Origin: Methyloversatilis sp.
GTDB lineage: Bacteria > Pseudomonadota > Gammaproteobacteria > Burkholderiales > Rhodocyclaceae
Direction of reading: 5' to 3'
NCBI RefSeq assembly: GCF_030698125.1
Contig: NZ_JAUYNV010000058.1
Location: 62,001-126,000, forward strand
DNA: 64,000 nucleotides
Position 1 is the first letter of the stretch. Each line of letters begins with the position of its first letter. Below are positions 1 to 64,000 of this stretch, piece by piece. The translations under genes were made by a program, and so were the position numbers. The notes below the pieces were generated by a model. It was given only the letters and a program-made list of their open reading frames with translations. It had not been told where the DNA came from and did not search any database.

Positions 1-1
1 C

Positions 2-73
2 GTGCGCGACGCCAAGTCCGCACTCGACATCGCCGCCGACACGTTGTCGTCGTGCGCGGCGGGTCGTTACTGA
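2..73 (+). CDS. C-terminal fragment of an unknown protein, cut by the window edge
   Basis: An open frame enters from the left edge and stops at TGA 71-73, leaving only about 23 residues ending in CAAGRY. The following gene is a MocA-like nucleotidyltransferase. XdhC/CoxF-type proteins often precede such genes, so this could be the end of one, but the tail is too short to recognise and I make no functional call. Confidence 0.35.
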   Translation: MRDAKSALDIAADTLSSCAAGRY

Positions 74-203
74 GTTCCGCTCCGATGGGCGCGCGCAGGC
101 CCGGTATCCGGCCGCCCGTCGCGACGCTCTCCCCTCCGCTGCGCGTCTGGCTGGCTGACGCGCCGCGGTCTGGGCGTGCCCGTCGGACGCGGAACATCTG
201 CTG

Positions 204-770
204 ATGCAGGGCATCCTGCTCGCCGCCGGCTACGGCCGGCGCTTCGACCCGAGCGGGCAGACCAGCAAGCTGCTGGCGCGTCTGTCCGATGGTCAGACCG
301 TCGCCGCCCAGGCGGCGCGCACGCTGTGCGCGGCGCTGCCCGGCAGTCTTGCGGTGATCCGGCCCGGTCAGACCGAGCTGGCCGCGCAGCTGCGCGAGGC
401 CGGCTGTCACATTCTCGAAAGCAGTGAAGCCGAAGCCGGCATGGGCAGCGCGCTGGCACATGCGGTTCGCGCTACGGCAACGGCCGAAGGCTGGCTGCTT
501 GCGCTGGCTGACATGCCGTGGGTGCCCGTCGCCGCCATCCTTGCCGTGGCCAGTGCCATCGACACCCCGAACCGCATCGCCGCCGCCGCGTTCGACGGCC
601 AACGCGGCCATCCGGTCGCCTTCGGCGCGCACTGGGCGCCACAACTGTCCGTCCTCAACGGCGACCGCGGCGCCCGCGACCTGCTGCGCGGCCCTGACCT
701 GCGGCTGATCGACGCCGGCACCGCCGACGTGCTGCGCGACATCGACCTGCCCGCCGACCTTCCGCGCTGA
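204..770 (+). CDS. MocA/MobA-like nucleotidyltransferase (molybdopterin cytidylyltransferase family)
   Basis: This 188-residue protein has the fold-defining start of NTP transferases: GILLAAGYGRRF at residues 3-14, the loop that holds the nucleotide phosphates, followed by K22 (SKLL). A second family signature, LALADMPWV, lies near residues 98-106 and contains the metal-binding Asp. RGHPVAFG, about residue 132 onward, matches the MocA substrate region. In this family the enzyme transfers CMP or GMP to molybdopterin for xanthine-dehydrogenase-type enzymes; which nucleotide is used here cannot be told. The length is typical (about 190-200 aa). The start was chosen because the glycine-rich loop must lie at the extreme N-terminus. 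Confidence 0.8.
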   Translation: MQGILLAAGYGRRFDPSGQTSKLLARLSDGQTVAAQAARTLCAALPGSLAVIRPGQTELAAQLREAGCHILESSEAEAGMGSALAHAVRATATAEGWLLALADMPWVPVAAILAVASAIDTPNRIAAAAFDGQRGHPVAFGAHWAPQLSVLNGDRGARDLLRGPDLRLIDAGTADVLRDIDLPADLPR

Positions 771-866
771 CAGCGGCCGCGCGTGACGACCGCATACGGT
801 CGCCGCCGGCGCGCTCGAGCCTGCGAAGGTTCATAATCCGCGTACTCGTCTCGTCAGGTATGCGCG

Positions 867-1994
867 ATGCCAAACGCCGATTCGTCCGAAGCCCCTGCCG
901 TTGATCCCGGTACATCGCTGACCGAGCAGATGCGCTGGCTGCATGCACGGGTGCGCCATCATCATCCGCAGGTGCACCGCATCGCCATCGCGCTGTATGA
1001 CAGCCGGCACGACATGCTGAAGACCTATGTCGACAGTGGCGACGTGCCGGACCGACTGGCCTTGTACGAGCGCCCCCTGGCCGACGTCCCTTCCCTGTTC
1101 GATCTGGCGCACAACCACTCCGCGCGGGTCATTCACGACATGGCGCGCTTGCCGCCTCCGCATGGCGAGCACACGTTGTGGCTGCTGTCGCATGGCTATC
1201 GCAGCAGCTATACGGTGCCGCTCTACCAGTCGGCGAAGCTGCTCGGCTTCCTGTTCTTCGATTCGCGCAGACCGGGCCTCTTCGACAGCCCCTTGCTGCA
1301 TGCACTGCAGATGTACGTGCAGCTGTGCCGGCTGTCGGTGCTCAACATGTTCAACCTGTGGCAGGCGGTCGCGGGGATCGCCACGAACGCGGGCGCAAGG
1401 GCGCACCTGCGCGACATCGAAACCGGTCGTCACCTCGACCGCATGTCGAGCTACAGCCGCCTCATCGCGAAAGCCGTCGCGCCGCAGTTCGGGCGCGACG
1501 ACGAATTCGTCGAACACGTGTATCTGTTTTCACCGCTGCACGACGTCGGCAAGGTGGGCGTCGCCGACAGCGTGCTGCTCAAGCCCGGGCCGCTGACGGT
1601 CGAAGAGCGTGCCGCCATGCAGGAACATGTGACGCTCGGCGCCTGGTTGATCGATTCGATGATGGAGGAGGGCGGCATCACGGCGACGCCGTATTTCGAG
1701 GTGCTGAACAACATCGTGCGCTGCCATCACGAATTCCTGGACGGCAGCGGCTACCCGCAACAGGTGGCGGGCGATGCGCTGCCGCTGGAAGCGCGCATCG
1801 TTGCGATCGCCGACATATTCGACGCGCTCACGTCGGTACGCCCCTACCGCACGCCGTGCAGCAATGACGAAGCGCTGACCGAACTGCAGCGCATGGCCGA
1901 CGCCGGCCAGCTTGATCCGCATTGCGTGTCGGCACTCGCGTGCTCGCGTGGCAGCGTGACGGGCATCCAGCAGAAATTCGGCCTGACCGCCTGA
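867..1994 (+). CDS. GAF/HD-GYP domain protein, copy 1 (putative c-di-GMP phosphodiesterase)
   Basis: A 375-residue soluble protein. Residues about 20-170 look like a GAF-type sensor domain (SSYTVPLYQSAKLLGFLFFD at 113-132). Residues 180-370 form an HD-GYP domain, with HD at 225-226 followed by K229, HH at 287-288, GSGYP at 293-297 and a DIFDALTS motif after it. HD-GYP proteins hydrolyse cyclic di-GMP with a bimetal centre, and the metal-binding His/Asp set appears complete. The gene at 2768 is a close paralogue of the same 375-residue length. Both share the sequence GTTCATAA about 30 bases upstream of the start. No transmembrane segment is seen, so the protein should be cytosolic. The ligand is unknown. 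Confidence 0.85.
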   Translation: MPNADSSEAPAVDPGTSLTEQMRWLHARVRHHHPQVHRIAIALYDSRHDMLKTYVDSGDVPDRLALYERPLADVPSLFDLAHNHSARVIHDMARLPPPHGEHTLWLLSHGYRSSYTVPLYQSAKLLGFLFFDSRRPGLFDSPLLHALQMYVQLCRLSVLNMFNLWQAVAGIATNAGARAHLRDIETGRHLDRMSSYSRLIAKAVAPQFGRDDEFVEHVYLFSPLHDVGKVGVADSVLLKPGPLTVEERAAMQEHVTLGAWLIDSMMEEGGITATPYFEVLNNIVRCHHEFLDGSGYPQQVAGDALPLEARIVAIADIFDALTSVRPYRTPCSNDEALTELQRMADAGQLDPHCVSALACSRGSVTGIQQKFGLTA

Positions 1995-2008
1995 CGGGGG
2001 CGCCGACG

Positions 2009-2419
2009 CTAGTTCGGACCCGTCTCGATCCAGCCTTCGCAGGCGGGTCGATCCACGCTGCGCACCTGCATCCAGCGCTTGATCGCACCACCGCGCTCGC
2101 GCGGCCATCGCGTTTCGCGGAAATCGAGCACCGTGAACGCTTCCTTGTCGGCCTGACGGCCACGCAACGCCCTGATCTGTTCGCGGTTGTAGGCGCAGAC
2201 CGATGACTGCATCTGCTGGATCGACCGGGTGAGGCTGTGACGTTGCTGCATCGTTTCGCTGCCGGTTTCCGGCTGCGGAAACAGCGGCAGCCTGACGGTG
2301 AGCACGCCGTCGATGCCCTCGAACGGCAGCTTCACGGTATCGCCGACGGCGGGGGGTGCGGCCTGGGCGGCTGTCATGCAGGCGAGTGCCGCGAGGGCTG
2401 GCAGAAGTTTCGGGGTCAT
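2009..2419 (-). CDS. Small secreted hypothetical protein
   Basis: 136 residues, starting at the ATG that gives a clean signal peptide (MTPKLLPALAALACMTAAQA, cleavage before APP). The mature part is about 115 residues, with two cysteines (C98 in the SVCAY stretch and another near PACEGW at the end) and no recognisable catalytic motif. The frame stays open upstream of 2419, but that extension is Arg/Pro-rich and overlaps the protease-tail remnant on the same strand, so I prefer the short start. The gene sits convergently between the two HD-GYP paralogues. Function unknown. Confidence 0.55.
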   Translation of the reverse strand: MTPKLLPALAALACMTAAQAAPPAVGDTVKLPFEGIDGVLTVRLPLFPQPETGSETMQQRHSLTRSIQQMQSSVCAYNREQIRALRGRQADKEAFTVLDFRETRWPRERGGAIKRWMQVRSVDRPACEGWIETGPN

Positions 2420-2477
2420 CGGTCGTCGCGTCGGCTGGACAAGGTGGCGATGGTACCGAACATTCATCCGCCGCCCC

Positions 2478-2549
2478 AGCGCGCGCGGTGGCGCCGGCTT
2501 CGGCCCGGAACGGTGCCTGGTCGGGCAGGCGCGGTTTGCTGCCGGCAGC
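2478..2549 (-). pseudogene. Remnant of the C-terminal part of a trypsin-like protease (second copy of 4135-4965)
   Basis: Read on the minus strand, this stretch encodes AAGSKPRLPDQAPFRAEAGA. The intact protease at 4135-4965 contains AAGIKPRLPDQTPFWAEADA after its catalytic domain. Similarity fades on both sides and there is no start or catalytic region, so it is a decayed fragment. Its position downstream of HD-GYP copy 1 mirrors the intact protease downstream of copy 2, which suggests an ancient duplication of the HD-GYP plus protease segment. Confidence 0.6.
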
Positions 2550-2767
2550 ACCGACGTGTTGCGCGATATCAGACATCCGCTGGATCTGCGGCACGCGGAT
2601 CGAGCCGCCATCGTGTCCGGCAGCGCTGCCCGTCAAAGCCGGCTCCGGGGCTGGCGTAACTTGTGCTTCAAGCGAATTGACCGCGCGCCACCCGACGCGG
2701 GGTAAAGTTTCCTCGATAGCGCACGTTATAAATGTTCATAAGTCCGCCCAGCATGATCATGTGTTCG

Positions 2768-3895
2768 ATGACCCGACAGACTGCATCCGAAGGACTCGAA
2801 GAAGGGGTCGATTCATCGTTGTCTGACGAGATGATGTGGCTGCACGAACACGTGCTGCAACGCCATTCGACGGTGCATCGCATCGCGGTCGCGCTGTACG
2901 ACAGTCGGCATGACCTGCTGAAGACCTATGTCAACAGCAGCGATGTGCCGAATCCGCTGTCGCTCTACCAGCAGCCGCTCGATGAGATGCCATCGCTGTC
3001 TGATCTGGCGCAGCGCCACGCGAGCCGCGTCATCAGCGATCTGGCGCAGCTGCCCGGCCCGCACGCCGAGCACACGCGCTGGCTGATCGACCAGGGTTAT
3101 CGCAGCAGCTACACGGTGCCGATGTACCAGTCCGGCGGGCTGCTCGGCTTCGTATTCTTCGATTCACGGGTACCCGGCGCGTTCGACGGCGGATTGACGG
3201 CCGACCTGCAGATTTATGTCCAGCTGTGCCGCATGTCGGTGCTCAACGTGGTCAATCTGGCACACGCCGTCCAGGCCATCGTCAAGGTGGCGCGCAGTCT
3301 GACCCATCTGCGCGACATCGAAACCGGCCGCCATCTCGACCGCATGTCGAGCTACTGCCGTCTGATCGCGCGCGGCGTGGCGAAGCATTACGGCTGTGAT
3401 GACGAATACATCGAACACCTCTATCTGTTCTCCCAGCTGCACGACATCGGCAAGGTGGGCATCAGCGACAGCATCCTGCTCAAGCCCGGCCGGCTGACCG
3501 ACGATGAACGCCTGAACGTTCAGGGCCACGTGGTGCTTGGCGTTCAGCTGGTGGATGAGGTGATGAAAGACGCAGGGCTGGTGGAAACGCGCTATCTGTC
3601 GATGATGCGCAACGTCGTGCATTGCCACCACGAGTTCATGGACGGCAGCGGCTATCCGCGCGGGTTGGCGGGTGATGCCTTGCCGCTGGAGGGGCGCATC
3701 GGCACGATTGCCGACATTTTCGACGCGCTGACGTCGGAACGTCCTTACAAGAGGCCGTGGAGCAATGACGAGGCGCTGGGCGAGTTGGTGCGCATGAAAG
3801 ACGCCGGCAAGCTCGATCCGCACTGCGTCAGCGCGTTGGTCAATGCCCGCGACGAGGTCAGGGACATCCAGCAGAAATTCGGCCTGATCGCCTGA
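2768..3895 (+). CDS. GAF/HD-GYP domain protein, copy 2 (putative c-di-GMP phosphodiesterase)
   Basis: Paralogue of 867-1994 with the same architecture: an N-terminal GAF-like region (SSYTVPMYQSGGLLGFVFFD) and a C-terminal HD-GYP domain with HDIGK, CHHEF and GSGYP. The C-terminal QQKFGL tail is also shared. The frame is open from 2732, with alternative ATGs at 2732, 2753 and 2759. I chose 2768 because it gives exactly 375 residues, matching copy 1, and because the conserved upstream GTTCATAA then lies 27 bases before the start, against 31 in copy 1. All metal-binding residues appear present. Divergence is mostly in the first 20 residues and the sensor region, so the two copies may respond to different signals. 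Confidence 0.82.
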   Translation: MTRQTASEGLEEGVDSSLSDEMMWLHEHVLQRHSTVHRIAVALYDSRHDLLKTYVNSSDVPNPLSLYQQPLDEMPSLSDLAQRHASRVISDLAQLPGPHAEHTRWLIDQGYRSSYTVPMYQSGGLLGFVFFDSRVPGAFDGGLTADLQIYVQLCRMSVLNVVNLAHAVQAIVKVARSLTHLRDIETGRHLDRMSSYCRLIARGVAKHYGCDDEYIEHLYLFSQLHDIGKVGISDSILLKPGRLTDDERLNVQGHVVLGVQLVDEVMKDAGLVETRYLSMMRNVVHCHHEFMDGSGYPRGLAGDALPLEGRIGTIADIFDALTSERPYKRPWSNDEALGELVRMKDAGKLDPHCVSALVNARDEVRDIQQKFGLIA

Positions 3896-3978
3896 CCGGG
3901 CGGCGACCCTGATCCGGTTCCACACGGGCCGGCTCACGCAGGTCGGGCAGCCGCCGTAACGCTCCTGCAGCCATGTAT

Positions 3979-4021
3979 CGAATGTGACATCCCCGAATGT
4001 GCCATCCCGAATGTGACACCT
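3979..4021. repeat. Three tandem copies of a 14-bp motif
   Basis: Copies of CGAATGTGACATCC-like sequence occur at 3979-3992, 3994-4007 and 4008-4021, differing at one or two positions. They lie between the converging HD-GYP copy 2 and protease genes. No function is evident. Confidence 0.6.
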
Positions 4022-4134
4022 CATTCGTACGGGCACCGGTCTGGCGATGACCCCTGCCCGGCCGACAAGAAAGCCGGTGTTCGCAGTCATCGCGCAGCCG
4101 GTCGGTGATGTGTGGCGTCGATGCCGACGAACGG

Positions 4135-4965
4135 TCAGCCGCCACCGCCCTGTGCCCGCGCAAGTTCGAGCATGTCGCGCGCCTCGACCGAATCCGGCTG
4201 CGCCATCAGCCAGCCGCGGCAGTGTCGCGCCAGCTCGTCCCAGCGCCTTTCGTGTTCGAACTGCACCGCCTGCAGGAAAGGCGCGCGCGTGGCATCCGCT
4301 TCGGCCCAGAAAGGCGTCTGATCGGGCAGGCGAGGCTTGATGCCGGCCGCCAGAACCTCGGGCACCCAGTCGGCCGGGATGGCAAAGAACATGCTCTTGT
4401 CCGGACTGAGCTTGTAGAAGGTCAGGATGCCGATGAGCCGACCCTCATGGTCGAACAGCCCGCCGCCGGAGGCGCCGGCGGCAAAGGCGGCGCTGCCGCG
4501 CAGCACGCGGCTGCCATCCATCGCATACAGCTGCTTCACCTCGCCCACGTCGTAAGCGAAGCGCCCGGCGGTGAAGCCGAGGCTGAACACCACGTCGCGC
4601 TTGCTGACCTGGCTGGACGGAATCAGCGGCGCGGCGCGCGTGCCGATCTGGTCGGATTGGAGGATGCACAGGTCGCGCCGGTAATCGGCCGCGACCAGAT
4701 CGACGGTCAGTGCCTCGCCGGTCTGCACCACGACGCCGTGCGTCGCCTCGCCGAGCACATGGCAGCTGGTCGCCAGCAGACCCGGGCCGACCATGACCGC
4801 CGATCCGCTCGAGGTACCGCGCGCGCTTTTCGCGTACAGCTGGAACACCGTGCGGGCCGCGCCCGGCACGCGCTCGTACAGGGCGTCGTTCGACACCGTC
4901 GCGTCATCGGCCGGGGCCGAAGCACACAGCGCGCTGAGACAGATTGCTGCCGACAATCGCTTCAT
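4135..4965 (-). CDS. Trypsin-like serine protease (S1C/HtrA-like catalytic domain), exported
   Basis: 276 residues with an N-terminal signal peptide (about 1-19). The chymotrypsin-fold triad is visible: His69 in TSCHVLG, Asp98 in YRRDLCIL and Ser166 in GASGGGLF. Residues about 40-205 form the protease domain. The remaining 70 residues (KPRLPDQTPFWAEAD onward) form a helical tail without a PDZ domain, so this is not a classical DegP. It should act in the periplasm, cleaving or sensing misfolded proteins. Transcribed alone, convergent with HD-GYP copy 2 and divergent from ureD. A remnant of the tail lies at 2478-2549. Confidence 0.75.
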   Translation of the reverse strand: MKRLSAAICLSALCASAPADDATVSNDALYERVPGAARTVFQLYAKSARGTSSGSAVMVGPGLLATSCHVLGEATHGVVVQTGEALTVDLVAADYRRDLCILQSDQIGTRAAPLIPSSQVSKRDVVFSLGFTAGRFAYDVGEVKQLYAMDGSRVLRGSAAFAAGASGGGLFDHEGRLIGILTFYKLSPDKSMFFAIPADWVPEVLAAGIKPRLPDQTPFWAEADATRAPFLQAVQFEHERRWDELARHCRGWLMAQPDSVEARDMLELARAQGGGG

Positions 4966-5070
4966 GAAGCCCCCGGAAAGTCAGGTTCGGATAACACGCT
5001 GCTTGGTGTCGCCAATCGGTCAACGGTTCCGTTGCCGCCTTCGGTACGAACAGTCGTTTACCATCATCCG

Positions 5071-5943
5071 ATGGACGCAACGCCGATGACCGCTTCGATG
5101 GCACCTCTCTTACCGCCGCATGCCCCGGCCGGCTGGCAGGCCCGCATCGCGCTCGACTACCGCCTGTCCGGCAGCCGCAGCGTGCTCGCGCGGCGCGAAC
5201 ACGTCGGTCCGCTGCGCGTGCAGAAGGCGCTCTATCCCGAAGGCGACGCGGTCTGCCACACCCTGCTGCTGCATCCGCCGGGCGGCATCGCAGGCGGTGA
5301 CGCGCTGCAGGCGGATATCACCGCCGCCGCCGGCGCGCATGCGCTGATCACCACACCGGGCGCGACCAAGTGGTATCGCAGCGCCGGGCCGGCTGCGCAG
5401 TCCGGTCTGTCGATGCACATCGGCGCCGGCGCCTGCGTCGAATGGCTGCCGCAGGAAGCCATCGTGTTCGACGGCGCGCGGGCGCACATCGCCAGCCGCA
5501 TCGAGCTGGATGCCGGCGCGCACTTCATCGGTCTGGACCTCTACTGCCTCGGCCGCACGGCCAGCGGCGAGCGCTTTTCCCGCGGCGAACTGAAGCTCGA
5601 CACCCGCATCGCGCGTGCCGGCAGGACGCTGTGGCTCGAACAGGCGCGGCTGGATGGCGATTCGCCGCTGCTGCAGTCGGCCGCCGGACTGGCCGGTGCG
5701 CCGGTGTTCGGTACGCTGCTGTGCGCAGGTTTCGACGCCGATGACGCCTTGCTGGCCGCCTGCCGCGCGCTGCCCTGTGCCCGGGGCGACGGCGGCGTCA
5801 CCCGCTTGCCCGGTCTGCTGGTGGCGCGTTACCGCGGGGCCTGCAGCCAGTCGGCCCGGGCATGGTTCGTGCATCTGTGGTCGCTGGTGCGACCGGCAAT
5901 GACCGGGCGGGCGGCACAGCCGCCGCGGATCTGGGCGACCTGA
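5071..5943 (+). CDS. ureD: Urease accessory protein UreD (UreH)
   Basis: 290 residues, first gene of the urease cluster. Family hallmarks are LLHPPGGIAGGD (about residues 70-81), TTPGATKWYRS (about 93-103) and EWLPQEAIVFDGA (about 126-138). UreD binds apo-urease and forms, with UreF and UreG, the complex that delivers nickel to UreC. The frame is open far upstream; the ATG at 5071 is chosen because the conserved UreD sequence starts soon after it and the upstream extension is the antisense of the protease gene. The neighbours ureA, B, C, E, F and G run in the same direction. Confidence 0.92.
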   Translation: MDATPMTASMAPLLPPHAPAGWQARIALDYRLSGSRSVLARREHVGPLRVQKALYPEGDAVCHTLLLHPPGGIAGGDALQADITAAAGAHALITTPGATKWYRSAGPAAQSGLSMHIGAGACVEWLPQEAIVFDGARAHIASRIELDAGAHFIGLDLYCLGRTASGERFSRGELKLDTRIARAGRTLWLEQARLDGDSPLLQSAAGLAGAPVFGTLLCAGFDADDALLAACRALPCARGDGGVTRLPGLLVARYRGACSQSARAWFVHLWSLVRPAMTGRAAQPPRIWAT

Positions 5944-5996
5944 TGGTCGATGGACAAGCAGTTCGACACCCCTGAAAGCGGAAGAAAAGAACAACG

Positions 5997-6299
5997 ATGG
6001 AACTGACGCCACGCGAAAAAGACAAGCTGCTCATCTTCACCGCGGCCCTGCTCGCCGAACGCCGGCGTGCGCGCGGTCTGAAGCTGAACTACCCGGAAGC
6101 GGTGGCGTTGATCACCGCCGCCATCATGGAAGGCGCGCGCGACGGTCGCAGCGTGGCCGAACTGATGAGCTTCGGCACCACCCTGCTCGGCCGTGACGAC
6201 GTCATGGAAGGTGTGCCGGAAATGATTCCGGACATACAGGTGGAAGCCACCTTCCCCGACGGCACCAAGCTGGTAACCGTCCACCAACCCATACAGTGA
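5997..6299 (+). CDS. ureA: Urease gamma subunit
   Basis: 100 residues, the exact length of bacterial UreA. It contains [14 protein letters not shown] at the start, [10 protein letters not shown], and [20 protein letters not shown], all canonical. With UreB and UreC it forms the (ABC)3 urease that hydrolyses urea to ammonia and carbamate. A purine-rich GAAGAAAAGAAC lies upstream as the probable ribosome binding site. It is separated from ureB by a hypothetical gene and a repeat block, which is unusual. Confidence 0.96.
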
Positions 6300-6308
6300 G
6301 GCGATTCG

Positions 6309-6587
6309 GTGAGCGATGAGGAAGTCGAGCTGGCCCGTCGTCTTGCGCGCTTCAAGCTCAGCGTGCGGCGCACGCTCGGCGTGTCGGTCAATCTCGACGC
6401 GCTGCGGGTCGACCTCGATTACCGCACCCGGACCCTGTCCGAGATCGAAGAATTGACCGACGACGAAGAATTGCTGGTGAACCTGCTGCTGGTGCGTGAT
6501 CTGCTGTCGAAGAAGCAGGACAGCGCAGAGGGCGAAGCAGGCACCAAGCCCGTGCGTGATTACCGTTTTGGTGCGCGCTCGGGGTGA
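6309..6587 (+). CDS. Small hypothetical protein inside the urease operon
   Basis: 92 residues starting at GTG, nine bases after the ureA stop. The sequence is charged and predicted helical, rich in Glu/Asp/Arg/Leu, with an acidic LSEIEELTDDEELL stretch near residues 43-56 and a KPVRDYRFGARSG tail. There is no signal peptide, transmembrane segment, Cys or His cluster, so a direct nickel role is not indicated. The position suggests co-transcription with urease. I do not recognise the family. Confidence 0.6.
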   Translation: MSDEEVELARRLARFKLSVRRTLGVSVNLDALRVDLDYRTRTLSEIEELTDDEELLVNLLLVRDLLSKKQDSAEGEAGTKPVRDYRFGARSG

Positions 6588-6642
6588 GGCGACGGATGCG
6601 CAAGCCTTGCGTCGCCGGGTGTCGCGGCCGGCACGCCGTCGT

Positions 6643-6733
6643 TGTTGGGCATCGCTGCGCTCACCCCAACCTACGAAACCCGTCGCGTAAGGCGAGAACC
6701 CGTAGGTTGGGGTGAGCGCAGCGATGCCCAACA
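6643..6733. repeat. Perfect 33-bp inverted repeat of a REP-like element
   Basis: Positions 6643-6675 and 6701-6733 are exact reverse complements, separated by 25 bases. The unit carries CGTAGGTTGGGGTGAGCGCA and ends in TGCCCAACA. The GTAGG start and the GTTGGG/CCCAAC palindrome fit REP elements mobilised by RAYT-type transposases. In the RNA it could form a very long stem between ureA and ureB. Further copies lie at 6796, 45540, 45705, 55304 and 55379. Confidence 0.8.
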
Positions 6734-6795
6734 TCCCACCCGGAAATCCGGAATGAAGCCAAACGTGAAACGACAGAAGATTCTCGCCAGCATCC

Positions 6796-6828
6796 GCAGG
6801 TTGGGGTGAGCGCAGCGATGCCCAACAT
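6796..6828 (+). repeat. REP-like element, third copy in the urease operon
   Basis: Same unit as 6701-6733 (AGGTTGGGGTGAGCGCAGCG followed by ATGCCCAACA), in the same orientation, about 50 bases before ureB. The leading base pattern is GCAGG instead of GTAGG. Confidence 0.75.
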
Positions 6829-6878
6829 CCCCACCTGCACAACCGCACGACAGATATGAAGCCAGTCAGGAACAACAC

Positions 6879-7205
6879 ATGATTCCCGGACAGATGCAGG
6901 TCGCCGACGGCGACATCGAACTCAACGCCGGCCGCGCGATGATCACGCTCGACGTGCGCAACACCGGCGACCGGCCGGTACAGGTCGGTTCGCACTACCA
7001 CTTTGCCGAAACCAACGACGGGCTCGATTTCGACCGGGCCGCGGCGCGTGGTTTCCGGCTGGACATCGCAGCCGGTACCGCGGTGCGTTTCGAACCTGGC
7101 CAGCTGCGCACCGTGCAGCTGGTCGCACTGGCCGGCGACCGCCGGGTTTTCGGATTTCAGGGCCGCGTTCAGGGCCCGCTTGACCCCCTTGGAGACAGGA
7201 CATGA
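6879..7205 (+). CDS. ureB: Urease beta subunit
   Basis: 108 residues, typical for bacterial UreB. Conserved segments are MIPGQM at the start, [11 protein letters not shown] (about residues 36-46) and AVRFEPGQ (about 67-74). It is a structural subunit bridging UreA and UreC. Its TGA overlaps the ATG of the next small gene (ATGA), so the two are translationally coupled. Confidence 0.96.
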
Positions 7206-7420
7206 CCAGAACGACAGTGGCGCTTGTGGCGCTGTGGAGCAATGCAGCCTCGGCAGACATGGGTGACCACCACGGTAGTCTTGTGGCAAACCTGATGCAT
7301 CTGGTCAGCCAGCCCGACCATGTCGCGATGATCGCCGCCGCGGCCATCCTCGGCGGCGTGGGTGCAGTGGTGATGCGCCGGCGTGCCCGCGCAGCGCGCC
7401 GCATGTTCGGCAAGCAGTGA
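7202..7420 (+). CDS. Small membrane protein of the urease operon, unknown function
   Basis: 72 residues, overlapping the ureB stop by four bases and ending just before ureC. It has an N-terminal hydrophobic signal-like stretch, then a His-rich patch ([15 protein letters not shown], about 20-34, and QPDH), then a transmembrane helix around residues 42-58 followed by a basic tail (RRRARAARR). The His/Asp pattern before a membrane helix is loosely reminiscent of metal-permease HupE/UreJ sequences, but at this length it cannot be a complete permease. A role in nickel handling is a guess. Confidence 0.65.
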
Positions 7421-7438
7421 GCCGGTGATCGCGTTCCG

Positions 7439-9151
<1,713 letters not shown>

Positions 9152-9208
9152 ATGCCGCCTGCAAGCTCGTCGCGCTAACATCTGCGGCCATCAAACGAAG
9201 GAGGCCGC

Positions 9209-10060
9209 ATGACAAACAATGGAGGGCATCCGCAGTTTGGTCTATTCGACGTTGAGGAAAGTGAGCCGTCGGCTGAGGCAGCTACAGGGAAGTTCAGCAA
9301 CTACGTCGTGTACGTCGACGAAAGTGGCGATCACGGCATGCAGACCCTGGATCCCAACTACCCCCTGTTCGTACTGGCTTTTTGCGTTTTTCATAAACGT
9401 CATTACGCTGAATGGGTTGCACCAGCGCTGCAGAAGTTCAAATTCCACCACTTCGGGCACGATCTGGTCGTGCTGCATGAAACCGAAATCCGCAAGGAGA
9501 CCGGGGCATTCCGTTTTGCCAACCGCCATAACAAGCAACGGTTTCTCGATGAACTGACGGACATCATCGATCAGAGCAACTTCATCCTGATCAGCTGTGT
9601 GATTGACAAGATGCAACTGCGCAGTCGCGGCGGTGTGCCCGAGAACCCCTACCACCTGGCGCTGGGCTTCTGCCTGGAGACGCTTTACGAGTTGATGCAG
9701 GAGAAAAAGCAAGACGGAGCCAAGACCCACGTGGTCGTTGAGTGCCGGGGCAAGAAGGAGGATGGAGAACTGGAGCTTGAGTTCCGTCGCATCTGCGACG
9801 GCGCCAATCGGCCGGGAATCGCGCTTCCATTCGACATCGTGTTCGCCAACAAGCAAGTGAATTCGTCCGGTCTGCAACTGGCAGATCTGGTAGCCAGGCC
9901 CATTGGTCTAAGCGTATTGCGACCGGGACAAGCCAACCGCGCCTTTGAGGCATTGCGACGCAAATTCTTCTGTAGCGGCGGGCGGAGCAAAGTGGGGGAA
10001 GGTTTCGAGAACTGGGGCCTGAAGATTTATCCGTCCCCAGAAAGCGAAAAGCCCCGGTGA
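9209..10060 (+). CDS. DUF3800 domain protein inserted between ureC and ureE
   Basis: 283 residues. The DUF3800 signature YVDESGDHG lies at about residues 34-42, and the family's second conserved motif, LQLADLVARP, at about 215-224. Together these Asp/Glu residues suggest an RNase H-like metal site, though no activity is established for most members. A strong AAGGAGG precedes the ATG at 9209. Base composition is visibly lower in GC than the flanking urease genes (codons such as AAA, TTT and CAT are common), which indicates transfer. DUF3800 genes are often found near phage or defence genes. The insertion sits inside an otherwise standard ureC-ureE junction. Confidence 0.8.
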   Translation: MTNNGGHPQFGLFDVEESEPSAEAATGKFSNYVVYVDESGDHGMQTLDPNYPLFVLAFCVFHKRHYAEWVAPALQKFKFHHFGHDLVVLHETEIRKETGAFRFANRHNKQRFLDELTDIIDQSNFILISCVIDKMQLRSRGGVPENPYHLALGFCLETLYELMQEKKQDGAKTHVVVECRGKKEDGELELEFRRICDGANRPGIALPFDIVFANKQVNSSGLQLADLVARPIGLSVLRPGQANRAFEALRRKFFCSGGRSKVGEGFENWGLKIYPSPESEKPR

Positions 10061-10068
10061 ACTCACCG
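10055..10068. terminator. Short hairpin overlapping the end of the DUF3800 gene
   Basis: CGGTGA-AC-TCACCG forms a six-base-pair stem across the stop codon. There is no T run, so it is only a weak terminator candidate. The following 125 bases before ureE are noticeably AT-richer than the operon average, and I see no gene in them. Confidence 0.3.
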
Positions 10069-10194
10069 AGGCCAGACGCCGACCGGGTTCTCCCAGTCCA
10101 TTTCCGCAAATTCTAAGCCAATCTGTACAGGCGTGCAATAAACAGATGATGAACACGCGATGAATAGCGTTATACCAATACTACCTTCTGCTAC

Positions 10195-10689
10195 ATGCTG
10201 CTGATCGAATCCTTCGCGCCGGCCGACGCCGTGCCGGCCGGAACACTGACGCTTTCTTTCGAGCTGCGCGCCAAATGCCGGCTGCGCACGCACCTCGATT
10301 CGGGCGAAGAGGTCGGCCTGTTCCTGCCGCGCGGCACGATACTGCGCAGCGGCGACCGGCTGGCTGGCAACGATGGCCGCGTCGTGCAGGTCGTTGCGGC
10401 CGCCGAAACGGTGACCGAGGCGCGCAGCGCCGATGCGCTGCTCGTCGCGCGGGCGGCCTATCACCTCGGCAATCGCCATGTAGCGGTCGAAGTGCAGTCC
10501 GGCCTGCTGCGGCTGGCCGCCGACCATGTGCTGGCGCAGATGCTGGCAGGTCTGGGGCTGGAGGTGACCGAAGCCCGCGCGCCCTTCGAACCGGAGGCCG
10601 GCGCCTATGGCGGCCAGCCGGCGCACCACACGCACGCCCATGCCGAGGAAACCGGCGCGAAACTGCATCTGTTTGGTGGCGCTGCGTGA
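10195..10689 (+). CDS. ureE: Urease accessory protein UreE (nickel metallochaperone)
   Basis: 164 residues. The UreE core motif [16 protein letters not shown] spans about residues 40-55, and a central NRHVAVEV contains the conserved His that binds nickel at the dimer interface. The C-terminus carries HHTHAHAEE, the His-rich nickel-binding tail. UreE hands Ni(II) to UreG. The stop overlaps the GTG start of ureF by four bases. Confidence 0.94.
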
Positions 10690-11363
10690 CACCCCTGGCG
10701 CTTGTCCGCCTGCTGCATCTGGCCAGCCCGACGCTGCCGGTCGGTGCGTTCAGCTATTCGCAGGGGCTGGAGTGGCAGGTGGATGGCGGCGCCATCCGCA
10801 CCGAAGCGGATGCCGGCGAATGGATACGGGCCGTGCTCGACGCCGGTGTCGCGCGCTTTGAACTGCCTTTGCTGGCGACGCTGATGCGCGCCTGGTCAGC
10901 GGCCGATCACAGCGCGCTCGCGGCGCTCAACGACGACTATCTGGCCAGCCGCGAGGCGGCCGAACTGCGCGCCGAAACGGTGCAGATGGGCTATTCGTGC
11001 ACGCAGTTGCTCAAGGCGCTCGACGCCTGCCGCGGCGTCGCCGATGCGCTTGCGGACATCCACGAGCCGGCGTTTCCCACCGCCTGGTCCGGCGCCGCAG
11101 CGGCGCTCGATGTTCCGGTCGCACCGGCGCTGACCGCCTGGACCTGGGCCTGGGCGGAAAATCAGGTGATGGCGGCGATCAAGGCGGTGCCGCTCGGCCA
11201 GACCGCCGGCCAGCGCCTGCTGATGATGCTGGGCGAGGCCATCCCGTCGCGCGTCGACGCCGCCATCAACCTGCCGCGTGCCGACTGGAGCAACTTCGCG
11301 CCCGGTCTGGCCATCGCCAGTTGCCGACACGAAACGCAGTATTCGCGGTTGTTCAGATCATGA
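10686..11363 (+). CDS. ureF: Urease accessory protein UreF
   Basis: 225 residues from a GTG overlapping the ureE stop (GTGA). Signature sequences are [19 protein letters not shown] (about 11-29), the [16 protein letters not shown] region, QMGYS, and the C-terminal [14 protein letters not shown], which is characteristic of UreF. UreF acts as the scaffold between UreD and the GTPase UreG. The open frame extends upstream through ureE in another frame, but only this start gives the UreF N-terminus. Confidence 0.94.
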
Positions 11364-11450
11364 CGGCGGCACTTGATCCGTTGTCTCGTTCGGGCGCCGA
11401 TCCGGTGCGACGAGAGGTGACCAACCCGGGGCCTGTCGGTTGCTTGCAGA

Positions 11451-11527
11451 CGGATCGCGGGCAGGGCCCGCTCCTGCGAGAACCTTGTGCGGTGCTGCCC
11501 TTCGGAGCGGGCCCTGCCCGCGATCCG
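11451..11527. repeat. 24-bp perfect inverted repeat (REP type 2) between ureF and ureG
   Basis: The arms 11451-11474 (CGGATCGCGGGCAGGGCCCG then CTCC) and 11504-11527 are perfect reverse complements with a 29-base loop. Related single copies with GGGCCCGCTCCT occur at 18885-19041. The hairpin sits in the ureF-ureG gap and could stabilise or attenuate the message. Confidence 0.75.
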
Positions 11528-11574
11528 TGCGTCAATTACGTGCGCAGAATGATTTCAGCCTGAAAGGACACCTC

Positions 11575-12201
11575 ATGACTTCACCCACTCCCCGCCCGCC
11601 GCTGCGCGTGGGCATCGGCGGCCCGGTCGGTTCGGGCAAGACGGCGCTGACGCTCGCGCTGTGCCTTGCGCTGCGCAGCCGCTACAACATCGCGGCGGTG
11701 ACCAACGACATCTACACCGAAGAAGACGCCCAGTTTCTGGTGCGCAACCAGGCGCTGCCGCCGGAACGCATCATCGGTGTGGAAACCGGCGGCTGCCCGC
11801 ACACCGCGATCCGCGAGGACGCGTCGATCAACCTGGAAGCCGTTGCGCGGCTCAATGCGCGCTTTTCCGGGCTGGACGTGATCCTGATCGAATCCGGCGG
11901 CGACAATCTTGCGGCGACCTTCAGCCCGGAACTGTCCGACCTTACGCTGTACGTGATCGACGTGGCAGCTGGCGACAAGATTCCGCGCAAGGGCGGGCCG
12001 GGCATCTGCAAGTCCGACCTGCTCATCATCAACAAGATCGATCTCGCGCCCATGGTCGGCGCGTCGCTGGAGGTGATGGAGCGCGACGCGAAAAAGATGC
12101 GCGGCGAGCGACCGTTCGTGTTCTCGAACATGAAAACCGGCCACAACCTCGACTTCATCATCGCCTTCATCGAGCGCGAAGGCATGCTGGGCGGCGTCTG
12201 A
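11575..12201 (+). CDS. ureG: Urease accessory GTPase UreG
   Basis: 208 residues. The P-loop [11 protein letters not shown] lies at about 15-25, the metal-binding [11 protein letters not shown] follows, then [15 protein letters not shown] and the NKIDLAP guanine-specificity motif. UreG hydrolyses GTP to drive nickel insertion into UreC. The start was placed at the ATG preceded by GAAAGGACAC; the frame is open further upstream, but that part is repeat sequence. It is the last gene of the urease cluster. Confidence 0.96.
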
Positions 12202-12241
12202 ATTCCGAGTGAAACCTGAGTGAAAGCCGGCTGAACACCGC

Positions 12242-12260
12242 GCTGCTGCACCGCAGCAGC
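12242..12260. terminator. Hairpin between ureG and trkA
   Basis: GCTGCTGC-ACC-GCAGCAGC is a perfect eight-base-pair stem with a 3-base loop, about 40 bases after ureG. No T run follows, so it may be a Rho-assisted stop or a protein site. Confidence 0.35.
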
Positions 12261-12304
12261 CGTGTTGCCGCTACACTCGCGCAACTTTTTCGCAAGGCGG
12301 GCGC

Positions 12305-13732
12305 GTGAAGATCATCATCCTGGGCGCGGGTCAGGTCGGCTCGTCAGTGGCCGAAAATCTGGTGTCGGAATCGAACGACATCACTGTTGTCGATACCGAC
12401 GCCGATCGTCTGCAGGCATTGCAGGACAGGCTGGACCTGCGCGTGGTGTTCGGCAACGGCGCCAGTCCGCTGGTGATGCGCCAGGCCGGCGCCGAAGATG
12501 CCGACCTGCTGATCGCGGTCACCGCGTCCGACCAGACCAATCTGTGCGCCTGTCGCATCGCGCAGACGCTGTTCAATCTGCCCACCCGCATCGCCCGGCT
12601 GCGCTCGATCGATTACGCCGACTATCCGCAGCTGCTGGACGACGACAACTTTGCGGTCGATTTCTCGATCTGTCCGGAACAGGAAGTCACCGACTACCTG
12701 AAGCGGCTGATCGCTTTTCCGGAAGCGCTGCAGGTGCTCGAATTCGGCAAGGGCCGGGTGACGATGGTGGCGGTGCGCGCGGTCGGCGGCGGGCCGCTGG
12801 TCGGCGGGCCGGTGAAGGCGCTGCGTCAGCACCTGCCGGGCATCGACGCCCGCATCGCGGCCATCTACCGGCGCAACAACGCCATCATTCCCGACGGCAA
12901 TACGGTGATCGAACCGGGTGACGAGGTGTTCTGTCTGGCGGCCAGCGAACACATCCGCGCGGTCACCGCCGAACTGCGCCGGCTCGACAAGCCGATGCGC
13001 CGCATCATGATCGCCGGCGGCGGCAACATCGGCTTCCGGCTCGCCACATCGCTCGAAAAGGATTACGAGCTCAAGCTGATCGAACACTCGAGGGTGCGCG
13101 CGGAGTTCCTGTCCACCCATCTGCCGAAGACGCTGGTACTGGCCGGCGACACCACCGACGAGGTGTTGCTGGAAGCCGAGAACATCGACGACATGGACCT
13201 GTATCTCGCGCTCACCAACGACGACGAGAACAACATCATGTCCAGCCTGATGGCCAAGCGCATGGGTGCGCGTCGCGTCGTCGCGCTGATCAACCGCAAG
13301 GCCTACGTCGACCTGGTGCAGGCGGGCGCGATCGACATCGCCATTTCGCCGGCCCAGGTGTCGATCGGTTCGCTGCTCGCCCACGTACGCCGCGGTGACG
13401 TGGTTGCGGTGCACAGCCTGCGCCGCGGTGCCGCCGAGGCGCTCGAACTGGTGGTCCATGGCGACCGCAAGACGTCGAAGGTGATCGGCCGGCCGATTGA
13501 GGAAATCGGTCTGCCCGAAGGCGCCCTGATCGCCGCCATCGTGCGCCGCACGGATCGGCCGGTCACGATAGGCGTGTCCGATCAGGCGGTGCAGCAAACG
13601 CACGACGTGGTGATCATTCCGCACCACGACACGGTGATCGAACCGGAAGACCACGTGATCGTGTTCTGCTCCAGCCAGAAGCTGGTGTCGCGCGTCGAGC
13701 GGCTGTTCCAGGTCGGCTTCGGGTTTCTCTGA
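12305..13732 (+). CDS. trkA: Trk potassium uptake NAD-binding protein TrkA
   Basis: 475 residues with two repeats of RCK_N plus RCK_C. The first nucleotide-binding motif GAGQVGSSVAENL starts at residue 7 and the second, GGGNIGFRLATSLE, at about residue 238. The TrkA_C domain after each half has the EPGDEVF and EPEDHVIVF turns. It is a cytosolic gating ring that binds NAD(H) or ATP and regulates the TrkH channel. The stop and the trkH start share one base (TGATG), so the pair is coupled. Confidence 0.95.
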   Translation: MKIIILGAGQVGSSVAENLVSESNDITVVDTDADRLQALQDRLDLRVVFGNGASPLVMRQAGAEDADLLIAVTASDQTNLCACRIAQTLFNLPTRIARLRSIDYADYPQLLDDDNFAVDFSICPEQEVTDYLKRLIAFPEALQVLEFGKGRVTMVAVRAVGGGPLVGGPVKALRQHLPGIDARIAAIYRRNNAIIPDGNTVIEPGDEVFCLAASEHIRAVTAELRRLDKPMRRIMIAGGGNIGFRLATSLEKDYELKLIEHSRVRAEFLSTHLPKTLVLAGDTTDEVLLEAENIDDMDLYLALTNDDENNIMSSLMAKRMGARRVVALINRKAYVDLVQAGAIDIAISPAQVSIGSLLAHVRRGDVVAVHSLRRGAAEALELVVHGDRKTSKVIGRPIEEIGLPEGALIAAIVRRTDRPVTIGVSDQAVQQTHDVVIIPHHDTVIEPEDHVIVFCSSQKLVSRVERLFQVGFGFL

Positions 13733-15180
13733 TGCTGTCGGTCATCAATGTACTGGGCCGCCTGCTGATCGTGTTCAGCGCGGCCTACCTCGTGCCGATC
13801 GCCTGCGCACTGATCTACGACGACGGCTCGGCCATGCCTTTCGTCGACGGCATGGCGATCAGTGCGGTCAGCGGACTGCTGCTTTATCTGGGCACGCGCG
13901 GGCGCTACGCCGAACTCAAGCCGCGCGACGGCTTCATGCTGGTCAGTTCGGCCTGGCTGTGCATGGCGGTCATCGCCACGGTGCCCTTCATGCTCACACT
14001 TGAATCGTTGAGCTTCACCGATGCGCTGTTCGAGGCGATGTCGTCGCTGACCACGACCGGCGCCACCACGCTGGTCGGGCTCGACACGCTGCCGCCGGCA
14101 CTGAACCTGTGGCGCCACCTGCTGCAGTGGCTGGGCGGCATGGGCATCATCGTGTTTGCGGTCGCCATCCTGCCGCTGCTCGGTGTCGGGGGCATGCAGC
14201 TGTACAAGGCTGAAATGCCCGGTCCGATGAAGGAAAACAAGCTGACAGCCCGCATCACCGATACGGCCAAGGCCCTGTATTCGATGTACATCGGCCTGAC
14301 TATCCTGTGCATCCTTTCACTGAAGCTGGCTGGCATGGACTGGATAGACGCCATCTGCCACGGGTTTTCCGCGCTCGGGCTGGGTGGGTTTTCGACCCGT
14401 GACGCGAGCATCGGCGCCTTCGACTCGGTCGTCATCGAAGGGGTGCTGATCCTGTTCATGATCTTTGCGAGCATGAACTTCGCGACCCACTTCGTCGCCT
14501 TCCAGCGCCGCTCGGTCGGGCCCTACCTGCGCGATGCCGAAGCCAAATCCATCCTGCTCGTGCTGGGTAGCAGTTTTGTCGGCCTTACGCTCTACATCCA
14601 TTTTCAGGACGTGCACGAAGATTTTCTGCTGACCGCGCGCCATGTGGCCTTCAACCTGGTGTCGATCGCGACCAGCAGCGGTTACGCCAGTACCGATTAC
14701 GGCACCTGGCCGCTGTTTGCGCCGCTGTGGATGCTGTTTCTCGGCGCAATCACGGCAAGTTCGGGTTCGACCGGCGGCGGCATCAAGATGATGCGCACGC
14801 TGGTACTGATGGGCCAGAGCCGGCGCGAAATGGTGCGCCTCATCCACCCTGCGGCGGTGTATCCGCTGCGTGTCGGCCGCACCCCGGTGCCGGATCGCGT
14901 GGCGCAAGCGGTGCTGGGTTTCATCTTCGTGTACTTCATGAGCATCGTGCTCGTGACCTTCGTGTTGCTGCTGTCCGGCGGCGATTTCCTGACCGCCTTC
15001 ACGGCCGCGTTTTCATGCATCAACAACATCGGCCCCGGCCTGCAGGAAGTCGGCCCGGCCACCAATTTTTCGTCACTGACCGACTTCCAGACCTGGGTGT
15101 GCAGCTTCGCCATGCTGCTGGGGCGTCTCGAAGTTTTTTCGCTGCTCATCCTCTTCACGCCGGGCTTCTGGCGCAAGTAG
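13732..15180 (+). CDS. trkH: Trk potassium transporter membrane subunit TrkH
   Basis: 482 residues, an inner-membrane protein with about ten hydrophobic helices arranged as four M-P-M repeats. The selectivity-filter segments are visible as SSLTTTGATTLVGLD (first), ALGLGGFSTRDASIG (second), TSSGYASTDYGTWP (third) and NIGPGLQEVGPATNF (fourth). GSTGGGIKMMR is the conserved cytoplasmic-loop motif. It takes up K+ together with TrkA, which is encoded just upstream. Confidence 0.95.
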   Translation: MLSVINVLGRLLIVFSAAYLVPIACALIYDDGSAMPFVDGMAISAVSGLLLYLGTRGRYAELKPRDGFMLVSSAWLCMAVIATVPFMLTLESLSFTDALFEAMSSLTTTGATTLVGLDTLPPALNLWRHLLQWLGGMGIIVFAVAILPLLGVGGMQLYKAEMPGPMKENKLTARITDTAKALYSMYIGLTILCILSLKLAGMDWIDAICHGFSALGLGGFSTRDASIGAFDSVVIEGVLILFMIFASMNFATHFVAFQRRSVGPYLRDAEAKSILLVLGSSFVGLTLYIHFQDVHEDFLLTARHVAFNLVSIATSSGYASTDYGTWPLFAPLWMLFLGAITASSGSTGGGIKMMRTLVLMGQSRREMVRLIHPAAVYPLRVGRTPVPDRVAQAVLGFIFVYFMSIVLVTFVLLLSGGDFLTAFTAAFSCINNIGPGLQEVGPATNFSSLTDFQTWVCSFAMLLGRLEVFSLLILFTPGFWRK

Positions 15181-15261
15181 TGCCGCCTCGCCGAGGGGCG
15201 GCCGCATCGGCTATCCTTGCGGCCTGCGAAAACCGCTCGTACCAACCCTCCGGGACTCACC

Positions 15262-16338
15262 ATGGCCGCTCCCCGCAACGACGCCTTCCTGCGCGCACTG
15301 CTGCGCCAGCCGACCGATCACACGCCGATCTGGCTGATGCGCCAGGCCGGCCGCTACCTGCCTGAGTACTGCGCGACGCGCCGTCGCGCCGGCAGCTTCC
15401 TGCAGCTGTGCAAGTCGCCGGCCATGGCCTGCGAAGTCACGCTGCAGCCGCTGGAACGTTTCCCGCTCGACGCCGCCATCCTGTTTTCCGACATCCTGAC
15501 CGTGCCCGATGCGATGGGGCTGGGCCTGTACTTTGCCGAAGGCGAAGGCCCGAAGTTCGAACGTCCGGTGCGCTCGGAAGCCGCCATCCATGCACTGCGG
15601 GCGCCCGATCCGCACGCCGAATTGCGCTATGTCGTCGATGCGGTCAGCGAAATCCGCCGCGCGCTCGACAATTCGGTACCGCTGATCGGCTTCTCGGGCA
15701 GCCCGTGGACACTGGCCAGCTATATGGTCGAAGGCGGTGCATCGGATGACTACCGTCACCTGAAGACGCTGATGCTGGACCGCCCCGATCTGCTGCACCA
15801 CCTGCTGGACGTCACCGCGCAGGCGGTCACCGACTACCTGAATGCGCAGATCGAAGCCGGCGCGCAGGCGGTCATGATTTTCGATTCATGGGGCGGTGCC
15901 CTGTCGGCGCACGGCTATCTCGAATTTTCGCTGGCCTACATGCAGCGCATCATTGCCGGCCTGAAGCGCGAGCACGACGGCGAGCGCGTGCCGGTCATCA
16001 TGTTCACCAAGGGCGGCGGGCAGTGGCTGGAAGCGCAGGCCGAAGCCGGCGCCGATGCACTCGGGCTGGACTGGACGACCGACATCGGTCTGGCGCGCCA
16101 GCGCGTCGGTCACAAGGTCGCGCTGCAGGGCAATTTCGATCCGACCGCGCTGTTCGCGCATCCGGCGTCGATCGCCCGGGAAGCCGAGCGCATTCTCGAC
16201 AGTTACGGTCCGCACCCGGGTCATGTGTTCAATCTCGGCCACGGCATTTCGCAACACACGCCCCCGGAGCACGTTTCCGCGCTGGTGGAAGCCGTACACC
16301 GCCACAGCCGGTCGATTCGCGCCGCTGCAGGCGTATGA
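15262..16338 (+). CDS. hemE: Uroporphyrinogen decarboxylase
   Basis: 358 residues, the usual HemE length. Signature 1, [14 protein letters not shown], is at residues 23-36, and [17 protein letters not shown] near residue 146 onward is signature 2. It decarboxylates uroporphyrinogen III to coproporphyrinogen III in haem synthesis. The ATG at 15262 (CACCATGGCC) was preferred over an in-frame upstream start at 15217 because the family N-terminus begins there. Confidence 0.96.
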
Positions 16339-16392
16339 ACCGCGTCCTGCGGCGCTTTGCGCAAGGTGTACAAAAGTGCCGCAGGGGTTGAC

Positions 16393-16401
16393 TTATGCAC
16401 A
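16393..16401 (+). promoter_or_regulatory. DnaA-box match TTATGCACA
   Basis: A full match to TTATNCACA in the hemE-priA intergenic region. It is paired with a consensus box at 16568 and a 7/9 inverse match (TTATCCATT) at 16476-16484. Confidence 0.5.
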
Positions 16402-16477
16402 GTCGGCCGCTCAGGGCGCCGGCACGCCACAGACGGACAAGCCGGTTTTTCCTTGATGGCCAAGTGATTGGTTTTAA

Positions 16478-16530
16478 TGGATAAGTTTTTTTCTTGACGC
16501 CTGTTCAAAAATTTGGTGGAAAAAGCGTCC
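16478..16530. other. AT-rich stretch between hemE and priA
   Basis: This part of the 309-base intergenic gap contains GGATAAGTTTTTTTCTTGAC and TTCAAAAATTTGG, far poorer in GC than its surroundings, and lies between the two DnaA boxes. It may contain the priA promoter (a TTGACG -35-like element is present) or a duplex-unwinding element. No gene is visible in the gap. Confidence 0.45.
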
Positions 16531-16567
16531 GGTCAAGTCACTGATTGCAACGAAGTTTCCCACAAAG

Positions 16568-16576
16568 TTATCCACA
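16568..16576 (+). promoter_or_regulatory. Consensus DnaA box TTATCCACA upstream of priA
   Basis: Perfect match to the strongest DnaA-binding sequence, 72 bases before the priA start. See the AT-rich region and the second box in the same gap. Confidence 0.6.
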
Positions 16577-16647
16577 GCCTTTTCACGCCTCAAACCCGTG
16601 TCGCCTGAGTGGCTTGCGGCCCGGATCGATCAGTCTTCTTGAACGAT

Positions 16648-18873
16648 ATGCCGCAAGTGACTGAATCCATTGATAGCGCCCGACAGGCCTTGGATAGCGC
16701 GTCACTGCGACCACCCGGTAGCTTGTTGCGGGTGGCGCTGGCGCGGCCGATTCCGACGCTGTTCGACTATGACGCGTCGGCTTTCCCCGAGGTCGAACCG
16801 GGCTGCCGTGTCCGGGTACCGTTCGGCCGCAGTGAAGTCTGGGGCATCGCCTGGGGCTGGTGCGCCAGCGCCGACCTCGACCCGGCGCGCATCAAGTCGC
16901 TGCTCGCCGTCGACACCCGGAGCGTGCCGTTGCCGGCCAGCTGGCGCGCACTGGTCGATTTCGTCGCCCACTATTATCAGCAGCCGATCGGCGAAGTCGC
17001 CGCGATGGCCGCGCCGCCGGCGATCAGTGCCACGCGCGCGCAGAGAGCGGTGCGCCGGTTGCGCGCCACCGACGCCGGCCGCTCCGAGCTCGACGCCCTG
17101 TCGGCGCGCGACGTCGGTCGCAAACTCATCACTGCGCTGATCGACGCCGGGTCGCTGAACGAGGGCGAATTGCGCGCGCTGTCGGCGCGCGCCGGTACGG
17201 TGATGCAAACGCTGCTTGAACGCGGCCTGATCGAAATCGCGCTGGCCGATGCGCCAGCCGAAACGGGACATGCGCTCGGCACCGACCAGGCCAGCGCGCT
17301 GGCGGCGCTGCTGGAGCGCCCCGGTTACGCGGTCAGCCTGCTGCACGGCGTGACCGGCAGCGGCAAGACCGAAGTCTATCTGCGGCTGATCGAAACGCAG
17401 ATCGCCGCCGGACGGCAAAGCCTGCTGCTGGTGCCGGAAATCGCGTTGACACCGCAGTTGCAGGCGCGTGTCGCGGCGCGCTTTCCGCGCGCCTGCCTGC
17501 ACGTGATGCACAGTGAAATGAGCGACGGCGCGCGCGCGATGGCCTGGGCGGCCGCGCAGTCCGGCGAGGCGGACATCGTGCTCGGTACGCGGCTGGCGGT
17601 GTTCGTGCCGCTGCCGCGCCTGGGTTGCATCGTGCTCGACGAGGAGCACGACGCGTCGTTCCGGCAGACCGAAGGCGTGCGCTATTCGGCGCGCGACGTC
17701 GCGATCTGGCGCGCGCGCGCGGAAGATGTGCCGATCGTGCTGGGCAGCGCGACGCCGTCGCTGGAATCGTTGCGCCACGCCATCGAGGGCCGCTACCGCT
17801 GGCTGCGTCTCACCACGCGCGCCGGCGACGCCAGTCTGCCGACGGTCAAACTGATCGATACGCGCGTGCAGCGCGCCGAAGAAGGCCTCAGCGCACCCCT
17901 GCTCAAGGCCATCGAACAGCGGCTGGAACGGGGTGAACAGAGTCTGCTGTTCATCAACCGACGCGGTTACGCGCCGGTGCTGAGCTGTCCGGCGTGCGGC
18001 TGGGCGGCGAGCTGCACCCAGTGTTCCGCCCATCTGGTGCTGCATGCGGTGGATCGTCGGCTCCGCTGTCACCACTGTGGCGCCGAAGGCCCGGTGCCGC
18101 GCGCCTGTCCGACCTGCGGCAATCAGGACATCCAGGGCTACGGCCGCGGCACCCAGCGCCTCGAAGAAACGCTGGCCAGCCGCTTCCCGGCGGCGCGCCT
18201 GCTGCGCATCGACCGCGACAACGTGCGCGGGCGCGAACACTGGCAGCAGCAGCTCGATTTGATCCGCTCGGGCGCGGTCGATCTGGTGGTCGGCACGCAA
18301 CTGCTCGCCAAGGGCCACGATTTTCCGGGCATCACGCTGGTTGGCGTGGTCGGCGCCGACGCGTCGCTGCACGCCGCCGACTTCCGCGCGCAGGAGCGGC
18401 TGTTCGCCCAGCTGATGCAGGTCGGCGGCCGTGCCGGCCGGGCCGGTACCGCCGGCGAAGTTCTGATCCAGACGGCGCAGCCCGATCACCCGTTGTTCGC
18501 CGCGCTGCGCGCGCACGACTTCGACGGCTTCGCGCGCAGCCAGCTGGCCGAACGCGCCCAGCTGGGTCTGCCGCCGCACGGCTTCCAGATCATGCTGAGC
18601 GCCGACGCGCCCGAGCTGGCACTGGCCACCGAATTTCTCGCCGCCGCCCGCCGCGCCGCGCTGGCGCTCGACGTCGAAGGCGTGCGGGTGTACGACGTGG
18701 TGCCGATGCGCATGGTGCGTCGGGCCGGGCGCGAGCGCGCCCAGTTGGTGGTCGAAGCGCGCAGCCGCCCGCCGCTGCGTGCGCTGCTCATTCCGTGGCT
18801 CGACAACCTGTACCGCCTGCGCCTCGCACGCGGCCTGCGCTGGCACATCGACGTCGACCCGCTGGAGGTGTAG
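16648..18873 (+). CDS. priA: Primosomal replication protein N' (PriA helicase)
   Basis: 741 residues from the ATG at 16648; the frame opens at a GTG 39 bases earlier. The helicase core has Walker A GVTGSGKTEVY near residue 233 and a DEEH box (LDEEHDASFRQ) near 329. The zinc-binding region has the PriA cysteine pairs CPACGW, CTQC, CHHC and CPTC at about 448-490. Motif V/VI sequences GTQLLAKGHDFPG and QVGGRAGRAG follow. PriA restarts stalled replication forks by loading DnaB. DnaA boxes lie in its upstream region. Confidence 0.95.
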   Translation: MPQVTESIDSARQALDSASLRPPGSLLRVALARPIPTLFDYDASAFPEVEPGCRVRVPFGRSEVWGIAWGWCASADLDPARIKSLLAVDTRSVPLPASWRALVDFVAHYYQQPIGEVAAMAAPPAISATRAQRAVRRLRATDAGRSELDALSARDVGRKLITALIDAGSLNEGELRALSARAGTVMQTLLERGLIEIALADAPAETGHALGTDQASALAALLERPGYAVSLLHGVTGSGKTEVYLRLIETQIAAGRQSLLLVPEIALTPQLQARVAARFPRACLHVMHSEMSDGARAMAWAAAQSGEADIVLGTRLAVFVPLPRLGCIVLDEEHDASFRQTEGVRYSARDVAIWRARAEDVPIVLGSATPSLESLRHAIEGRYRWLRLTTRAGDASLPTVKLIDTRVQRAEEGLSAPLLKAIEQRLERGEQSLLFINRRGYAPVLSCPACGWAASCTQCSAHLVLHAVDRRLRCHHCGAEGPVPRACPTCGNQDIQGYGRGTQRLEETLASRFPAARLLRIDRDNVRGREHWQQQLDLIRSGAVDLVVGTQLLAKGHDFPGITLVGVVGADASLHAADFRAQERLFAQLMQVGGRAGRAGTAGEVLIQTAQPDHPLFAALRAHDFDGFARSQLAERAQLGLPPHGFQIMLSADAPELALATEFLAAARRAALALDVEGVRVYDVVPMRMVRRAGRERAQLVVEARSRPPLRALLIPWLDNLYRLRLARGLRWHIDVDPLEV

Positions 18874-18884
18874 CGATCACCGTG

Positions 18885-19041
18885 CGCATCGCAGACGGGG
18901 TCCGCTCCTGCGAAAAACGTCGCCGGCGCTTTGAACGTTTGATGGTTTTCGCAGGAGCCTGCCCTGCAGGCGATCCGCACCCCGAATACGCGACTGGGCA
19001 CGATCAACGCGTGTATCGCGGACGGGGCCCGCTCCTACAAG
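18885..19041. repeat. Cluster of REP type 2 units downstream of priA
   Basis: Units resembling ATCGCGGACGGGGCCCGCTC followed by CTACAAG occur at about 18885-18913, inverted at 18950-18977, and at 19013-19041. They are related to the 24-bp inverted repeat at 11451-11527. A separate direct repeat, CACCCCGAATACGCG then a spacer then GGCACGATCAACG, is present at about 18978-19010 and 19110-19142. No gene is visible in 18874-19137. Confidence 0.65.
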
Positions 19042-19137
19042 CGACGTCGCCAGTCGTGAAGCCGTCGCGGTGCTCGCCGAAACCCCCGCGCCGCGCCCGC
19101 TGGCGATCCCCACCCCGAATACGCGGCGGGGGCACGA

Positions 19138-21180
19138 TCAACGTCCGGGTTCGCTGAGCTGTTCGGCCTCGGCGGGCGGGTCCTTCGGCGGCCAGAAGAA
19201 GTCGCGCGGGCGGGTCAGGAAGCGCCGGGCGAGCTTCACTGACAGTCCGCGCGTGTGTTCCGGCTGGATGCCGCGCGAGCGCAGGGCCACCCGCATCGCG
19301 AGGCTGAAGCTCACGGTCAGGTTGGTCAGGCCGATCAGCACGACACCGAGCGCGCCGATGGCGATGGCGTGCCAGTCCACATCGAAGCTCAACGCTTCGA
19401 GACCGTAGGCGAGATTGGCCGACGCGAACGCGACGTGGCGGATGTCCAGCGGCAGTCCGAGCAGGGTGCCGATGACCGGCGTGCTGCCGAGCATGCAGCC
19501 GAACAGGAAGTTGCCGGCCAGCGCGCCCAGGTTGAGTTCGATATAGCGTGCGAAGCGTGCCAGCCGGGCTTCGCCGAGCACGGCGCGCAGCCATTTCACG
19601 CGCATCAGGCGCTCCGGTACGCGGTGGTACAGCGACTGGTTGTCGTAGTAGCCGGAAATCAGGCCGCTGAGGAACAGGAACACACCGGCGATCGCCGCGT
19701 GCAGGATGGCGAGACTCTGCCAGGGGTGCAGGTCGTGCAGCAGGTGGGCGCCCTTGACCGGGTCGACCGGATGCCAGTCGATGAACTGGCCCGCCGTCAT
19801 GGCGATGGACAGCGCCATGATGAAGCCGATGCTGACGTTGCCGGCAATCGATATCCACTGCGTACGGCTGACCTGTGCCGCCAGTTCGACCAGCACGCCC
19901 AGGCGCGCGTCGCGGCTCTGCTTGCCGTCGAGCGCGGCGGCAAGCGTGGCGGCCGTCATCGCCGGCTGTTTGGTGGCGATGGTCAGGTGCAGGATATGGA
20001 TCAGCACGAAGCCCAGACCGTAGTCGAGGCTGTAGGCAACGGCTTCCCATACCGGCGGCAGCCCGAGTCTGGAAATCAGGATCTTGATCAGCGCCATGGT
20101 GCCGATGATCACGCCGGCGCCGGCTGCGGCGCGGAACATGGCGACGAACTCGCTGCGCGTGCCCGTTACATAGTGTTCGCCCGAACGGCTGGCCTGCTCG
20201 GTCACCCGGCGTGCCAGCAACTGCGTGGTGCCGGTGAACAGGTCACGCAGGCTGTTGCGGCGATTTTCCTGCTGCACCAGCCGCAGGAAGAAATCGATCG
20301 CGCGGGCACGCAAGGCGGGTCGGTCATCGGCCTTGTCGGGCAGCGCCAGCGTGCGCAGCAGGCGCAGGCGGTCGGCGATCTGTTCGATGCGGGCCAGCAG
20401 GAACACGAGATTCACGCCCACGCCGGCTTCGCGCGAACGCCGCCGGATCGTGTCGATATAGCTGCTGCACTGATCAAGCAGCACTTCGAAGTGGCCGTCG
20501 TAAGGTTGAGGCGTTTCGCTCCCGGCATGCAGCCGGATCAGTTCGCGCACTTCGTCGCTCTGCGCAAGGAAAGGCGACTCGTGCCGCGCCAGCGCCGGCA
20601 TGTAGCGCAGCAGCGCCGGTTCCATGCCCAGTGCAGCCAGCCGGTGCGACGCCATGCGCATGGCTTCAAACAGTTCGTGCCGGCAGTGCCGGCGCGCCGC
20701 AGCGAAGGTCTCGCCGTCCAGATCCAGCCGCTCGAACAGCGTTTCCCAGTCTTCGCGCGGAATGGCCATCATCCATTCGCCGTCGTCGGCGGCGTCGAAC
20801 ACTTCGCTGAACAGGTCACGCAGGAAGTCGTCATTGATCGCCGGTGGCAGCATGCGGCCGAGCACACGGCTGACGAGGCCGCTGAAAAAGCCCTGGTTGG
20901 CCAGCACGCCGGATTCGGAATACAGCGTGCGGTGCATGCGCGATACCAGCACCGTCTTCAGGTAGTGCGACAACGCGCCGGCGAGGTCCGGGCGGCTGGC
21001 GAGCAGGCGCAACAGGCCGTGAAAACGCGATTCGGCCGCAGCCAGGCCTTCGCGGCCGTGCGGGCGGAGCAGCGCCACCAGACTGGTCAGCCGGTCTCCA
21101 CTGCTGTCGTCCGGGCGGCGCGCAGCGTCTTCAAGCAGGGCCAGCAGGGCCGACGGATAAGCGTTGTTGGCAGAGGTCAT
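19138..21180 (-). CDS. Gcr-type 'site-specific recombinase' family membrane protein
   Basis: 680 residues. The sequence matches the PF10136-type family historically named after gonococcal Gcr. It has a long helical N-terminal half ([50 protein letters not shown]) followed by a C-terminal half with several membrane helices ([58 protein letters not shown]). No recombinase catalytic motif is visible, so the name is misleading; it behaves as an inner-membrane protein of unknown role. It is transcribed alone from the minus strand. Confidence 0.75.
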
Positions 21181-21230
21181 GCGAAATCCATGCGGAAACA
21201 GTCGGATCGAAACAACCCCGCCGCGCGGGG

Positions 21231-21949
<719 letters not shown>

Positions 21950-21953
<4 letters not shown>

Positions 21954-23173
21954 GCACGGATCGCCTGGACAGGGTCCATCTTGGCGGCGCGGCGCGCCGG
22001 AATCAGCGCCGCCAGCACACCGACCGCCAGCGCGATGCCGGCCGCCGACAGCGCGATGCCGGTGTCGAGCTGAGGCTCGAAGATGGGCGCGCCGTCGCCG
22101 GTGCGGTAGATGGTCGAAAAGATCTGCAGCAGCGCCCAGGCCAGTCCCACGCCCGACAGTGCACCGACGAAACCGACCAGCGCGCCCTGCAGCAGGAACA
22201 CGCCCATGATGCGGTTCGAACTGGTGCCCATGGCGCGCAGGATGCCGATCTCCTTCTGCTTCTGCACCACGCTCACCACCAGCACGCTGGAAATGCCGAG
22301 CGCGACGATGATGATGACGAAGCTGCGGATCAGGTTGTTCGACACCGACTGGTTGCGCAGCGCCGCCAGCAGCTGCGAATTGGTCGTCATCCAGCTGTCC
22401 ACCGTCATGCCGCTGCCCGCCTGCAGCCGCGCCGCCACCTCGCTGGCATCGAAGATGTCGGTCACCGTGATGTCGATGTTCGATACGCCGCCCGGCAGAT
22501 CGAGCAGCGACTGCGCGAGCTTCATCGTCGTGAACACCCAGCGTCGGTTCAGGTCCTTGTTGCCGATGTCGAACAGGCCGGTGACCTGCAGCAGTTCGTC
22601 GCGCCCGCCAGCGGCGCGCAGGAACACCTTGTCGCCGACCGTCACGCCGAGGTCCTTCGCCAGTTCGGTGCCGATGATGGCATTCGTGCCCTCGACCTGG
22701 AACTTGCCGCGCACCATATAGGTGTCCATCTTGACGATGCGCCGGTAGCGGTCGGGTTCGACGCCAAGCAGTGCGACCGACTTGCTGGCGCGCCCGCGCA
22801 GTGCGAACGCCGGGCCGCTGACCACGGGTGATACAGCCACCACGCCGGGCTGATCCTCGGCCAGTTTCACGATGGCTTCCCACTGGTCAATCGAACGCAG
22901 CCGCTGGGCACGCGGCTCGATCACCGCGGTGCTTGCGGGATCGCTGCGGGCGCGCAGATTCACCTCTTCCAGCGGCCGTACGACCACATGCGCCTGACTG
23001 CCCAGCACGCGGTCGATGATCGTGGATTGCAGCTGGGCGATCAGTTGCGACAGAAAGACGATGACCGCCACGCCGCCGGTCACGCCGAGCAGGATCAGTG
23101 CGGTCTGCATGCGCCCTTCGCGAAGGAAGCGCAGCGCAACCAGGAATTCGAATGGCAGGCGCGGGCGGGCCAT
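21950..23173 (-). CDS. ABC transporter permease (FtsX/MacB family)
   Basis: 407 residues. One N-terminal membrane helix (about 22-44) is followed by a large periplasmic MacB_PCD domain (about 45-285) and three C-terminal helices ([58 protein letters not shown]). The FtsX motif [10 protein letters not shown] lies at about 305-314, and the protein ends in [12 protein letters not shown], typical of this family. The transport substrate is unknown. The gene overlaps the ATPase gene by four bases. Confidence 0.88.
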
Positions 23174-23237
23174 CGTCAGATGCAGGATGCAGGATCAAAG
23201 ATGCAAGTCAGACCGGCGAGGCTTTCGCTTGAATCTT

Positions 23238-24440
23238 TCATCTTGAAACTTTCCTCTGTTTGACCCGGATGCGGTCGCCGTCGAGGGCGCCGCCGGCGGG
23301 CAGGATGGCGACGTCGCCTTCGGCCAGGCCTTCGGTGATTTCGATCCGGCCGACGCCGCGCAGGCCGGTCTTCACCGGCACCTTCACCGCCTCGTCCGCG
23401 CGCGCCAGCAGCACCCAGGGTTCGGGCGTTTCGACGTCGCGCACCGCTTCGAGCGGCAGCGACAGCGCCGACTCGCTGCGACCGATCACCACCTCGACCG
23501 ACACCGTCATGTCCGGCTTCAGGAAGGCCGGTGGTTCGGGCACGCGCAGGCGCACTTCGACCGTGCCGCGCTGGGCATCGATGGCCGGCGCGATGTAATA
23601 GACCACGGCTTCGAAGGCCTGTCCCGGGAAGGCGTCCGCCACCGCCTGCGCGCGCGCGTCGAGCTGCAGATGGCGCAGGTTCTTTTCGTCCAGCGTGGCG
23701 TAGATGCGGGTTTCGCCGGATTGCGCCAGCGTCAGCAGCGCGCGCCCGGCCTGGGCCACGTCGCCCGGCTCGGCGTCGCGCGCGACGACCAGCGCGTCGA
23801 CCGGCGCCCGCAGCGTCAGCAGGTCGCGCCGCGCCTGGGCCGACGCCAGCGCGGCCTGCGACTGGGCCAGCCGCGCCTGCGCGCCCTGCCGCTCGGCGCC
23901 GCGCGGCAGGCTGGCGTCACGCTGTGCCTGCACGGTGCGCAGCTGCGCGCGCGCGTTGTCGAGCTGGCGCGCCGCCTCGTCGAGTTTCGACGGCGAGAAG
24001 AACTGCTGCGCCACCAGCGTCTGCGCGCGCTGGTACTCGGCGTCGGCCACCTTAAGGTTGGCTTCGGCCTGACGCACGGCCTGTTCGGCCACCGGCAACG
24101 TGACGGCGTCGTTCTGGCGCAGGCGCGCCTGCGACTCCTGGATCTGGGTGCGCGCCTGCTCGACCGCCGCCTCGGCATCGGCGGCGCGCAGCATGACCAG
24201 TGCGTCGCCCGCCTTCACCTGTGCGCCTTCGCGCACCGCGACGGCGTCGATGATGGCGGTGACCTGGGTGCCCAGTTCGATGCGCGCTGGCGTCGCGATG
24301 CGGCCGGTGGCCACGACGCTCTGGGTCAGCGGCGCGCGTGTGACGGCTGCGGTATCCACCGCGATGCCGCGTGGCCAGAACAGCCATGCAACGAGCACTG
24401 CAGCGGCCAGCAGCAGCGCGATCAGATAGCGGGATTTCAT
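23238..24440 (-). CDS. Periplasmic adaptor (membrane-fusion) protein, HlyD/MacA family
   Basis: 400 residues with one N-terminal membrane helix (LIALLLAAAVLVAWLFW), then a split lipoyl domain (RIELGTQVTAIIDAV and the matching half near TLRAPVDALVVARDAEPGDV) around a long coiled-coil hairpin rich in Gln, Ala and Arg (about residues 75-195). Beta-barrel and membrane-proximal domains follow. It links the ABC permease encoded downstream to an outer-membrane channel, none of which is encoded here. The three genes run in order adaptor, permease, ATPase. Confidence 0.88.
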   Translation of the reverse strand: MKSRYLIALLLAAAVLVAWLFWPRGIAVDTAAVTRAPLTQSVVATGRIATPARIELGTQVTAIIDAVAVREGAQVKAGDALVMLRAADAEAAVEQARTQIQESQARLRQNDAVTLPVAEQAVRQAEANLKVADAEYQRAQTLVAQQFFSPSKLDEAARQLDNARAQLRTVQAQRDASLPRGAERQGAQARLAQSQAALASAQARRDLLTLRAPVDALVVARDAEPGDVAQAGRALLTLAQSGETRIYATLDEKNLRHLQLDARAQAVADAFPGQAFEAVVYYIAPAIDAQRGTVEVRLRVPEPPAFLKPDMTVSVEVVIGRSESALSLPLEAVRDVETPEPWVLLARADEAVKVPVKTGLRGVGRIEITEGLAEGDVAILPAGGALDGDRIRVKQRKVSR

Positions 24441-24481
24441 CGGGAAGAAGACGTCAGGGGCGGAGGTTCAGGGTCGGAGGT

Positions 24482-24985
24482 TCAGGACGGTGCGTCGAGC
24501 AGGTTTTCGATCAGCGCATCGAGCGCCGCATGATCGGGAATGCCGATGATCTTCCTGACCACCTGGCCCTGCCGGTCGATCAGGTACGTGGTCGGCGTGG
24601 CATTGACGCCGCCAAAACCGCGCGCCACCTCGCCGACCGGGTCGAAGCCTACGCGAAACGGCAGCGCCTCGCGACGGGTGAAGGCCTGCACGTGGCTGGG
24701 CGCGTCATAGCTCATCGCCACGGCAACCACGTCGAGGCCGCGTGCCTGGTAGCGGTGATGCGTGTCGGCCAGCGCCGGCATGCCGCGGATGCACGGCGCA
24801 CACGAGGTCGACCAGAAGTTGACCAGCCTGACCTGGCCCTGCGGCTGCGAAAAATCGACCCGGCCGCCGTCCAGCAGCGCGACCGGCACGGCCGGCGCCT
24901 GATCCGGAAAGCCCTGGCCGCGCAGCAGCCAGACCAGACCGAGCAGCACCGCCAGCACTATCGGTGACATCCATTTGCGGGACAT
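24482..24985 (-). CDS. TlpA-like thiol:disulfide oxidoreductase
   Basis: 167 residues with an N-terminal signal anchor (about 8-22). The active site is C62-A-P-C65 in the context FWSTSCAPCIRGMP, and a cis-Pro loop follows in VNATPTTYLIDR. TlpA/ResA-type proteins reduce or isomerise disulfides in the periplasm, often for cytochrome c or copper-centre assembly. It lies about 40 bases upstream of the adaptor gene on the same strand and may be co-transcribed with the ABC set. Confidence 0.88.
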   Translation of the reverse strand: MSRKWMSPIVLAVLLGLVWLLRGQGFPDQAPAVPVALLDGGRVDFSQPQGQVRLVNFWSTSCAPCIRGMPALADTHHRYQARGLDVVAVAMSYDAPSHVQAFTRREALPFRVGFDPVGEVARGFGGVNATPTTYLIDRQGQVVRKIIGIPDHAALDALIENLLDAPS

Positions 24986-25042
24986 AATCGTTGAGGTGTT
25001 CCGGTGACTCAGTTCGTTCGTTCAATCAGAAGGATTTCGACC

Positions 25043-25726
25043 ATGCGTGCGATTGTCGGTTTTGTGGCCTGTCTTGTCATGTGCACCCAGGTGTGGGCCC
25101 TGTCGCTGTCCGACCTCACCGACAAGGACGCCGGCGGCGGCCTCAAGGAGGCGCTGACCCAGGGTGCGGCCAAGGCGGTCGACATGCTGGGCAGGCAGGA
25201 TGGTTTCCTGAAGAACAAGGCGGTGAAGATTCCGCTGCCGGATGGCCTGCAGCAGGCCGAAAAGCTGATGCGCACCTTCGGCATGAAGAAGCAGGCCGAC
25301 GAACTGATCACCGCGATGAACCGTGCCGCCGAGGCTGCCGTGCCCGAGGCCAAGCAACTGCTGGTCGGCGCGGTCAAGGACATGAGTGTCGACGACGCCA
25401 AAAAGATCCTGACCGGCGGCGAAACCTCCGGCACCGAGTATTTCAAGGGCAAGACATCGGTCCAGCTGAAGGAACGTTTTCTGCCCATCGTGCAGCAGGC
25501 GATGGACAAGGTGGGCCTCGCCAAGAGTTACGAAAAATTCGCGTCCAAGGGCGCAAAGTATGGCGTGATCAGCAAGGAAGACGCCGATCTCGACAACTAC
25601 GTGACCGAAAAGGCGCTCGACGGCCTGTTCAAGATGGTGGCCGAAGAAGAGAAGGCGATCCGCAAGAACCCGGTCGGCGCCGCCGGCAGTCTGGCCAAGA
25701 AGGTGTTCGGCGCGCTCGGCCGGTAA
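25043..25726 (+). CDS. DUF4197 family exported protein
   Basis: 227 residues, starting at the ATG after AGAAGGATTT; an upstream in-frame start at 25004 would spoil the signal peptide. The signal peptide ends at about VWA (residue 19). The mature chain has the DUF4197 features: GLKEALTQGAAKAV at the start, KIPLPDGLQQ, the long helical AKQLLVGAVKDMSVDDAKKIL and a C-terminal ALDGLFKMVAEEEKAIRKNP. Function is unknown. It lies 12 bases before the next gene and is probably in an operon with it. Confidence 0.8.
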   Translation: MRAIVGFVACLVMCTQVWALSLSDLTDKDAGGGLKEALTQGAAKAVDMLGRQDGFLKNKAVKIPLPDGLQQAEKLMRTFGMKKQADELITAMNRAAEAAVPEAKQLLVGAVKDMSVDDAKKILTGGETSGTEYFKGKTSVQLKERFLPIVQQAMDKVGLAKSYEKFASKGAKYGVISKEDADLDNYVTEKALDGLFKMVAEEEKAIRKNPVGAAGSLAKKVFGALGR

Positions 25727-25738
25727 GGGCGGTCGCGG

Positions 25739-26596
25739 GTGTCGCGCTTCATTCACCTCCTGCTGTGTCTGGCGCTGTGCGCGCCGATTGTGTCCTGGGC
25801 GCAGGTGAAGCTCGACATCATTCCGCTGAAGCATCGCACGACCGATCAGGTGCTGCCGGCGCTGCAGCCGCTGGTCGGCGAAGATGCGGCACTTTCGGGG
25901 GCCAACAACCGCATCTTCATTCGCGCCGACGCCGCCACGCGGCTGGCCGTGAAGCAGGCGATCGAGGCGATCGACACGCCGCTGCGCAGCCTGATGATTT
26001 CGGTGCGGCACGACAACGACGATTCGATCCGGCGCGAGGGCGCCGCCGTGTCGGGCGAGGTGCGCGCCGGCGGCGTGTCGGTCGGTACGGCTGACCAAGG
26101 CGAAGACGGCACGGTCATCGAAGGTCGCAGCGGCGACAGCCGGGTCGCGACGCGTGTCTGGTCGACCCGCGGCAATTCGGCCGACCGGCTGTCGCAGCGG
26201 GTGCAGGTGGTCGAGGGCGGCTCGGCCTTCATCCAGGTCGGCAGCTCGATTCCGGTGCCGTTCACGCAGATCATCGCCGGTCCGCGGGGTGGCGCCATTT
26301 CGCAGGGTACCGAGTACCGCGACATCGGCAGCGGCTTCTACGCCATGCCGCGCGTCAATGGCGATCAGGTGACGCTGGACATTTCGCCGCAGAAGGAATC
26401 GCTGTCCGAAACGCAGTATGGCGAAATCCGTACCGCGCGGCTGGTCAGCACGGTGCGCGGCCGGCTGGGCGAATGGATGGAACTGGGCGGCAGCGGCTAC
26501 AGCGAACAGATCGGCGAGCGCGGCATCACCCGCTACGGCACGCGCGACGTGCAGTCGCAGCGCCGGCTGTGGGTGAAGGTCGATGTCGTGCGGTGA
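25739..26596 (+). CDS. Secretin-related exported protein with a NolW-like domain
   Basis: 285 residues from a GTG start with a clear signal peptide (ends near SWA, residue 20). Residues about 24-80 (DIIPLKHRTTDQVLPALQPL, then NNRIFIRADAATRLAVKQAI) have the secretin N-domain pattern. The rest is beta-rich and includes VVEGGSAFIQVGSSIPVPF and a PRVNGDQVTLDISPQ stretch that resembles the start of a secretin barrel. At this size the full gate-forming barrel is missing, so it is probably an assembly or periplasmic variant and not a complete secretion pore. Confidence 0.65.
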   Translation: MSRFIHLLLCLALCAPIVSWAQVKLDIIPLKHRTTDQVLPALQPLVGEDAALSGANNRIFIRADAATRLAVKQAIEAIDTPLRSLMISVRHDNDDSIRREGAAVSGEVRAGGVSVGTADQGEDGTVIEGRSGDSRVATRVWSTRGNSADRLSQRVQVVEGGSAFIQVGSSIPVPFTQIIAGPRGGAISQGTEYRDIGSGFYAMPRVNGDQVTLDISPQKESLSETQYGEIRTARLVSTVRGRLGEWMELGGSGYSEQIGERGITRYGTRDVQSQRRLWVKVDVVR

Positions 26597-26719
26597 CCTT
26601 CATGAATTTCCTGAGCCGCGCTTAATTCCGCTGGCGATGCGGTGCGCAGCAGGGCGGTCGATACTGCAAGGGCGCTGCAACACAGCGCGCTTATTTCAAA
26701 CGACCATCAGGAGACAGAC

Positions 26720-26794
26720 ATGAACTGGCAAACCCCCAAGGCCACCGACCTGCGTTTCGGCTTCGAAATCACGATGTACATCGCCAACCGCTAA
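26720..26794 (+). CDS. pqqA: PqqA, precursor peptide of pyrroloquinoline quinone
   Basis: 24 residues: MNWQTPKATDLRFGFEITMY followed by IANR. Glu16 and Tyr20, which become cross-linked to form the PQQ skeleton, are both present in the ExxxY spacing. A good ribosome site (CAGGAGA, 26708-26714) precedes it. The peptide is the substrate of PqqE with PqqD as its chaperone. A hairpin region follows before pqqB. Confidence 0.97.
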   Translation: MNWQTPKATDLRFGFEITMYIANR

Positions 26795-26803
26795 GGTGGC
26801 GAG

Positions 26804-26898
26804 GACCCGGCGAGTGGTAGCTCCCGGGTCTCTGCAGCACCGGTCTGCGTCACGCGACCGGCCGGACGAATACCGTGACGCGCCCTGAACGGGCGCGT
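26804..26898 (+). terminator. Two hairpins between pqqA and pqqB, candidate attenuator
   Basis: The first stem pairs GACCCGG (26804-26810) with CCGGGTC (26824-26830). The second, ACGCGCCC-TGAAC-GGGCGCGT (26878-26898), is an eight-base-pair stem followed by TGCATTT. Partial termination here would make the pqqA message more abundant than the downstream enzymes, as known in other pqq operons. Confidence 0.55.
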
Positions 26899-26943
26899 TG
26901 CATTTGAATCAGAGTATCCGCACACGGATACCGGAGGAGGGGC

Positions 26944-27861
26944 ATGCGACTGCACGTACTGGGGTCCGGCGCGGGCGGCGGCTTCCCGCAGTGGAACTGC
27001 AACTGTCACAACTGCGACGGCCTGCGCAAGGGCACGATACGCGCCACCGCGCGCACCCAGTCGTCGATCACCGTGACCGGCGACAACGAGAACTGGGTGC
27101 TGTTCAACGCGTCGCCCGACATCCTGACCCAGTTCCAGCAGTTCCCCGAACTGCAGCCGGCGCGCGCCCTGCGCGACACGGCGGTCCGCGCCATCGTGCT
27201 GATCGACGGCCAGATCGATCACACGACCGGCCTGTACATGCTGCGCGAACACCGTCAGCCGCACGAAATCTGGTGCACGCCGCCGGTGCAGGAAGACCTG
27301 ACGCAGGGCAATCCGCTGTTCCGCCTGCTCGGGCACTACAGCGGCGTGAATTGGCACCCGTTGCCGATCGACGAATCGATCTTCGAAATCGACGGCGCGC
27401 CCGGCCTGCGTTTCCGCGCGCATTCGCTGCTCAGCAACGCGCCGCCGTATTCGCCGCGTCGCGACCGGCCGGTGCCGGGCGACAACATCGGCGTCACCAT
27501 CGAGGACACGCGCTCGGGCGGTCGCATCTACTACGCTCCCGGCCTGGTCGAAATCACGCCCGAGGTGTGGGCGGCCATGCAGGCGGCCGACGTCGTGCTG
27601 GTCGACGGCACCTGCTGGAGCGACGACGAAATGATCGCCCTGGGCGCGTCGAAGAAGTACGCGCGCGACATGGGGCACCTGCCGCAGACGGGCGAGAACG
27701 GCATGATGGTCTGGCTCGACAAGCTGCCGAAAGCCACGCGCAAGATACTGATTCACATCAACAACACCAACCCGATCCTGAACGAGGACAGTGCGCAGCG
27801 GCGCGAACTCGAATCACGCGGCATCGAGGTGGCTTACGACGGAATGGACATCACGGTATGA
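26944..27861 (+). CDS. pqqB: PqqB, pyrroloquinoline quinone biosynthesis
   Basis: 305 residues. The start is typical: [19 protein letters not shown], including the two cysteines of the CNCHNC cluster. It is a metallo-beta-lactamase-fold protein proposed to hydroxylate the PQQ precursor; the later conserved segments [19 protein letters not shown]-like [10 protein letters not shown] and HINNTNPI are present. GGAGGAGGGG lies just before the ATG. The stop overlaps the pqqC start by four bases. Confidence 0.96.
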
Positions 27862-28586
27862 GCACGCAACAAGCCTGGAATCACGCCGAGTTCGAAGCGC
27901 AGCTGCGCGACAAGGGTAGCGCGTATCACATCTTCCACCCGTTCAACGTCATGCTGAATACCGGCAAGGCGACGCCGGAGCAGATCCGCGGCTGGGTGGC
28001 CAATCGCTTCTATTACCAGATCGCGATTCCGGTGAAGGACGCGGCCATCCTGTCGAATACGCCTGACCGCGAAATCCGCCGCCAGTGGATACAGCGCGTC
28101 CTCGATCACGACGGCTACGAAATCACCGGTCCCGACGGCACTGTGGTGCGCGACGAGGGCGGCATCGAAGCGTGGATCAGGCTGGGCGAAGCGACCGGTC
28201 TCACGCGCGACGAAATCGTCGATCTGCGCCACGTGGTGCCGGGCGTGCGATTTGCGGTGGACGCCTACATCAACTTCGCGCGCCAGCGGCCGTGGCAGGA
28301 AGCGGTGTGCTCGTCGCTGACCGAACTGTTCGCGCCCAAGATCCACAAGGAGCGCCTCGCCAACTGGCCCGAGCACTATCCGTGGATCGAATCGTCCGGC
28401 CTGCAGTACTTCCGCAACCGTGTGACGCAGGCGCGGCGCGACGTGGAACAGGGGCTGGCGGTGACGCTGAACTACTTCGACACGCCGGCGTTGCAGACGC
28501 GCGCGCTTGAAATCCTGCAGTTCAAGCTCGACGTGCTGTGGACCATGAACGACGCGATGGCCAACGCCTACGGCGTCAGCAAGTAA
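27858..28586 (+). CDS. pqqC: PqqC, pyrroloquinoline-quinone synthase
   Basis: 242 residues. Family features are [28 protein letters not shown] (about residues 45-64), DGYEI and the VDAYINFAR segment, plus [10 protein letters not shown]. PqqC catalyses the last, cofactor-free eight-electron oxidation and ring closure to PQQ. It starts within the pqqB stop (ATGA). The frame is open upstream across pqqB, which is a shadow. Confidence 0.96.
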
Positions 28587-28590
28587 CCCG

Positions 28591-28875
28591 GTGAGCGAAG
28601 CGATGGCGATCACGACCGCAACCGTACCGAAGGTGGGCCGCAACTTCCGTATCCAGTGGGAACCGGCGCAGGACGCCTACGTGCTGCTGTATCCGGAAGG
28701 CATGGTGAAGCTGAACCAGAGCGCCGGCGAAATCCTGAAGCGTTGCGATGGCGCGGCCAATGTCGCCGCCATCGTCGCCGACCTCGAAACGACCTTCAAC
28801 GCGCAGGGGCTGGAAGCCGACGTGCTCGCCTTCATCGAACTGGCTGACCAGCAGAAATGGGTGGAGCTGACATGA
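28591..28875 (+). CDS. pqqD: PqqD, PqqA peptide chaperone
   Basis: 94 residues from GTG 28591; ATG 28603 is an equally possible start giving 90 residues. The conserved PqqD segments are [20 protein letters not shown] (about 20-39) and [14 protein letters not shown] (about 41-54). It binds PqqA and presents it to PqqE. The stop overlaps the pqqE start. Confidence 0.93.
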
Positions 28876-30029
28876 CCGACCTTTCCGAAGCCGTGGCGGT
28901 GCAGGACACCGCGAAGATCGGCCCGCCGCTGTGGCTGCTGGCCGAACTGACCTATCGCTGCCCGCTGCACTGCGTGTATTGCTACAACCCGGTTGATTTC
29001 GCCAAGACCGAAGACGAACTGACGACCGAACAGTGGTTCAAGGTGCTGCGCGAAGCCCGTGAGCTCGGGTCGGTGCAGTGCGGCTTCTCCGGTGGCGAAC
29101 CGATGCTGCGCGATGACCTCGAAGTCATCGTCGCCGAGGCGCACCGCCTGGGCTACTACACCAACCTGCTGACATCGGGCGTCGGGCTGAACGAAAAGCG
29201 CATCGGCGCGCTGAAGGAAGCCGGGCTGGACCACATCCAGCTGTCGTTCCAGGACTCGACGCGCGAAATGAACGACTTCCTCTCTTCTACGCGCACGTTC
29301 GACCTGAAGCGCCGCGCGGCCGACATGATCAAGGCGCACGGCTATCCGATGGTCATGAACTGCACCATCCACCGGCACAACATCGACCACATCGAAGCCA
29401 TCCTGCAGCTGGCGTCCGACATCGACGCCGAGTACGTCGAACTGGCCAACACGCAGTACTACGGCTGGGCGCAGGTGAATCGCGACCAGTTGCTGCCGTC
29501 GCGCGAACAGCTCGAGCGCGCCGAGCGCATCACCAACGAGTGGCGCGCCACGCACGGCAACAAGATGAAGTTGTTTTTCGTCGTGCCCGACTATTACGAA
29601 AAGCGGCCGAAGAAGTGCATGAATGGCTGGGGCAACATCTTCCTGACCATCACGCCGGACGGCAAGGCGCTGCCCTGCCACACCGCGCGCATGCTGCCCG
29701 GGTTGGAGTTTCCGGACGTGCGCACCTCGTCCATCCGCGAAATCTGGTACGAATCCGAAGGCTTCAACCGCTACCGCGGCACCGGCTGGATGAAGGAGCC
29801 CTGTTCCAGCTGTCCGGAAAAGGAAAACGATTACGGCGGCTGCCGCTGTCAGGCCTACATGATCGCCAACGACCCTGCCGCGGCCGACCCGGTGTGCGAC
29901 AAGTCGCCCCTGCACAACCGCATCACCGAAGTCGTCGACCGTGCCCAGATCGCCGGCAACGCGGCACAGGTCAAGCCCTTGATCTACCGCGGCCCGAAGG
30001 AATCGCTGCAGCTCGACCGGCCGTTCTGA
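28872..30029 (+). CDS. pqqE: PqqE, radical SAM enzyme that cross-links PqqA
   Basis: 385 residues. The radical SAM cluster motif CPLHCVYC (CxxxCxxC) is near residues 28-35 and [12 protein letters not shown] follows. A C-terminal SPASM region supplies more cysteines ([16 protein letters not shown] and the nearby CHTARMLPG). It forms the Glu-Tyr carbon-carbon bond in PqqA. It ends the pqqABCDE operon, and a strong terminator follows. pqqF is not in the window. Confidence 0.96.
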
Positions 30030-30067
30030 CGTCGGCCGAACACACCGGCTGAAGCACAGGCAAAAAA

Positions 30068-30099
30068 ACGGCCCCCTGTCGGACAGTGCAGGGGGCCGT
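30068..30099. terminator. Strong hairpin terminator after pqqE
   Basis: ACGGCCCCCTG pairs with CAGGGGGCCGT across a ten-base loop, flanked by an A run on the left and a TTT on the right. It can therefore terminate both pqqE (plus) and the PEP-CTERM gene (minus). Confidence 0.8.
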
Positions 30100-30149
30100 T
30101 TCAATTCCAGCCGGCGGCGCTTGCGCACCGCCTTCCGTTGCAGCTTCGA

Positions 30150-30920
30150 TTACGCCTTCGTGCGACGGCGGGCAGCCAGACCGATCAGGCCCAGACCAGC
30201 CAGCAGCATGGCGTAGGTTTCCGGTTCCGGGATCGCGGCGATCGGCGCGAAACCTTCGAAGGTCGCGGTGCGCAGCGGCGGCGACAGACCATCCACGCTC
30301 GGCGCCTGACGGATGGTGACCGCGTCGATCAGGTAGGTGAATTCCGTCGCATTGGTCTTCAGCACGTACCAGCCGGTCGTCGGATTGCCTTCTTCGACCG
30401 AAATGTCGGTGCGGAAGTCGACCACGTTGTCGTCGAAAACATCCACTGGATTGGTCGGGCGGGTGCGCACGCCATTCGAGGTGTGGGCTGTCGATTGCAG
30501 GCGGAAATCGTCGTCCGTTGCCGCATACCATCCAACCGACACGTAGTAGTTGGCGTAGCCGCTACGCAGGATGTCGTTGATTTCGACGTCGTATTCCACA
30601 TCCCCGATTTCGATTTCGCCGACGACCAGTTCGAAGCGCGACGCGAACAGCAGTGTGTTGTCGCTGGTGCTGCGATAGACGAAGTCGTAGAAGGTCCCGA
30701 TGTCGGTGCCGTCATAGAGCACCGAGCTGATGCGGCGGGCGGCTTGGGTGTAGCCGGCGCTTTCTGGTGTCCAGTCGAAGCCGAGGAACAGCGGGTCAAC
30801 CGCGGCGTTGTTGATGCCGACGATCCGCAGATCGCCGCTTTCCGGCAGGGCGACGAAGGCGTGCGCTGCGTGGGCGCCCAGGCCCAGCATCAGCGATAGT
30901 GCGATGGTTTTGATTTTCAT
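30150..30920 (-). CDS. PEP-CTERM sorted exported protein (first of a pair)
   Basis: 256 residues with an N-terminal signal peptide (about 1-22, ending near AHA) and a C-terminal PEP-CTERM tail: IPEPETYAMLLAGLGLIG then AARRRTKA. Such tails are recognised by an exosortase, which is not in this window. The mid-region (residues about 28-215) is beta-rich with no recognisable catalytic site. The next gene has a similar layout (YDFVYR-type motif, similar spacing), so the two are distant paralogues. Confidence 0.88.
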   Translation of the reverse strand: MKIKTIALSLMLGLGAHAAHAFVALPESGDLRIVGINNAAVDPLFLGFDWTPESAGYTQAARRISSVLYDGTDIGTFYDFVYRSTSDNTLLFASRFELVVGEIEIGDVEYDVEINDILRSGYANYYVSVGWYAATDDDFRLQSTAHTSNGVRTRPTNPVDVFDDNVVDFRTDISVEEGNPTTGWYVLKTNATEFTYLIDAVTIRQAPSVDGLSPPLRTATFEGFAPIAAIPEPETYAMLLAGLGLIGLAARRRTKA

Positions 30921-30962
30921 GATTTTGTCCTCTTTGACAAGTAGTGTGGAAAACTCTGGCTA

Positions 30963-31838
30963 TCAGGCGCTCATGCGACGACGTGCGATCGTGCCGATCA
31001 TGCCCAGGCCGGCCAGCAGCATTGCGTAGGTGGATGGCTCCGGAATTGGAGCAGTGTTGGTCGGGACAAAGCCGGCAGTGAATGCCTTGACGATCGGCTG
31101 GCCCTCTTCGCCCGCCTGGAAGTAGCCGATCGCGTTGTCGGCGACGGTGTAGTAGGTGGCGTTGGTCTTGATGAGATACAGGCCGCTGTATGGATTGTCT
31201 TCGGACAAGTTGATGTCCGACTGGAAGCTGATCGCATCCGGGTCGTACACGTCTGTCGACCCAAGACCTTGATCGCTGCGTGCAGCGCTGTATAGCCGCA
31301 GATCGAAATCTGACATGTACATCCAAGCTGCCGCCGCGTCGAAAACGGTTCCGTTCTCCTCAAATCCGTAGCGGAAGACGTTGTTCAGTTCAGCATTTTG
31401 CTGTTGACCCGGAAGACCGAGAATCACACGAGTGCCAAATACCAGCTTATTGTCCCGCGAATCTCGATAAACGAAATCATACATATCGCCGATTGCTTGG
31501 CCCGCGAGCTGGACATCTTCCGTTAGCCGATAATCAAGTAGCGTAAGCACTCCACTACCGGTAACTGGTCTCGGAATCGGACCTGATGTCGCAATTGAGT
31601 TGTAGCTGATACTGGAAGCAACTAGCGGAATTAATACGTCTCCGATTTCGGTGGTGACGGTAAATGAAGACGTGATTGTTCTGTCAGTGGCCTCAAGAAA
31701 ATAGCGGTCAGTGTTCTGGTTGTTGGCGCCGCTAAGGCGGAATGGAAACACCTTGTTGAGCTCGGAAAAATCACCTGCTGCCGCGCCCAGACTGGCGCCC
31801 ATCAATATTGTCGCTGCAGCGACGTGCGCTAATTTCAT
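30963..31838 (-). CDS. PEP-CTERM sorted exported protein (second of a pair)
   Basis: 291 residues with a signal peptide (ends about residue 22) and the tail IPEPSTYAMLLAGLGMIG followed by TIARRRMSA. It shares with the gene at 30150 the MYDFVYRDSRDNKLVFGTR-type strand and the NATxYTVxDN-like region near the end. Codon use is less GC-biased than in the pqq genes. It probably forms an exopolysaccharide-associated extracellular protein, but its function is unknown. Confidence 0.85.
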   Translation of the reverse strand: MKLAHVAAATILMGASLGAAAGDFSELNKVFPFRLSGANNQNTDRYFLEATDRTITSSFTVTTEIGDVLIPLVASSISYNSIATSGPIPRPVTGSGVLTLLDYRLTEDVQLAGQAIGDMYDFVYRDSRDNKLVFGTRVILGLPGQQQNAELNNVFRYGFEENGTVFDAAAAWMYMSDFDLRLYSAARSDQGLGSTDVYDPDAISFQSDINLSEDNPYSGLYLIKTNATYYTVADNAIGYFQAGEEGQPIVKAFTAGFVPTNTAPIPEPSTYAMLLAGLGMIGTIARRRMSA

Positions 31839-31959
31839 GATGCGATCTCCTTGTTGAAGTGATGCAGGGTGAAGCGATTATTCGGAGGACACGTAACTGC
31901 CCTGCTGTGTCTCTTGTTGTAATCGATCATTGTCTGATCGATGCAAAACGATCCGGTGT

Positions 31960-34560
31960 TCATGACCCGAATGCGTAGTTGAGGCCGAACCACACGGCGC
32001 GCGGCGCTCCGGGGCCGACAAAAAGCGAATGCGTCCAGTCGAAGGAGTTGTAATTGAATCCTGAGGAATCCCTTGCGCCGAACGATCCGGAGGTAAATGG
32101 ATTGACAGCGAGGTCAGCGGCGGTGGTGTATCGGCGGTCGAAAATGTTGTCGACCTTGCAGAACAGGGAAATATTTTTGTCTACCCGGTAATTCGCATTG
32201 AAATTGAACACAGCGAAGCCGGAAGTCCTGCCCTTGCCGACATAGCGTTTTCCAAGACCGGGGATTTGCGCGTTTCCAGTCAGGTCCGTGCCGCCTGGTT
32301 CCGATTCGTTGTTTTCGTTGCCGCGTGCAAACACAAAGGATTGCGCCACCATCGAAAATCCAAATGTGAAATTGCTGGTGACATCCATATTCCAGCCGAG
32401 GCGGAACGAATGCTTCGGAAGCCCCGGAATGACGTCACCTGGATTGATTTCGAAGTCGTTTACCCGCCCCTGGGTACGATCCGCGGAGCTGTTCGATTGA
32501 TTGACGATGGTGGCGCTGGATTCGAAGGTGGCATTCAGGCGGCTGTAGCCGGCACGCAGCGAATGGCGACCGAATTTGCCTTTCAGATTGAGTTCGAAAC
32601 CGTCGCGCTCGGTCTTGCCGAAGGTGTCGAACACGCCGCGGTTGCGCTGGCCGAGCGACACGAACAGGATGTCGTCGGTCAGTTCGGTCCGGTAAGCCGT
32701 GGCGCTCCACGACAACTGTCCGTTCAGGCTGGTACCTCTGAGACCGAGCTCCGTCGTCAGCGACCTGACCTGTGGCAGGAAAGGGTCGGAGGTCAGCGAG
32801 GTGGGAATGGTGCAGCCGAGATTCTTGCCGTCATTCAGCCCGTTCGGATCTTCGAGCGTCTTGTCGCGTGCGCAACCCAATTCGATGACCGATGGCACGC
32901 GCGAACCGCGGCTTACGTTGCCATAGACGTTCAGGTCCTGCGCCGGCAGCCAGGACACGCCGAACGATGGATTCAGACTGCGGTAGCCGTAATCACCTGT
33001 AGAGCAGAGAAATCGGGTGCCAATCGCAGACAAGGTTCCGCAGACTTCTGCGCGATTGTTGAAGAAATTCGAGGTGAATTGGTAAAGCGGAATTGGTTTG
33101 TCCGACTGCAGTTCATTCTTGACACGCGAGTAACTGAGCCGTGCGCCATAGGTGATGAACAGGTTGGGCGCCGCTGTCCAGGTGTCACTGAAGAACAGCG
33201 CCGCGGTCCGGCTCGACCCGGTCAGATTGTTTCGGACGATGTCCTGACTCAGCGCGAGCAGACCCAGATCCACCTCGCGTGAAGGGTCGAGGAACACGGT
33301 GCGTTCGGAATCGATGAAGCCGAGCCGCTGGCTCTGCCGGAAGTCGACGTCGCTCCAGTCGAAGGAAGTGCCGACGACGATCTGATGTGTTTCACTGATC
33401 TGCGTGAATTGCAGGGCGACGCCTTCCGAGCGCTGATCCGAGCGGCTGAAATTGAACAGTCCGTTCGGTGCCAACCCGGCACACCCCGGATAGGTCGGTC
33501 CGATGTTCTGATCCAGCGCGCCATTCGGTGAACCGAAACCGTCCGGGCAACTGACGCCCAGCCGGTTCGCGCTGGCGCCCTGGTCGAAGTCGTCCCACAC
33601 GTCGCCACCCGTGCCCTTCTGCTTCAGGTCACGGCGATACATCTGCAGCGCGACGCTCGATGACTCGCTGATGTCGAAACGGACGCGACCGGTCAGATGA
33701 TTCAGGTCGTTGATGTTCTCGTCCGGTGACGTGAACACCGAATTCGGACTTTCACGCCACTGTTCTTCCGGGATCAGGCCGTTGCCGACCAGGGTGTTTT
33801 CGGCCTTCAGCAGGCTGAGCGTGGCTTCCGTCGACGTGCCGCGGATGTCGATACGGCCGAAGTACTGGCGCACGCTGGTCGGCGAGTTGGTTCGCCAACC
33901 ATCTTCATCGAACTTGTTGAGCGCGAAGAATCCGGCCAGCGGGCCCGAGTTGCCACCCGCGGCGAGCTGGTACTGACGTCGGCCAAACGCACCACCGAGC
34001 GCGGAAAACTCCACCTTCGGACTGGTAAAGCCCGATTTCGTATTGACCGAGATCGCACCGCCCAGCGTGTTGTGACCGAACATCGGATTGGACCCGGGCA
34101 GGAGGTCCATGCGCAGGATCGCGATGTTGGGGATCAGGTCCCAGTTAACGACGTCGCCGAACGCCTCGTTGATGCGCACGCCGTCGAGATAGACCGACAG
34201 GCCCTGCGGCGTGCCGATCAGCGGCGAAGCCGCAAAGCCGCGGAAATTCAGGTCCTGCTGGAACGGATTTCCGGCGTAGTCATTGACGTTGATCGACTGG
34301 AACTGCAGGTTCATCGCTTCCGTCAGCGACACCGCGCCCGACTGCTGCAACTCGTCGCCGGTGAGGCTCTGGACGTTCGACGTCGTTTGCTGCTCGTCGA
34401 GCACCACCCCCGGCAGCGGCGTGATCACGCGCGGTGCGCGGATTTCGACCGTCGGCAGTTCCTTGACCGGCTCTTCCTGCGCACAGACGACGGCACTCGC
34501 GCTCAGCAGGGCGAGCGCGGCCGGGGTCAGGCGAAATGTCAGGGGATGCGAGGGTTTCAT
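31960..34560 (-). CDS. TonB-dependent outer-membrane receptor
   Basis: 866 residues with a signal peptide (ends near VVCA), a TonB-box-like ELPTVEIRAP at about residue 34, then a plug domain (about 55-170) with NFRGFAASPLIGTPQGLSVY, DGVRINEAFGD and GHNTLGGAISVNTKSGF. The rest is a 22-stranded barrel. It ends in NYAFGS and lacks the usual terminal Phe or Trp. The substrate is unknown. Proximity to pqq suggests a metal or redox-cofactor role, but this is inference only. Confidence 0.88.
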   Translation of the reverse strand: MKPSHPLTFRLTPAALALLSASAVVCAQEEPVKELPTVEIRAPRVITPLPGVVLDEQQTTSNVQSLTGDELQQSGAVSLTEAMNLQFQSINVNDYAGNPFQQDLNFRGFAASPLIGTPQGLSVYLDGVRINEAFGDVVNWDLIPNIAILRMDLLPGSNPMFGHNTLGGAISVNTKSGFTSPKVEFSALGGAFGRRQYQLAAGGNSGPLAGFFALNKFDEDGWRTNSPTSVRQYFGRIDIRGTSTEATLSLLKAENTLVGNGLIPEEQWRESPNSVFTSPDENINDLNHLTGRVRFDISESSSVALQMYRRDLKQKGTGGDVWDDFDQGASANRLGVSCPDGFGSPNGALDQNIGPTYPGCAGLAPNGLFNFSRSDQRSEGVALQFTQISETHQIVVGTSFDWSDVDFRQSQRLGFIDSERTVFLDPSREVDLGLLALSQDIVRNNLTGSSRTAALFFSDTWTAAPNLFITYGARLSYSRVKNELQSDKPIPLYQFTSNFFNNRAEVCGTLSAIGTRFLCSTGDYGYRSLNPSFGVSWLPAQDLNVYGNVSRGSRVPSVIELGCARDKTLEDPNGLNDGKNLGCTIPTSLTSDPFLPQVRSLTTELGLRGTSLNGQLSWSATAYRTELTDDILFVSLGQRNRGVFDTFGKTERDGFELNLKGKFGRHSLRAGYSRLNATFESSATIVNQSNSSADRTQGRVNDFEINPGDVIPGLPKHSFRLGWNMDVTSNFTFGFSMVAQSFVFARGNENNESEPGGTDLTGNAQIPGLGKRYVGKGRTSGFAVFNFNANYRVDKNISLFCKVDNIFDRRYTTAADLAVNPFTSGSFGARDSSGFNYNSFDWTHSLFVGPGAPRAVWFGLNYAFGS

Positions 34561-34653
34561 CGGGAAACGTGTAGGACGGCTCCCTACACGATCGATAGCT
34601 GTTTATTTCCCTCGCTTCTACCGACTGTTCCGACGTGACCACAGGGAAGATGT

Positions 34654-34681
34654 CCCGATATTTTCATATCGGGAAAATATC
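34654..34681. promoter_or_regulatory. Overlapping palindromes upstream of the TonB receptor
   Basis: CCCGATAT-TTTC-ATATCGGG (34654-34673) overlaps GATATTTTC-N7-GAAAATATC (34657-34681). They lie about 95 bases upstream of the receptor start, in an AT-rich gap between tex and the receptor, and look like an operator for a dimeric repressor. Confidence 0.5.
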
Positions 34682-34691
34682 CCTTTTAATT

Positions 34692-34730
34692 ATTGCGCTA
34701 TGTAAAAATCAGTGATTGCGCTAAGTAAAA
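34692..34730. repeat. Direct repeat upstream of the TonB receptor
   Basis: ATTGCGCTATGTAAAA (34692-34707) and ATTGCGCTAAGTAAAA (34715-34730) are spaced 23 bases apart, just beyond the palindromes, and may be a second regulator site. The rest of the 34561-34922 gap shows no gene. Confidence 0.5.
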
Positions 34731-34922
34731 CGCAATGGAATAAGTGGCTTGGCTGATCGCGTTGATGGGCTGCAAACCCCGGTGAGACCTCGCGCTTCGC
34801 AACGATCGGGCAGGCGGAAATGTGCAGATGGGCGGGTGCGTTTATTCTTCAATGCACCACACCGCAATCCGGGTCCGAAAGGGATGTTGCCTGTCGTCGA
34901 CGGGCACTGCTCCCGCGCCGGG

Positions 34923-37250
34923 TCAGCGCTTGCTGGCCTTCGCGAAAGCGGCCGCCAGTGCATTGTTGGCCGCCGGGGCATCCTGCCCGCGCTCGCTGCG
35001 TCGTGCGTCGGCCTGCCGGGCCGGCGGACGCGCGTCCTTCGTGGCCGGCTTGCGCGCCACCTCGTCGCCCAGGCGCATGGTCAGCGCGATGCGCTTGCGC
35101 GCGAGGTCGACCTCGACCACCTTCACCTTGACGATGTCGCCGGCCTTCACCACCTCGGCCGGGTCCTTCACGTAGCGGTTGGCGATGGCCGACACGTGCA
35201 CCAGGCCGTCCTGATGCACGCCGATGTCGACGAAGGCACCGAAGTTGGTCACGTTGGTCACCACGCCTTCGAGCAGCATGCCGGGTTCGAGGTCCTTCAG
35301 CTGTTCGATGCCGTCGCGGAAGGTCGCCGCGCGGAATTCCGGACGCGGATCGCGGCCGGGCTTTTCCAGCTCGCGCAGGATGTCCTGCACCGTGGGCAGG
35401 CCGAAGCGTTCGTCGGCGTACTTCTGCGCCGACAGCGCCTTGACGGTCTCCGCATCGCCGATCAGTTCGCGCGCCTTCTTCTTCACGTCGGCCAGGATGC
35501 GCTCGACCACCGGATAGGCTTCCGGGTGCACCGCCGAGGCGTCGAGCGGGTTGTCGCCGTTCATGATGCGCAGGAAGCCGGCGCACTGCTCGAAGGTCTT
35601 GTCGCCGAGCCGCGGCACCGACAGCAGTGCCTTGCGCGACGGGAACGCACCGTTGGCGTCGCGATGCGCCACGATGTTCTGCGCCAATGTGGCGTTCAGT
35701 CCCGATATGCGCGCCAGCAGCGGCACGGATGCGGTATTCACATCGACGCCGACCGCATTCACGCAGTCTTCGACCACGGCGTCGAGCGAACGGGCGAGCC
35801 GGGTCTGACTGACATCGTGCTGGTACTGGCCGACGCCGATCGCCTTCGGGTCGATCTTCACCAGTTCGGCCAGCGGATCCTGCAGCCGGCGGGCGATCGA
35901 CACGGCGCCGCGCAGGCTCACGTCCAGCCCCGGAAACTCTTTCGCGGCCAGTTCGGACGCCGAATACACCGACGCGCCCGCTTCCGACACGACGATCTTC
36001 GTCATTGCGAGTTCGGACTTCAACTTCATCAGGTCGGCCGCCAGCTTGTCGGTTTCCCGGCTCGCCGTGCCATTGCCGATGGCGATCAACTGCACGCCGT
36101 GCTTCGCGGCGAGGCCGGACAGCACGTGCAGCGAGCCGTCCCAGTCGCGGCGTGGCTCGTGCGGGTAGATGGTCGCGGTATCGACCAGCTTGCCGGTGGC
36201 GTCCACCACCGCCACCTTCACGCCGGTGCGGATGCCGGGGTCCAGCCCCATCGTCACACGCGGTCCGGCCGGCGCGGCGAGCAGCAGGTCCTTCAGGTTC
36301 TTGGCGAACACGCGGATCGCTTCCAGTTCGGCGCGCGCGCGCAACTCGTTCATCAGATCGAGCTCGACATGCACAGACAGCTTCACGTTCCAGGTCCAGC
36401 GGGCCGTTTCGACCAGCCAGCGGTCGGCCGCGCGACCGTTGTCGCGGATGCCGGCATGCACCATCACGCGCCGCTCGCACGGGTTCGGCTCGGCGCTGCG
36501 CGCGCCGTCTTCCGGGTCGGTATCGAGCGCCAGCTTCACCCGCAGCACGTCTTCGTTGCGGCCGCGGAACAGCGCCAGCGCGCGGTGCGACGGAATGTCG
36601 GCCAGTTTTTCGCGGTAGGCGAAGTAGTCGCGGAACTTGGCCGCTTCGGCGTCGGTGTCCTTGCCGTCGGCCACCGCCGCGACCACCACGCCGTGTTCGG
36701 CCACGTGGCTGCGCAGCGCGCCGACCAGTTCGGCGCTTTCGGCGAAGCGTTCCATCAGGATCTGGCGCGCGCCGTCGAGCACCGCCTTGGTGTCGGCGAA
36801 ACCTGCTTCGACGTTCAGGTAAGCCGCGGCTTCGGCCTCCGGCGTCAGCGTCGGATCGGCCAGCAGCGCGTCGGCCAGCGGTTCGATGCCCGCTTCGCGC
36901 GCGATCTGCGCCTTGGTGCGGCGCTTCTGCTTGTATGGCAGGTAGAGGTCTTCCAGCCGCTGCTTGGTGTCGGCGTTCTCGACCTCGCCGCGCAGCGCCG
37001 GGGTGAGCTTGCCCTGTTCGTCGATGCTGGCGATCACGGCGGCGCGCCGCTCTTCCAGTTCGCGCATGTATACAAGGCGTTCTTCGAGCAGGCGCAACTG
37101 CGTGTCGTCCAGCCCGCCGGTCACTTCCTTGCGGTAGCGCGAAATGAAGGGCACGGAGGCGCCTTCGTCCAGCAGGGCGACGGCGGCATTGACCTGTTGC
37201 GGGCGCGCGCCCAGTTCGGCGGCGAGGCGTTGTTCGATCGGAGGGAGCAT
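34923..37250 (-). CDS. tex: Tex-like RNA-binding transcription accessory protein
   Basis: 775 residues, the usual Tex length. The N-terminal Tex domain is followed by a YqgF-like RNase H fold ([18 protein letters not shown], about residues 330-347), a helix-hairpin-helix region ([20 protein letters not shown]) and a C-terminal S1 RNA-binding domain ([20 protein letters not shown], then the conserved [18 protein letters not shown]). Tex is essential or fitness-linked in many bacteria and interacts with RNA polymerase. The start is [15 protein letters not shown]. Confidence 0.92.
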
Positions 37251-37365
37251 GGGCGACGGGCAGGGGCAGCGTGGAAGGCGCGAACCCTACCCAAGCGCGC
37301 CCTGCGCCGCAAGCGTTGAACCTCCTGCCACAACGGGGCGACTCTTGTTCACCCCGTCCGTCGTA

Positions 37366-37965
37366 TCAGCTTGCAGCGCGGTGAGCGCGCCGTGCCGCCC
37401 AGCCGATCAGGCCCAGTCCGCCCAGCAGCATTGCCCAGGTTTCGGGTTCCGGAACCGGCGCGAGGAAGCCACGGATTTCGCCGCCCGGGAATTCCGAACT
37501 GTGCAGGTTCAGGTAGGCCTTGCCGTCGTTGAGGCCGGCCAGCAGCACGCTGTAGGCGCTGTCTGCTGTGCCGCCGTTCGCGGTGATGAAGGCGGGGTTG
37601 TAGCTCGTTGCCAGCTTCATGTCGAAGGTTTCCATGTAGCTGCCGGACGTCACGCCAGCCGGAAACCCCGGAAACGTGGGCGTCGGGGTCGCAACGCCTG
37701 CGGTGCCTTCGCTGGCGAGCGCCGTACAGCAATGGATGTGCGCCACGGTCAGCGTGCCGAGCAATCCGCTGAAGCTGGCGTCGATGGTCATCGTCCGCAG
37801 ATCGAGATCCAGTGTCAGCGTAACGCGGCCGGCTCCCGGCGACTCGTTGGGGGGCGCCTCGGCCGGGCCGCTGAGCGTGGCGAAGTATTCGACCTCCTGG
37901 GCAAAGGCTGGCGATGCAAGGCTGGTGGCGGCAAGCAGCACGGCAACAACGCGAATCCTGTTCAT
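37366..37965 (-). CDS. CHRD-domain PEP-CTERM protein
   Basis: 199 residues, starting at the ATG preceded on its strand by CCGGAGGTC. It has a signal peptide (ends SPAFA), a CHRD domain at about 25-160 (YFATLSGPAEAPPNESPG, then VAHIHCCTAL, then the NLHSSEFPGGEIRG motif), and a PEP-CTERM tail VPEPETWAMLLGGLGLIG. CHRD domains are found in secreted proteins of unknown binding role. The cysteine pair in HIHCC may bind a metal, but that is a guess. Confidence 0.85.
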   Translation of the reverse strand: MNRIRVVAVLLAATSLASPAFAQEVEYFATLSGPAEAPPNESPGAGRVTLTLDLDLRTMTIDASFSGLLGTLTVAHIHCCTALASEGTAGVATPTPTFPGFPAGVTSGSYMETFDMKLATSYNPAFITANGGTADSAYSVLLAGLNDGKAYLNLHSSEFPGGEIRGFLAPVPEPETWAMLLGGLGLIGWAARRAHRAAS

Positions 37966-38175
37966 GGGTCTGACCTCCGGAAGGGGTGAAACGACAGAAG
38001 ACGGTCTGAACGGACCCAGGGGCCGACAGGCCACAATGACTCCGATCCTTACTGGATAGTGCAAAAAGCTTACGTGCGACAGCAGTATCTGGATGCAGTC
38101 CTGCACCCGGAGGGCGGGATAACCGGGATAACATCGGCTTGCCCTGTATCCAGCGTCACCCGACGCGATCTCCCC

Positions 38176-40182
38176 ATGCTGTCCGACATGAACGCACCGC
38201 AACGCGAGGCGGTGAAATACCTCGACGGTCCGTTGCTGGTGCTCGCCGGCGCCGGCTCCGGCAAGACGCGCGTCATCACGCGCAAGATCGGCTATCTGGT
38301 GAATGAATGCGGCATCGAGCCGCGCCACATCGCGGCCATCACCTTCACCAACAAGGCGGCAAAGGAAATGCAGGAGCGCGCGTCGCATCTGCTCGACGGC
38401 CGCGCCGCCCGGCAACTCAACATATCGACCTTCCATGCGCTGGGCGTCAAGCTGCTGCGCATCGAAGCGAAGGCGGCCGGACTGAAGCCGACGTTTTCCA
38501 TCCTGGACGCGTCCGACGCGCTGTCGGTCGTGCAGGACATATCGAAGGAATCCGACAAGGCGCGCCTGCGTGCGCTGGTGTCGCGCATGTCCGGCTGGAA
38601 GAACGCGCTGCTGACCCCCGCGGCCGTTGCGCCGCTCGTCACCAACGAAGCCGAAGCGATCACGCTGCGCGTCTATGAAGAGTATGAACGCACGCTGCGC
38701 GCGTATCAGGCGGTCGATTTCGACGACCTGATCGGTCTGCCCGCGCGCCTGCTCGAAACTGACCCCGACCTGCTGGCGCGCTGGCAGTCGCGGCTGCGCT
38801 ACCTGCTGATCGACGAATACCAGGACACCAACCGCTGCCAGTACCAGATCGTGAAGCTGCTGGCCGGCAGCCGTGGCGCATTCACCGCGGTCGGCGACGA
38901 CGATCAGGCCATCTACGCCTGGCGCGGCGCCGACGTGGAAAACCTGCGCACGCTGCAGACCGATTACCCGAAGCTCAAGGTGATCAAGCTGGAACAGAAC
39001 TACCGTTCGATGCAGCGCATCCTCGCCGCGGCGAACACGCTCATTTCCAGCAACCAGAAGCTGTTCGAGAAGAAGCTGTGGTCCGACATGGGGCGTGGCG
39101 ACCCGATCACGCTGATGGTGGCGCGCGACGCCGAGCACGAAGCCGAATGCATCGCCATGCGCATCGCCGCGCACAAGTTCGAACACCGCGGCAAGTTCGG
39201 TGACTACGCGGTGCTGTACCGCGGCAACCATCAGGCGCGCGTGATCGAAACCGCGCTGCGCGAACAGAAGATTCCGTATCTGGTCAGCGGCGGCCAGTCC
39301 TTCTTCGATCGCGCCGAGATCAAGGACGTGATGGCCTATCTGCGGCTGGTCGCCAACAGCGACGACGACCCGGCCTTCATCCGTGCGGTGACCACGCCGC
39401 GCCGCGGCATCGGTGGCACCAGTCTCGAAACGCTCGGCACCTATGCCGGCGAGCGTCACATCAGCCTGTTCGCCGCGCTGTTCGAAACCGGCGCCGAACA
39501 TGCGCTGCCGGCGCGCGCACTCACGCCGCTGCGCGAATTCGGCGACTTCATCAACCGGCTCGAATGGCGCGCCCGCACCGAAGCACCGCGCCTGTTGCTC
39601 GAAGACCTGCTGCGCGGCATCGGCTACGAAACCTGGCTGTTCGAACAGTTCGAACCGAAGGAGGCGGAAACGCGCTGGAACAACGTGCGTGACTTCGTCG
39701 ACTGGATGGGGCGCAAGGGCGAGGAAGACGGCAAGACGCTGCTCGAACTGACGCAGACCGTCGCGCTGATCACGATGCTCGACAAGCGGGACGACGACGA
39801 GGCGCGCGACGCGGTGCAGCTGTCCACGCTGCATGCTTCGAAGGGACTTGAATACCCGCACGTGTTCCTGGTCGGGCTGGAGGAGGGCATCCTGCCGCAC
39901 CGCGAATCGATCGAAGAAGGACGCATCGAGGAAGAGCGCCGGCTGATGTATGTCGGCATCACGCGGGCACGGCGCACGCTGACGCTGAGCTATTGCGAGC
40001 GGCGGCGCAGCGGGCGCGAATCGCGCGACTGCGAGCCGTCGCGCTTCATCGCCGAAATGGGCGAGGACGTGCAGCGCCCGAACACCGACGCCGCGCCCAA
40101 AGCCGAACAGCGCGCCGCCAACGTGGCGCGGCTGGAATCGCTGAAGGCTTTGCTGGGCGGCACGCCGACGCCCAAAGCATAG
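38176..40182 (+). CDS. rep: ATP-dependent DNA helicase Rep (UvrD family)
   Basis: 668 residues from ATG 38176. The frame is open upstream to 38059, but the conserved N-terminal MLSDMNAPQREAV begins here. Superfamily 1 motifs: Walker A AGAGSGKTRVITRKIGYL (about 24-41), DEYQDTNRCQYQ for Walker B, GDDDQAIYAWRGA and the QLSTLHASKGLEYPHVFLVG region. Rep unwinds DNA 3' to 5' and helps replication forks past obstacles. The last 50 residues are a low-complexity tail. Confidence 0.93.
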   Translation: MLSDMNAPQREAVKYLDGPLLVLAGAGSGKTRVITRKIGYLVNECGIEPRHIAAITFTNKAAKEMQERASHLLDGRAARQLNISTFHALGVKLLRIEAKAAGLKPTFSILDASDALSVVQDISKESDKARLRALVSRMSGWKNALLTPAAVAPLVTNEAEAITLRVYEEYERTLRAYQAVDFDDLIGLPARLLETDPDLLARWQSRLRYLLIDEYQDTNRCQYQIVKLLAGSRGAFTAVGDDDQAIYAWRGADVENLRTLQTDYPKLKVIKLEQNYRSMQRILAAANTLISSNQKLFEKKLWSDMGRGDPITLMVARDAEHEAECIAMRIAAHKFEHRGKFGDYAVLYRGNHQARVIETALREQKIPYLVSGGQSFFDRAEIKDVMAYLRLVANSDDDPAFIRAVTTPRRGIGGTSLETLGTYAGERHISLFAALFETGAEHALPARALTPLREFGDFINRLEWRARTEAPRLLLEDLLRGIGYETWLFEQFEPKEAETRWNNVRDFVDWMGRKGEEDGKTLLELTQTVALITMLDKRDDDEARDAVQLSTLHASKGLEYPHVFLVGLEEGILPHRESIEEGRIEEERRLMYVGITRARRTLTLSYCERRRSGRESRDCEPSRFIAEMGEDVQRPNTDAAPKAEQRAANVARLESLKALLGGTPTPKA

Positions 40183-40227
40183 GTGGGTGCGAGTGCACGG
40201 CGCGCCGGCACCCTGCGGACATAAAAA

Positions 40228-40250
40228 AGCCCGCCGGGTCGCGGCGGGCT
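40228..40250. terminator. Hairpin terminator between rep and cytochrome c
   Basis: AGCCCGCCG pairs with CGGCGGGCT across a five-base loop, flanked by an A run and TTTT. It can stop both the rep (plus) and the cytochrome (minus) transcripts. Confidence 0.85.
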
Positions 40251-40269
40251 TTTCCGGAAGCGGGTCGGC

Positions 40270-41157
40270 TTATTTGACGGCGGCCACCATCACTTCGACG
40301 GCTGCCTTGACCTCGGCATCCTTCAGCGTCACGTTGCCACCCTTGGCCGGCATCGCGCCCTTGCCCTTGATCGCGTTGGCCACCATCGAATCAAGTCCGG
40401 TCGCGAGGCGCGCCGACCACTGGCCCTTGTCGCCGAACTTCGGCGCACCGGCCACGCCCATCGCGTGGCAGGCGGCGCAGGCCTTGTTGTACACCGCCTG
40501 GCCGTCGATGCCGGCGGCGGCCGGAGCAGCGGCGGGCGCTGCTGCAGCAACCGGTGCGTCGTCATAGGCTGCGGCAGCGATCGCCGGTACTTCCATCGGC
40601 ATCGGGGCGGGCGCTGCAGCAGCGGGTTCAGGCGCCGGTGCGGCGGCGGCCGGCGCCGCATCTTCCATCGCGGGCTCAGCAAACTTTCCGCCCGACTCGT
40701 TCGCCATGTAGGCCACCGCGCGGGTGATTTCAGCTTCGGTCAGCGCGGCGTTGCCGCCCTTGGCCGGCATCGCGCCCTTGCCATTCACCGCCGAATGCAC
40801 CAGCGCTTCCAGGCCGGTCGCGATGCGGCTGGCCCAGCCGGCGCTGTCGCCCAGCTTCGGCGCGCCAGCGGCGCCGGCGTCATGACAGGCCGCACAGGCT
40901 GCCTTGTACACCTGCACACCGGTCTTCGGACCTGCTGCGGCTGAATCCGCTTCACCGAGTTCGACCCGCGCGACCGGCTGGATACCTGCGACGATGATTT
41001 CGGGGTTGGCCGTGTCAAGACCCTTGTAGCCCGACAGCACGAACTGGGCGACCAGCACTGCAACGCCCACAAACACCACAAACGACAGTACAACGACCGC
41101 CGCCAGCTGCTGCGGCGTCTTGATGAAAGACTCGTGTTCCTCGTGCGCGTCCGACAT
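40270..41157 (-). CDS. Membrane-anchored diheme cytochrome c (c5-like)
   Basis: 295 residues with a single N-terminal membrane helix (about 20-45: AAVVVLSFVVFVGVAVLVAQ). Two cytochrome c domains follow, each with CAACH haem motifs and a distal GAMPAKGGN segment with the Met ligand. They are joined by an Ala/Pro-rich linker of about 50 residues. Both domains resemble the c5 family. It should carry electrons in the periplasm. The chosen start, MSDAHEEHESF, is well inside a longer open frame whose upstream part is antisense of the tRNA leader region. Confidence 0.9.
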   Translation of the reverse strand: MSDAHEEHESFIKTPQQLAAVVVLSFVVFVGVAVLVAQFVLSGYKGLDTANPEIIVAGIQPVARVELGEADSAAAGPKTGVQVYKAACAACHDAGAAGAPKLGDSAGWASRIATGLEALVHSAVNGKGAMPAKGGNAALTEAEITRAVAYMANESGGKFAEPAMEDAAPAAAAPAPEPAAAAPAPMPMEVPAIAAAAYDDAPVAAAAPAAAPAAAGIDGQAVYNKACAACHAMGVAGAPKFGDKGQWSARLATGLDSMVANAIKGKGAMPAKGGNVTLKDAEVKAAVEVMVAAVK

Positions 41158-41346
41158 GGTGTGCGTTCCTTTGAAGACCTTGTGACAGGTGAAAACAAAA
41201 CGCGCCATTATAGCGGCAGCGAGCGGCTTTCGCCTCACCTGCAACAGCACGCCATGGACGCCTCCGGGCAAAGCCGTTATCCTTCGCATCGTTCTGATCG
41301 TGTTTCCCGGTCAGTCCCCGGGGCTCTCCGCCCTCGATACACCCTA

Positions 41347-41423
41347 GCGCCCGTAGCTCAGCTGGATAGAGTACTGCCCTCCGAAGGCAGGGGTCGTGCG
41401 TTCGAATCGCGCCGGGCGCGCCA
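41347..41423 (+). tRNA. tRNA-Arg (anticodon CCG)
   Basis: The 77-base cloverleaf is complete. The acceptor stem GCGCCCG (41347-41353) pairs with CGGGCGC (41413-41419), followed by G and an encoded CCA. The anticodon stem CTGCC/GGCAG encloses the loop CTCCGAA with anticodon CCG. The T-loop TTCGAAT is standard. It reads CGG codons. Confidence 0.96.
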
Positions 41424-41620
41424 GACACTGAACGGGTCGGTCTTCACAGTCCGGCCCGTTTTCATTTTCTGCTTCGCCAGTTCCATGGCGAGCAATTCCC
41501 GCTGCTCCCGAACGGCCCGCGTCTTTGCTCGGGCCGCTGCGCGCCTGCTCCAAGATGGGCTTCCGGTATCGCCACCCGGCGATCGATAATCCGCAGTCTG
41601 CCGGTTCATCGCTCAAGTCC

Positions 41621-42262
41621 GTGAAGTCACTTCTTTTTATTGCCGTTTCCTGGGTCATCTGCGCCTGCGCGCTGGCCGAAACCCATCTGGGCATCCGGCC
41701 GCTCGATTCGCTGGGCGAGGTACGGGCGCGTTTCCCGGATTCGCAGCTCGTACGCATGGCGCCAGACTGGGCCGACGAGTCGCAGGTGCTGTTTTCGTTC
41801 ACCGGCGGCGTGCTTCAGGGCCAGCTCCTCGTGCTGTTCATCGACGGACGCCCGGACTACCGGCGTGAGATCGCGGATGGGTTCGCCGATGATCTCGATG
41901 CGCTGAAGTTGCTCGCGGCCGAGGGCGACGACCAGGCGCTGCGCGTGAAATGGGTGAGATGGGTGCCGACCACGCCGCTCCGGGTGCAGGACGTGGTCGC
42001 GAAATACGGCCGGTGGGACGCGGGCGGAGTGTCGGACGACGGCTTCAGACTCTACCGGAGCTGGGACGCGCGGGGCATCACGGCGCTGCTGTCGGAAGAC
42101 GAGCAGTCGGTGCTGATGATGGACTTCGTGTTTTCCGAAGAGGAGCAGCGCGACGCCTTCATTCGGCGTTACGGTCAGTTGCCGGCGTGGCTCAGGCCCG
42201 GAGCCGGGGGAGGGGCCACGGCCGCGCCGGGTGCGACGCCCCGGGTCACACCCGCACCGTGA
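41621..42262 (+). CDS. Exported hypothetical protein
   Basis: 213 residues from a GTG at 41621, which gives a signal peptide (VKSLLFIAVSWVICACALAE, cleavage near ALA). The frame is open further upstream, but those residues are not signal-like. The body is predicted alpha/beta, with LGIRPLDSLGEVRARFPDSQ at the start and a Pro/Gly/Ala-rich tail. A C-terminal FSEEEQRDAFIRRYGQLPAW is a distinctive helix. No family is recognised. Confidence 0.6.
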   Translation: MKSLLFIAVSWVICACALAETHLGIRPLDSLGEVRARFPDSQLVRMAPDWADESQVLFSFTGGVLQGQLLVLFIDGRPDYRREIADGFADDLDALKLLAAEGDDQALRVKWVRWVPTTPLRVQDVVAKYGRWDAGGVSDDGFRLYRSWDARGITALLSEDEQSVLMMDFVFSEEEQRDAFIRRYGQLPAWLRPGAGGGATAAPGATPRVTPAP

Positions 42263-42359
42263 CGCCCACCGGGGCACCGGGCGGCCTTTCAGCCGTCGCT
42301 GCGCGCCACCTTTACCTGATACTCGTCGAGCGTGATGACGCCTTCCTTTTCGGTGTGCG

Positions 42360-42654
42360 CTATCGCGTGCCGTCGAAATCGTTGCGATCGGTGGTGACGA
42401 TGATGGGGTTTTCCATCGCAGCGTCCTGCATCACGCCGGCGGCAAAGCCGGTCATGGCGGGCTTTGACCGACCTTGCGCCGTGCATCTCGTTCAGTTCGA
42501 TGAGCACTTTGACGCGATCGGCGTCGGCGTCAGCGCCCTTCCAGATCAGCTCCGACAGCGCCGTCACCGGCTTCGCTGACGCGAGCGTTTCGATGAAGTC
42601 TCGCTTCGCGGTAACGCGCACCTTTCCCATGCTGAACATCAAGGTGTCGATCAA
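42360..42654 (-). pseudogene. Remnant of a GHKL-ATPase protein, possibly with a second fragment
   Basis: The minus-strand frame from 42654 encodes 60 residues with ALSELIWKGADADADRVKV (about residues 31-49). This matches the ATPase N-box of GHKL proteins (typical form AxxELxxNxxDADA), with Lys in place of the essential Asn. At about 42470 the frame is lost. A neighbouring frame (42360-42455) carries MTGFAAGVMQDAAMENPIIV then TTDRNDFDGTR, loosely like a PIN-domain tail. The gap 42263-42906 holds no intact gene. Confidence 0.5.
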
Positions 42655-42906
42655 TTCACGCCGGCTGCAGGCAGGCTGAGGAATATGGCAACAACATTCG
42701 CATGGTCGCGTAAAGTCTTTGGCTACGCTCGTCCGGCGGAAACAACCCCGGCGCCGTTGACCACGAACTGACGGTGAGTGTCGTGACCGCGGGTCTAGCC
42801 GAGACCTCGTTCATTTGCGATTTGTCGCGGCGCAATCCACCGCCTGGATCGCGTCGTTTTTCCAGACACCCTGACGCCTCGCGACAGAGGCAGGACGAAG
42901 GCCTTC

Positions 42907-44052
42907 ATGAAATCAACGCTGTTCGCATCAGTCCTTTCACTGGCGATCGCCACGCCAGTCAGCGTCGGTGCTGCCGACCCTGCACCGGGCGAATTTGTCT
43001 TCAGCGGCGATGCGCGGCTGGGCTACTTCGGTCGAGAGCGCGAAGACCGCAACGGCAGCCGCAGCGACGAAAGTGACTGGCGTATCCGGGTTCGCCCGGG
43101 TGTCCTCTGGCAGGTCACCACGGAACTGAGTGCCAAGGCCCGCTTCGCGGGGCGGTACTCGACCGACGACAGCAACGACAACCATTACGAATTTTTCACC
43201 GCGATCCCGCAGAGCGACGGCCTGGGCTTCGGCGATTCGACCATCGACGAGCTCTACCTGCGTTACAAGCCCGGCAACTGGGACGTGAAGGTCGGTCGCA
43301 TGCAGACCAGCTTCGAACTGGAGGGCATCGCGAAGAAATCCCTCAGCCGCAACGATTCGCCCAACACCGACATTACCTGGACAGACGGCATTCACGCCCG
43401 CTACGTCGACGCCGCAGGCTGGAACTACCACGCCATCATCCAGCGCAGCGAGGACGACGGCCCCACCACCGTGCGGCGCAGTCCGCTGGCGTTCACGGAG
43501 CCGTCCAGCCACGCCACTTACTACTTCGGCATGGAGCGGAAGGACCCGAAAGGTCGCTTCCTGCAGCTCGGATGGGATATCACCTACATACCCAGCGCGC
43601 TGCGCACGGACGGCACCGCCGCCGGCCGCATCGACGATTATCTGGGCATCGCCGGACGCATGGCGCTGCAGTGGCCGCTCGCCGGGGGGATGCGCTTCGT
43701 GTGGGCCGGTGAAGCCGGCTTCGCGCCCAATACATCGACCGAAGCGGCGCTGCGCCTGTCCGGCTCCGGACGTGCGAGCGGGCTGGCGTTCCAGACCTCG
43801 GTCAATCTCGTGGATTTCGCGCCCGGCCATGGTGTCGGGCTCGTCTATGGTCAGGTGGGCGGAGGCTGGCTGCTGTCACCCGACTTCGGCAACAACCAGG
43901 AACTGCTGGAACTGCGCTACCAGTGGAAACTGTCCGCCACGCAGTCGATCGAGACACGGGTCCGCCAACGACGCGATCTGGAGCAGCGAACCGATGCTGC
44001 GCGGAAGCGTGTCGACGACGATGTCTATGTCCGGTTCACGCAGCGCTTCTGA
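42907..44052 (+). CDS. Outer-membrane porin-like protein
   Basis: 381 residues with a signal peptide (ends about SVGAA) and alternating beta-strand sequences such as DWRIRVRPGVLWQVTTELSA and LRYKPGNWDVKVGRMQTSFE. The C-terminal residue is Phe (YVRFTQRF), the outer-membrane barrel signature. The size fits a 16-stranded porin. I cannot assign a substrate. Confidence 0.75.
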   Translation: MKSTLFASVLSLAIATPVSVGAADPAPGEFVFSGDARLGYFGREREDRNGSRSDESDWRIRVRPGVLWQVTTELSAKARFAGRYSTDDSNDNHYEFFTAIPQSDGLGFGDSTIDELYLRYKPGNWDVKVGRMQTSFELEGIAKKSLSRNDSPNTDITWTDGIHARYVDAAGWNYHAIIQRSEDDGPTTVRRSPLAFTEPSSHATYYFGMERKDPKGRFLQLGWDITYIPSALRTDGTAAGRIDDYLGIAGRMALQWPLAGGMRFVWAGEAGFAPNTSTEAALRLSGSGRASGLAFQTSVNLVDFAPGHGVGLVYGQVGGGWLLSPDFGNNQELLELRYQWKLSATQSIETRVRQRRDLEQRTDAARKRVDDDVYVRFTQRF

Positions 44053-44255
44053 TACTGCCGGCGAGCTCAACTGAATCACGTCGGGCGCGCGAATTTTCAC
44101 GATGGGCCGGATCATCGCAGTCCGGTCCTTTTTGCTTCTCAGACCCTTGAACTGTCGCCATTCACCGCGCTTGCATACGCTGATGGCACGGTTCGGGCGT
44201 CGAGCGACGCGAAGTTCGCTGCCGTTCTGATCGACCGGACGAAACCGATCTGAGA

Positions 44256-44837
44256 ATGAAAGCGTGGCTTGGCGCATTGTCGCTGCTGTCAATCCTCGGG
44301 CTGCCGGGCGTGGCGCAGGCGGCGCGCCCGTTTGTCACGGATGACGCCCGACTCACGGTATTGCGAAGTCGGACGCTGCGTCGGGCACTGCGGACTACGT
44401 GTTCCAGTTCAAGGCGCTGCTGCGTCCGCTCGCGCCCAATGATTGGGGCGTGGGCCTCGCCGTCGGAACCGTCCGGCACCCGGCGGTCAATCCGGGTCCG
44501 AATCAGTTCGGCAATCACTATGCGCATGTACCGCTGTCGATGTCCTTCGACGACGACCGCGTCGTGCTGCATGCCAACGTCGGATGGCTGCACGACCGGC
44601 GTTCTGACCGTGACGGCGCGACCTGGGGCGTCGGGGCCGGGATTTACCTGGCGGAACGCTGGCTGGACATCGTGGAGGTATTTGGCGACGACCGTCAGCA
44701 CCCGTTCTGGCAGCTTGGGGCCCGTTGTTCGGTGGTACCGGGGCAGGTGCAGGTGGGTGCGACGATGGGTGAGCAACTGTCCGGTCAGTCGCTGGATGTC
44801 TTTCGGCCTCAGGCTGACGCCCGATCGCTTCTTTTGA
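44256..44837 (+). pseudogene. Frameshifted outer-membrane protein (PF13557-like 'transporter' family)
   Basis: The start has a signal peptide (about 1-22) and ARPFVTDDARLT, the usual start of this family. The frame then shifts; about 40 expected residues are missing, and the body continues in the +2 frame (DYVFQFKALLRPLAPNDWGV, VGTVRHPAVNPGPNQFGN, LHANVGWLHD). Near the end it returns to the first frame for the family terminus SFGLRLTPDRFF. Two frameshifts and an internal deletion make it non-functional as it stands. Confidence 0.75.
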
Positions 44838-44884
44838 AGCGGCGGCCGGTCGACGCATCGGCACGCCACCGCGCACTCGCCTGC

Positions 44885-45064
44885 TCAGCCGTCGCCGCGA
44901 GCCTGGTCGACGATATTGCCCATCGAGTGGAACATGCCGTTGCCACCGTATCCGGGGAGCACCAGCGTGCGCTCATCGACCACCTTGACGAAGCCGGTCG
45001 GTTCACCCTTGTACGACACCGTAGGGTTGCCGTCCGGGTCATTTCCTTCCTGGCCCTCGGGGTG
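44885..45064 (-). pseudogene. Remnant of an FMN-binding pyridoxamine-phosphate-oxidase-like protein
   Basis: The minus strand encodes about 59 residues containing PTVSYKGEPTGFVKVVDERT and PGYGGNGMFHSMGNIVDQ, a typical core segment of the FMN-binding PNPOx-like fold. An in-frame stop directly precedes it and no start is found, so only a fragment remains. It is one of three decayed genes in 42360-45064. Confidence 0.6.
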
Positions 45065-45225
45065 TCAATCGCTACACTCGTTGCCCACTTGGTAATAGGT
45101 TGAGCCGGACCGCTGGATCTGCCTCTCTGCGAAACCGTGAAGGGGCCGAACGACGCCCGGCTTCCAGGCTGTTGGCGCCTCGCCCTGCGGGAACATGTGA
45201 TCGTCATTTGTTCAAGGTTTCGAGC

Positions 45226-45903
45226 GTGGAGACCTTCCTGAGCGTTGCGCTGTTTGTTGGGCTCATCTTTTCCCTGATGTTCGCTGTCAGTTGTGTGGGC
45301 ACGACGTTCTTGCGGGCGTTGATCCGGTCTTTGATCGCAGCGCTGTTCTACCCCGTTATTGTTCCGATCGTCATCGGATCGGCGGTGATCGCGACGCTTC
45401 CTGTCTGGCTGGATAAATTTGCGGCCCACTGCGCGCCCATGTGTTCGTGCCGATCCGAACCGATGGCGGGTGCGCGTCGTCCCTGCCGGGGTTGCGGGGC
45501 GCGGCCGTGTTTGCAGATCTGCCGGGGGGATGCAGGTTCTGTTGGGCATCGCTGCGCTCACCCCAACCTACGATGCAGCCGCACGATGAGCGCGGCGGAT
45601 GATTGCGCCATTCTTCCGATGCGCGCGTGCCCCGCCATCGGTTCGGGCGGACGAAGGCGCTGGCCCCATCGCGGCTTCCGCCGCGCCAGATGCGCTCACA
45701 CCTCAGTAGGTTGGGGTGAGCGCAGCGATGCCCAACATCCCCCGGTACGGCAGCACCGATCGCTCACGCCGCACCTGCGCGGCGTGAGGCCGGACGGCTT
45801 GCCGCCGGCCGCCTCCGCTGCACTGGACCGCGCGACGGCCTGTCGTGGTCTGCGGCGCGTCAGCCTCTGCGCTGTGCGCCCTCGGTTTCGATCAGCTGGC
45901 TGA
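45226..45903 (+). CDS. Doubtful open frame with two predicted membrane segments
   Basis: From the GTG at 45226 the frame encodes VETFLSVALFVGLIFSLMFA then FYPVIVPIVIGSAVIATLPV, two plausible membrane helices. Beyond residue about 100 the frame runs through two REP-like repeats (45540 and 45705) and into the antisense of the Rieske oxygenase gene. If real, the gene is short or truncated by the repeat insertion. No family is recognised. Confidence 0.25.
   Translation: METFLSVALFVGLIFSLMFAVSCVGTTFLRALIRSLIAALFYPVIVPIVIGSAVIATLPVWLDKFAAHCAPMCSCRSEPMAGARRPCRGCGARPCLQICRGDAGSVGHRCAHPNLRCSRTMSAADDCAILPMRACPAIGSGGRRRWPHRGFRRARCAHTSVGWGERSDAQHPPVRQHRSLTPHLRGVRPDGLPPAASAALDRATACRGLRRVSLCAVRPRFRSAG
45540..45572 (-). 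repeat. REP-like element type 1
   Basis: Exact copy of the unit at 6643-6675 (GTTGGGCATCGCTGCGCTCA then CCCCAACCTACG), in the same orientation. It pairs with the inverse copy at 45705-45736. The region 45065-45859 otherwise has only a doubtful open frame. Confidence 0.8.
45705..45736 (+). repeat. REP-like element type 1, inverse copy
   Basis: Contains AGTAGGTTGGGGTGAGCGCA then GCGATGCCCAACA. Together with 45540-45572 it forms an inverted pair about 130 bases apart, just before the Rieske oxygenase gene end. Confidence 0.8.
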
Positions 45904-46900
45904 GCACGCGCCGTGCGCGTACCGGCGCCGGGTCGCTGGACAGCAGCACCGGTTTCAGCGACCACAGATCCGTGGTGCCCATTTCTTCCTGCGCTGCCTC
46001 GATGATGGGCTTGTCCTCGGTGCTGAAGGCGGCGACCGTGCCGTCGAGTTTCATCCGGTTCAGCTCGGCATCCTCGACCAGCCAGTTGCGGCGGGTGGCG
46101 AAAAAGTAGTGGGTCGAGGCTTCGCTTTCCGGGGTCATCAGGTGGTGGTCCCAGGACAGCAGGCCGTCGGCCGGGTCCTTGCTGCCCTGTACTGCCCCCA
46201 CGGTCAGCAGCATGGTGCCGGGCGCGGTCCACACCACTTCGACGTGGTGTTCCGCGCCAGCGCCCGGCGTCGGCAGGAAGGGCGAGAAGAAGCCCATCGG
46301 CGGGTCCTGGTGCCATTCCCAGCGCACGCTCACGTGCTTGCCGTCCTCGATCACCTTGGGAATCTGCGGACTGAGCTTGCCGGCGGTGTTCAGCAGCGGG
46401 CCGTGCACATGGTCGACATGGCTCAGGTCCATGACGTTGTCGACGAGGATTTCGTAGTTGGCCTTCATGTGCAGGTAGGCCCAGCCCTTGGAATTCGCGT
46501 GACCTTCGTCCAGCAGCGAATAGTCCGGAACATCAGCCGGGTCGGCCTTGCTTGCGTCGCCCGGCCACACCCAGATGAAGCCGTGGCGTTCGACCGCCGG
46601 AAAGGCCTGCACGACCGCTGCGCGCGGGATGTGGCCGTCGCCGTGCGGGCTTTCGACGCACTTGCCGGTGCAGTCGAAGCGCAGGCCGTGGTAGGGACAG
46701 ACCACGTCGTCGCCGACCCGCTTGCCCATGTGCAGCGGCACGAAACGGTGCGGGCAGCGGTCGCGCAGCGCCACCGGCGTGCCGTCGCCGCGCCGGTACA
46801 GCAGCATGGACAGCCCCAGTATCTTGCGGTTGAACAGCGCTTCGCCGCCGACTTCGGTCGATAGTGCGGCGACGTACCAGGCGTTGTGCAGGTATGCCAT
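45860..46900 (-). CDS. Rieske oxygenase, VanA-like (aromatic-ring or O-demethylase type), copy 1
   Basis: 346 residues, the length of VanA-type oxygenases. The Rieske cluster is CPHRFVPLHMGKRVGDDVVC then PYHGLRFD (CxH and CxxH, residues about 49-71). The catalytic domain has DNVMDLSHVDHVH, which supplies the Asp and two His ligands of the mononuclear iron. It should oxidise or demethylate an aromatic acid using electrons from a VanB-type reductase, one of which is encoded at 54196. It is divergent from the sigma-54 regulator at 47138; see the promoter at 46958-46972. Confidence 0.88.
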   Translation of the reverse strand: MAYLHNAWYVAALSTEVGGEALFNRKILGLSMLLYRRGDGTPVALRDRCPHRFVPLHMGKRVGDDVVCPYHGLRFDCTGKCVESPHGDGHIPRAAVVQAFPAVERHGFIWVWPGDASKADPADVPDYSLLDEGHANSKGWAYLHMKANYEILVDNVMDLSHVDHVHGPLLNTAGKLSPQIPKVIEDGKHVSVRWEWHQDPPMGFFSPFLPTPGAGAEHHVEVVWTAPGTMLLTVGAVQGSKDPADGLLSWDHHLMTPESEASTHYFFATRRNWLVEDAELNRMKLDGTVAAFSTEDKPIIEAAQEEMGTTDLWSLKPVLLSSDPAPVRARRVLSQLIETEGAQRRG

Positions 46901-46944
46901 TTTCTTTCCTCCGTGCGGGCCGGTGGCCCTTTGTTGTTAAAAGG

Positions 46945-46959
46945 TGGCACTACCGTCGC
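46945..46959 (+). promoter_or_regulatory. Candidate sigma-54 promoter toward the regulator
   Basis: TGGCAC (46945-46950) and TCGC (46956-46959) are placed so that GG and GC are separated by exactly ten bases, as required. The -12 element is slightly off the TTGC consensus. It shares its GC pair with the opposite promoter. A start near 46971 would leave a 167-base leader before 47138. Confidence 0.4.
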
Positions 46960-46972
46960 AAACGCCATGCCA
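46958..46972 (-). promoter_or_regulatory. Candidate sigma-54 promoter for the Rieske oxygenase
   Basis: Read on the minus strand the site is TGGCATGGCGTTTGC, close to the TGGCACG-N4-TTGC consensus with the correct ten-base GG-GC spacing. The start would lie near 46946, about 45 bases before the oxygenase ATG at 46900. Confidence 0.6.
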
Positions 46973-47087
46973 GGCAGCAGGTTGTACGCAGGTGGCGGAA
47001 ATAAAAGGAATGTTCATAGGGCGGCTGCGCGGAAGGCGTGGCGAAAGCCTGAAATCATGCGTATCGATCCGGCGCAGCGACAGATGA

Positions 47088-47105
47088 ATGCATGTTTTCA
47101 TGCAT
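47088..47105. promoter_or_regulatory. Inverted repeat, candidate upstream activating sequence
   Basis: ATGCATG-TTTT-CATGCAT is a perfect palindrome 140-160 bases upstream of the predicted oxygenase start, the usual distance for XylR/DmpR binding. It lies just before the regulator gene start at 47138. Confidence 0.5.
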
Positions 47106-47137
47106 GATCTACCGCTCATCGATTCCGGGAGTACTGC

Positions 47138-48868
<1,731 letters not shown>

Positions 48869-48918
48869 GCGCCTGCCCGGCGCCGCGATCCACTGCCGGC
48901 GCAGGCTCGCGATTGCCC

Positions 48919-48933
48919 ATACCCCTGAGGTAT
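48919..48933. promoter_or_regulatory. LysR-type box ATAC-N7-GTAT upstream of the meta-cleavage operon
   Basis: ATACCCCTGAGGTAT matches the ATAC-N7-GTAT box bound by CatM/BenM-type LysR regulators. It lies about 140 bases before the ferredoxin gene. Weaker GTAT half-sites follow at 48951 and 48962. The LysR regulator encoded at 55493 is a candidate binder. Confidence 0.5.
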
Positions 48934-49071
48934 CGCCTACCCGATCAAATGGTATTGGATCGTATCGTTTTGCCCATGTAAGTTTTTGCCCACGACCTCC
49001 CGGTCCGCACGCCTGCCCTGCCAAGAGGGTCGCGCCAGGACCGCGAAGAAGGGATGCGATGCGGAGGCGGC

Positions 49072-49488
49072 ATGGAGCCACAGGTTCAGCGCGTGTCAGG
49101 CAGCGAAGTCCCGTCTGGCGCGACGCACTACGCGGTGGAAATCGAAGGGCTGGGCCACGCCTTTACCTGTCGTGCCGGTGACTCGTTGCTGGCGGCCATG
49201 GTGGCGCGCGGTCTGCGCGGCATACCGGTTGGCTGCCGGGGCGGCGGCTGCGGGGTATGCAAGGTGGAAGTGTTCGACGGGCGCTACGCGGCGCTGAAGA
49301 TGAGCGTCGACCACGTGTCGGCCGAAGACCAGGCGCAGCACCGCGTGCTGGCCTGCCGCATCGTGCCGCACAGCGATCTGCAGGTGCGGGTGATCGGACA
49401 GATGGCGAATACCGTGCGGCGGCTGATCGACGGCGCGTCGCAGGCGGAACGGAGCGGAGGCCGGAACGGCCTCCCGAACCAGAGCTAG
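49072..49488 (+). CDS. 2Fe-2S ferredoxin of the XylT/DmpQ type
   Basis: 138 residues from ATG 49072, preceded by GGAGG; ATG 49054 is an alternative. The plant-type cluster is [10 protein letters not shown] followed by a Cys in RVLACRI. In meta-cleavage operons this ferredoxin reactivates catechol 2,3-dioxygenase by reducing its inactivated ferric iron. It is the first gene of the operon. The last 30 residues are an unusual Ser/Arg-rich tail. Confidence 0.85.
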
Positions 49489-49497
49489 GAGGCAGCA

Positions 49498-50412
49498 GTG
49501 GCGAAGATCAGATGTGCGCTGATCGGGTCGGGCAATATCGGCACCGACCTGATCTACAAGCTCAAGCGCAGCGAAGTGCTGGAACCGGTGTGGATGGTGG
49601 GCATAGACCCGGCGTCCGAAGGGCTGGCGCGGGCGAGCGAACTGGGGCTGAAGACCACCGCCGCCGGCGTGGACGGCCTGCTGCCCCACGTGATCGAGGA
49701 CGGCGTGCAGATCGCGTTCGACGCCACCAGCGCCTATGTGCATGCGGAGAACAGCCGCAAGCTGAACGCGCTGGGCGTCATGATGATAGATCTCACCCCG
49801 GCCGCCATCGGCCCGCTGTGCGTGCCGCCGGTCAATCTGCGCGCGCACATGGATCGCGTCGAGATGAACGTGAACATGATCTCCTGCGCCGGCCAGGCGA
49901 CGATACCCATCGTGCATGCGGTGTCGCGCATCCAGTCGGTCGAGTACGCGGAAATCATCGCCAGCCTGTCGTCGCGCTCGGTCGGCCCGGGCACCCGCGC
50001 CAACCTCGACGAATTCACCTACACCACGTCGGACGCGATCTGTCGCGTCGGCGGGGCGCGCCGCGGCAAGGCGCTGGCCATCATCAACCCGGCCGACCCG
50101 CCGATGATCATGCGCAACACCATCTACTGCCTGACCGACGAGGCGCCGGACGAGGCGCGCATCACCGAATCCATCCTGGCCATGATCCGCGAGGTGCAGT
50201 CCTATGTGCCGGGCTACCGGCTGGTGAACGGGCCGGTGTTCCACGAGCGCAAGGTGTCGGTGTTCATGGAGGTCGCCGGTCTCGGCGACTACCTGCCGCG
50301 CTACGCCGGCAACCTCGACATCATGACCGCCGCGGCCACCCGCACCGCCGAAATGTTCGCCCAGGAACTGCTGGCCGGCCGCATCGAGCTCAAACCCCTG
50401 GAGACCGCGTGA
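49498..50412 (+). CDS. dmpF: Acetaldehyde dehydrogenase (acylating), meta-pathway type
   Basis: 304 residues from GTG 49498 after TAGGAGG. The Rossmann motif [11 protein letters not shown] is near residue 9 and the catalytic cysteine lies in [13 protein letters not shown] (about residue 127 onward). It converts acetaldehyde plus CoA and NAD+ to acetyl-CoA, channelled from the aldolase encoded next. The aldolase start overlaps its stop (TGATG). Confidence 0.94.
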
Positions 50413-51464
50413 TGAGCGCCGACCAAAGCCTGAAGGGACGCAAGGTCGTCCTCCATGACATGTGCCTGCGCGACGGCATGCACGCCAAGCGCGAACAGAT
50501 CGGCGTCGAGCAGATGGTGCGCGTCGCCAGCGCGCTGGACGCCGCCGGCGTGCCGCTGATCCAGGTCACCCACGGCGCCGGCCTCGGCGGCAACTCGCTG
50601 CAGCACGGCTTCGCGCTGCACAGCAACGAGGACTATCTGCGCGCGGTGTGCCCGCGCATGAAGCAGGCGAAGGTTTCGGTGCTGCTCATTCCCGGCCTGG
50701 GCACCATGCGCGAACTGCAGTCCGCCCACGACTGCGGCGCGCGCAGCGTCACCATCGCCACCCACTGCACCGAAGCGGACACCGCGCCGCAGCACATCGC
50801 CTTCGCCCGCAAGCTGGGCATGGACACCGTCGGCTTCCTGATGATGGCCCACCTGAACACGCCGGAAGGTCTGGCGCAGCAGGGCAAGCAGATGGAAAGC
50901 TACGGCGCGCAGACCCTCTACATCACCGACTCCGCCGGCTACATGCTGCCGGCCGACGTGCGCGCCCGGGTTGCCGCGCTGCGCGCGGTGCTGGATCCGG
51001 ACACCGGAATCGGCTTCCACGGCCACCACAACCTGGGCATGGGCATCGCCAACTCGATCGCCGCGATCGAAGAAGGCGCGAGCCGCATCGACGGCTCGGT
51101 GGCCGGCCTCGGCGCCGGCGCCGGCAACACGCCGCTGGAGGTGTTCGCCGCGGTGTGCGAGCGCATGGGCATCGAAACCGGCGTCGATCTGTTCAGGCTG
51201 ATGGACGTGGCCGAAGACATCATCGTGCCGATGATGGACCACATGGTGCGCGTCGACCGCGAGTCGCTGACGCTGGGCTTTGCCGGCGTGTATTCCACCT
51301 TCCTGCTGCATGCGAAGCGCGCCGCCGGACGCTACGGCGTGCCGGCGCGCGACATCCTGGTCGAACTGGGCCGGCGCAAGATGATAGGCGGGCAGGAGGA
51401 CATGATCGAGGACACGGCCATGACGCTGGCCAAGGAAAGAGGTCTGCTGCAGGGCGTCGCCTGA
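50412..51464 (+). CDS. dmpG: 4-hydroxy-2-oxovalerate aldolase
   Basis: 350 residues. The divalent-metal and substrate motif [18 protein letters not shown] lies at about 14-31, in line with the HMG-CoA lyase-like family, and [11 protein letters not shown] supplies the His ligands. It splits 4-hydroxy-2-oxovalerate into pyruvate and acetaldehyde and forms a channelled complex with the dehydrogenase upstream. The hydratase that should make its substrate is not in the window. Confidence 0.94.
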
Positions 51465-51521
51465 CGCCCTGGCGGAAGACCACGGACGCGACCCCCACAC
51501 ATATACAAAAGGAGGAGAGGA

Positions 51522-52457
51522 ATGTCGCTGAGATCGGTGTTGAGGCTGGGAGAGGTGGCCATCCGCGTGCTGGACATGAAGGCGTCGAAGCAGCATTACG
51601 GCGACCGCATGGGCCTGCACGAAGTGATGACCGACGCGCAAGGTCGCGTCTACTACAAGGCCTGGGACGAGCACGATCACCACTGCATCGTGCTGCGCGA
51701 AGCCGATGCGCCGGGCATGGACTATCTGGCCTTCAAGGTGTTCGACGACCACACCCTGACGGGTCTGGAGCCGAAGATCCGTGCCTTCGGACTTGAAGTG
51801 AGCCACATCGAGGCGGGCGTCTATCCGAAGAGCGGGCGCCGTCTGCAATTCACGCTGCCCAGCGGCCACGTGATGCAGCTCTACGCGCACAAGGAACAGA
51901 CGGGCAACACGCTGGGCACGCTCAATCCGGGCGTGCTGCCGGACGAGGGCGTCATCCGCGGTTTCCGCATCAACCGTCTCGACCATGCGCTGCTCGGCGG
52001 CGTAAACATCGACGAGACGGCACGGCTGTTCACCGAGGTGTTCGGCTTCGACCTCAGCGAAAAGCTGATCGACGCCGAAAGCAAGCAGTCGCTGGCGCTC
52101 TTCCTCAGCTGCTCGACCAAGCCGCACGACGTTGCCCTCGTGCTGCAGCCCACGGCCGGACGCTTCCACCACGTGTCCTTCCTGCTGGAGTCCACCCATG
52201 ACGTGATCCATGCGGCCGACCTGATCGGCAAGTACCGCATTCCGGTCGACGTCGGCCCGAACCGCCACGGCATCACCCGCGGCGCGACCATCTACTTCTT
52301 CGACCCGTCGGGCAACCGCAACGAAGTGTTCAGCGGTGGCTACATGCACTACCCGGACACGCCCACGCTGATCTGGGACACCTCGGAACTCGGGCACGCC
52401 ACCTTCGCGCAGGACAACATCGTGCGCGAAAGCTTCCTGAACGTACTGACAGGCTGA
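51522..52457 (+). CDS. Catechol 2,3-dioxygenase (extradiol)
   Basis: 311 residues, two-domain vicinal oxygen chelate fold of the XylE/DmpB class. Iron ligands are expected at His155 (RLDHALLG), a His in RFHHVSFLLE (216-217) and Glu268 (GNRNEVFSGG). The C-terminal IYFFDPSGNRNEVF block is the extradiol signature. It cleaves catechol to 2-hydroxymuconic semialdehyde. A strong AAAAGGAGGAG precedes the ATG. Confidence 0.94.
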   Translation: MSLRSVLRLGEVAIRVLDMKASKQHYGDRMGLHEVMTDAQGRVYYKAWDEHDHHCIVLREADAPGMDYLAFKVFDDHTLTGLEPKIRAFGLEVSHIEAGVYPKSGRRLQFTLPSGHVMQLYAHKEQTGNTLGTLNPGVLPDEGVIRGFRINRLDHALLGGVNIDETARLFTEVFGFDLSEKLIDAESKQSLALFLSCSTKPHDVALVLQPTAGRFHHVSFLLESTHDVIHAADLIGKYRIPVDVGPNRHGITRGATIYFFDPSGNRNEVFSGGYMHYPDTPTLIWDTSELGHATFAQDNIVRESFLNVLTG

Positions 52458-52464
52458 ACGCAAA

Positions 52465-53223
52465 ATGGAACTGGAGCAGGCTGAACTGGCTGTCGTCGTC
52501 GGCGCCACCGGCGACTTCGGCAAGGCCATCATCGGACGGCTGCTGAAGGCCGGCCTCGGCGTCATCGCGGTCGCCCGCAGCGCGGCGTCGCTCGACGCGC
52601 TGTGCAGCGCGCACCCGGGCGTGCGCGCCTGCGTGGCCGACATCGGCGGCGACAGTGCGATCGCCGCGCTGGCGGCCAGCGTGGACCGGCCGGTGCGCGC
52701 GGTGGTGCACGGCCCGGGCGTGGCGGTGGCCGGCGGCATCCTGAATGCGCCGACCGCGGCGCTGGTCGATGCGGTGAACATCAAGGTGGGTGGACTGCTG
52801 CGCCTGGTGCGCGCTGTCGATGAAAGATTGATGGCCGGTTCCCGCCTGATCGCCATCGGCGGCCACTACGGCTTCGAGCCGACCGCCTACGCCGCTTCGG
52901 CCGGCATCGCCAACGCGGCCCTGGTCAATGCGGTGCGCCAGTTGAGCCTGGCCTACGGCGAACGCGGCGTCACCGCCCACCTGATCGCCCCCGGCCCGGC
53001 CGACACCGCACGCCTGCACCGGGTGGCGGCCGACCGCGCCGCGCTGCGCGGCGTCACGGTCGAGGCGGTGCTGGACGACATGCGCGCCGAATCGTCGATC
53101 CGCGCCTTCACCACGCCGGCCCAGGTCGCCTGGGCGGTGGCCACGCTGCTGGATCCGGAAGCCGACGCCATGACCGGCTCCACCCTGATGCTGGATTCCG
53201 GCCGCCGCCGCGGCCTGCCCTGA
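52465..53223 (+). CDS. SDR-family protein with a degenerate active site
   Basis: 252 residues. The N-terminal VVGATGDFGKAIIGRLLKAG binds a dinucleotide and the overall SDR fold is clear. In the catalytic region the sequence is IAIGGHYGFEPTAYAASAGI: the Tyr is present, but the active-site Lys is replaced by Ala, and the preceding Ser is not found. It may therefore be inactive as a dehydrogenase or use another mechanism. It starts seven bases after the dioxygenase stop. Confidence 0.85.
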   Translation: MELEQAELAVVVGATGDFGKAIIGRLLKAGLGVIAVARSAASLDALCSAHPGVRACVADIGGDSAIAALAASVDRPVRAVVHGPGVAVAGGILNAPTAALVDAVNIKVGGLLRLVRAVDERLMAGSRLIAIGGHYGFEPTAYAASAGIANAALVNAVRQLSLAYGERGVTAHLIAPGPADTARLHRVAADRAALRGVTVEAVLDDMRAESSIRAFTTPAQVAWAVATLLDPEADAMTGSTLMLDSGRRRGLP

Positions 53224-53237
53224 ACCCGAGGACTGCC

Positions 53238-53678
53238 ATGCCCATCGTCAATTTCCATCTGGTCGCCGGCACCAGCACGCCCGAACAGGACGAGCGCCTG
53301 CTCGGGCGCGCCTCCGCGCTGTATGCCGAAGTGCTGGCCTCGCCGATCGAGCGGGTGCGCGCCTTCATCACGCCGCACGACCCGGAACAGTTCGCGGTCG
53401 CCGGCGAACTGGCGAGCGTGAGCGGCCAGCACGCGCCCTTCTTCGATTTCATCGTGCTCGACGGTCGCCCGCTGGACCAGCGCCAGCAATTGATGCGCGG
53501 CTTCACCGATCTGCTGGTCGAGGTGCTCGGCGTGCGCCGCGAACGGGTGCGCGGCTGCTGTCGCCGCGTCGATCCGGTGGACTGGAGCATAGGCGGCGAG
53601 CCGGCCAGCGAACTGCGGCGCAGCGAAATCGCCGCGCGTGCCGAAGCGGCTGCCGCGGCCGGAGGCCATGGGGCATGA
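53238..53678 (+). CDS. Tautomerase-like protein
   Basis: 146 residues beginning MPIVNFHL, so the mature N-terminal residue would be Pro, the catalytic base in the 4-oxalocrotonate tautomerase superfamily. The beta-alpha-beta units repeat twice (LVEVLGVRRERVRG marks the second). In a meta pathway this would isomerise 2-hydroxymuconate. The C-terminal 30 residues are an Ala/Glu-rich extension. Its end overlaps the next gene. Confidence 0.72.
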   Translation: MPIVNFHLVAGTSTPEQDERLLGRASALYAEVLASPIERVRAFITPHDPEQFAVAGELASVSGQHAPFFDFIVLDGRPLDQRQQLMRGFTDLLVEVLGVRRERVRGCCRRVDPVDWSIGGEPASELRRSEIAARAEAAAAAGGHGA

Positions 53679-54136
53679 GTGCGCCCTCCTCCGGCTCGCC
53701 CGCCCTGTGCGGTCGCATCGACCTGCCCAGCCTGGACTGGCGGGCGGCGCAGCGCGCAGTCGCTGCCGCTGTCGCGCAGGCCGAGTCGCTCGGCATCCGG
53801 GTCGACGCCGCGCTGGTCGACCGCAGTGGCAACACGCTGGCCTTCCTGCGCATGCCCGGCGCCTTCCTGCACTCGGCCGACCTGGCGGTGGACAAGGCCT
53901 ATACCGCGGCCAGTTTCGGCTTCCCGACAGGCGACTGGATGAAGGTGATCGGCGGCGACGAGCGGCTGAAGACAGGCCTGTCGAGCCGGCCGCGCCTGGT
54001 GGTGCTGGGCGGCGGGCTGCCGCTGTTCGACGGCGATGAATGCGTGGGTGGCATCGGCGTGTCCGGCGGCAGCGAGGCGCAGGACGAAGACTGCGCGCAG
54101 GCGGCGCTGGATGCGCTGCGCGCGCCGTCCTCCTGA
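53675..54136 (+). CDS. GlcG/HbpS-like heme-binding family protein
   Basis: 153 residues overlapping the previous stop by four bases. The GlcG/HbpS domain is recognisable: AVAAAVAQAESLGIRVDAAL, DRSGNTLAFLRMPGA, AVDKAYTAASFGFPTGDW and the terminal GGGLPLFDGDECVGGIGVSG. Members occur in aromatic-degradation operons but their role is not settled; some bind haem. Confidence 0.82.
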   Translation: MSAPSSGSPALCGRIDLPSLDWRAAQRAVAAAVAQAESLGIRVDAALVDRSGNTLAFLRMPGAFLHSADLAVDKAYTAASFGFPTGDWMKVIGGDERLKTGLSSRPRLVVLGGGLPLFDGDECVGGIGVSGGSEAQDEDCAQAALDALRAPSS

Positions 54137-54195
54137 ATCGACCGCGCCCGCGGTCGTCCCGGCGGTGGGCGGGTCCAACGAAAGAGAATCCTGGA

Positions 54196-55179
54196 ATGAG
54201 CACAGTCCCTTCGACGCCCTCCGCCCTTTTTCCCGTGCGGGTCGCCCGCAAGACCGTCGAGACACTCGACATCTGTACCTTCGAACTGGTCGATGTCCAC
54301 GGCGGCGCGCTGCCGCCGTTTTCCGCCGGCGCCCATGTCGATGTCGAGGTGAAGTCCGGTCTGGTGCGCCAGTACTCGCTGTGCAACGACCCGGCCGAAA
54401 CCCACCGCTACCTGATCGGCGTGCTGCGCGACCCGGCGTCGCGTGGCGGCTCGGTCGCGATGCATACCCTGGTCGAAGAAGGCATGCTGATCAACATCAG
54501 CGCGCCGAAGAACCACTTTGCGCTGGCTCGCGAGGCGCGGCGCAGCCTGCTGCTGGCCGGAGGCATCGGGGTGACCCCCATCCTCTGCATGGCAGAGCGC
54601 CTGTCCGCGACCGGGGCGGGTTTCGACATGCACTACTGCACCCGCTCGAAGAACGGTACCGCGTTCCTGGGGCGGATCCAGGACAGCGACTTCGCCGATC
54701 GTGTGCACTTCCATTTCGACGACGGCCCGGCGGAACGGAAAGCCGATCTGGCCGCGCTGCTCGCCGCGCCCGACGCCGGCACCCACCTCTATGTCTGCGG
54801 ACCGGGCGGTTTCCTCGATGCCGTGGTGACCACCGCGAAGAAACAGGGATGGGCAGAGGGCAACATCCATTTCGAGTACTTTTCGGCCAAGCTCGATCCA
54901 AACGCCGCCGCCGGCTCGTTCGACGTGAAGATCGCGAGCAGCGGACGCATCGTCCCGGTAGCGGCCGATCAAACGGTCCTTGCCGCGCTGGCATCCGCTG
55001 GCGTCGAACTGCCGTTCTCCTGCGAACAAGGGGTGTGCGGAACATGCCTGACGCGGGTGATCGAGGGCGAGCCCGATCACCGCGATGCCTTTCTGACGGA
55101 TGTCGAAAAGGCGCGCAACGACCAGTTCCTCCCCTGCTGCTCGCGCGCCAGGTCGCCCATGCTCGTGCTTGATCTCTAG
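54196..55179 (+). CDS. VanB-type reductase (phthalate dioxygenase reductase family)
   Basis: 327 residues from ATG 54196. A flavin/NAD domain comes first (VRQYSLCNDPAE for FMN, LLAGGIGVTPILCMAE for NAD, VCGPGGFLDAV), followed by a C-terminal plant-type 2Fe-2S domain (CEQGVCGTCLTRVIEGE, with the last Cys in FLPCCSRA). It should pass electrons from NAD(P)H to the VanA-like Rieske oxygenases at 45860 and 61222. It is the last gene of the meta-cleavage operon. Confidence 0.93.
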   Translation: MSTVPSTPSALFPVRVARKTVETLDICTFELVDVHGGALPPFSAGAHVDVEVKSGLVRQYSLCNDPAETHRYLIGVLRDPASRGGSVAMHTLVEEGMLINISAPKNHFALAREARRSLLLAGGIGVTPILCMAERLSATGAGFDMHYCTRSKNGTAFLGRIQDSDFADRVHFHFDDGPAERKADLAALLAAPDAGTHLYVCGPGGFLDAVVTTAKKQGWAEGNIHFEYFSAKLDPNAAAGSFDVKIASSGRIVPVAADQTVLAALASAGVELPFSCEQGVCGTCLTRVIEGEPDHRDAFLTDVEKARNDQFLPCCSRARSPMLVLDL

Positions 55180-55241
55180 GCCTATGAGCGACCGGCCGGC
55201 ACGCGCGACATTCTGTTCGACGATGCGCTGCGGCGAACTGC

Positions 55242-55302
55242 GAGCCAACGGCGATGCCCGACAAGCACCCGTCGATCCGCGCCACCTCCGATTGAAGGAC
55301 GG
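55242..55302. repeat. First copy of a ~60-bp direct repeat
   Basis: Begins GAGCCAACGGCGATGCCCGA and ends GAAGGACG. A second, diverged copy is at 55391-55451. The gap 55180-55492 has no gene; it holds these repeats and REP type 1 units. Confidence 0.65.
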
Positions 55303-55303
55303 C

Positions 55304-55337
55304 GTTGGGCATCGCCTGCGGCTCACCCCAACCTACG
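55304..55337 (-). repeat. REP-like element type 1 (diverged)
   Basis: GTTGGGCATCGCCTGCGGCT then CACCCCAACCTACG, a two-base-longer variant of the unit at 6643. Confidence 0.7.
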
Positions 55338-55378
55338 GCCGCACGGACTCACCCCAACCGCGCAACCGCCACAACCTC

Positions 55379-55415
55379 GTAGGTTCGGGTGAGCCAACGG
55401 CGATGCCCGACATCC
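55379..55415 (+). repeat. REP-like element type 1 (diverged, opposite orientation)
   Basis: GTAGGTTCGGGTGAGCCAAC then GGCGATGCCCGACATCC. A partial further copy (GTAGCTTGGGGTGGGCG) is at 55461-55477. Confidence 0.65.
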
Positions 55416-55451
55416 ACCCGTCGACCCAGCGCCACCTCCGGCTGAAGGACG
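55391..55451. repeat. Second copy of the ~60-bp direct repeat
   Basis: Shares GAGCCAACGGCGATGCCCGA, CACCCGTCGA, GCGCCACCTCCG and GAAGGACG with 55242-55302. The period is 149 bases. Confidence 0.65.
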
Positions 55452-55492
55452 CCGCATCCCCGTAGCTTGGGGTGGGCGTACCGATTCGGGAT

Positions 55493-56407
55493 CTAGCCGG
55501 AGGGCGGACGCTTGCTGCGTTCTTCCCGGAATTCGTGAACCGTTTCCAGGAATGCCGCCAGGATCGGAGATTCGTCGTCCGAGCGATAAAGGCAGCTCAG
55601 GTCCACCGTCGCTTGCGACGGCGGGTTCTTCAGCGGTCGATAGATGACGCCGGGTATCTTCAGGCTGGTGACCGATTCAGGCACCAGGCTGACGCCGAAA
55701 CCCGACGCCACCAGTGCCACGCCGGTCACCGCGTCGCCCACCTCCTGCGACACCTGCGGCGCGAAGCCCATGTCGCGGCACAGCCCCATCACCTTGTCGA
55801 CGAAGTTCGGGCGCTGGCCGGTCGGGAACAGCACCATCGGGTATTTCGCCAGCACCGACAGCGACACCGACTCCTCCCCGGCAAGTTCGTGCCCCTCGTT
55901 TACCGCCAGCAGCAGGGCTTCGGTCGCCACCAGCGTGGTCGACAGGTCGGGCAGCGGCGACACCATGCGGTTGAAGCCGACGGTCACCCGGCGCTGCCGC
56001 AGCGCCTCGATCTGTTCGCTCTTGGTCATCGTGTGCAGCACGATGTTCACGCCCGGATAGCGGGTGCGGAAGGCGAGCAGCAGCTTGGGGATGGAATCGA
56101 GAATGGCCGAGCCGAAAATGGCCACATCCAGCCGGCCCAGCTTGCCCTGGCCGGCGCGCTGCGTGCGCTCGGTCGCCTGCTCGACCAGCGAGCGGATGTT
56201 GCGCGCCTCCTGCAGCAGCACTTCGCCGGTCTGCGTCAGTTCCATGCCGCGCGGTGTGCGGTTGAACAGCCGCACACCCAGCTCTTCCTCGAGCTGCTGG
56301 ATCTGCCGCGTCAGCGGCGGTTGCGATATGTTCAGCCGTGCCGCTGCGCGGCCGATGTTCTGTTCCTCGGCGACGGCGATGAAGTACTTGAGGTGTCTCA
56401 GATCCAC
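55493..56407 (-). CDS. LysR-type transcriptional regulator
   Basis: 304 residues. The N-terminal winged helix is typical (MDLRHLKYFIAVAEEQNIGR, then LNISQPPLTRQIQQLEEELG, about 1-60), and an effector-binding domain follows (KLGRLDVAIFGSAILDSIP onward). It resembles CatR/BenM-type regulators of aromatic catabolism. It is the likely binder of the ATAC-N7-GTAT box upstream of the meta operon. Divergent from the MalT-like gene. Confidence 0.9.
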   Translation of the reverse strand: MDLRHLKYFIAVAEEQNIGRAAARLNISQPPLTRQIQQLEEELGVRLFNRTPRGMELTQTGEVLLQEARNIRSLVEQATERTQRAGQGKLGRLDVAIFGSAILDSIPKLLLAFRTRYPGVNIVLHTMTKSEQIEALRQRRVTVGFNRMVSPLPDLSTTLVATEALLLAVNEGHELAGEESVSLSVLAKYPMVLFPTGQRPNFVDKVMGLCRDMGFAPQVSQEVGDAVTGVALVASGFGVSLVPESVTSLKIPGVIYRPLKNPPSQATVDLSCLYRSDDESPILAAFLETVHEFREERSKRPPSG

Positions 56408-56584
56408 TGTGTCCGCGGCCCGAAGCGCTGTGCGCAGGAGGCCCGGATTCTAACGCCCTCGCAGCCACCGTGACCGCCATGCCGGCAGTCGCGGACAGCC
56501 CGATGTGTGATATCAGGAGCAGAAGGCCGGCACCCCTGCCGGATGCGAGCAAGGAGGACGCGGCCGCCCGGGCCGCAACGACGG

Positions 56585-59263
56585 ATGCCGGTTGAACTGC
56601 TCACCACCAAGTTGCGCCCGCCCGGGCTGCGACGCACGCCGCTGCGGCGCGACCGCCTCGCGCTCGCTGCGCTTCCCCGTCTGGTGCTGCTCGACGCGCC
56701 GGCCGGCTACGGCAAGACCCGGCTGGCCGCGCAGATGCATGCCGACTGGAGTGTCGACGGCGGGGCCGCCGCCTGGCTCACACTGGACGCGCTCGACAAC
56801 GACGTGGTGCGCTGTGTTGCCCATCTGCTCGAAGCGTTGCGCCGGGCCACCGGTCTGGCGGCGCCAGAAGCGCTGCGCCTGCTGGCGGCCGGCGGCGAAC
56901 AGGGCGAGGCGCCGTCCGCCGCCGCGCTGATGACCGCACTGCTGGCCGCCTTCGCCGCGCTCGAACGGCCCTTGCTGCTGGTGCTCGACGATCTGCACCT
57001 GATCGACGATGCCGGCGTGCTCGACCTGCTCGGTGCACTGCTGCGCACCCCGCTCGACCGCCTGCACTGGGTGATTGCCGCGCGCGGCCTGCCTGCATTG
57101 CCGGTGGCCCGGCTGCGCGCCGCAGGCGAAGTGCTCGACCTCGACGCCCGGGCGCTGTCCTTCTCTGCCGACGAAACCGCCGCCTTCATGCAGCTGGCCG
57201 GTGCGCCGGCGCTGACGCCGCCGCAGATCGCGCAGCTGCACGCGCGCACCGAAGGCTGGGCGGCCAGCCTGCAGCTGGCCGCCATCGCGCTGGGCACGGC
57301 CGGCGATGCCGACGCCTTTCTGCGGCAGTTCTCGGGGGCTGATCGCAGTGTGGCCGACTTCCTGGCCGAAGAGGTGTTCAGCCGCCAGACGCCGGACATG
57401 CAGGCCTTCCTGCTGGCGACTTCCATCCTCGAACGGTTCAACGCCGAACTGTGCGATGCGCTGCTCGGCGCGCCGGCCGGGCGTGCGCTGATCGACGAGG
57501 TCGAGCGGCTCAACCTGTTCATCTTTTCGCTCGATCGCGAGCGCCAGTGGTACCGCTATCACCGCCTGTTCGCAGACCTGCTGCGCCAGCGCCTGCAGCG
57601 CACCCAGCCGGCGGCGGTGCGCGAACTGCATCGTCGCGCCTGCGACTGGCTGGCCGCGCACGGCCAGCCGGAGGCGGCGATCGAGCATGCCTTCTCCGCC
57701 GGTGACGCGGCGCGCGCCGGCGAACTCATCGACGCGGTGAGCACGCCGCTGTTCGTCAGCGGCCGCACGGCGACACTGCGCGCACTGGCCGATCGCCTGC
57801 CGCCCGACGTGGCGGCGGCGCTGCCGCGGCTGCAGCTCGAACTGGCGTGGGAGCACACCATACGCTGGCGCTTCGCCGAGGCGCGCCGCGCGCTGGCGGC
57901 GGTCGAGGCGCATGCCGAACTGTCGGGGCCGGAAGGCCCGGCCTTGCGCGCCCGGCTGGCGCACCGCCAGTTCATGCTGCAGGTGTTCACCGACCGGCTG
58001 GAACAGGCGCTGTCGGCCGGTCACGCCTGGCTGGCCGCGCACGACGGGCGCGAGGACTTCATGAGCGGATCGGTCGCGGTGGCGCTGATGATGTGCGAAC
58101 GCGAGGCGCACCGCTGCGACATGACCGAAGCGCGGGCGGCCGCCTTCAGGCGGCGCTTCTCCGAGGCCGGTGCGCTGTACGGCATGGTGTTCAACGAAAC
58201 CGTGGTCGGCAGCACCCACGCGCTGCGCGGCGAACTGCGGCTGGCGCGGCAGGCGTTCGAAGCGGCCGGGCAGGCGGCGGTGCGCATCCACGGCGAAGGC
58301 TCGGCGCTGGCCGCCATGCCGGCGGCCCAGCTCGCGGCGCTGGCCTACGAGGGCAACCGGCTGACCGAGGCGCAGACGCTGCTCGAGCTGTGTGCCGCCG
58401 CGCCGGCCGAATTCGGACTGGTCGATTCGGTCATCGCGCGGCATCTGACCGCCGTCCGTCTGGCGCGGGCGCAGCGGCGGCCCGCGGCCGCGCATCAGGC
58501 GCTGGACAGCGGCCTGCGCGTGGCCGACGAGTACGGGCTGCCTCGGCTGCGTGCCCACATGCAGGCCGAGCGCGTGCGGCTGTGGCTGTTCGAGGGGCAA
58601 CTGAAGGAGGCCGCGCGGCTGCTGGCCGGGGTGCCGCCGGCCACCTTGCCGCCGGCGCCGACCGCCCATGTCGGGAGTGGACAGATTGCGTTGCTGATGG
58701 CGCAGGCCCGGCTCGATTTCGAGCGCGGCGCCCGTGTCGACACGCTGTCGCTGCTGCGCCGCTGGACCGCCTGGGCGGCCGAACGCCACTGCCTGGCGAG
58801 CGCCGTGCGCCTGTCGCTGCTGCTCGCCGCGCTGGCCCGCCGCGGCGGCGACATGGCGGCGGCGCGCCGGGCGATCGGCGAGGCCGTGCGCTGGGGCAGT
58901 ACGGCCGGCTTCGTGCGCAGCTTCGTCGATGAAGGCGACGACATCCGCGCCCTGCTGGCCGACATGCCTGACGGCGACGCCAGCCGCGCCGCGTTGCTGC
59001 GTGCCTTCGAGGCCGAAGACGGCGAGGCGCCGGTGGGCGTGGTCGCAGCGGCCGAAGCGGAAGACCCGCGCAGCCTGTCGGCGCGCGAACTGGACATCCT
59101 GAAACTGACCGCGGCCAATCTGCTGACGACCGAAATCGCCGCCCGTCTGGGCCTCGCCGACACCACGGTGAAGTGGTACTGGAAGCGCATCTTCGAAAAG
59201 CTGGGCGTGCGGCGCCGGCCGCTGGCGGTGCGGCTGGCGCGCCAGCGCGGGCTGATCGCCTGA
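56585..59263 (+). CDS. MalT-like ATP-dependent LuxR-family regulator
   Basis: 892 residues from ATG 56585. The frame is open from GTG 56507 and ATG 56543 is another option. The STAND ATPase P-loop is LLDAPAGYGKTRLAAQM (about 35-51), with VLDDLHLIDD as Walker B near 140. A long helical-repeat sensor middle follows, then a C-terminal LuxR helix-turn-helix (SLSARELDILKLTAANLL, then TTEIAARLGLADTTVKWYWK). Such proteins bind an inducer and activate target operons. Its ligand is unknown; its neighbours suggest an aromatic or alcohol signal. Confidence 0.88.
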   Translation: MPVELLTTKLRPPGLRRTPLRRDRLALAALPRLVLLDAPAGYGKTRLAAQMHADWSVDGGAAAWLTLDALDNDVVRCVAHLLEALRRATGLAAPEALRLLAAGGEQGEAPSAAALMTALLAAFAALERPLLLVLDDLHLIDDAGVLDLLGALLRTPLDRLHWVIAARGLPALPVARLRAAGEVLDLDARALSFSADETAAFMQLAGAPALTPPQIAQLHARTEGWAASLQLAAIALGTAGDADAFLRQFSGADRSVADFLAEEVFSRQTPDMQAFLLATSILERFNAELCDALLGAPAGRALIDEVERLNLFIFSLDRERQWYRYHRLFADLLRQRLQRTQPAAVRELHRRACDWLAAHGQPEAAIEHAFSAGDAARAGELIDAVSTPLFVSGRTATLRALADRLPPDVAAALPRLQLELAWEHTIRWRFAEARRALAAVEAHAELSGPEGPALRARLAHRQFMLQVFTDRLEQALSAGHAWLAAHDGREDFMSGSVAVALMMCEREAHRCDMTEARAAAFRRRFSEAGALYGMVFNETVVGSTHALRGELRLARQAFEAAGQAAVRIHGEGSALAAMPAAQLAALAYEGNRLTEAQTLLELCAAAPAEFGLVDSVIARHLTAVRLARAQRRPAAAHQALDSGLRVADEYGLPRLRAHMQAERVRLWLFEGQLKEAARLLAGVPPATLPPAPTAHVGSGQIALLMAQARLDFERGARVDTLSLLRRWTAWAAERHCLASAVRLSLLLAALARRGGDMAAARRAIGEAVRWGSTAGFVRSFVDEGDDIRALLADMPDGDASRAALLRAFEAEDGEAPVGVVAAAEAEDPRSLSARELDILKLTAANLLTTEIAARLGLADTTVKWYWKRIFEKLGVRRRPLAVRLARQRGLIA

Positions 59264-59389
59264 GCCGGGCGTGCGGAGCTTTCCTCGTCCACGACACACT
59301 CTCGGCTTTCTTTGTGTGAGTGCGACGCCAATGCGCGCTGCTAGACTTGCGGCGGCTGAAGGGCTGCATGCCATAGGTCTGGCACGACG

Positions 59390-59491
59390 ATGGTGCCTCG
59401 CAAGTATGGCTACCTGCTGGCGCAGCGAGAACAAGTGGCTGAGCAGGTACTGGCTTCGGCCAAACTGACTGATGGAGACGCTGGGCAATGA
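59390..59491 (+). CDS. Small ORF translationally coupled to the ATPase gene
   Basis: 33 residues: MVPRKYGYLLAQREQVAEQV then LASAKLTDGDAGQ. Its TGA (59489-59491) overlaps the ATPase ATG (59488), so ribosomes could re-initiate there. The sequence is helical and could be the tail of a lost longer gene, because a stop lies 10 codons upstream in frame and no good ribosome site is evident. I cannot assign a family. Confidence 0.4.
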   Translation: MVPRKYGYLLAQREQVAEQVLASAKLTDGDAGQ

Positions 59492-60513
59492 TTGATCACA
59501 TCAAACTCGACAACTTTGGGCCGCTCTCCAAGATCGATTGGCCAAAACTGGGCAGGATCAACCTGATTATTGGCGGCAACGGCAGCGGCAAAACCTTTCT
59601 GCTCAAGTCCATCTACAGCTGCATGCGCACGCTGGAAGAATACAAGCGAGGTAATGAGCAGCGCTCCGCCTCGGAGATTCTGGCCGACAAGCTGTATTGG
59701 ACGTTCCAGGCCGAGAAGATCGGCGACTTGGTCAGCAAGAGTGCAGATGCCCCCTTGTCGAGCACGCTCACCATCGACAAGCGGGACTTCTCATACAGCT
59801 TCGGCAAGGACACCAGCAGACAGATTACCGGTCTGGAAAACCATGTACCCCCGCGTGAGAGCAACTCGGTCTTTCTGCCCGCCAAAGAAGTGCTGTCGCT
59901 GCACCAGATCATTCTGAAGTCGCGAGAACAAGACAAGGTCTTTGGTTTTGACGACACCTATTTTGATTTGGCAAAAGCGCTGCGCTACATACGTCCCAAT
60001 GGAAAGAAGGGTGGAAAAAACTTCGACGAATTTGCCAAATCACGCGCACAGCTTGAGGACATTCTTGGGGGCGTAATCAAGTACGACGAACCTTCTGGTC
60101 GCTGGCTGTTTGTCGAGGGTCGTCACAAGTTCCCCATCGGGGTTACGGCGGAAGGCATCAAAAAGATCTCCATCCTCGACACCCTGCTGGGCAACCGCTA
60201 TTTGGACACCAACTCGGTGGTGCTGATCGATGAGCCTGAGTCGGCCCTGCACCCCACTGCCATTTCGCATCTGCTGGATATCGTGGCAACGTTGGCAGAT
60301 CGTGGCATCCAGTTTTTCATGGCCAGCCACTCCTACTTTGTCGTCAAGAAGCTATTTCTGATTGCGCAGGAACGCGCTTGGTCGATCCCAGTGATTTCAG
60401 CGACTGATAGCGGCTGGACTTACGACGACCTGATGAAAGGCATGCCGGACAACCCCATCATTGCGGAGTCCATTCGTCTATATCGGCAGGAAGTGGAGTT
60501 GGCGCTCAAATGA
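59488..60513 (+). CDS. AAA/ABC-type ATPase of a two-gene module (possible defence ATPase)
   Basis: 341 residues. Walker A GGNGSGKT (29-36) follows an N-terminal IDHIKLDNFGPLSKIDW, as in the AAA15/OLD-like families. Residues 125-140 carry SVFLPAKEVLSLHQ, typical of that group. Walker B is VVLIDEPESALHP (244-256) and the H-loop is FMASHSYF (277-284); the signature region is TAEGIKKISIL. No C-terminal TOPRIM domain is present, unlike true OLD nucleases. Base composition is visibly lower in GC than the flanking genes. Its stop overlaps the next start (ATGA). Confidence 0.85.
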   Translation: MIDHIKLDNFGPLSKIDWPKLGRINLIIGGNGSGKTFLLKSIYSCMRTLEEYKRGNEQRSASEILADKLYWTFQAEKIGDLVSKSADAPLSSTLTIDKRDFSYSFGKDTSRQITGLENHVPPRESNSVFLPAKEVLSLHQIILKSREQDKVFGFDDTYFDLAKALRYIRPNGKKGGKNFDEFAKSRAQLEDILGGVIKYDEPSGRWLFVEGRHKFPIGVTAEGIKKISILDTLLGNRYLDTNSVVLIDEPESALHPTAISHLLDIVATLADRGIQFFMASHSYFVVKKLFLIAQERAWSIPVISATDSGWTYDDLMKGMPDNPIIAESIRLYRQEVELALK

Positions 60514-61043
60514 CCACGCAAGCCATCATCGAATCGGGGATGACTTTTGGGCCCTTTCCGGCCGGACAGTGCTTTTATATCGAGACAAGCACGTGCTATG
60601 AGAAGATCAAAGAGGGAGTGCAGATGGCCGAATTTCTGTTGCTGCGGCAGCAGGAAAGCGGCCCGACAGTGTGGGTGATAGAAGCCAAGTCCAGCAGCCC
60701 GAGACCCGAGACGCAGCCCAACTTCGACGAGTTCATTGACGAGATTCGCAATAAGCTAACCAATGGCTTTCTCTTGGTGGTAGCAGCACGCCTTCAACGT
60801 CATCCGGACGCAAGGACTGAGCTTTCTCCAGCCTTCCGTGCGCTCAATCTGCAGGAACTGGATTTTCGATTCGTGCTTGTGATCAATGGCCATCAGAAAG
60901 CTTGGCTCGAGCCACTGAAGCGAGCATTGGATCTTGCGTTAAAACCGGTGGTCAGAACGTGGGCGCTTTCGCCAGTGTCAGTCGTTGTAATGAATCACGA
61001 GCTCGCGTTGCAGCAAGGACTTATACAGCCGGTCGCGCCATGA
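60510..61043 (+). CDS. Small protein with a PD-(D/E)xK nuclease-like motif, partner of the ATPase
   Basis: 177 residues. Its first half contains FYIETSTCYEKIKEGVQMAE (23-41) and WVIEAKSSSPRPE (about 55-67). The E-x-K in a strand, with an upstream Glu, resembles the core of PD-(D/E)xK nucleases, and the NFDEFIDEIRNKLTNGFLLV helix-strand follows as in that fold. The last third (FRFVLVINGHQKAWLEPLKR) is variable. It starts inside the ATPase stop, so the two should be made together. Nuclease activity is inferred from the motif only. Confidence 0.65.
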   Translation: MTTQAIIESGMTFGPFPAGQCFYIETSTCYEKIKEGVQMAEFLLLRQQESGPTVWVIEAKSSSPRPETQPNFDEFIDEIRNKLTNGFLLVVAARLQRHPDARTELSPAFRALNLQELDFRFVLVINGHQKAWLEPLKRALDLALKPVVRTWALSPVSVVVMNHELALQQGLIQPVAP

Positions 61044-61221
61044 GGGCGCCATTGCTCAGTCGGTCAGGTGACGGGGCCAGCAGACTCATCGCCCGCTGGA
61101 CGGATACCGAGACGTGCCTGAGAGCATCACGACCGGTAGGTCGTTCTGCGGGAGCGCGTCTTAGCCGCGCTGGCCCGGATTAATCCGCACATCCCGGCCG
61201 CTTCCTTGAAGCAAGCCGTAC

Positions 61222-62277
61222 TCAGGCCACCTGTTCCGCCGCCTCCTCCTTCAGCAGCTTGTCGAGCAGCCACAGCAGCTTGCCCGGGCCGGCGTCGTGC
61301 GCGTAGTCCACGGTGCGGAAGTCCGGCTTTTCCTTGATGCGCTGGTGCTGGCCTTCGAGGATGCGCTTGTCCTCCAGGAAGGCTTCGTTGATCGCTTCGT
61401 ACAGCAGCACGCCCAGGCCCGGCGCGTCGGTCGCCTTGCTGGCACCCCAGGAGTAGTAGTAATCGACCGCGTCGGCGTCGCAGGGCGTGATCGCCTGGCT
61501 GGAGAAGGTGTCCAGCATGAGCTGTCCGTTCGACGGTCCTTCGGCGGCAGCGCCGGCCGCGTTGTTGGCTGCATACACCTGGAAGTGCAGGATGAAGTTG
61601 CAGGGGAAGCTCATCTGCGACAGGAAGTACAGGTCGAACACCATGTCCGGCGGGAACAGGTGCTGCGCGAAGCGCGGCGCGGGCACGCCGCGAAGCCAGA
61701 TTTCGGTGTCCATGCCGCGCGGCTTCAGCGTGTGTTTCGGCCGCGTGCTGGCATAGACCGTGGTGCCGCCGAAGGTCTGGTCGTGCACCCAGGAAATGTG
61801 GGTGAGGTCGGACAGGTTGGCCAGTTCCAGCCGGTAGTTCGTGTTCACCCGGACCTTGGAGGTGCGCAGGTTCCAGTCCGGGTGGCCGGGGCCGACCGCC
61901 TTGCAGATCAGATCGGCGTCGGCCTTGGCCGGATCGCCCATCCACACCCAGATCCAGTTGTCGCGCTCGACCACCGGGAAGGTGCGCACGCAGGCGCGCT
62001 CCGGAATCTGCGTCTGGCCCGGGATTTCGACGCAGCGGCCGTGCGGGCCGAACTTCCAGCCGTGGTACATGCAGCGCAGCGCGTCGCCCTCCTTGCGCCC
62101 GAGCGACAGCGGTGACTGGCGGTGACAGCAGCGGTCTTCCATCGCCACCACGCCGCCATCCGGCCGCCGGTACAGCACCAGCGATTCGCCGGCGATGCGG
62201 CGGGTGATCAGGGCGTCGCGGCCCTGGCTCAGTTCGTGGTCCCAACCGGCGCAGTACCAGCAGTTCTTCAGGAACAT
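61222..62277 (-). CDS. Rieske oxygenase, copy 2 (VanA-like, ring-hydroxylating type)
   Basis: 351 residues from the ATG preceded on its strand by GAGGAGA. The Rieske ligands are [20 protein letters not shown] then MYHGWKFGP (about 49-76). The mononuclear-iron region has [16 protein letters not shown] (Asp and two His). It is diverged from copy 1 at 45860. It is divergently transcribed from a second XylR-type regulator. The reductase partner is probably the VanB-type protein at 54196. Confidence 0.88.
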
Positions 62278-62357
62278 CGGGGTCTCCTCGTGTCGTTGTC
62301 GGCCAAGCCGCAGGGTGCGGCTTGTTCGAACGGTGAGGCCGCGGCGTGCCGGACGCA

Positions 62358-62395
62358 CCCTCCCGGCGGGAGGGCGGCATACCGTCACGGTATGC
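62358..62395. promoter_or_regulatory. Two inverted repeats between Rieske copy 2 and its regulator
   Basis: CCCTCCC-GGC-GGGAGGG (62358-62374) is followed by GCATACCG-TCA-CGGTATGC (62377-62395). The second has the form of a dimeric activator site and lies 100-120 bases upstream of the oxygenase ATG at 62277. Confidence 0.5.
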
Positions 62396-62414
62396 GGTGG
62401 CGCGGCGCCGGGTA

Positions 62415-62430
62415 TTGGACAGCCGCTTGC
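62415..62430 (+). promoter_or_regulatory. Candidate sigma-54 promoter toward regulator copy 2
   Basis: TTGGACAGCCGCTTGC has GG and GC separated by ten bases and a perfect TTGC -12 element, though the -24 element lacks CACG. The start would be about 50 bases before the ATG at 62492. Confidence 0.35.
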
Positions 62431-62491
62431 GGCACACGCTAAGGTGAGCCGCGAGGAGCAGGACGCGCCACGACGCCCGCGAGGAGCACGC

Positions 62492-64000
62492 ATGCACGAT
62501 GACAACGAGCCGGATCTGCTGGACCGCTTTGCGCTGCGCAACCACCTGCGCTTCTGCACCGATGAAGGACGGATCTGGCTGCAGGAAAACCGCATGCTGC
62601 TGCTGCATGCGCGGGCGCTCGGCGCGCTGCGCCGCGAACTGCTGAATTCGCTGGGGCAGGAGCGCGCGCGTGCGCTGCTGGTGCGCATGGGCTTCGTGTC
62701 CGGTCAACAGGACGCCGAACTGGCCAAGCGCCTGGTCGGCGACGGCGCGCTCGAGGACGTGTTCCTGCTCGGCCCGCAACTGCACCGGCTGGAAGGGCTG
62801 GTGCGGGCGAGCACGCTGCACTCGGAACTGGACCTCAAGCGCGGCCACTTCCACGGCACCTTCCGCTGGGACAATTCATGGGAGGCGGAAGCCCAGCTGC
62901 AGGACTTCGGCCTCGGCGACGAGCCCGCCTGCTGGACCATGATCGGCTACGCCTCCGGCTACGTCACCCAGTTCATGAACCGCTTCGTGGTGTTCCGCGA
63001 AACCCAGTGCGTGAGCCGCGGAGACCCCTGCTGCGTGATCGAGGGCAAGGTGGCGGACGAGTGGGAAGGCGAGGGCGCCGAGGCGCACATCCGCTACTTC
63101 GAGCCGGAGAACATCGTCGGCGAACTGATGGCGCTGCAGGAGCAGGTGTCGCAGCTGCGCGCCTCGCTCGGCGAGCGGCGCGGCAGCGGCAAGCTGATCG
63201 GCGTGTCGCAGGGCTTTCGCGCCGCCTTCGACCTGGTGCGGCAGGCGGCGGACAATCCGATCACCGTGCTGCTGCTCGGCGAGACCGGCGTCGGCAAGGA
63301 AATGTTCGCGCGCTGGCTGCACGACAACGGCCCGCGCCAGTTGAAGCCCTTCGTCGCGGTCAATTGCGCGGCGCTGCCGATCGACCTGATCGAGTCCGAA
63401 CTGTTCGGCGTCGAGCGCGGCGCCTTCACCGGCGCGCAGCAGTCGCGGCCCGGCCGCTTCGAGCGCGCCCACGGCGGCACGCTCTTCCTCGACGAGATCG
63501 GCGACATTTCGCCGGCGGCGCAGGCCAAACTGCTGCGCGTGCTGCAGACCGGCGAGATCGAGCGCCTGGGCGACCACCGCACGCGCACCGTGGACGTGCG
63601 GCTGGTCGCGGCGACCAATGTCGAGCTGCGCCGCGCGGTGAAGGAGGGGCGCTTCCGCGCCGACCTCTACTACCGGCTGAACGCCTATCCGGTTGTCATT
63701 CCGCCGCTGCGCCAGCGGCTGGCCGACATTCCGCTGCTGGTCGAGCGGTTCATCGAGAAGTACGCCGCCCTCTACCAGAAGCGGCTGGCCGGGCTGACCG
63801 ACCGCGCCGTGCAGAGCCTGCAGGCCTACGACTGGCCGGGCAATATCCGCGAACTGGAAAACATGATCGAGCGCGGCGTGCTGCTGGTGCCGCAGGGCGG
63901 CTTCATCGAGGTGAATCACCTGTTCGCCGGCATCGAGCCGGCGGACGAGACGGGCGAGGCCATCGACGCTTCCGGCAGCCTGTGTGCGCCGGGCAGCGAC
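62492..64000 (+). CDS. XylR/DmpR-type sigma-54-dependent regulator, copy 2 (runs off the window)
   Basis: At least 503 residues, open to the window edge, from ATG 62492 after GAGGAGCACGC. XylR_N at about 15-125, V4R with [20 protein letters not shown] and a [13 protein letters not shown] cysteine set at about 145-190, then AAA+ with [17 protein letters not shown], the GAFTGA loop ([12 protein letters not shown]) and Walker [11 protein letters not shown]. The C-terminal helix-turn-helix should lie beyond the edge. It is divergent from Rieske copy 2 and is a paralogue of the regulator at 47138. Confidence 0.9.

Follow-up and report, generated by a model that had tools for sequence, protein, structure and literature searches.

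What is the GC-poor block of coupled genes found among aromatic-catabolism genes in a 64,000-nucleotide stretch of Methyloversatilis sp. DNA (the window), and how may it have arrived there? Three open reading frames overlap in series: one of 33 codons (59390-59491), one encoding 341 residues (59488-60513), and one encoding 177 residues (60510-61043). A preliminary description had read them as a candidate phage defense system of foreign base composition, consisting of a small coupled ORF, an ATPase, and a protein with a PD-(D/E)xK-like strand. Its primary observations hold, with ATGA overlaps at both junctions (59488-59491 and 60510-60513), intact Walker motifs, and an E-x-K strand all in place. 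The left neighbor is a MalT/LuxR-type regulator that ends at 59263. On the right, a convergent gene encodes a Rieske oxygenase of VanA type, and farther out lies a gene for an aromatic activator of XylR type. The coupled pair is GC-poor, as had been described (0.537 versus a window mean of 0.657), though of 250 sliding 1500-nt segments, eight have a GC content of 0.56 or less, three of them at the pair and five in a block starting near 30.5 kb. The low GC content at the pair is thus not unique and serves as a pointer only. In the other low-GC block (30251-33500) lie genes for two PEP-CTERM proteins (30150-30920 and 30963-31838), and a TonB-dependent receptor gene (31960-34560) falls partly within it.

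We compared the two larger proteins with PADLOC profiles, which were scanned one by one and thus give profile matches rather than calls by the system rule. The 341-residue ATPase matches PDLC04214 (HEC-02A) with an E value of 1.2e-158, residues 1-340 aligning with positions 1-337 of 338, and the 177-residue protein matches PDLC04221 (HEC-02B) with an E value of 1.1e-66, residues 1-172 aligning with positions 1-169 of 171. The two genes are adjacent on one strand in the window and in 16 other loci, and their order in the window is that of the matching relatives. Judged by these sequence comparisons, the ATPase and the 177-residue protein are a genuine two-gene unit that is already catalogued as the PADLOC candidate system HEC-02. 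The pairing had been thought to match no nameable system, which the end-to-end matches of both genes correct. The broader claim, a coupled ATPase without TOPRIM and a PD-(D/E)xK-like protein in a foreign block, agrees with HEC-02 being catalogued as a candidate phage defense system, and the defense role of our pair would accordingly be a candidate one. HEC stands for Hma embedded candidates (PMC10855318). Activity has been reported for HEC-04 (PMC12111858) and for HEC-06 among several other HECs (PMC12988326). In the literature searched, to which the source preprint (doi 10.1101/2024.01.29.577857) did not belong, no functional report on HEC-02 by name was found, and the name occurred only in an unrelated chemistry paper. 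HEC-02 was known beforehand as a catalogued, little-studied candidate; the copy described here is a member of HEC-02 that lies amid type I restriction-modification (R-M) remnants. A block taken for an unnamed three-gene system now has a name and a likely origin. Two further PADLOC labels appear to be swapped, as PDLC04145 ("HEC-02A," 170 positions) hits B proteins and PDLC04146 ("HEC-02B," 344 positions) hits A proteins.

HEC-02A (59488-60513, plus strand) is an ABC-type ATPase that matches Pfam AAA_21 (E 9.5e-21) and also AAA_15. No TOPRIM family of Pfam matches either HEC-02A or HEC-02B at E ≤ 1. NCBIfam returned 69 families for HEC-02A, and among the 25 matches listed all score far under their own cut-offs. 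The Walker A motif GGNGSGKT (residues 29-36; 59572-59595, plus strand) has Gly-29, Asn-31, Gly-34, Lys-35, and Thr-36 invariant in 15 of 15 sequences, as are Asp-248, Glu-249, Pro-250, and Glu-251 of the Walker B region VVLIDEPE (residues 244-251; 60217-60240, plus strand). His-281 is present, and the protein ends about 60 residues past it. The predicted structure (pLDDT 83.9, pTM 0.87) superimposes on PtuA with a Z score of 18.6 (rmsd 4.8, 303 aligned residues), a tie with SMC/Rad50 heads (Z about 18).

HEC-02B (60510-61043, plus strand) matches no Pfam family, HNH included, at E ≤ 1, and among 16 HEC-02B members we found no convincing Pfam match, with three families hitting one member each (HamA, at 0.037, among them). 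The HEC-02B profile likewise found no PDB sequence at E ≤ 10. The AlphaFold2 model, computed from 16 sequences, has a pLDDT of 92.8 and a pTM of 0.90, the Comamonas plasmid row having been excluded from the structure alignment. Foldseek gave no match at E ≤ 0.001; FokI fills its top three rows (best E 1.1e-3, probability 1.00), and Hachiman HamA and Cap4 come next with lower probability amid unrelated chains. VIA-align, which only re-ranks Foldseek's own matches such that other PD-(D/E)xK neighbors may lie outside its list, places Can2 first with a Z score of 7.1, a modest value within the range reachable by unrelated folds. FokI (6.0), N.BspD6I and EcoO109I (both 5.9), and BsmI (5.4) follow, with EndoMS (4.8), HamA (4.7), and Shedu (4.4) lower down. 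Non-nuclease chains are interspersed in this list, namely acetyl-CoA carboxylase (5.7), a MARTX protease domain (4.8), and a Rag-like GTPase (4.7). Can2, FokI, and the other nuclease neighbors share the PD-(D/E)xK fold. All 16 sequences contain the acidic residue Glu-8 of an ESGM motif (60531-60533, plus strand), Glu or Asp at the presumed metal-binding position Glu-41 (60630-60632, plus strand), and Lys-82. In the E-x-K strand, Glu-58-Ala-Lys-60 (60681-60689, plus strand), Glu-58 is kept in 16 of 16 sequences and Lys-60 in 15 of 16, the exception being an arginine in L025. The spacing of 17 residues between Glu-41 and Glu-58-x-Lys-60 is the same as that between Asp-450 and Asp-467-x-Lys-469 of FokI. 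As the Z values are modest, the fold call leans jointly on residue conservation and on the series of nucleases heading the list. HEC-02B is probably a PD-(D/E)xK-like protein and a putative nuclease, judging from model and alignment. The structural comparison, in which the top neighbors are nucleases at modest scores, does not refute the nuclease-like reading made earlier from the letters. Arginine replaces Lys-60 in two otherwise intact HEC-02B proteins, L025:9266-9805 and the distant L077:4964-5512, the latter from outside the 16 sequences.

The HEC-02 proteins resemble components of several established systems. The match of the HEC-02A model to PtuA, tied with SMC/Rad50 heads, recalls Septu and retron PtuAB, but the partner of PtuA is an HNH nuclease (as entry titles name it for the retron IA complex), whereas HEC-02B is PD-(D/E)xK-like and has no HNH match. 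HEC-02A also matches PD-T4-4_A (E 6e-17), far more weakly than the HEC-02A profile, and HEC-02B matches HEC-02 models only among PADLOC profiles at E ≤ 1, none of PD-T4-4. A related ATPase domain is shared with PARIS (AriA/AriB), Gabija, and OLD (AriA profile 4.9e-23, Old 1.3e-11), but the HEC-02 proteins have no TOPRIM match, and the fold predicted for the partner is a different one.

We examined how closely the two genes are tied to each other. HEC-02A lies directly upstream of HEC-02B on the same strand in each of the 17 examined loci where both genes would fit, and the proposal that the two genes belong together is borne out by their co-occurrence elsewhere. At the junctions, we found a 4-nt overlap in 14 loci, a 10-nt overlap in 1, and a 1-nt gap in 2; this count depends on B start codons that were chosen by the analyst in the more distant loci, and it leaves aside the pieces of G194 (L026 and L034) and G226 (L030), where a contig break puts A on another contig. 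L077 and L078, found later and outside the 17, have annotated A-B gaps of 3 and 2 bases. In a mirror-tree comparison of the 14 loci common to alignments A4 and A5, A and B distances correlate with r 0.907, a value not reached in any of 2000 permutations. In two 398-genome samples, which we took as identical since they follow the same drawing rule and their hit handles coincide, A is found at E ≤ 1e-130 in nine genomes, all among the 11 with B. At E ≤ 1e-30, A is found in 16 genomes, 7 of which have no B match. We inspected three of the seven: the contig of G294 ends within A, G394 has about 250 bases left after A, and G282 has room for B after A, but B was not found there by tblastn with a single query. 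In genome G194, the first HEC-02A codons run straight into HEC-02B in a deletion-like manner (L026:11-445), and B is split over two contig ends; either the copy is decaying or the assembly is at fault here.

The search of genome contigs with HEC-02B gave five loci with relatives. Samples of 150 genomes from the family, 300 from the order, and 398 from the phylum contain 2, 2, and 11 genomes with HEC-02B, respectively, the own genome being counted each time. By tblastn, a single match was found among 72,556 plasmid records, and two further plasmids were reached through HEC-02A, whose partners there also match HEC-02B models. Among 50,697 phage records, no HEC-02B match was found at E ≤ 1e-5, and HEC-02A gave two only, at 28-30%.

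The origin of the block becomes apparent from a comparison with a Rhodoferax MAG (L002), where the genes are ordered rpoN (assigned by eye), hsdM, a gene for a small NTase_sub_bind protein, hsdS, an FRG-domain gene, HEC-02A, HEC-02B, HEC-01A, HEC-01B, and hsdR. Window positions 59391-61000 are 78.9% identical to L002 at the nucleotide level. The similarity extends beyond the pair on both sides. Upstream, window 59360-59491 (plus strand) is a remnant of the C-terminal end of the FRG-domain gene (PADLOC PDC-S15 in L002) and spans the 33-codon ORF; residues 384-429 of the L002 FRG protein align with window 59360-59488 at 56.5% identity and an E value of 3.4e-7 (tblastn, with L058 converted to window coordinates). 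The L002 FRG protein ends in ...RKYGYPQVLREQVAEQMLVLAKLTDGGDGQ and the 33-codon ORF in ...RKYGYLLAQREQVAEQVLASAKLTDGDAGQ. The local score of this region against L002 is 99, whereas 50 shuffles reach 38 at most. Downstream, window 61068-61217 (plus strand) is left over from the 5′ portion of hsdR, which encodes the type I restriction subunit, and contains two stop codons; this remnant corresponds to residues 40-85 of L002 HsdR, with 62% identity over 50 columns and an E value of 4.1e-9 (tblastn). Because FRG and hsdR remnants flank the pair, the block looks like cargo that has outlived a decayed type I R-M locus. The simplest account of these alignments is that what looks like an L002-type R-M locus has shrunk to its HEC-02 cargo and two scraps. 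Such direct remnants show how defense cargo can outlive its carrier restriction system.

The interval between the host genes that contains the foreign block (59264-61229, unstranded) measures 1966 bp, the left 96 bases of which (59264-59359) lie 5′ of the FRG remnant. We searched 13 genomes of the genus, the own genome included, for an empty site. Only one relative, G118, was informative, with a clear regulator ortholog (72% identity). In it, just 87 bp separate the regulator from the Rieske gene, which aligns in two segments at 87% and 95% (L075; blastn/tblastn), and the 10-kb stretch contains no HEC-02 pair. No position in the window could be assigned with confidence to this spacer. Around the block no transposon ends or target-site duplication were recognized, and the repeats found are short. 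The own genome contains an intact type I R-M locus on contig C10 (L057), whose HsdM and HsdR are 54% and 56% identical to those of L002. It is not an obvious source of the block, as the L057 stretch is without HEC-02 and the genome has a single HEC-02B match. This locus has its own cargo, SoFic (3.7e-110) and PDC-M05A (8.1e-80), and a second, partial copy of the HsdR N terminus lies between the two, as if recombination in the 5′ end of hsdR had brought the cargo (L057:8646-8783 and 11641-14826).

Other relatives are found in varied surroundings. In most of the 14 listed loci, the neighbors are ordinary genes, as judged by eye. R-M genes occur in 2 of the 20 stretches searched with the proteins of L002, these being L002 itself and L006, where HsdS and a HEC-01A fragment precede the HEC-02 pair. 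In L031, a remote HEC-02 pair lies between HmaB and HmaC (both matching at E 0), the single Hma example and the context behind the name of the candidates; the window pair instead lies between type I R-M remnants. On a Polaromonas plasmid (L077), a gene annotated as BREX-2 PglX adjoins a divergent HEC-02 pair, again a single example. A Comamonas thiooxydans plasmid, whose record includes resistance genes, carries a stand-alone pair (L036:13988-15546) flanked by a recombinase gene and IS26. In L003 (5035-8525), HEC-02 is found directly behind rpoN without R-M genes. In L002 it is the R-M locus that follows rpoN, and the two are possibly the same site in two states.

We think it quite probable that the block is a HEC-02 pair left from the cargo of a type I R-M locus, and that the pair acts as an ATPase-gated PD-(D/E)xK effector. 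The pair would once have been carried between hsdS and hsdR, and loss of the surrounding R-M system would have left the last codons of the FRG-domain gene and the hsdR scrap. With ATP bound, HEC-02A may dimerize in the manner of Rad50 and PtuA and keep HEC-02B in a complex, and on sensing infection it would let HEC-02B cut nucleic acid. We count in favor of this explanation the PADLOC matches, gene order, distance correlation, co-occurrence of strong A matches with B, predicted folds, residue conservation, defense contexts, remnants, empty site, low dN/dS values, and the WonAB precedent described below. Against it we count the modest Z scores of HEC-02B with non-nuclease chains nearby, its lack of Foldseek, PDB, and convincing Pfam matches, the mostly ordinary neighbors and the R-M genes in only 2 of 20 stretches, the occurrence of A without B in 7 of 16 genomes, the K60R replacement in L025 and L077, the lack of a sigma-70-like promoter in our scan, and the dependence of the empty site on one relative. 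The conserved residues Lys-35 and Glu-249 of HEC-02A and Glu-41, Glu-58, and Lys-60 of HEC-02B form a set for testing the candidate system.

It is less clear what HEC-02B would cut. A possible, if doubtful, alternative is direct restriction of invading DNA, in which HEC-02A would serve as a Rad50/PtuA-like sensor of DNA ends or structures and HEC-02B as a DNA nuclease, and the host would not be killed. This would fit the proximity of the HEC-02A model to Rad50/SMC heads and PtuA, the DNA restriction enzymes FokI, EcoO109I, and BsmI among the HEC-02B neighbors, and the finding of the pair as cargo of DNA restriction systems. PD-(D/E)xK folds can cut RNA as well, however, so that the fold does not settle whether HEC-02B targets DNA or RNA. 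A similarly built pair further argues against direct DNA restriction: WonAB from the Vibrio cholerae WASA-1 prophage is a validated ABC-ATPase and PD-(D/E)xK pair, for which both genes and both active sites are needed, and overproduced WonB arrests growth only with active WonA, leaving genomic DNA intact and apparently blocking translation (PMC12137116). HEC-02 resembles WonAB in being a two-gene operon of an ABC-ATPase and a small PD-(D/E)xK protein, a predicted one in the case of HEC-02B. When listing operons with similar organization, the authors of the WonAB study refer to the preprint from which the HEC names come and include PD-T4-4 (PMC12137116). An operon related to WonAB is "OLD-ABC ATPase + novel REase." WonA, according to this study, has a C-terminal extension predicted to bind the 16.1-kDa WonB (PMC12137116), whereas HEC-02A ends about 60 residues after His-281. 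Because of the WonAB analogy, cleavage of RNA or another self-damaging cut leading to abortive infection seems somewhat likelier to us than clean restriction of phage DNA.

A bolder version of this scenario, which we regard as unlikely, would make HEC-02 a minimal, portable immune cassette of 1.5 kb that moves as cargo into larger defense loci, aborts infection through its own RNA-acting, ATP-gated PD-(D/E)xK effector, and both persists and spreads alone after its carrier has decayed. The cargo positions in this reading are before hsdR in a type I R-M locus, between HmaB and HmaC, and beside a BREX-type PglX.

The window copy could also be a dead relic, its operon promoter gone with the decay of the R-M locus and the pair silent, which we consider rather improbable. 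Remnants on both flanks and the apparently decaying copy in G194 speak for such a fate, as does our promoter scan, which found no sigma-70-like promoter in the interval (0.8 expected by chance); a terminator scan gave one terminator-like site (1.9 expected). However, both reading frames and their motifs are intact, and other HEC-02 copies stand alone with no carrier system. The dN/dS values between the window and L002 (0.085 for HEC-02A and 0.096 for HEC-02B) also argue against a relic, but at about 0.09 they are averaged over the whole divergence and do not date the decay. There is little to recommend a role in housekeeping DNA metabolism or another non-defense function: the neighbors are mostly ordinary-looking, and SMC/Rad50-like ATPases and nucleases serve in repair too, but the patchy distribution in family, order, and phylum, the copies on plasmids, and the examples inside three kinds of defense locus all speak against it.

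A three-gene system with the 33-codon ORF as a coupled regulator or antitoxin is hardly credible despite the ATGA overlap with the ATPase start, since the letters of the ORF match the FRG gene end in L002 and sequence upstream of the pair is clearly similar in only 2 of 17 other loci, as the end of a whole FRG gene in L002 and as a 10-residue tail of the L002-type gene, shorter still, in L004. The similarity of L022 is marginal (score 28 versus a maximum of 25 in 50 shuffles), and the other 14 loci score within shuffles. We thus rejected the ORF as a system component; from these alignments it is very probably debris of the FRG gene. Of the preliminary description, the ATPase with its nuclease-like partner, the candidate defense character, and the foreign block stand, while the lack of a name and the membership of the small ORF, whose overlap is itself real, do not.

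The FRG-domain protein of L002 (5705-6994; FRG 2.8e-25) itself contains a C-terminal HsdR-type piece (T1RH-like_C, 3e-13). If this piece corresponds to the HsdR segment that binds the methyltransferase, an FRG effector could be recruited to the type I complex.
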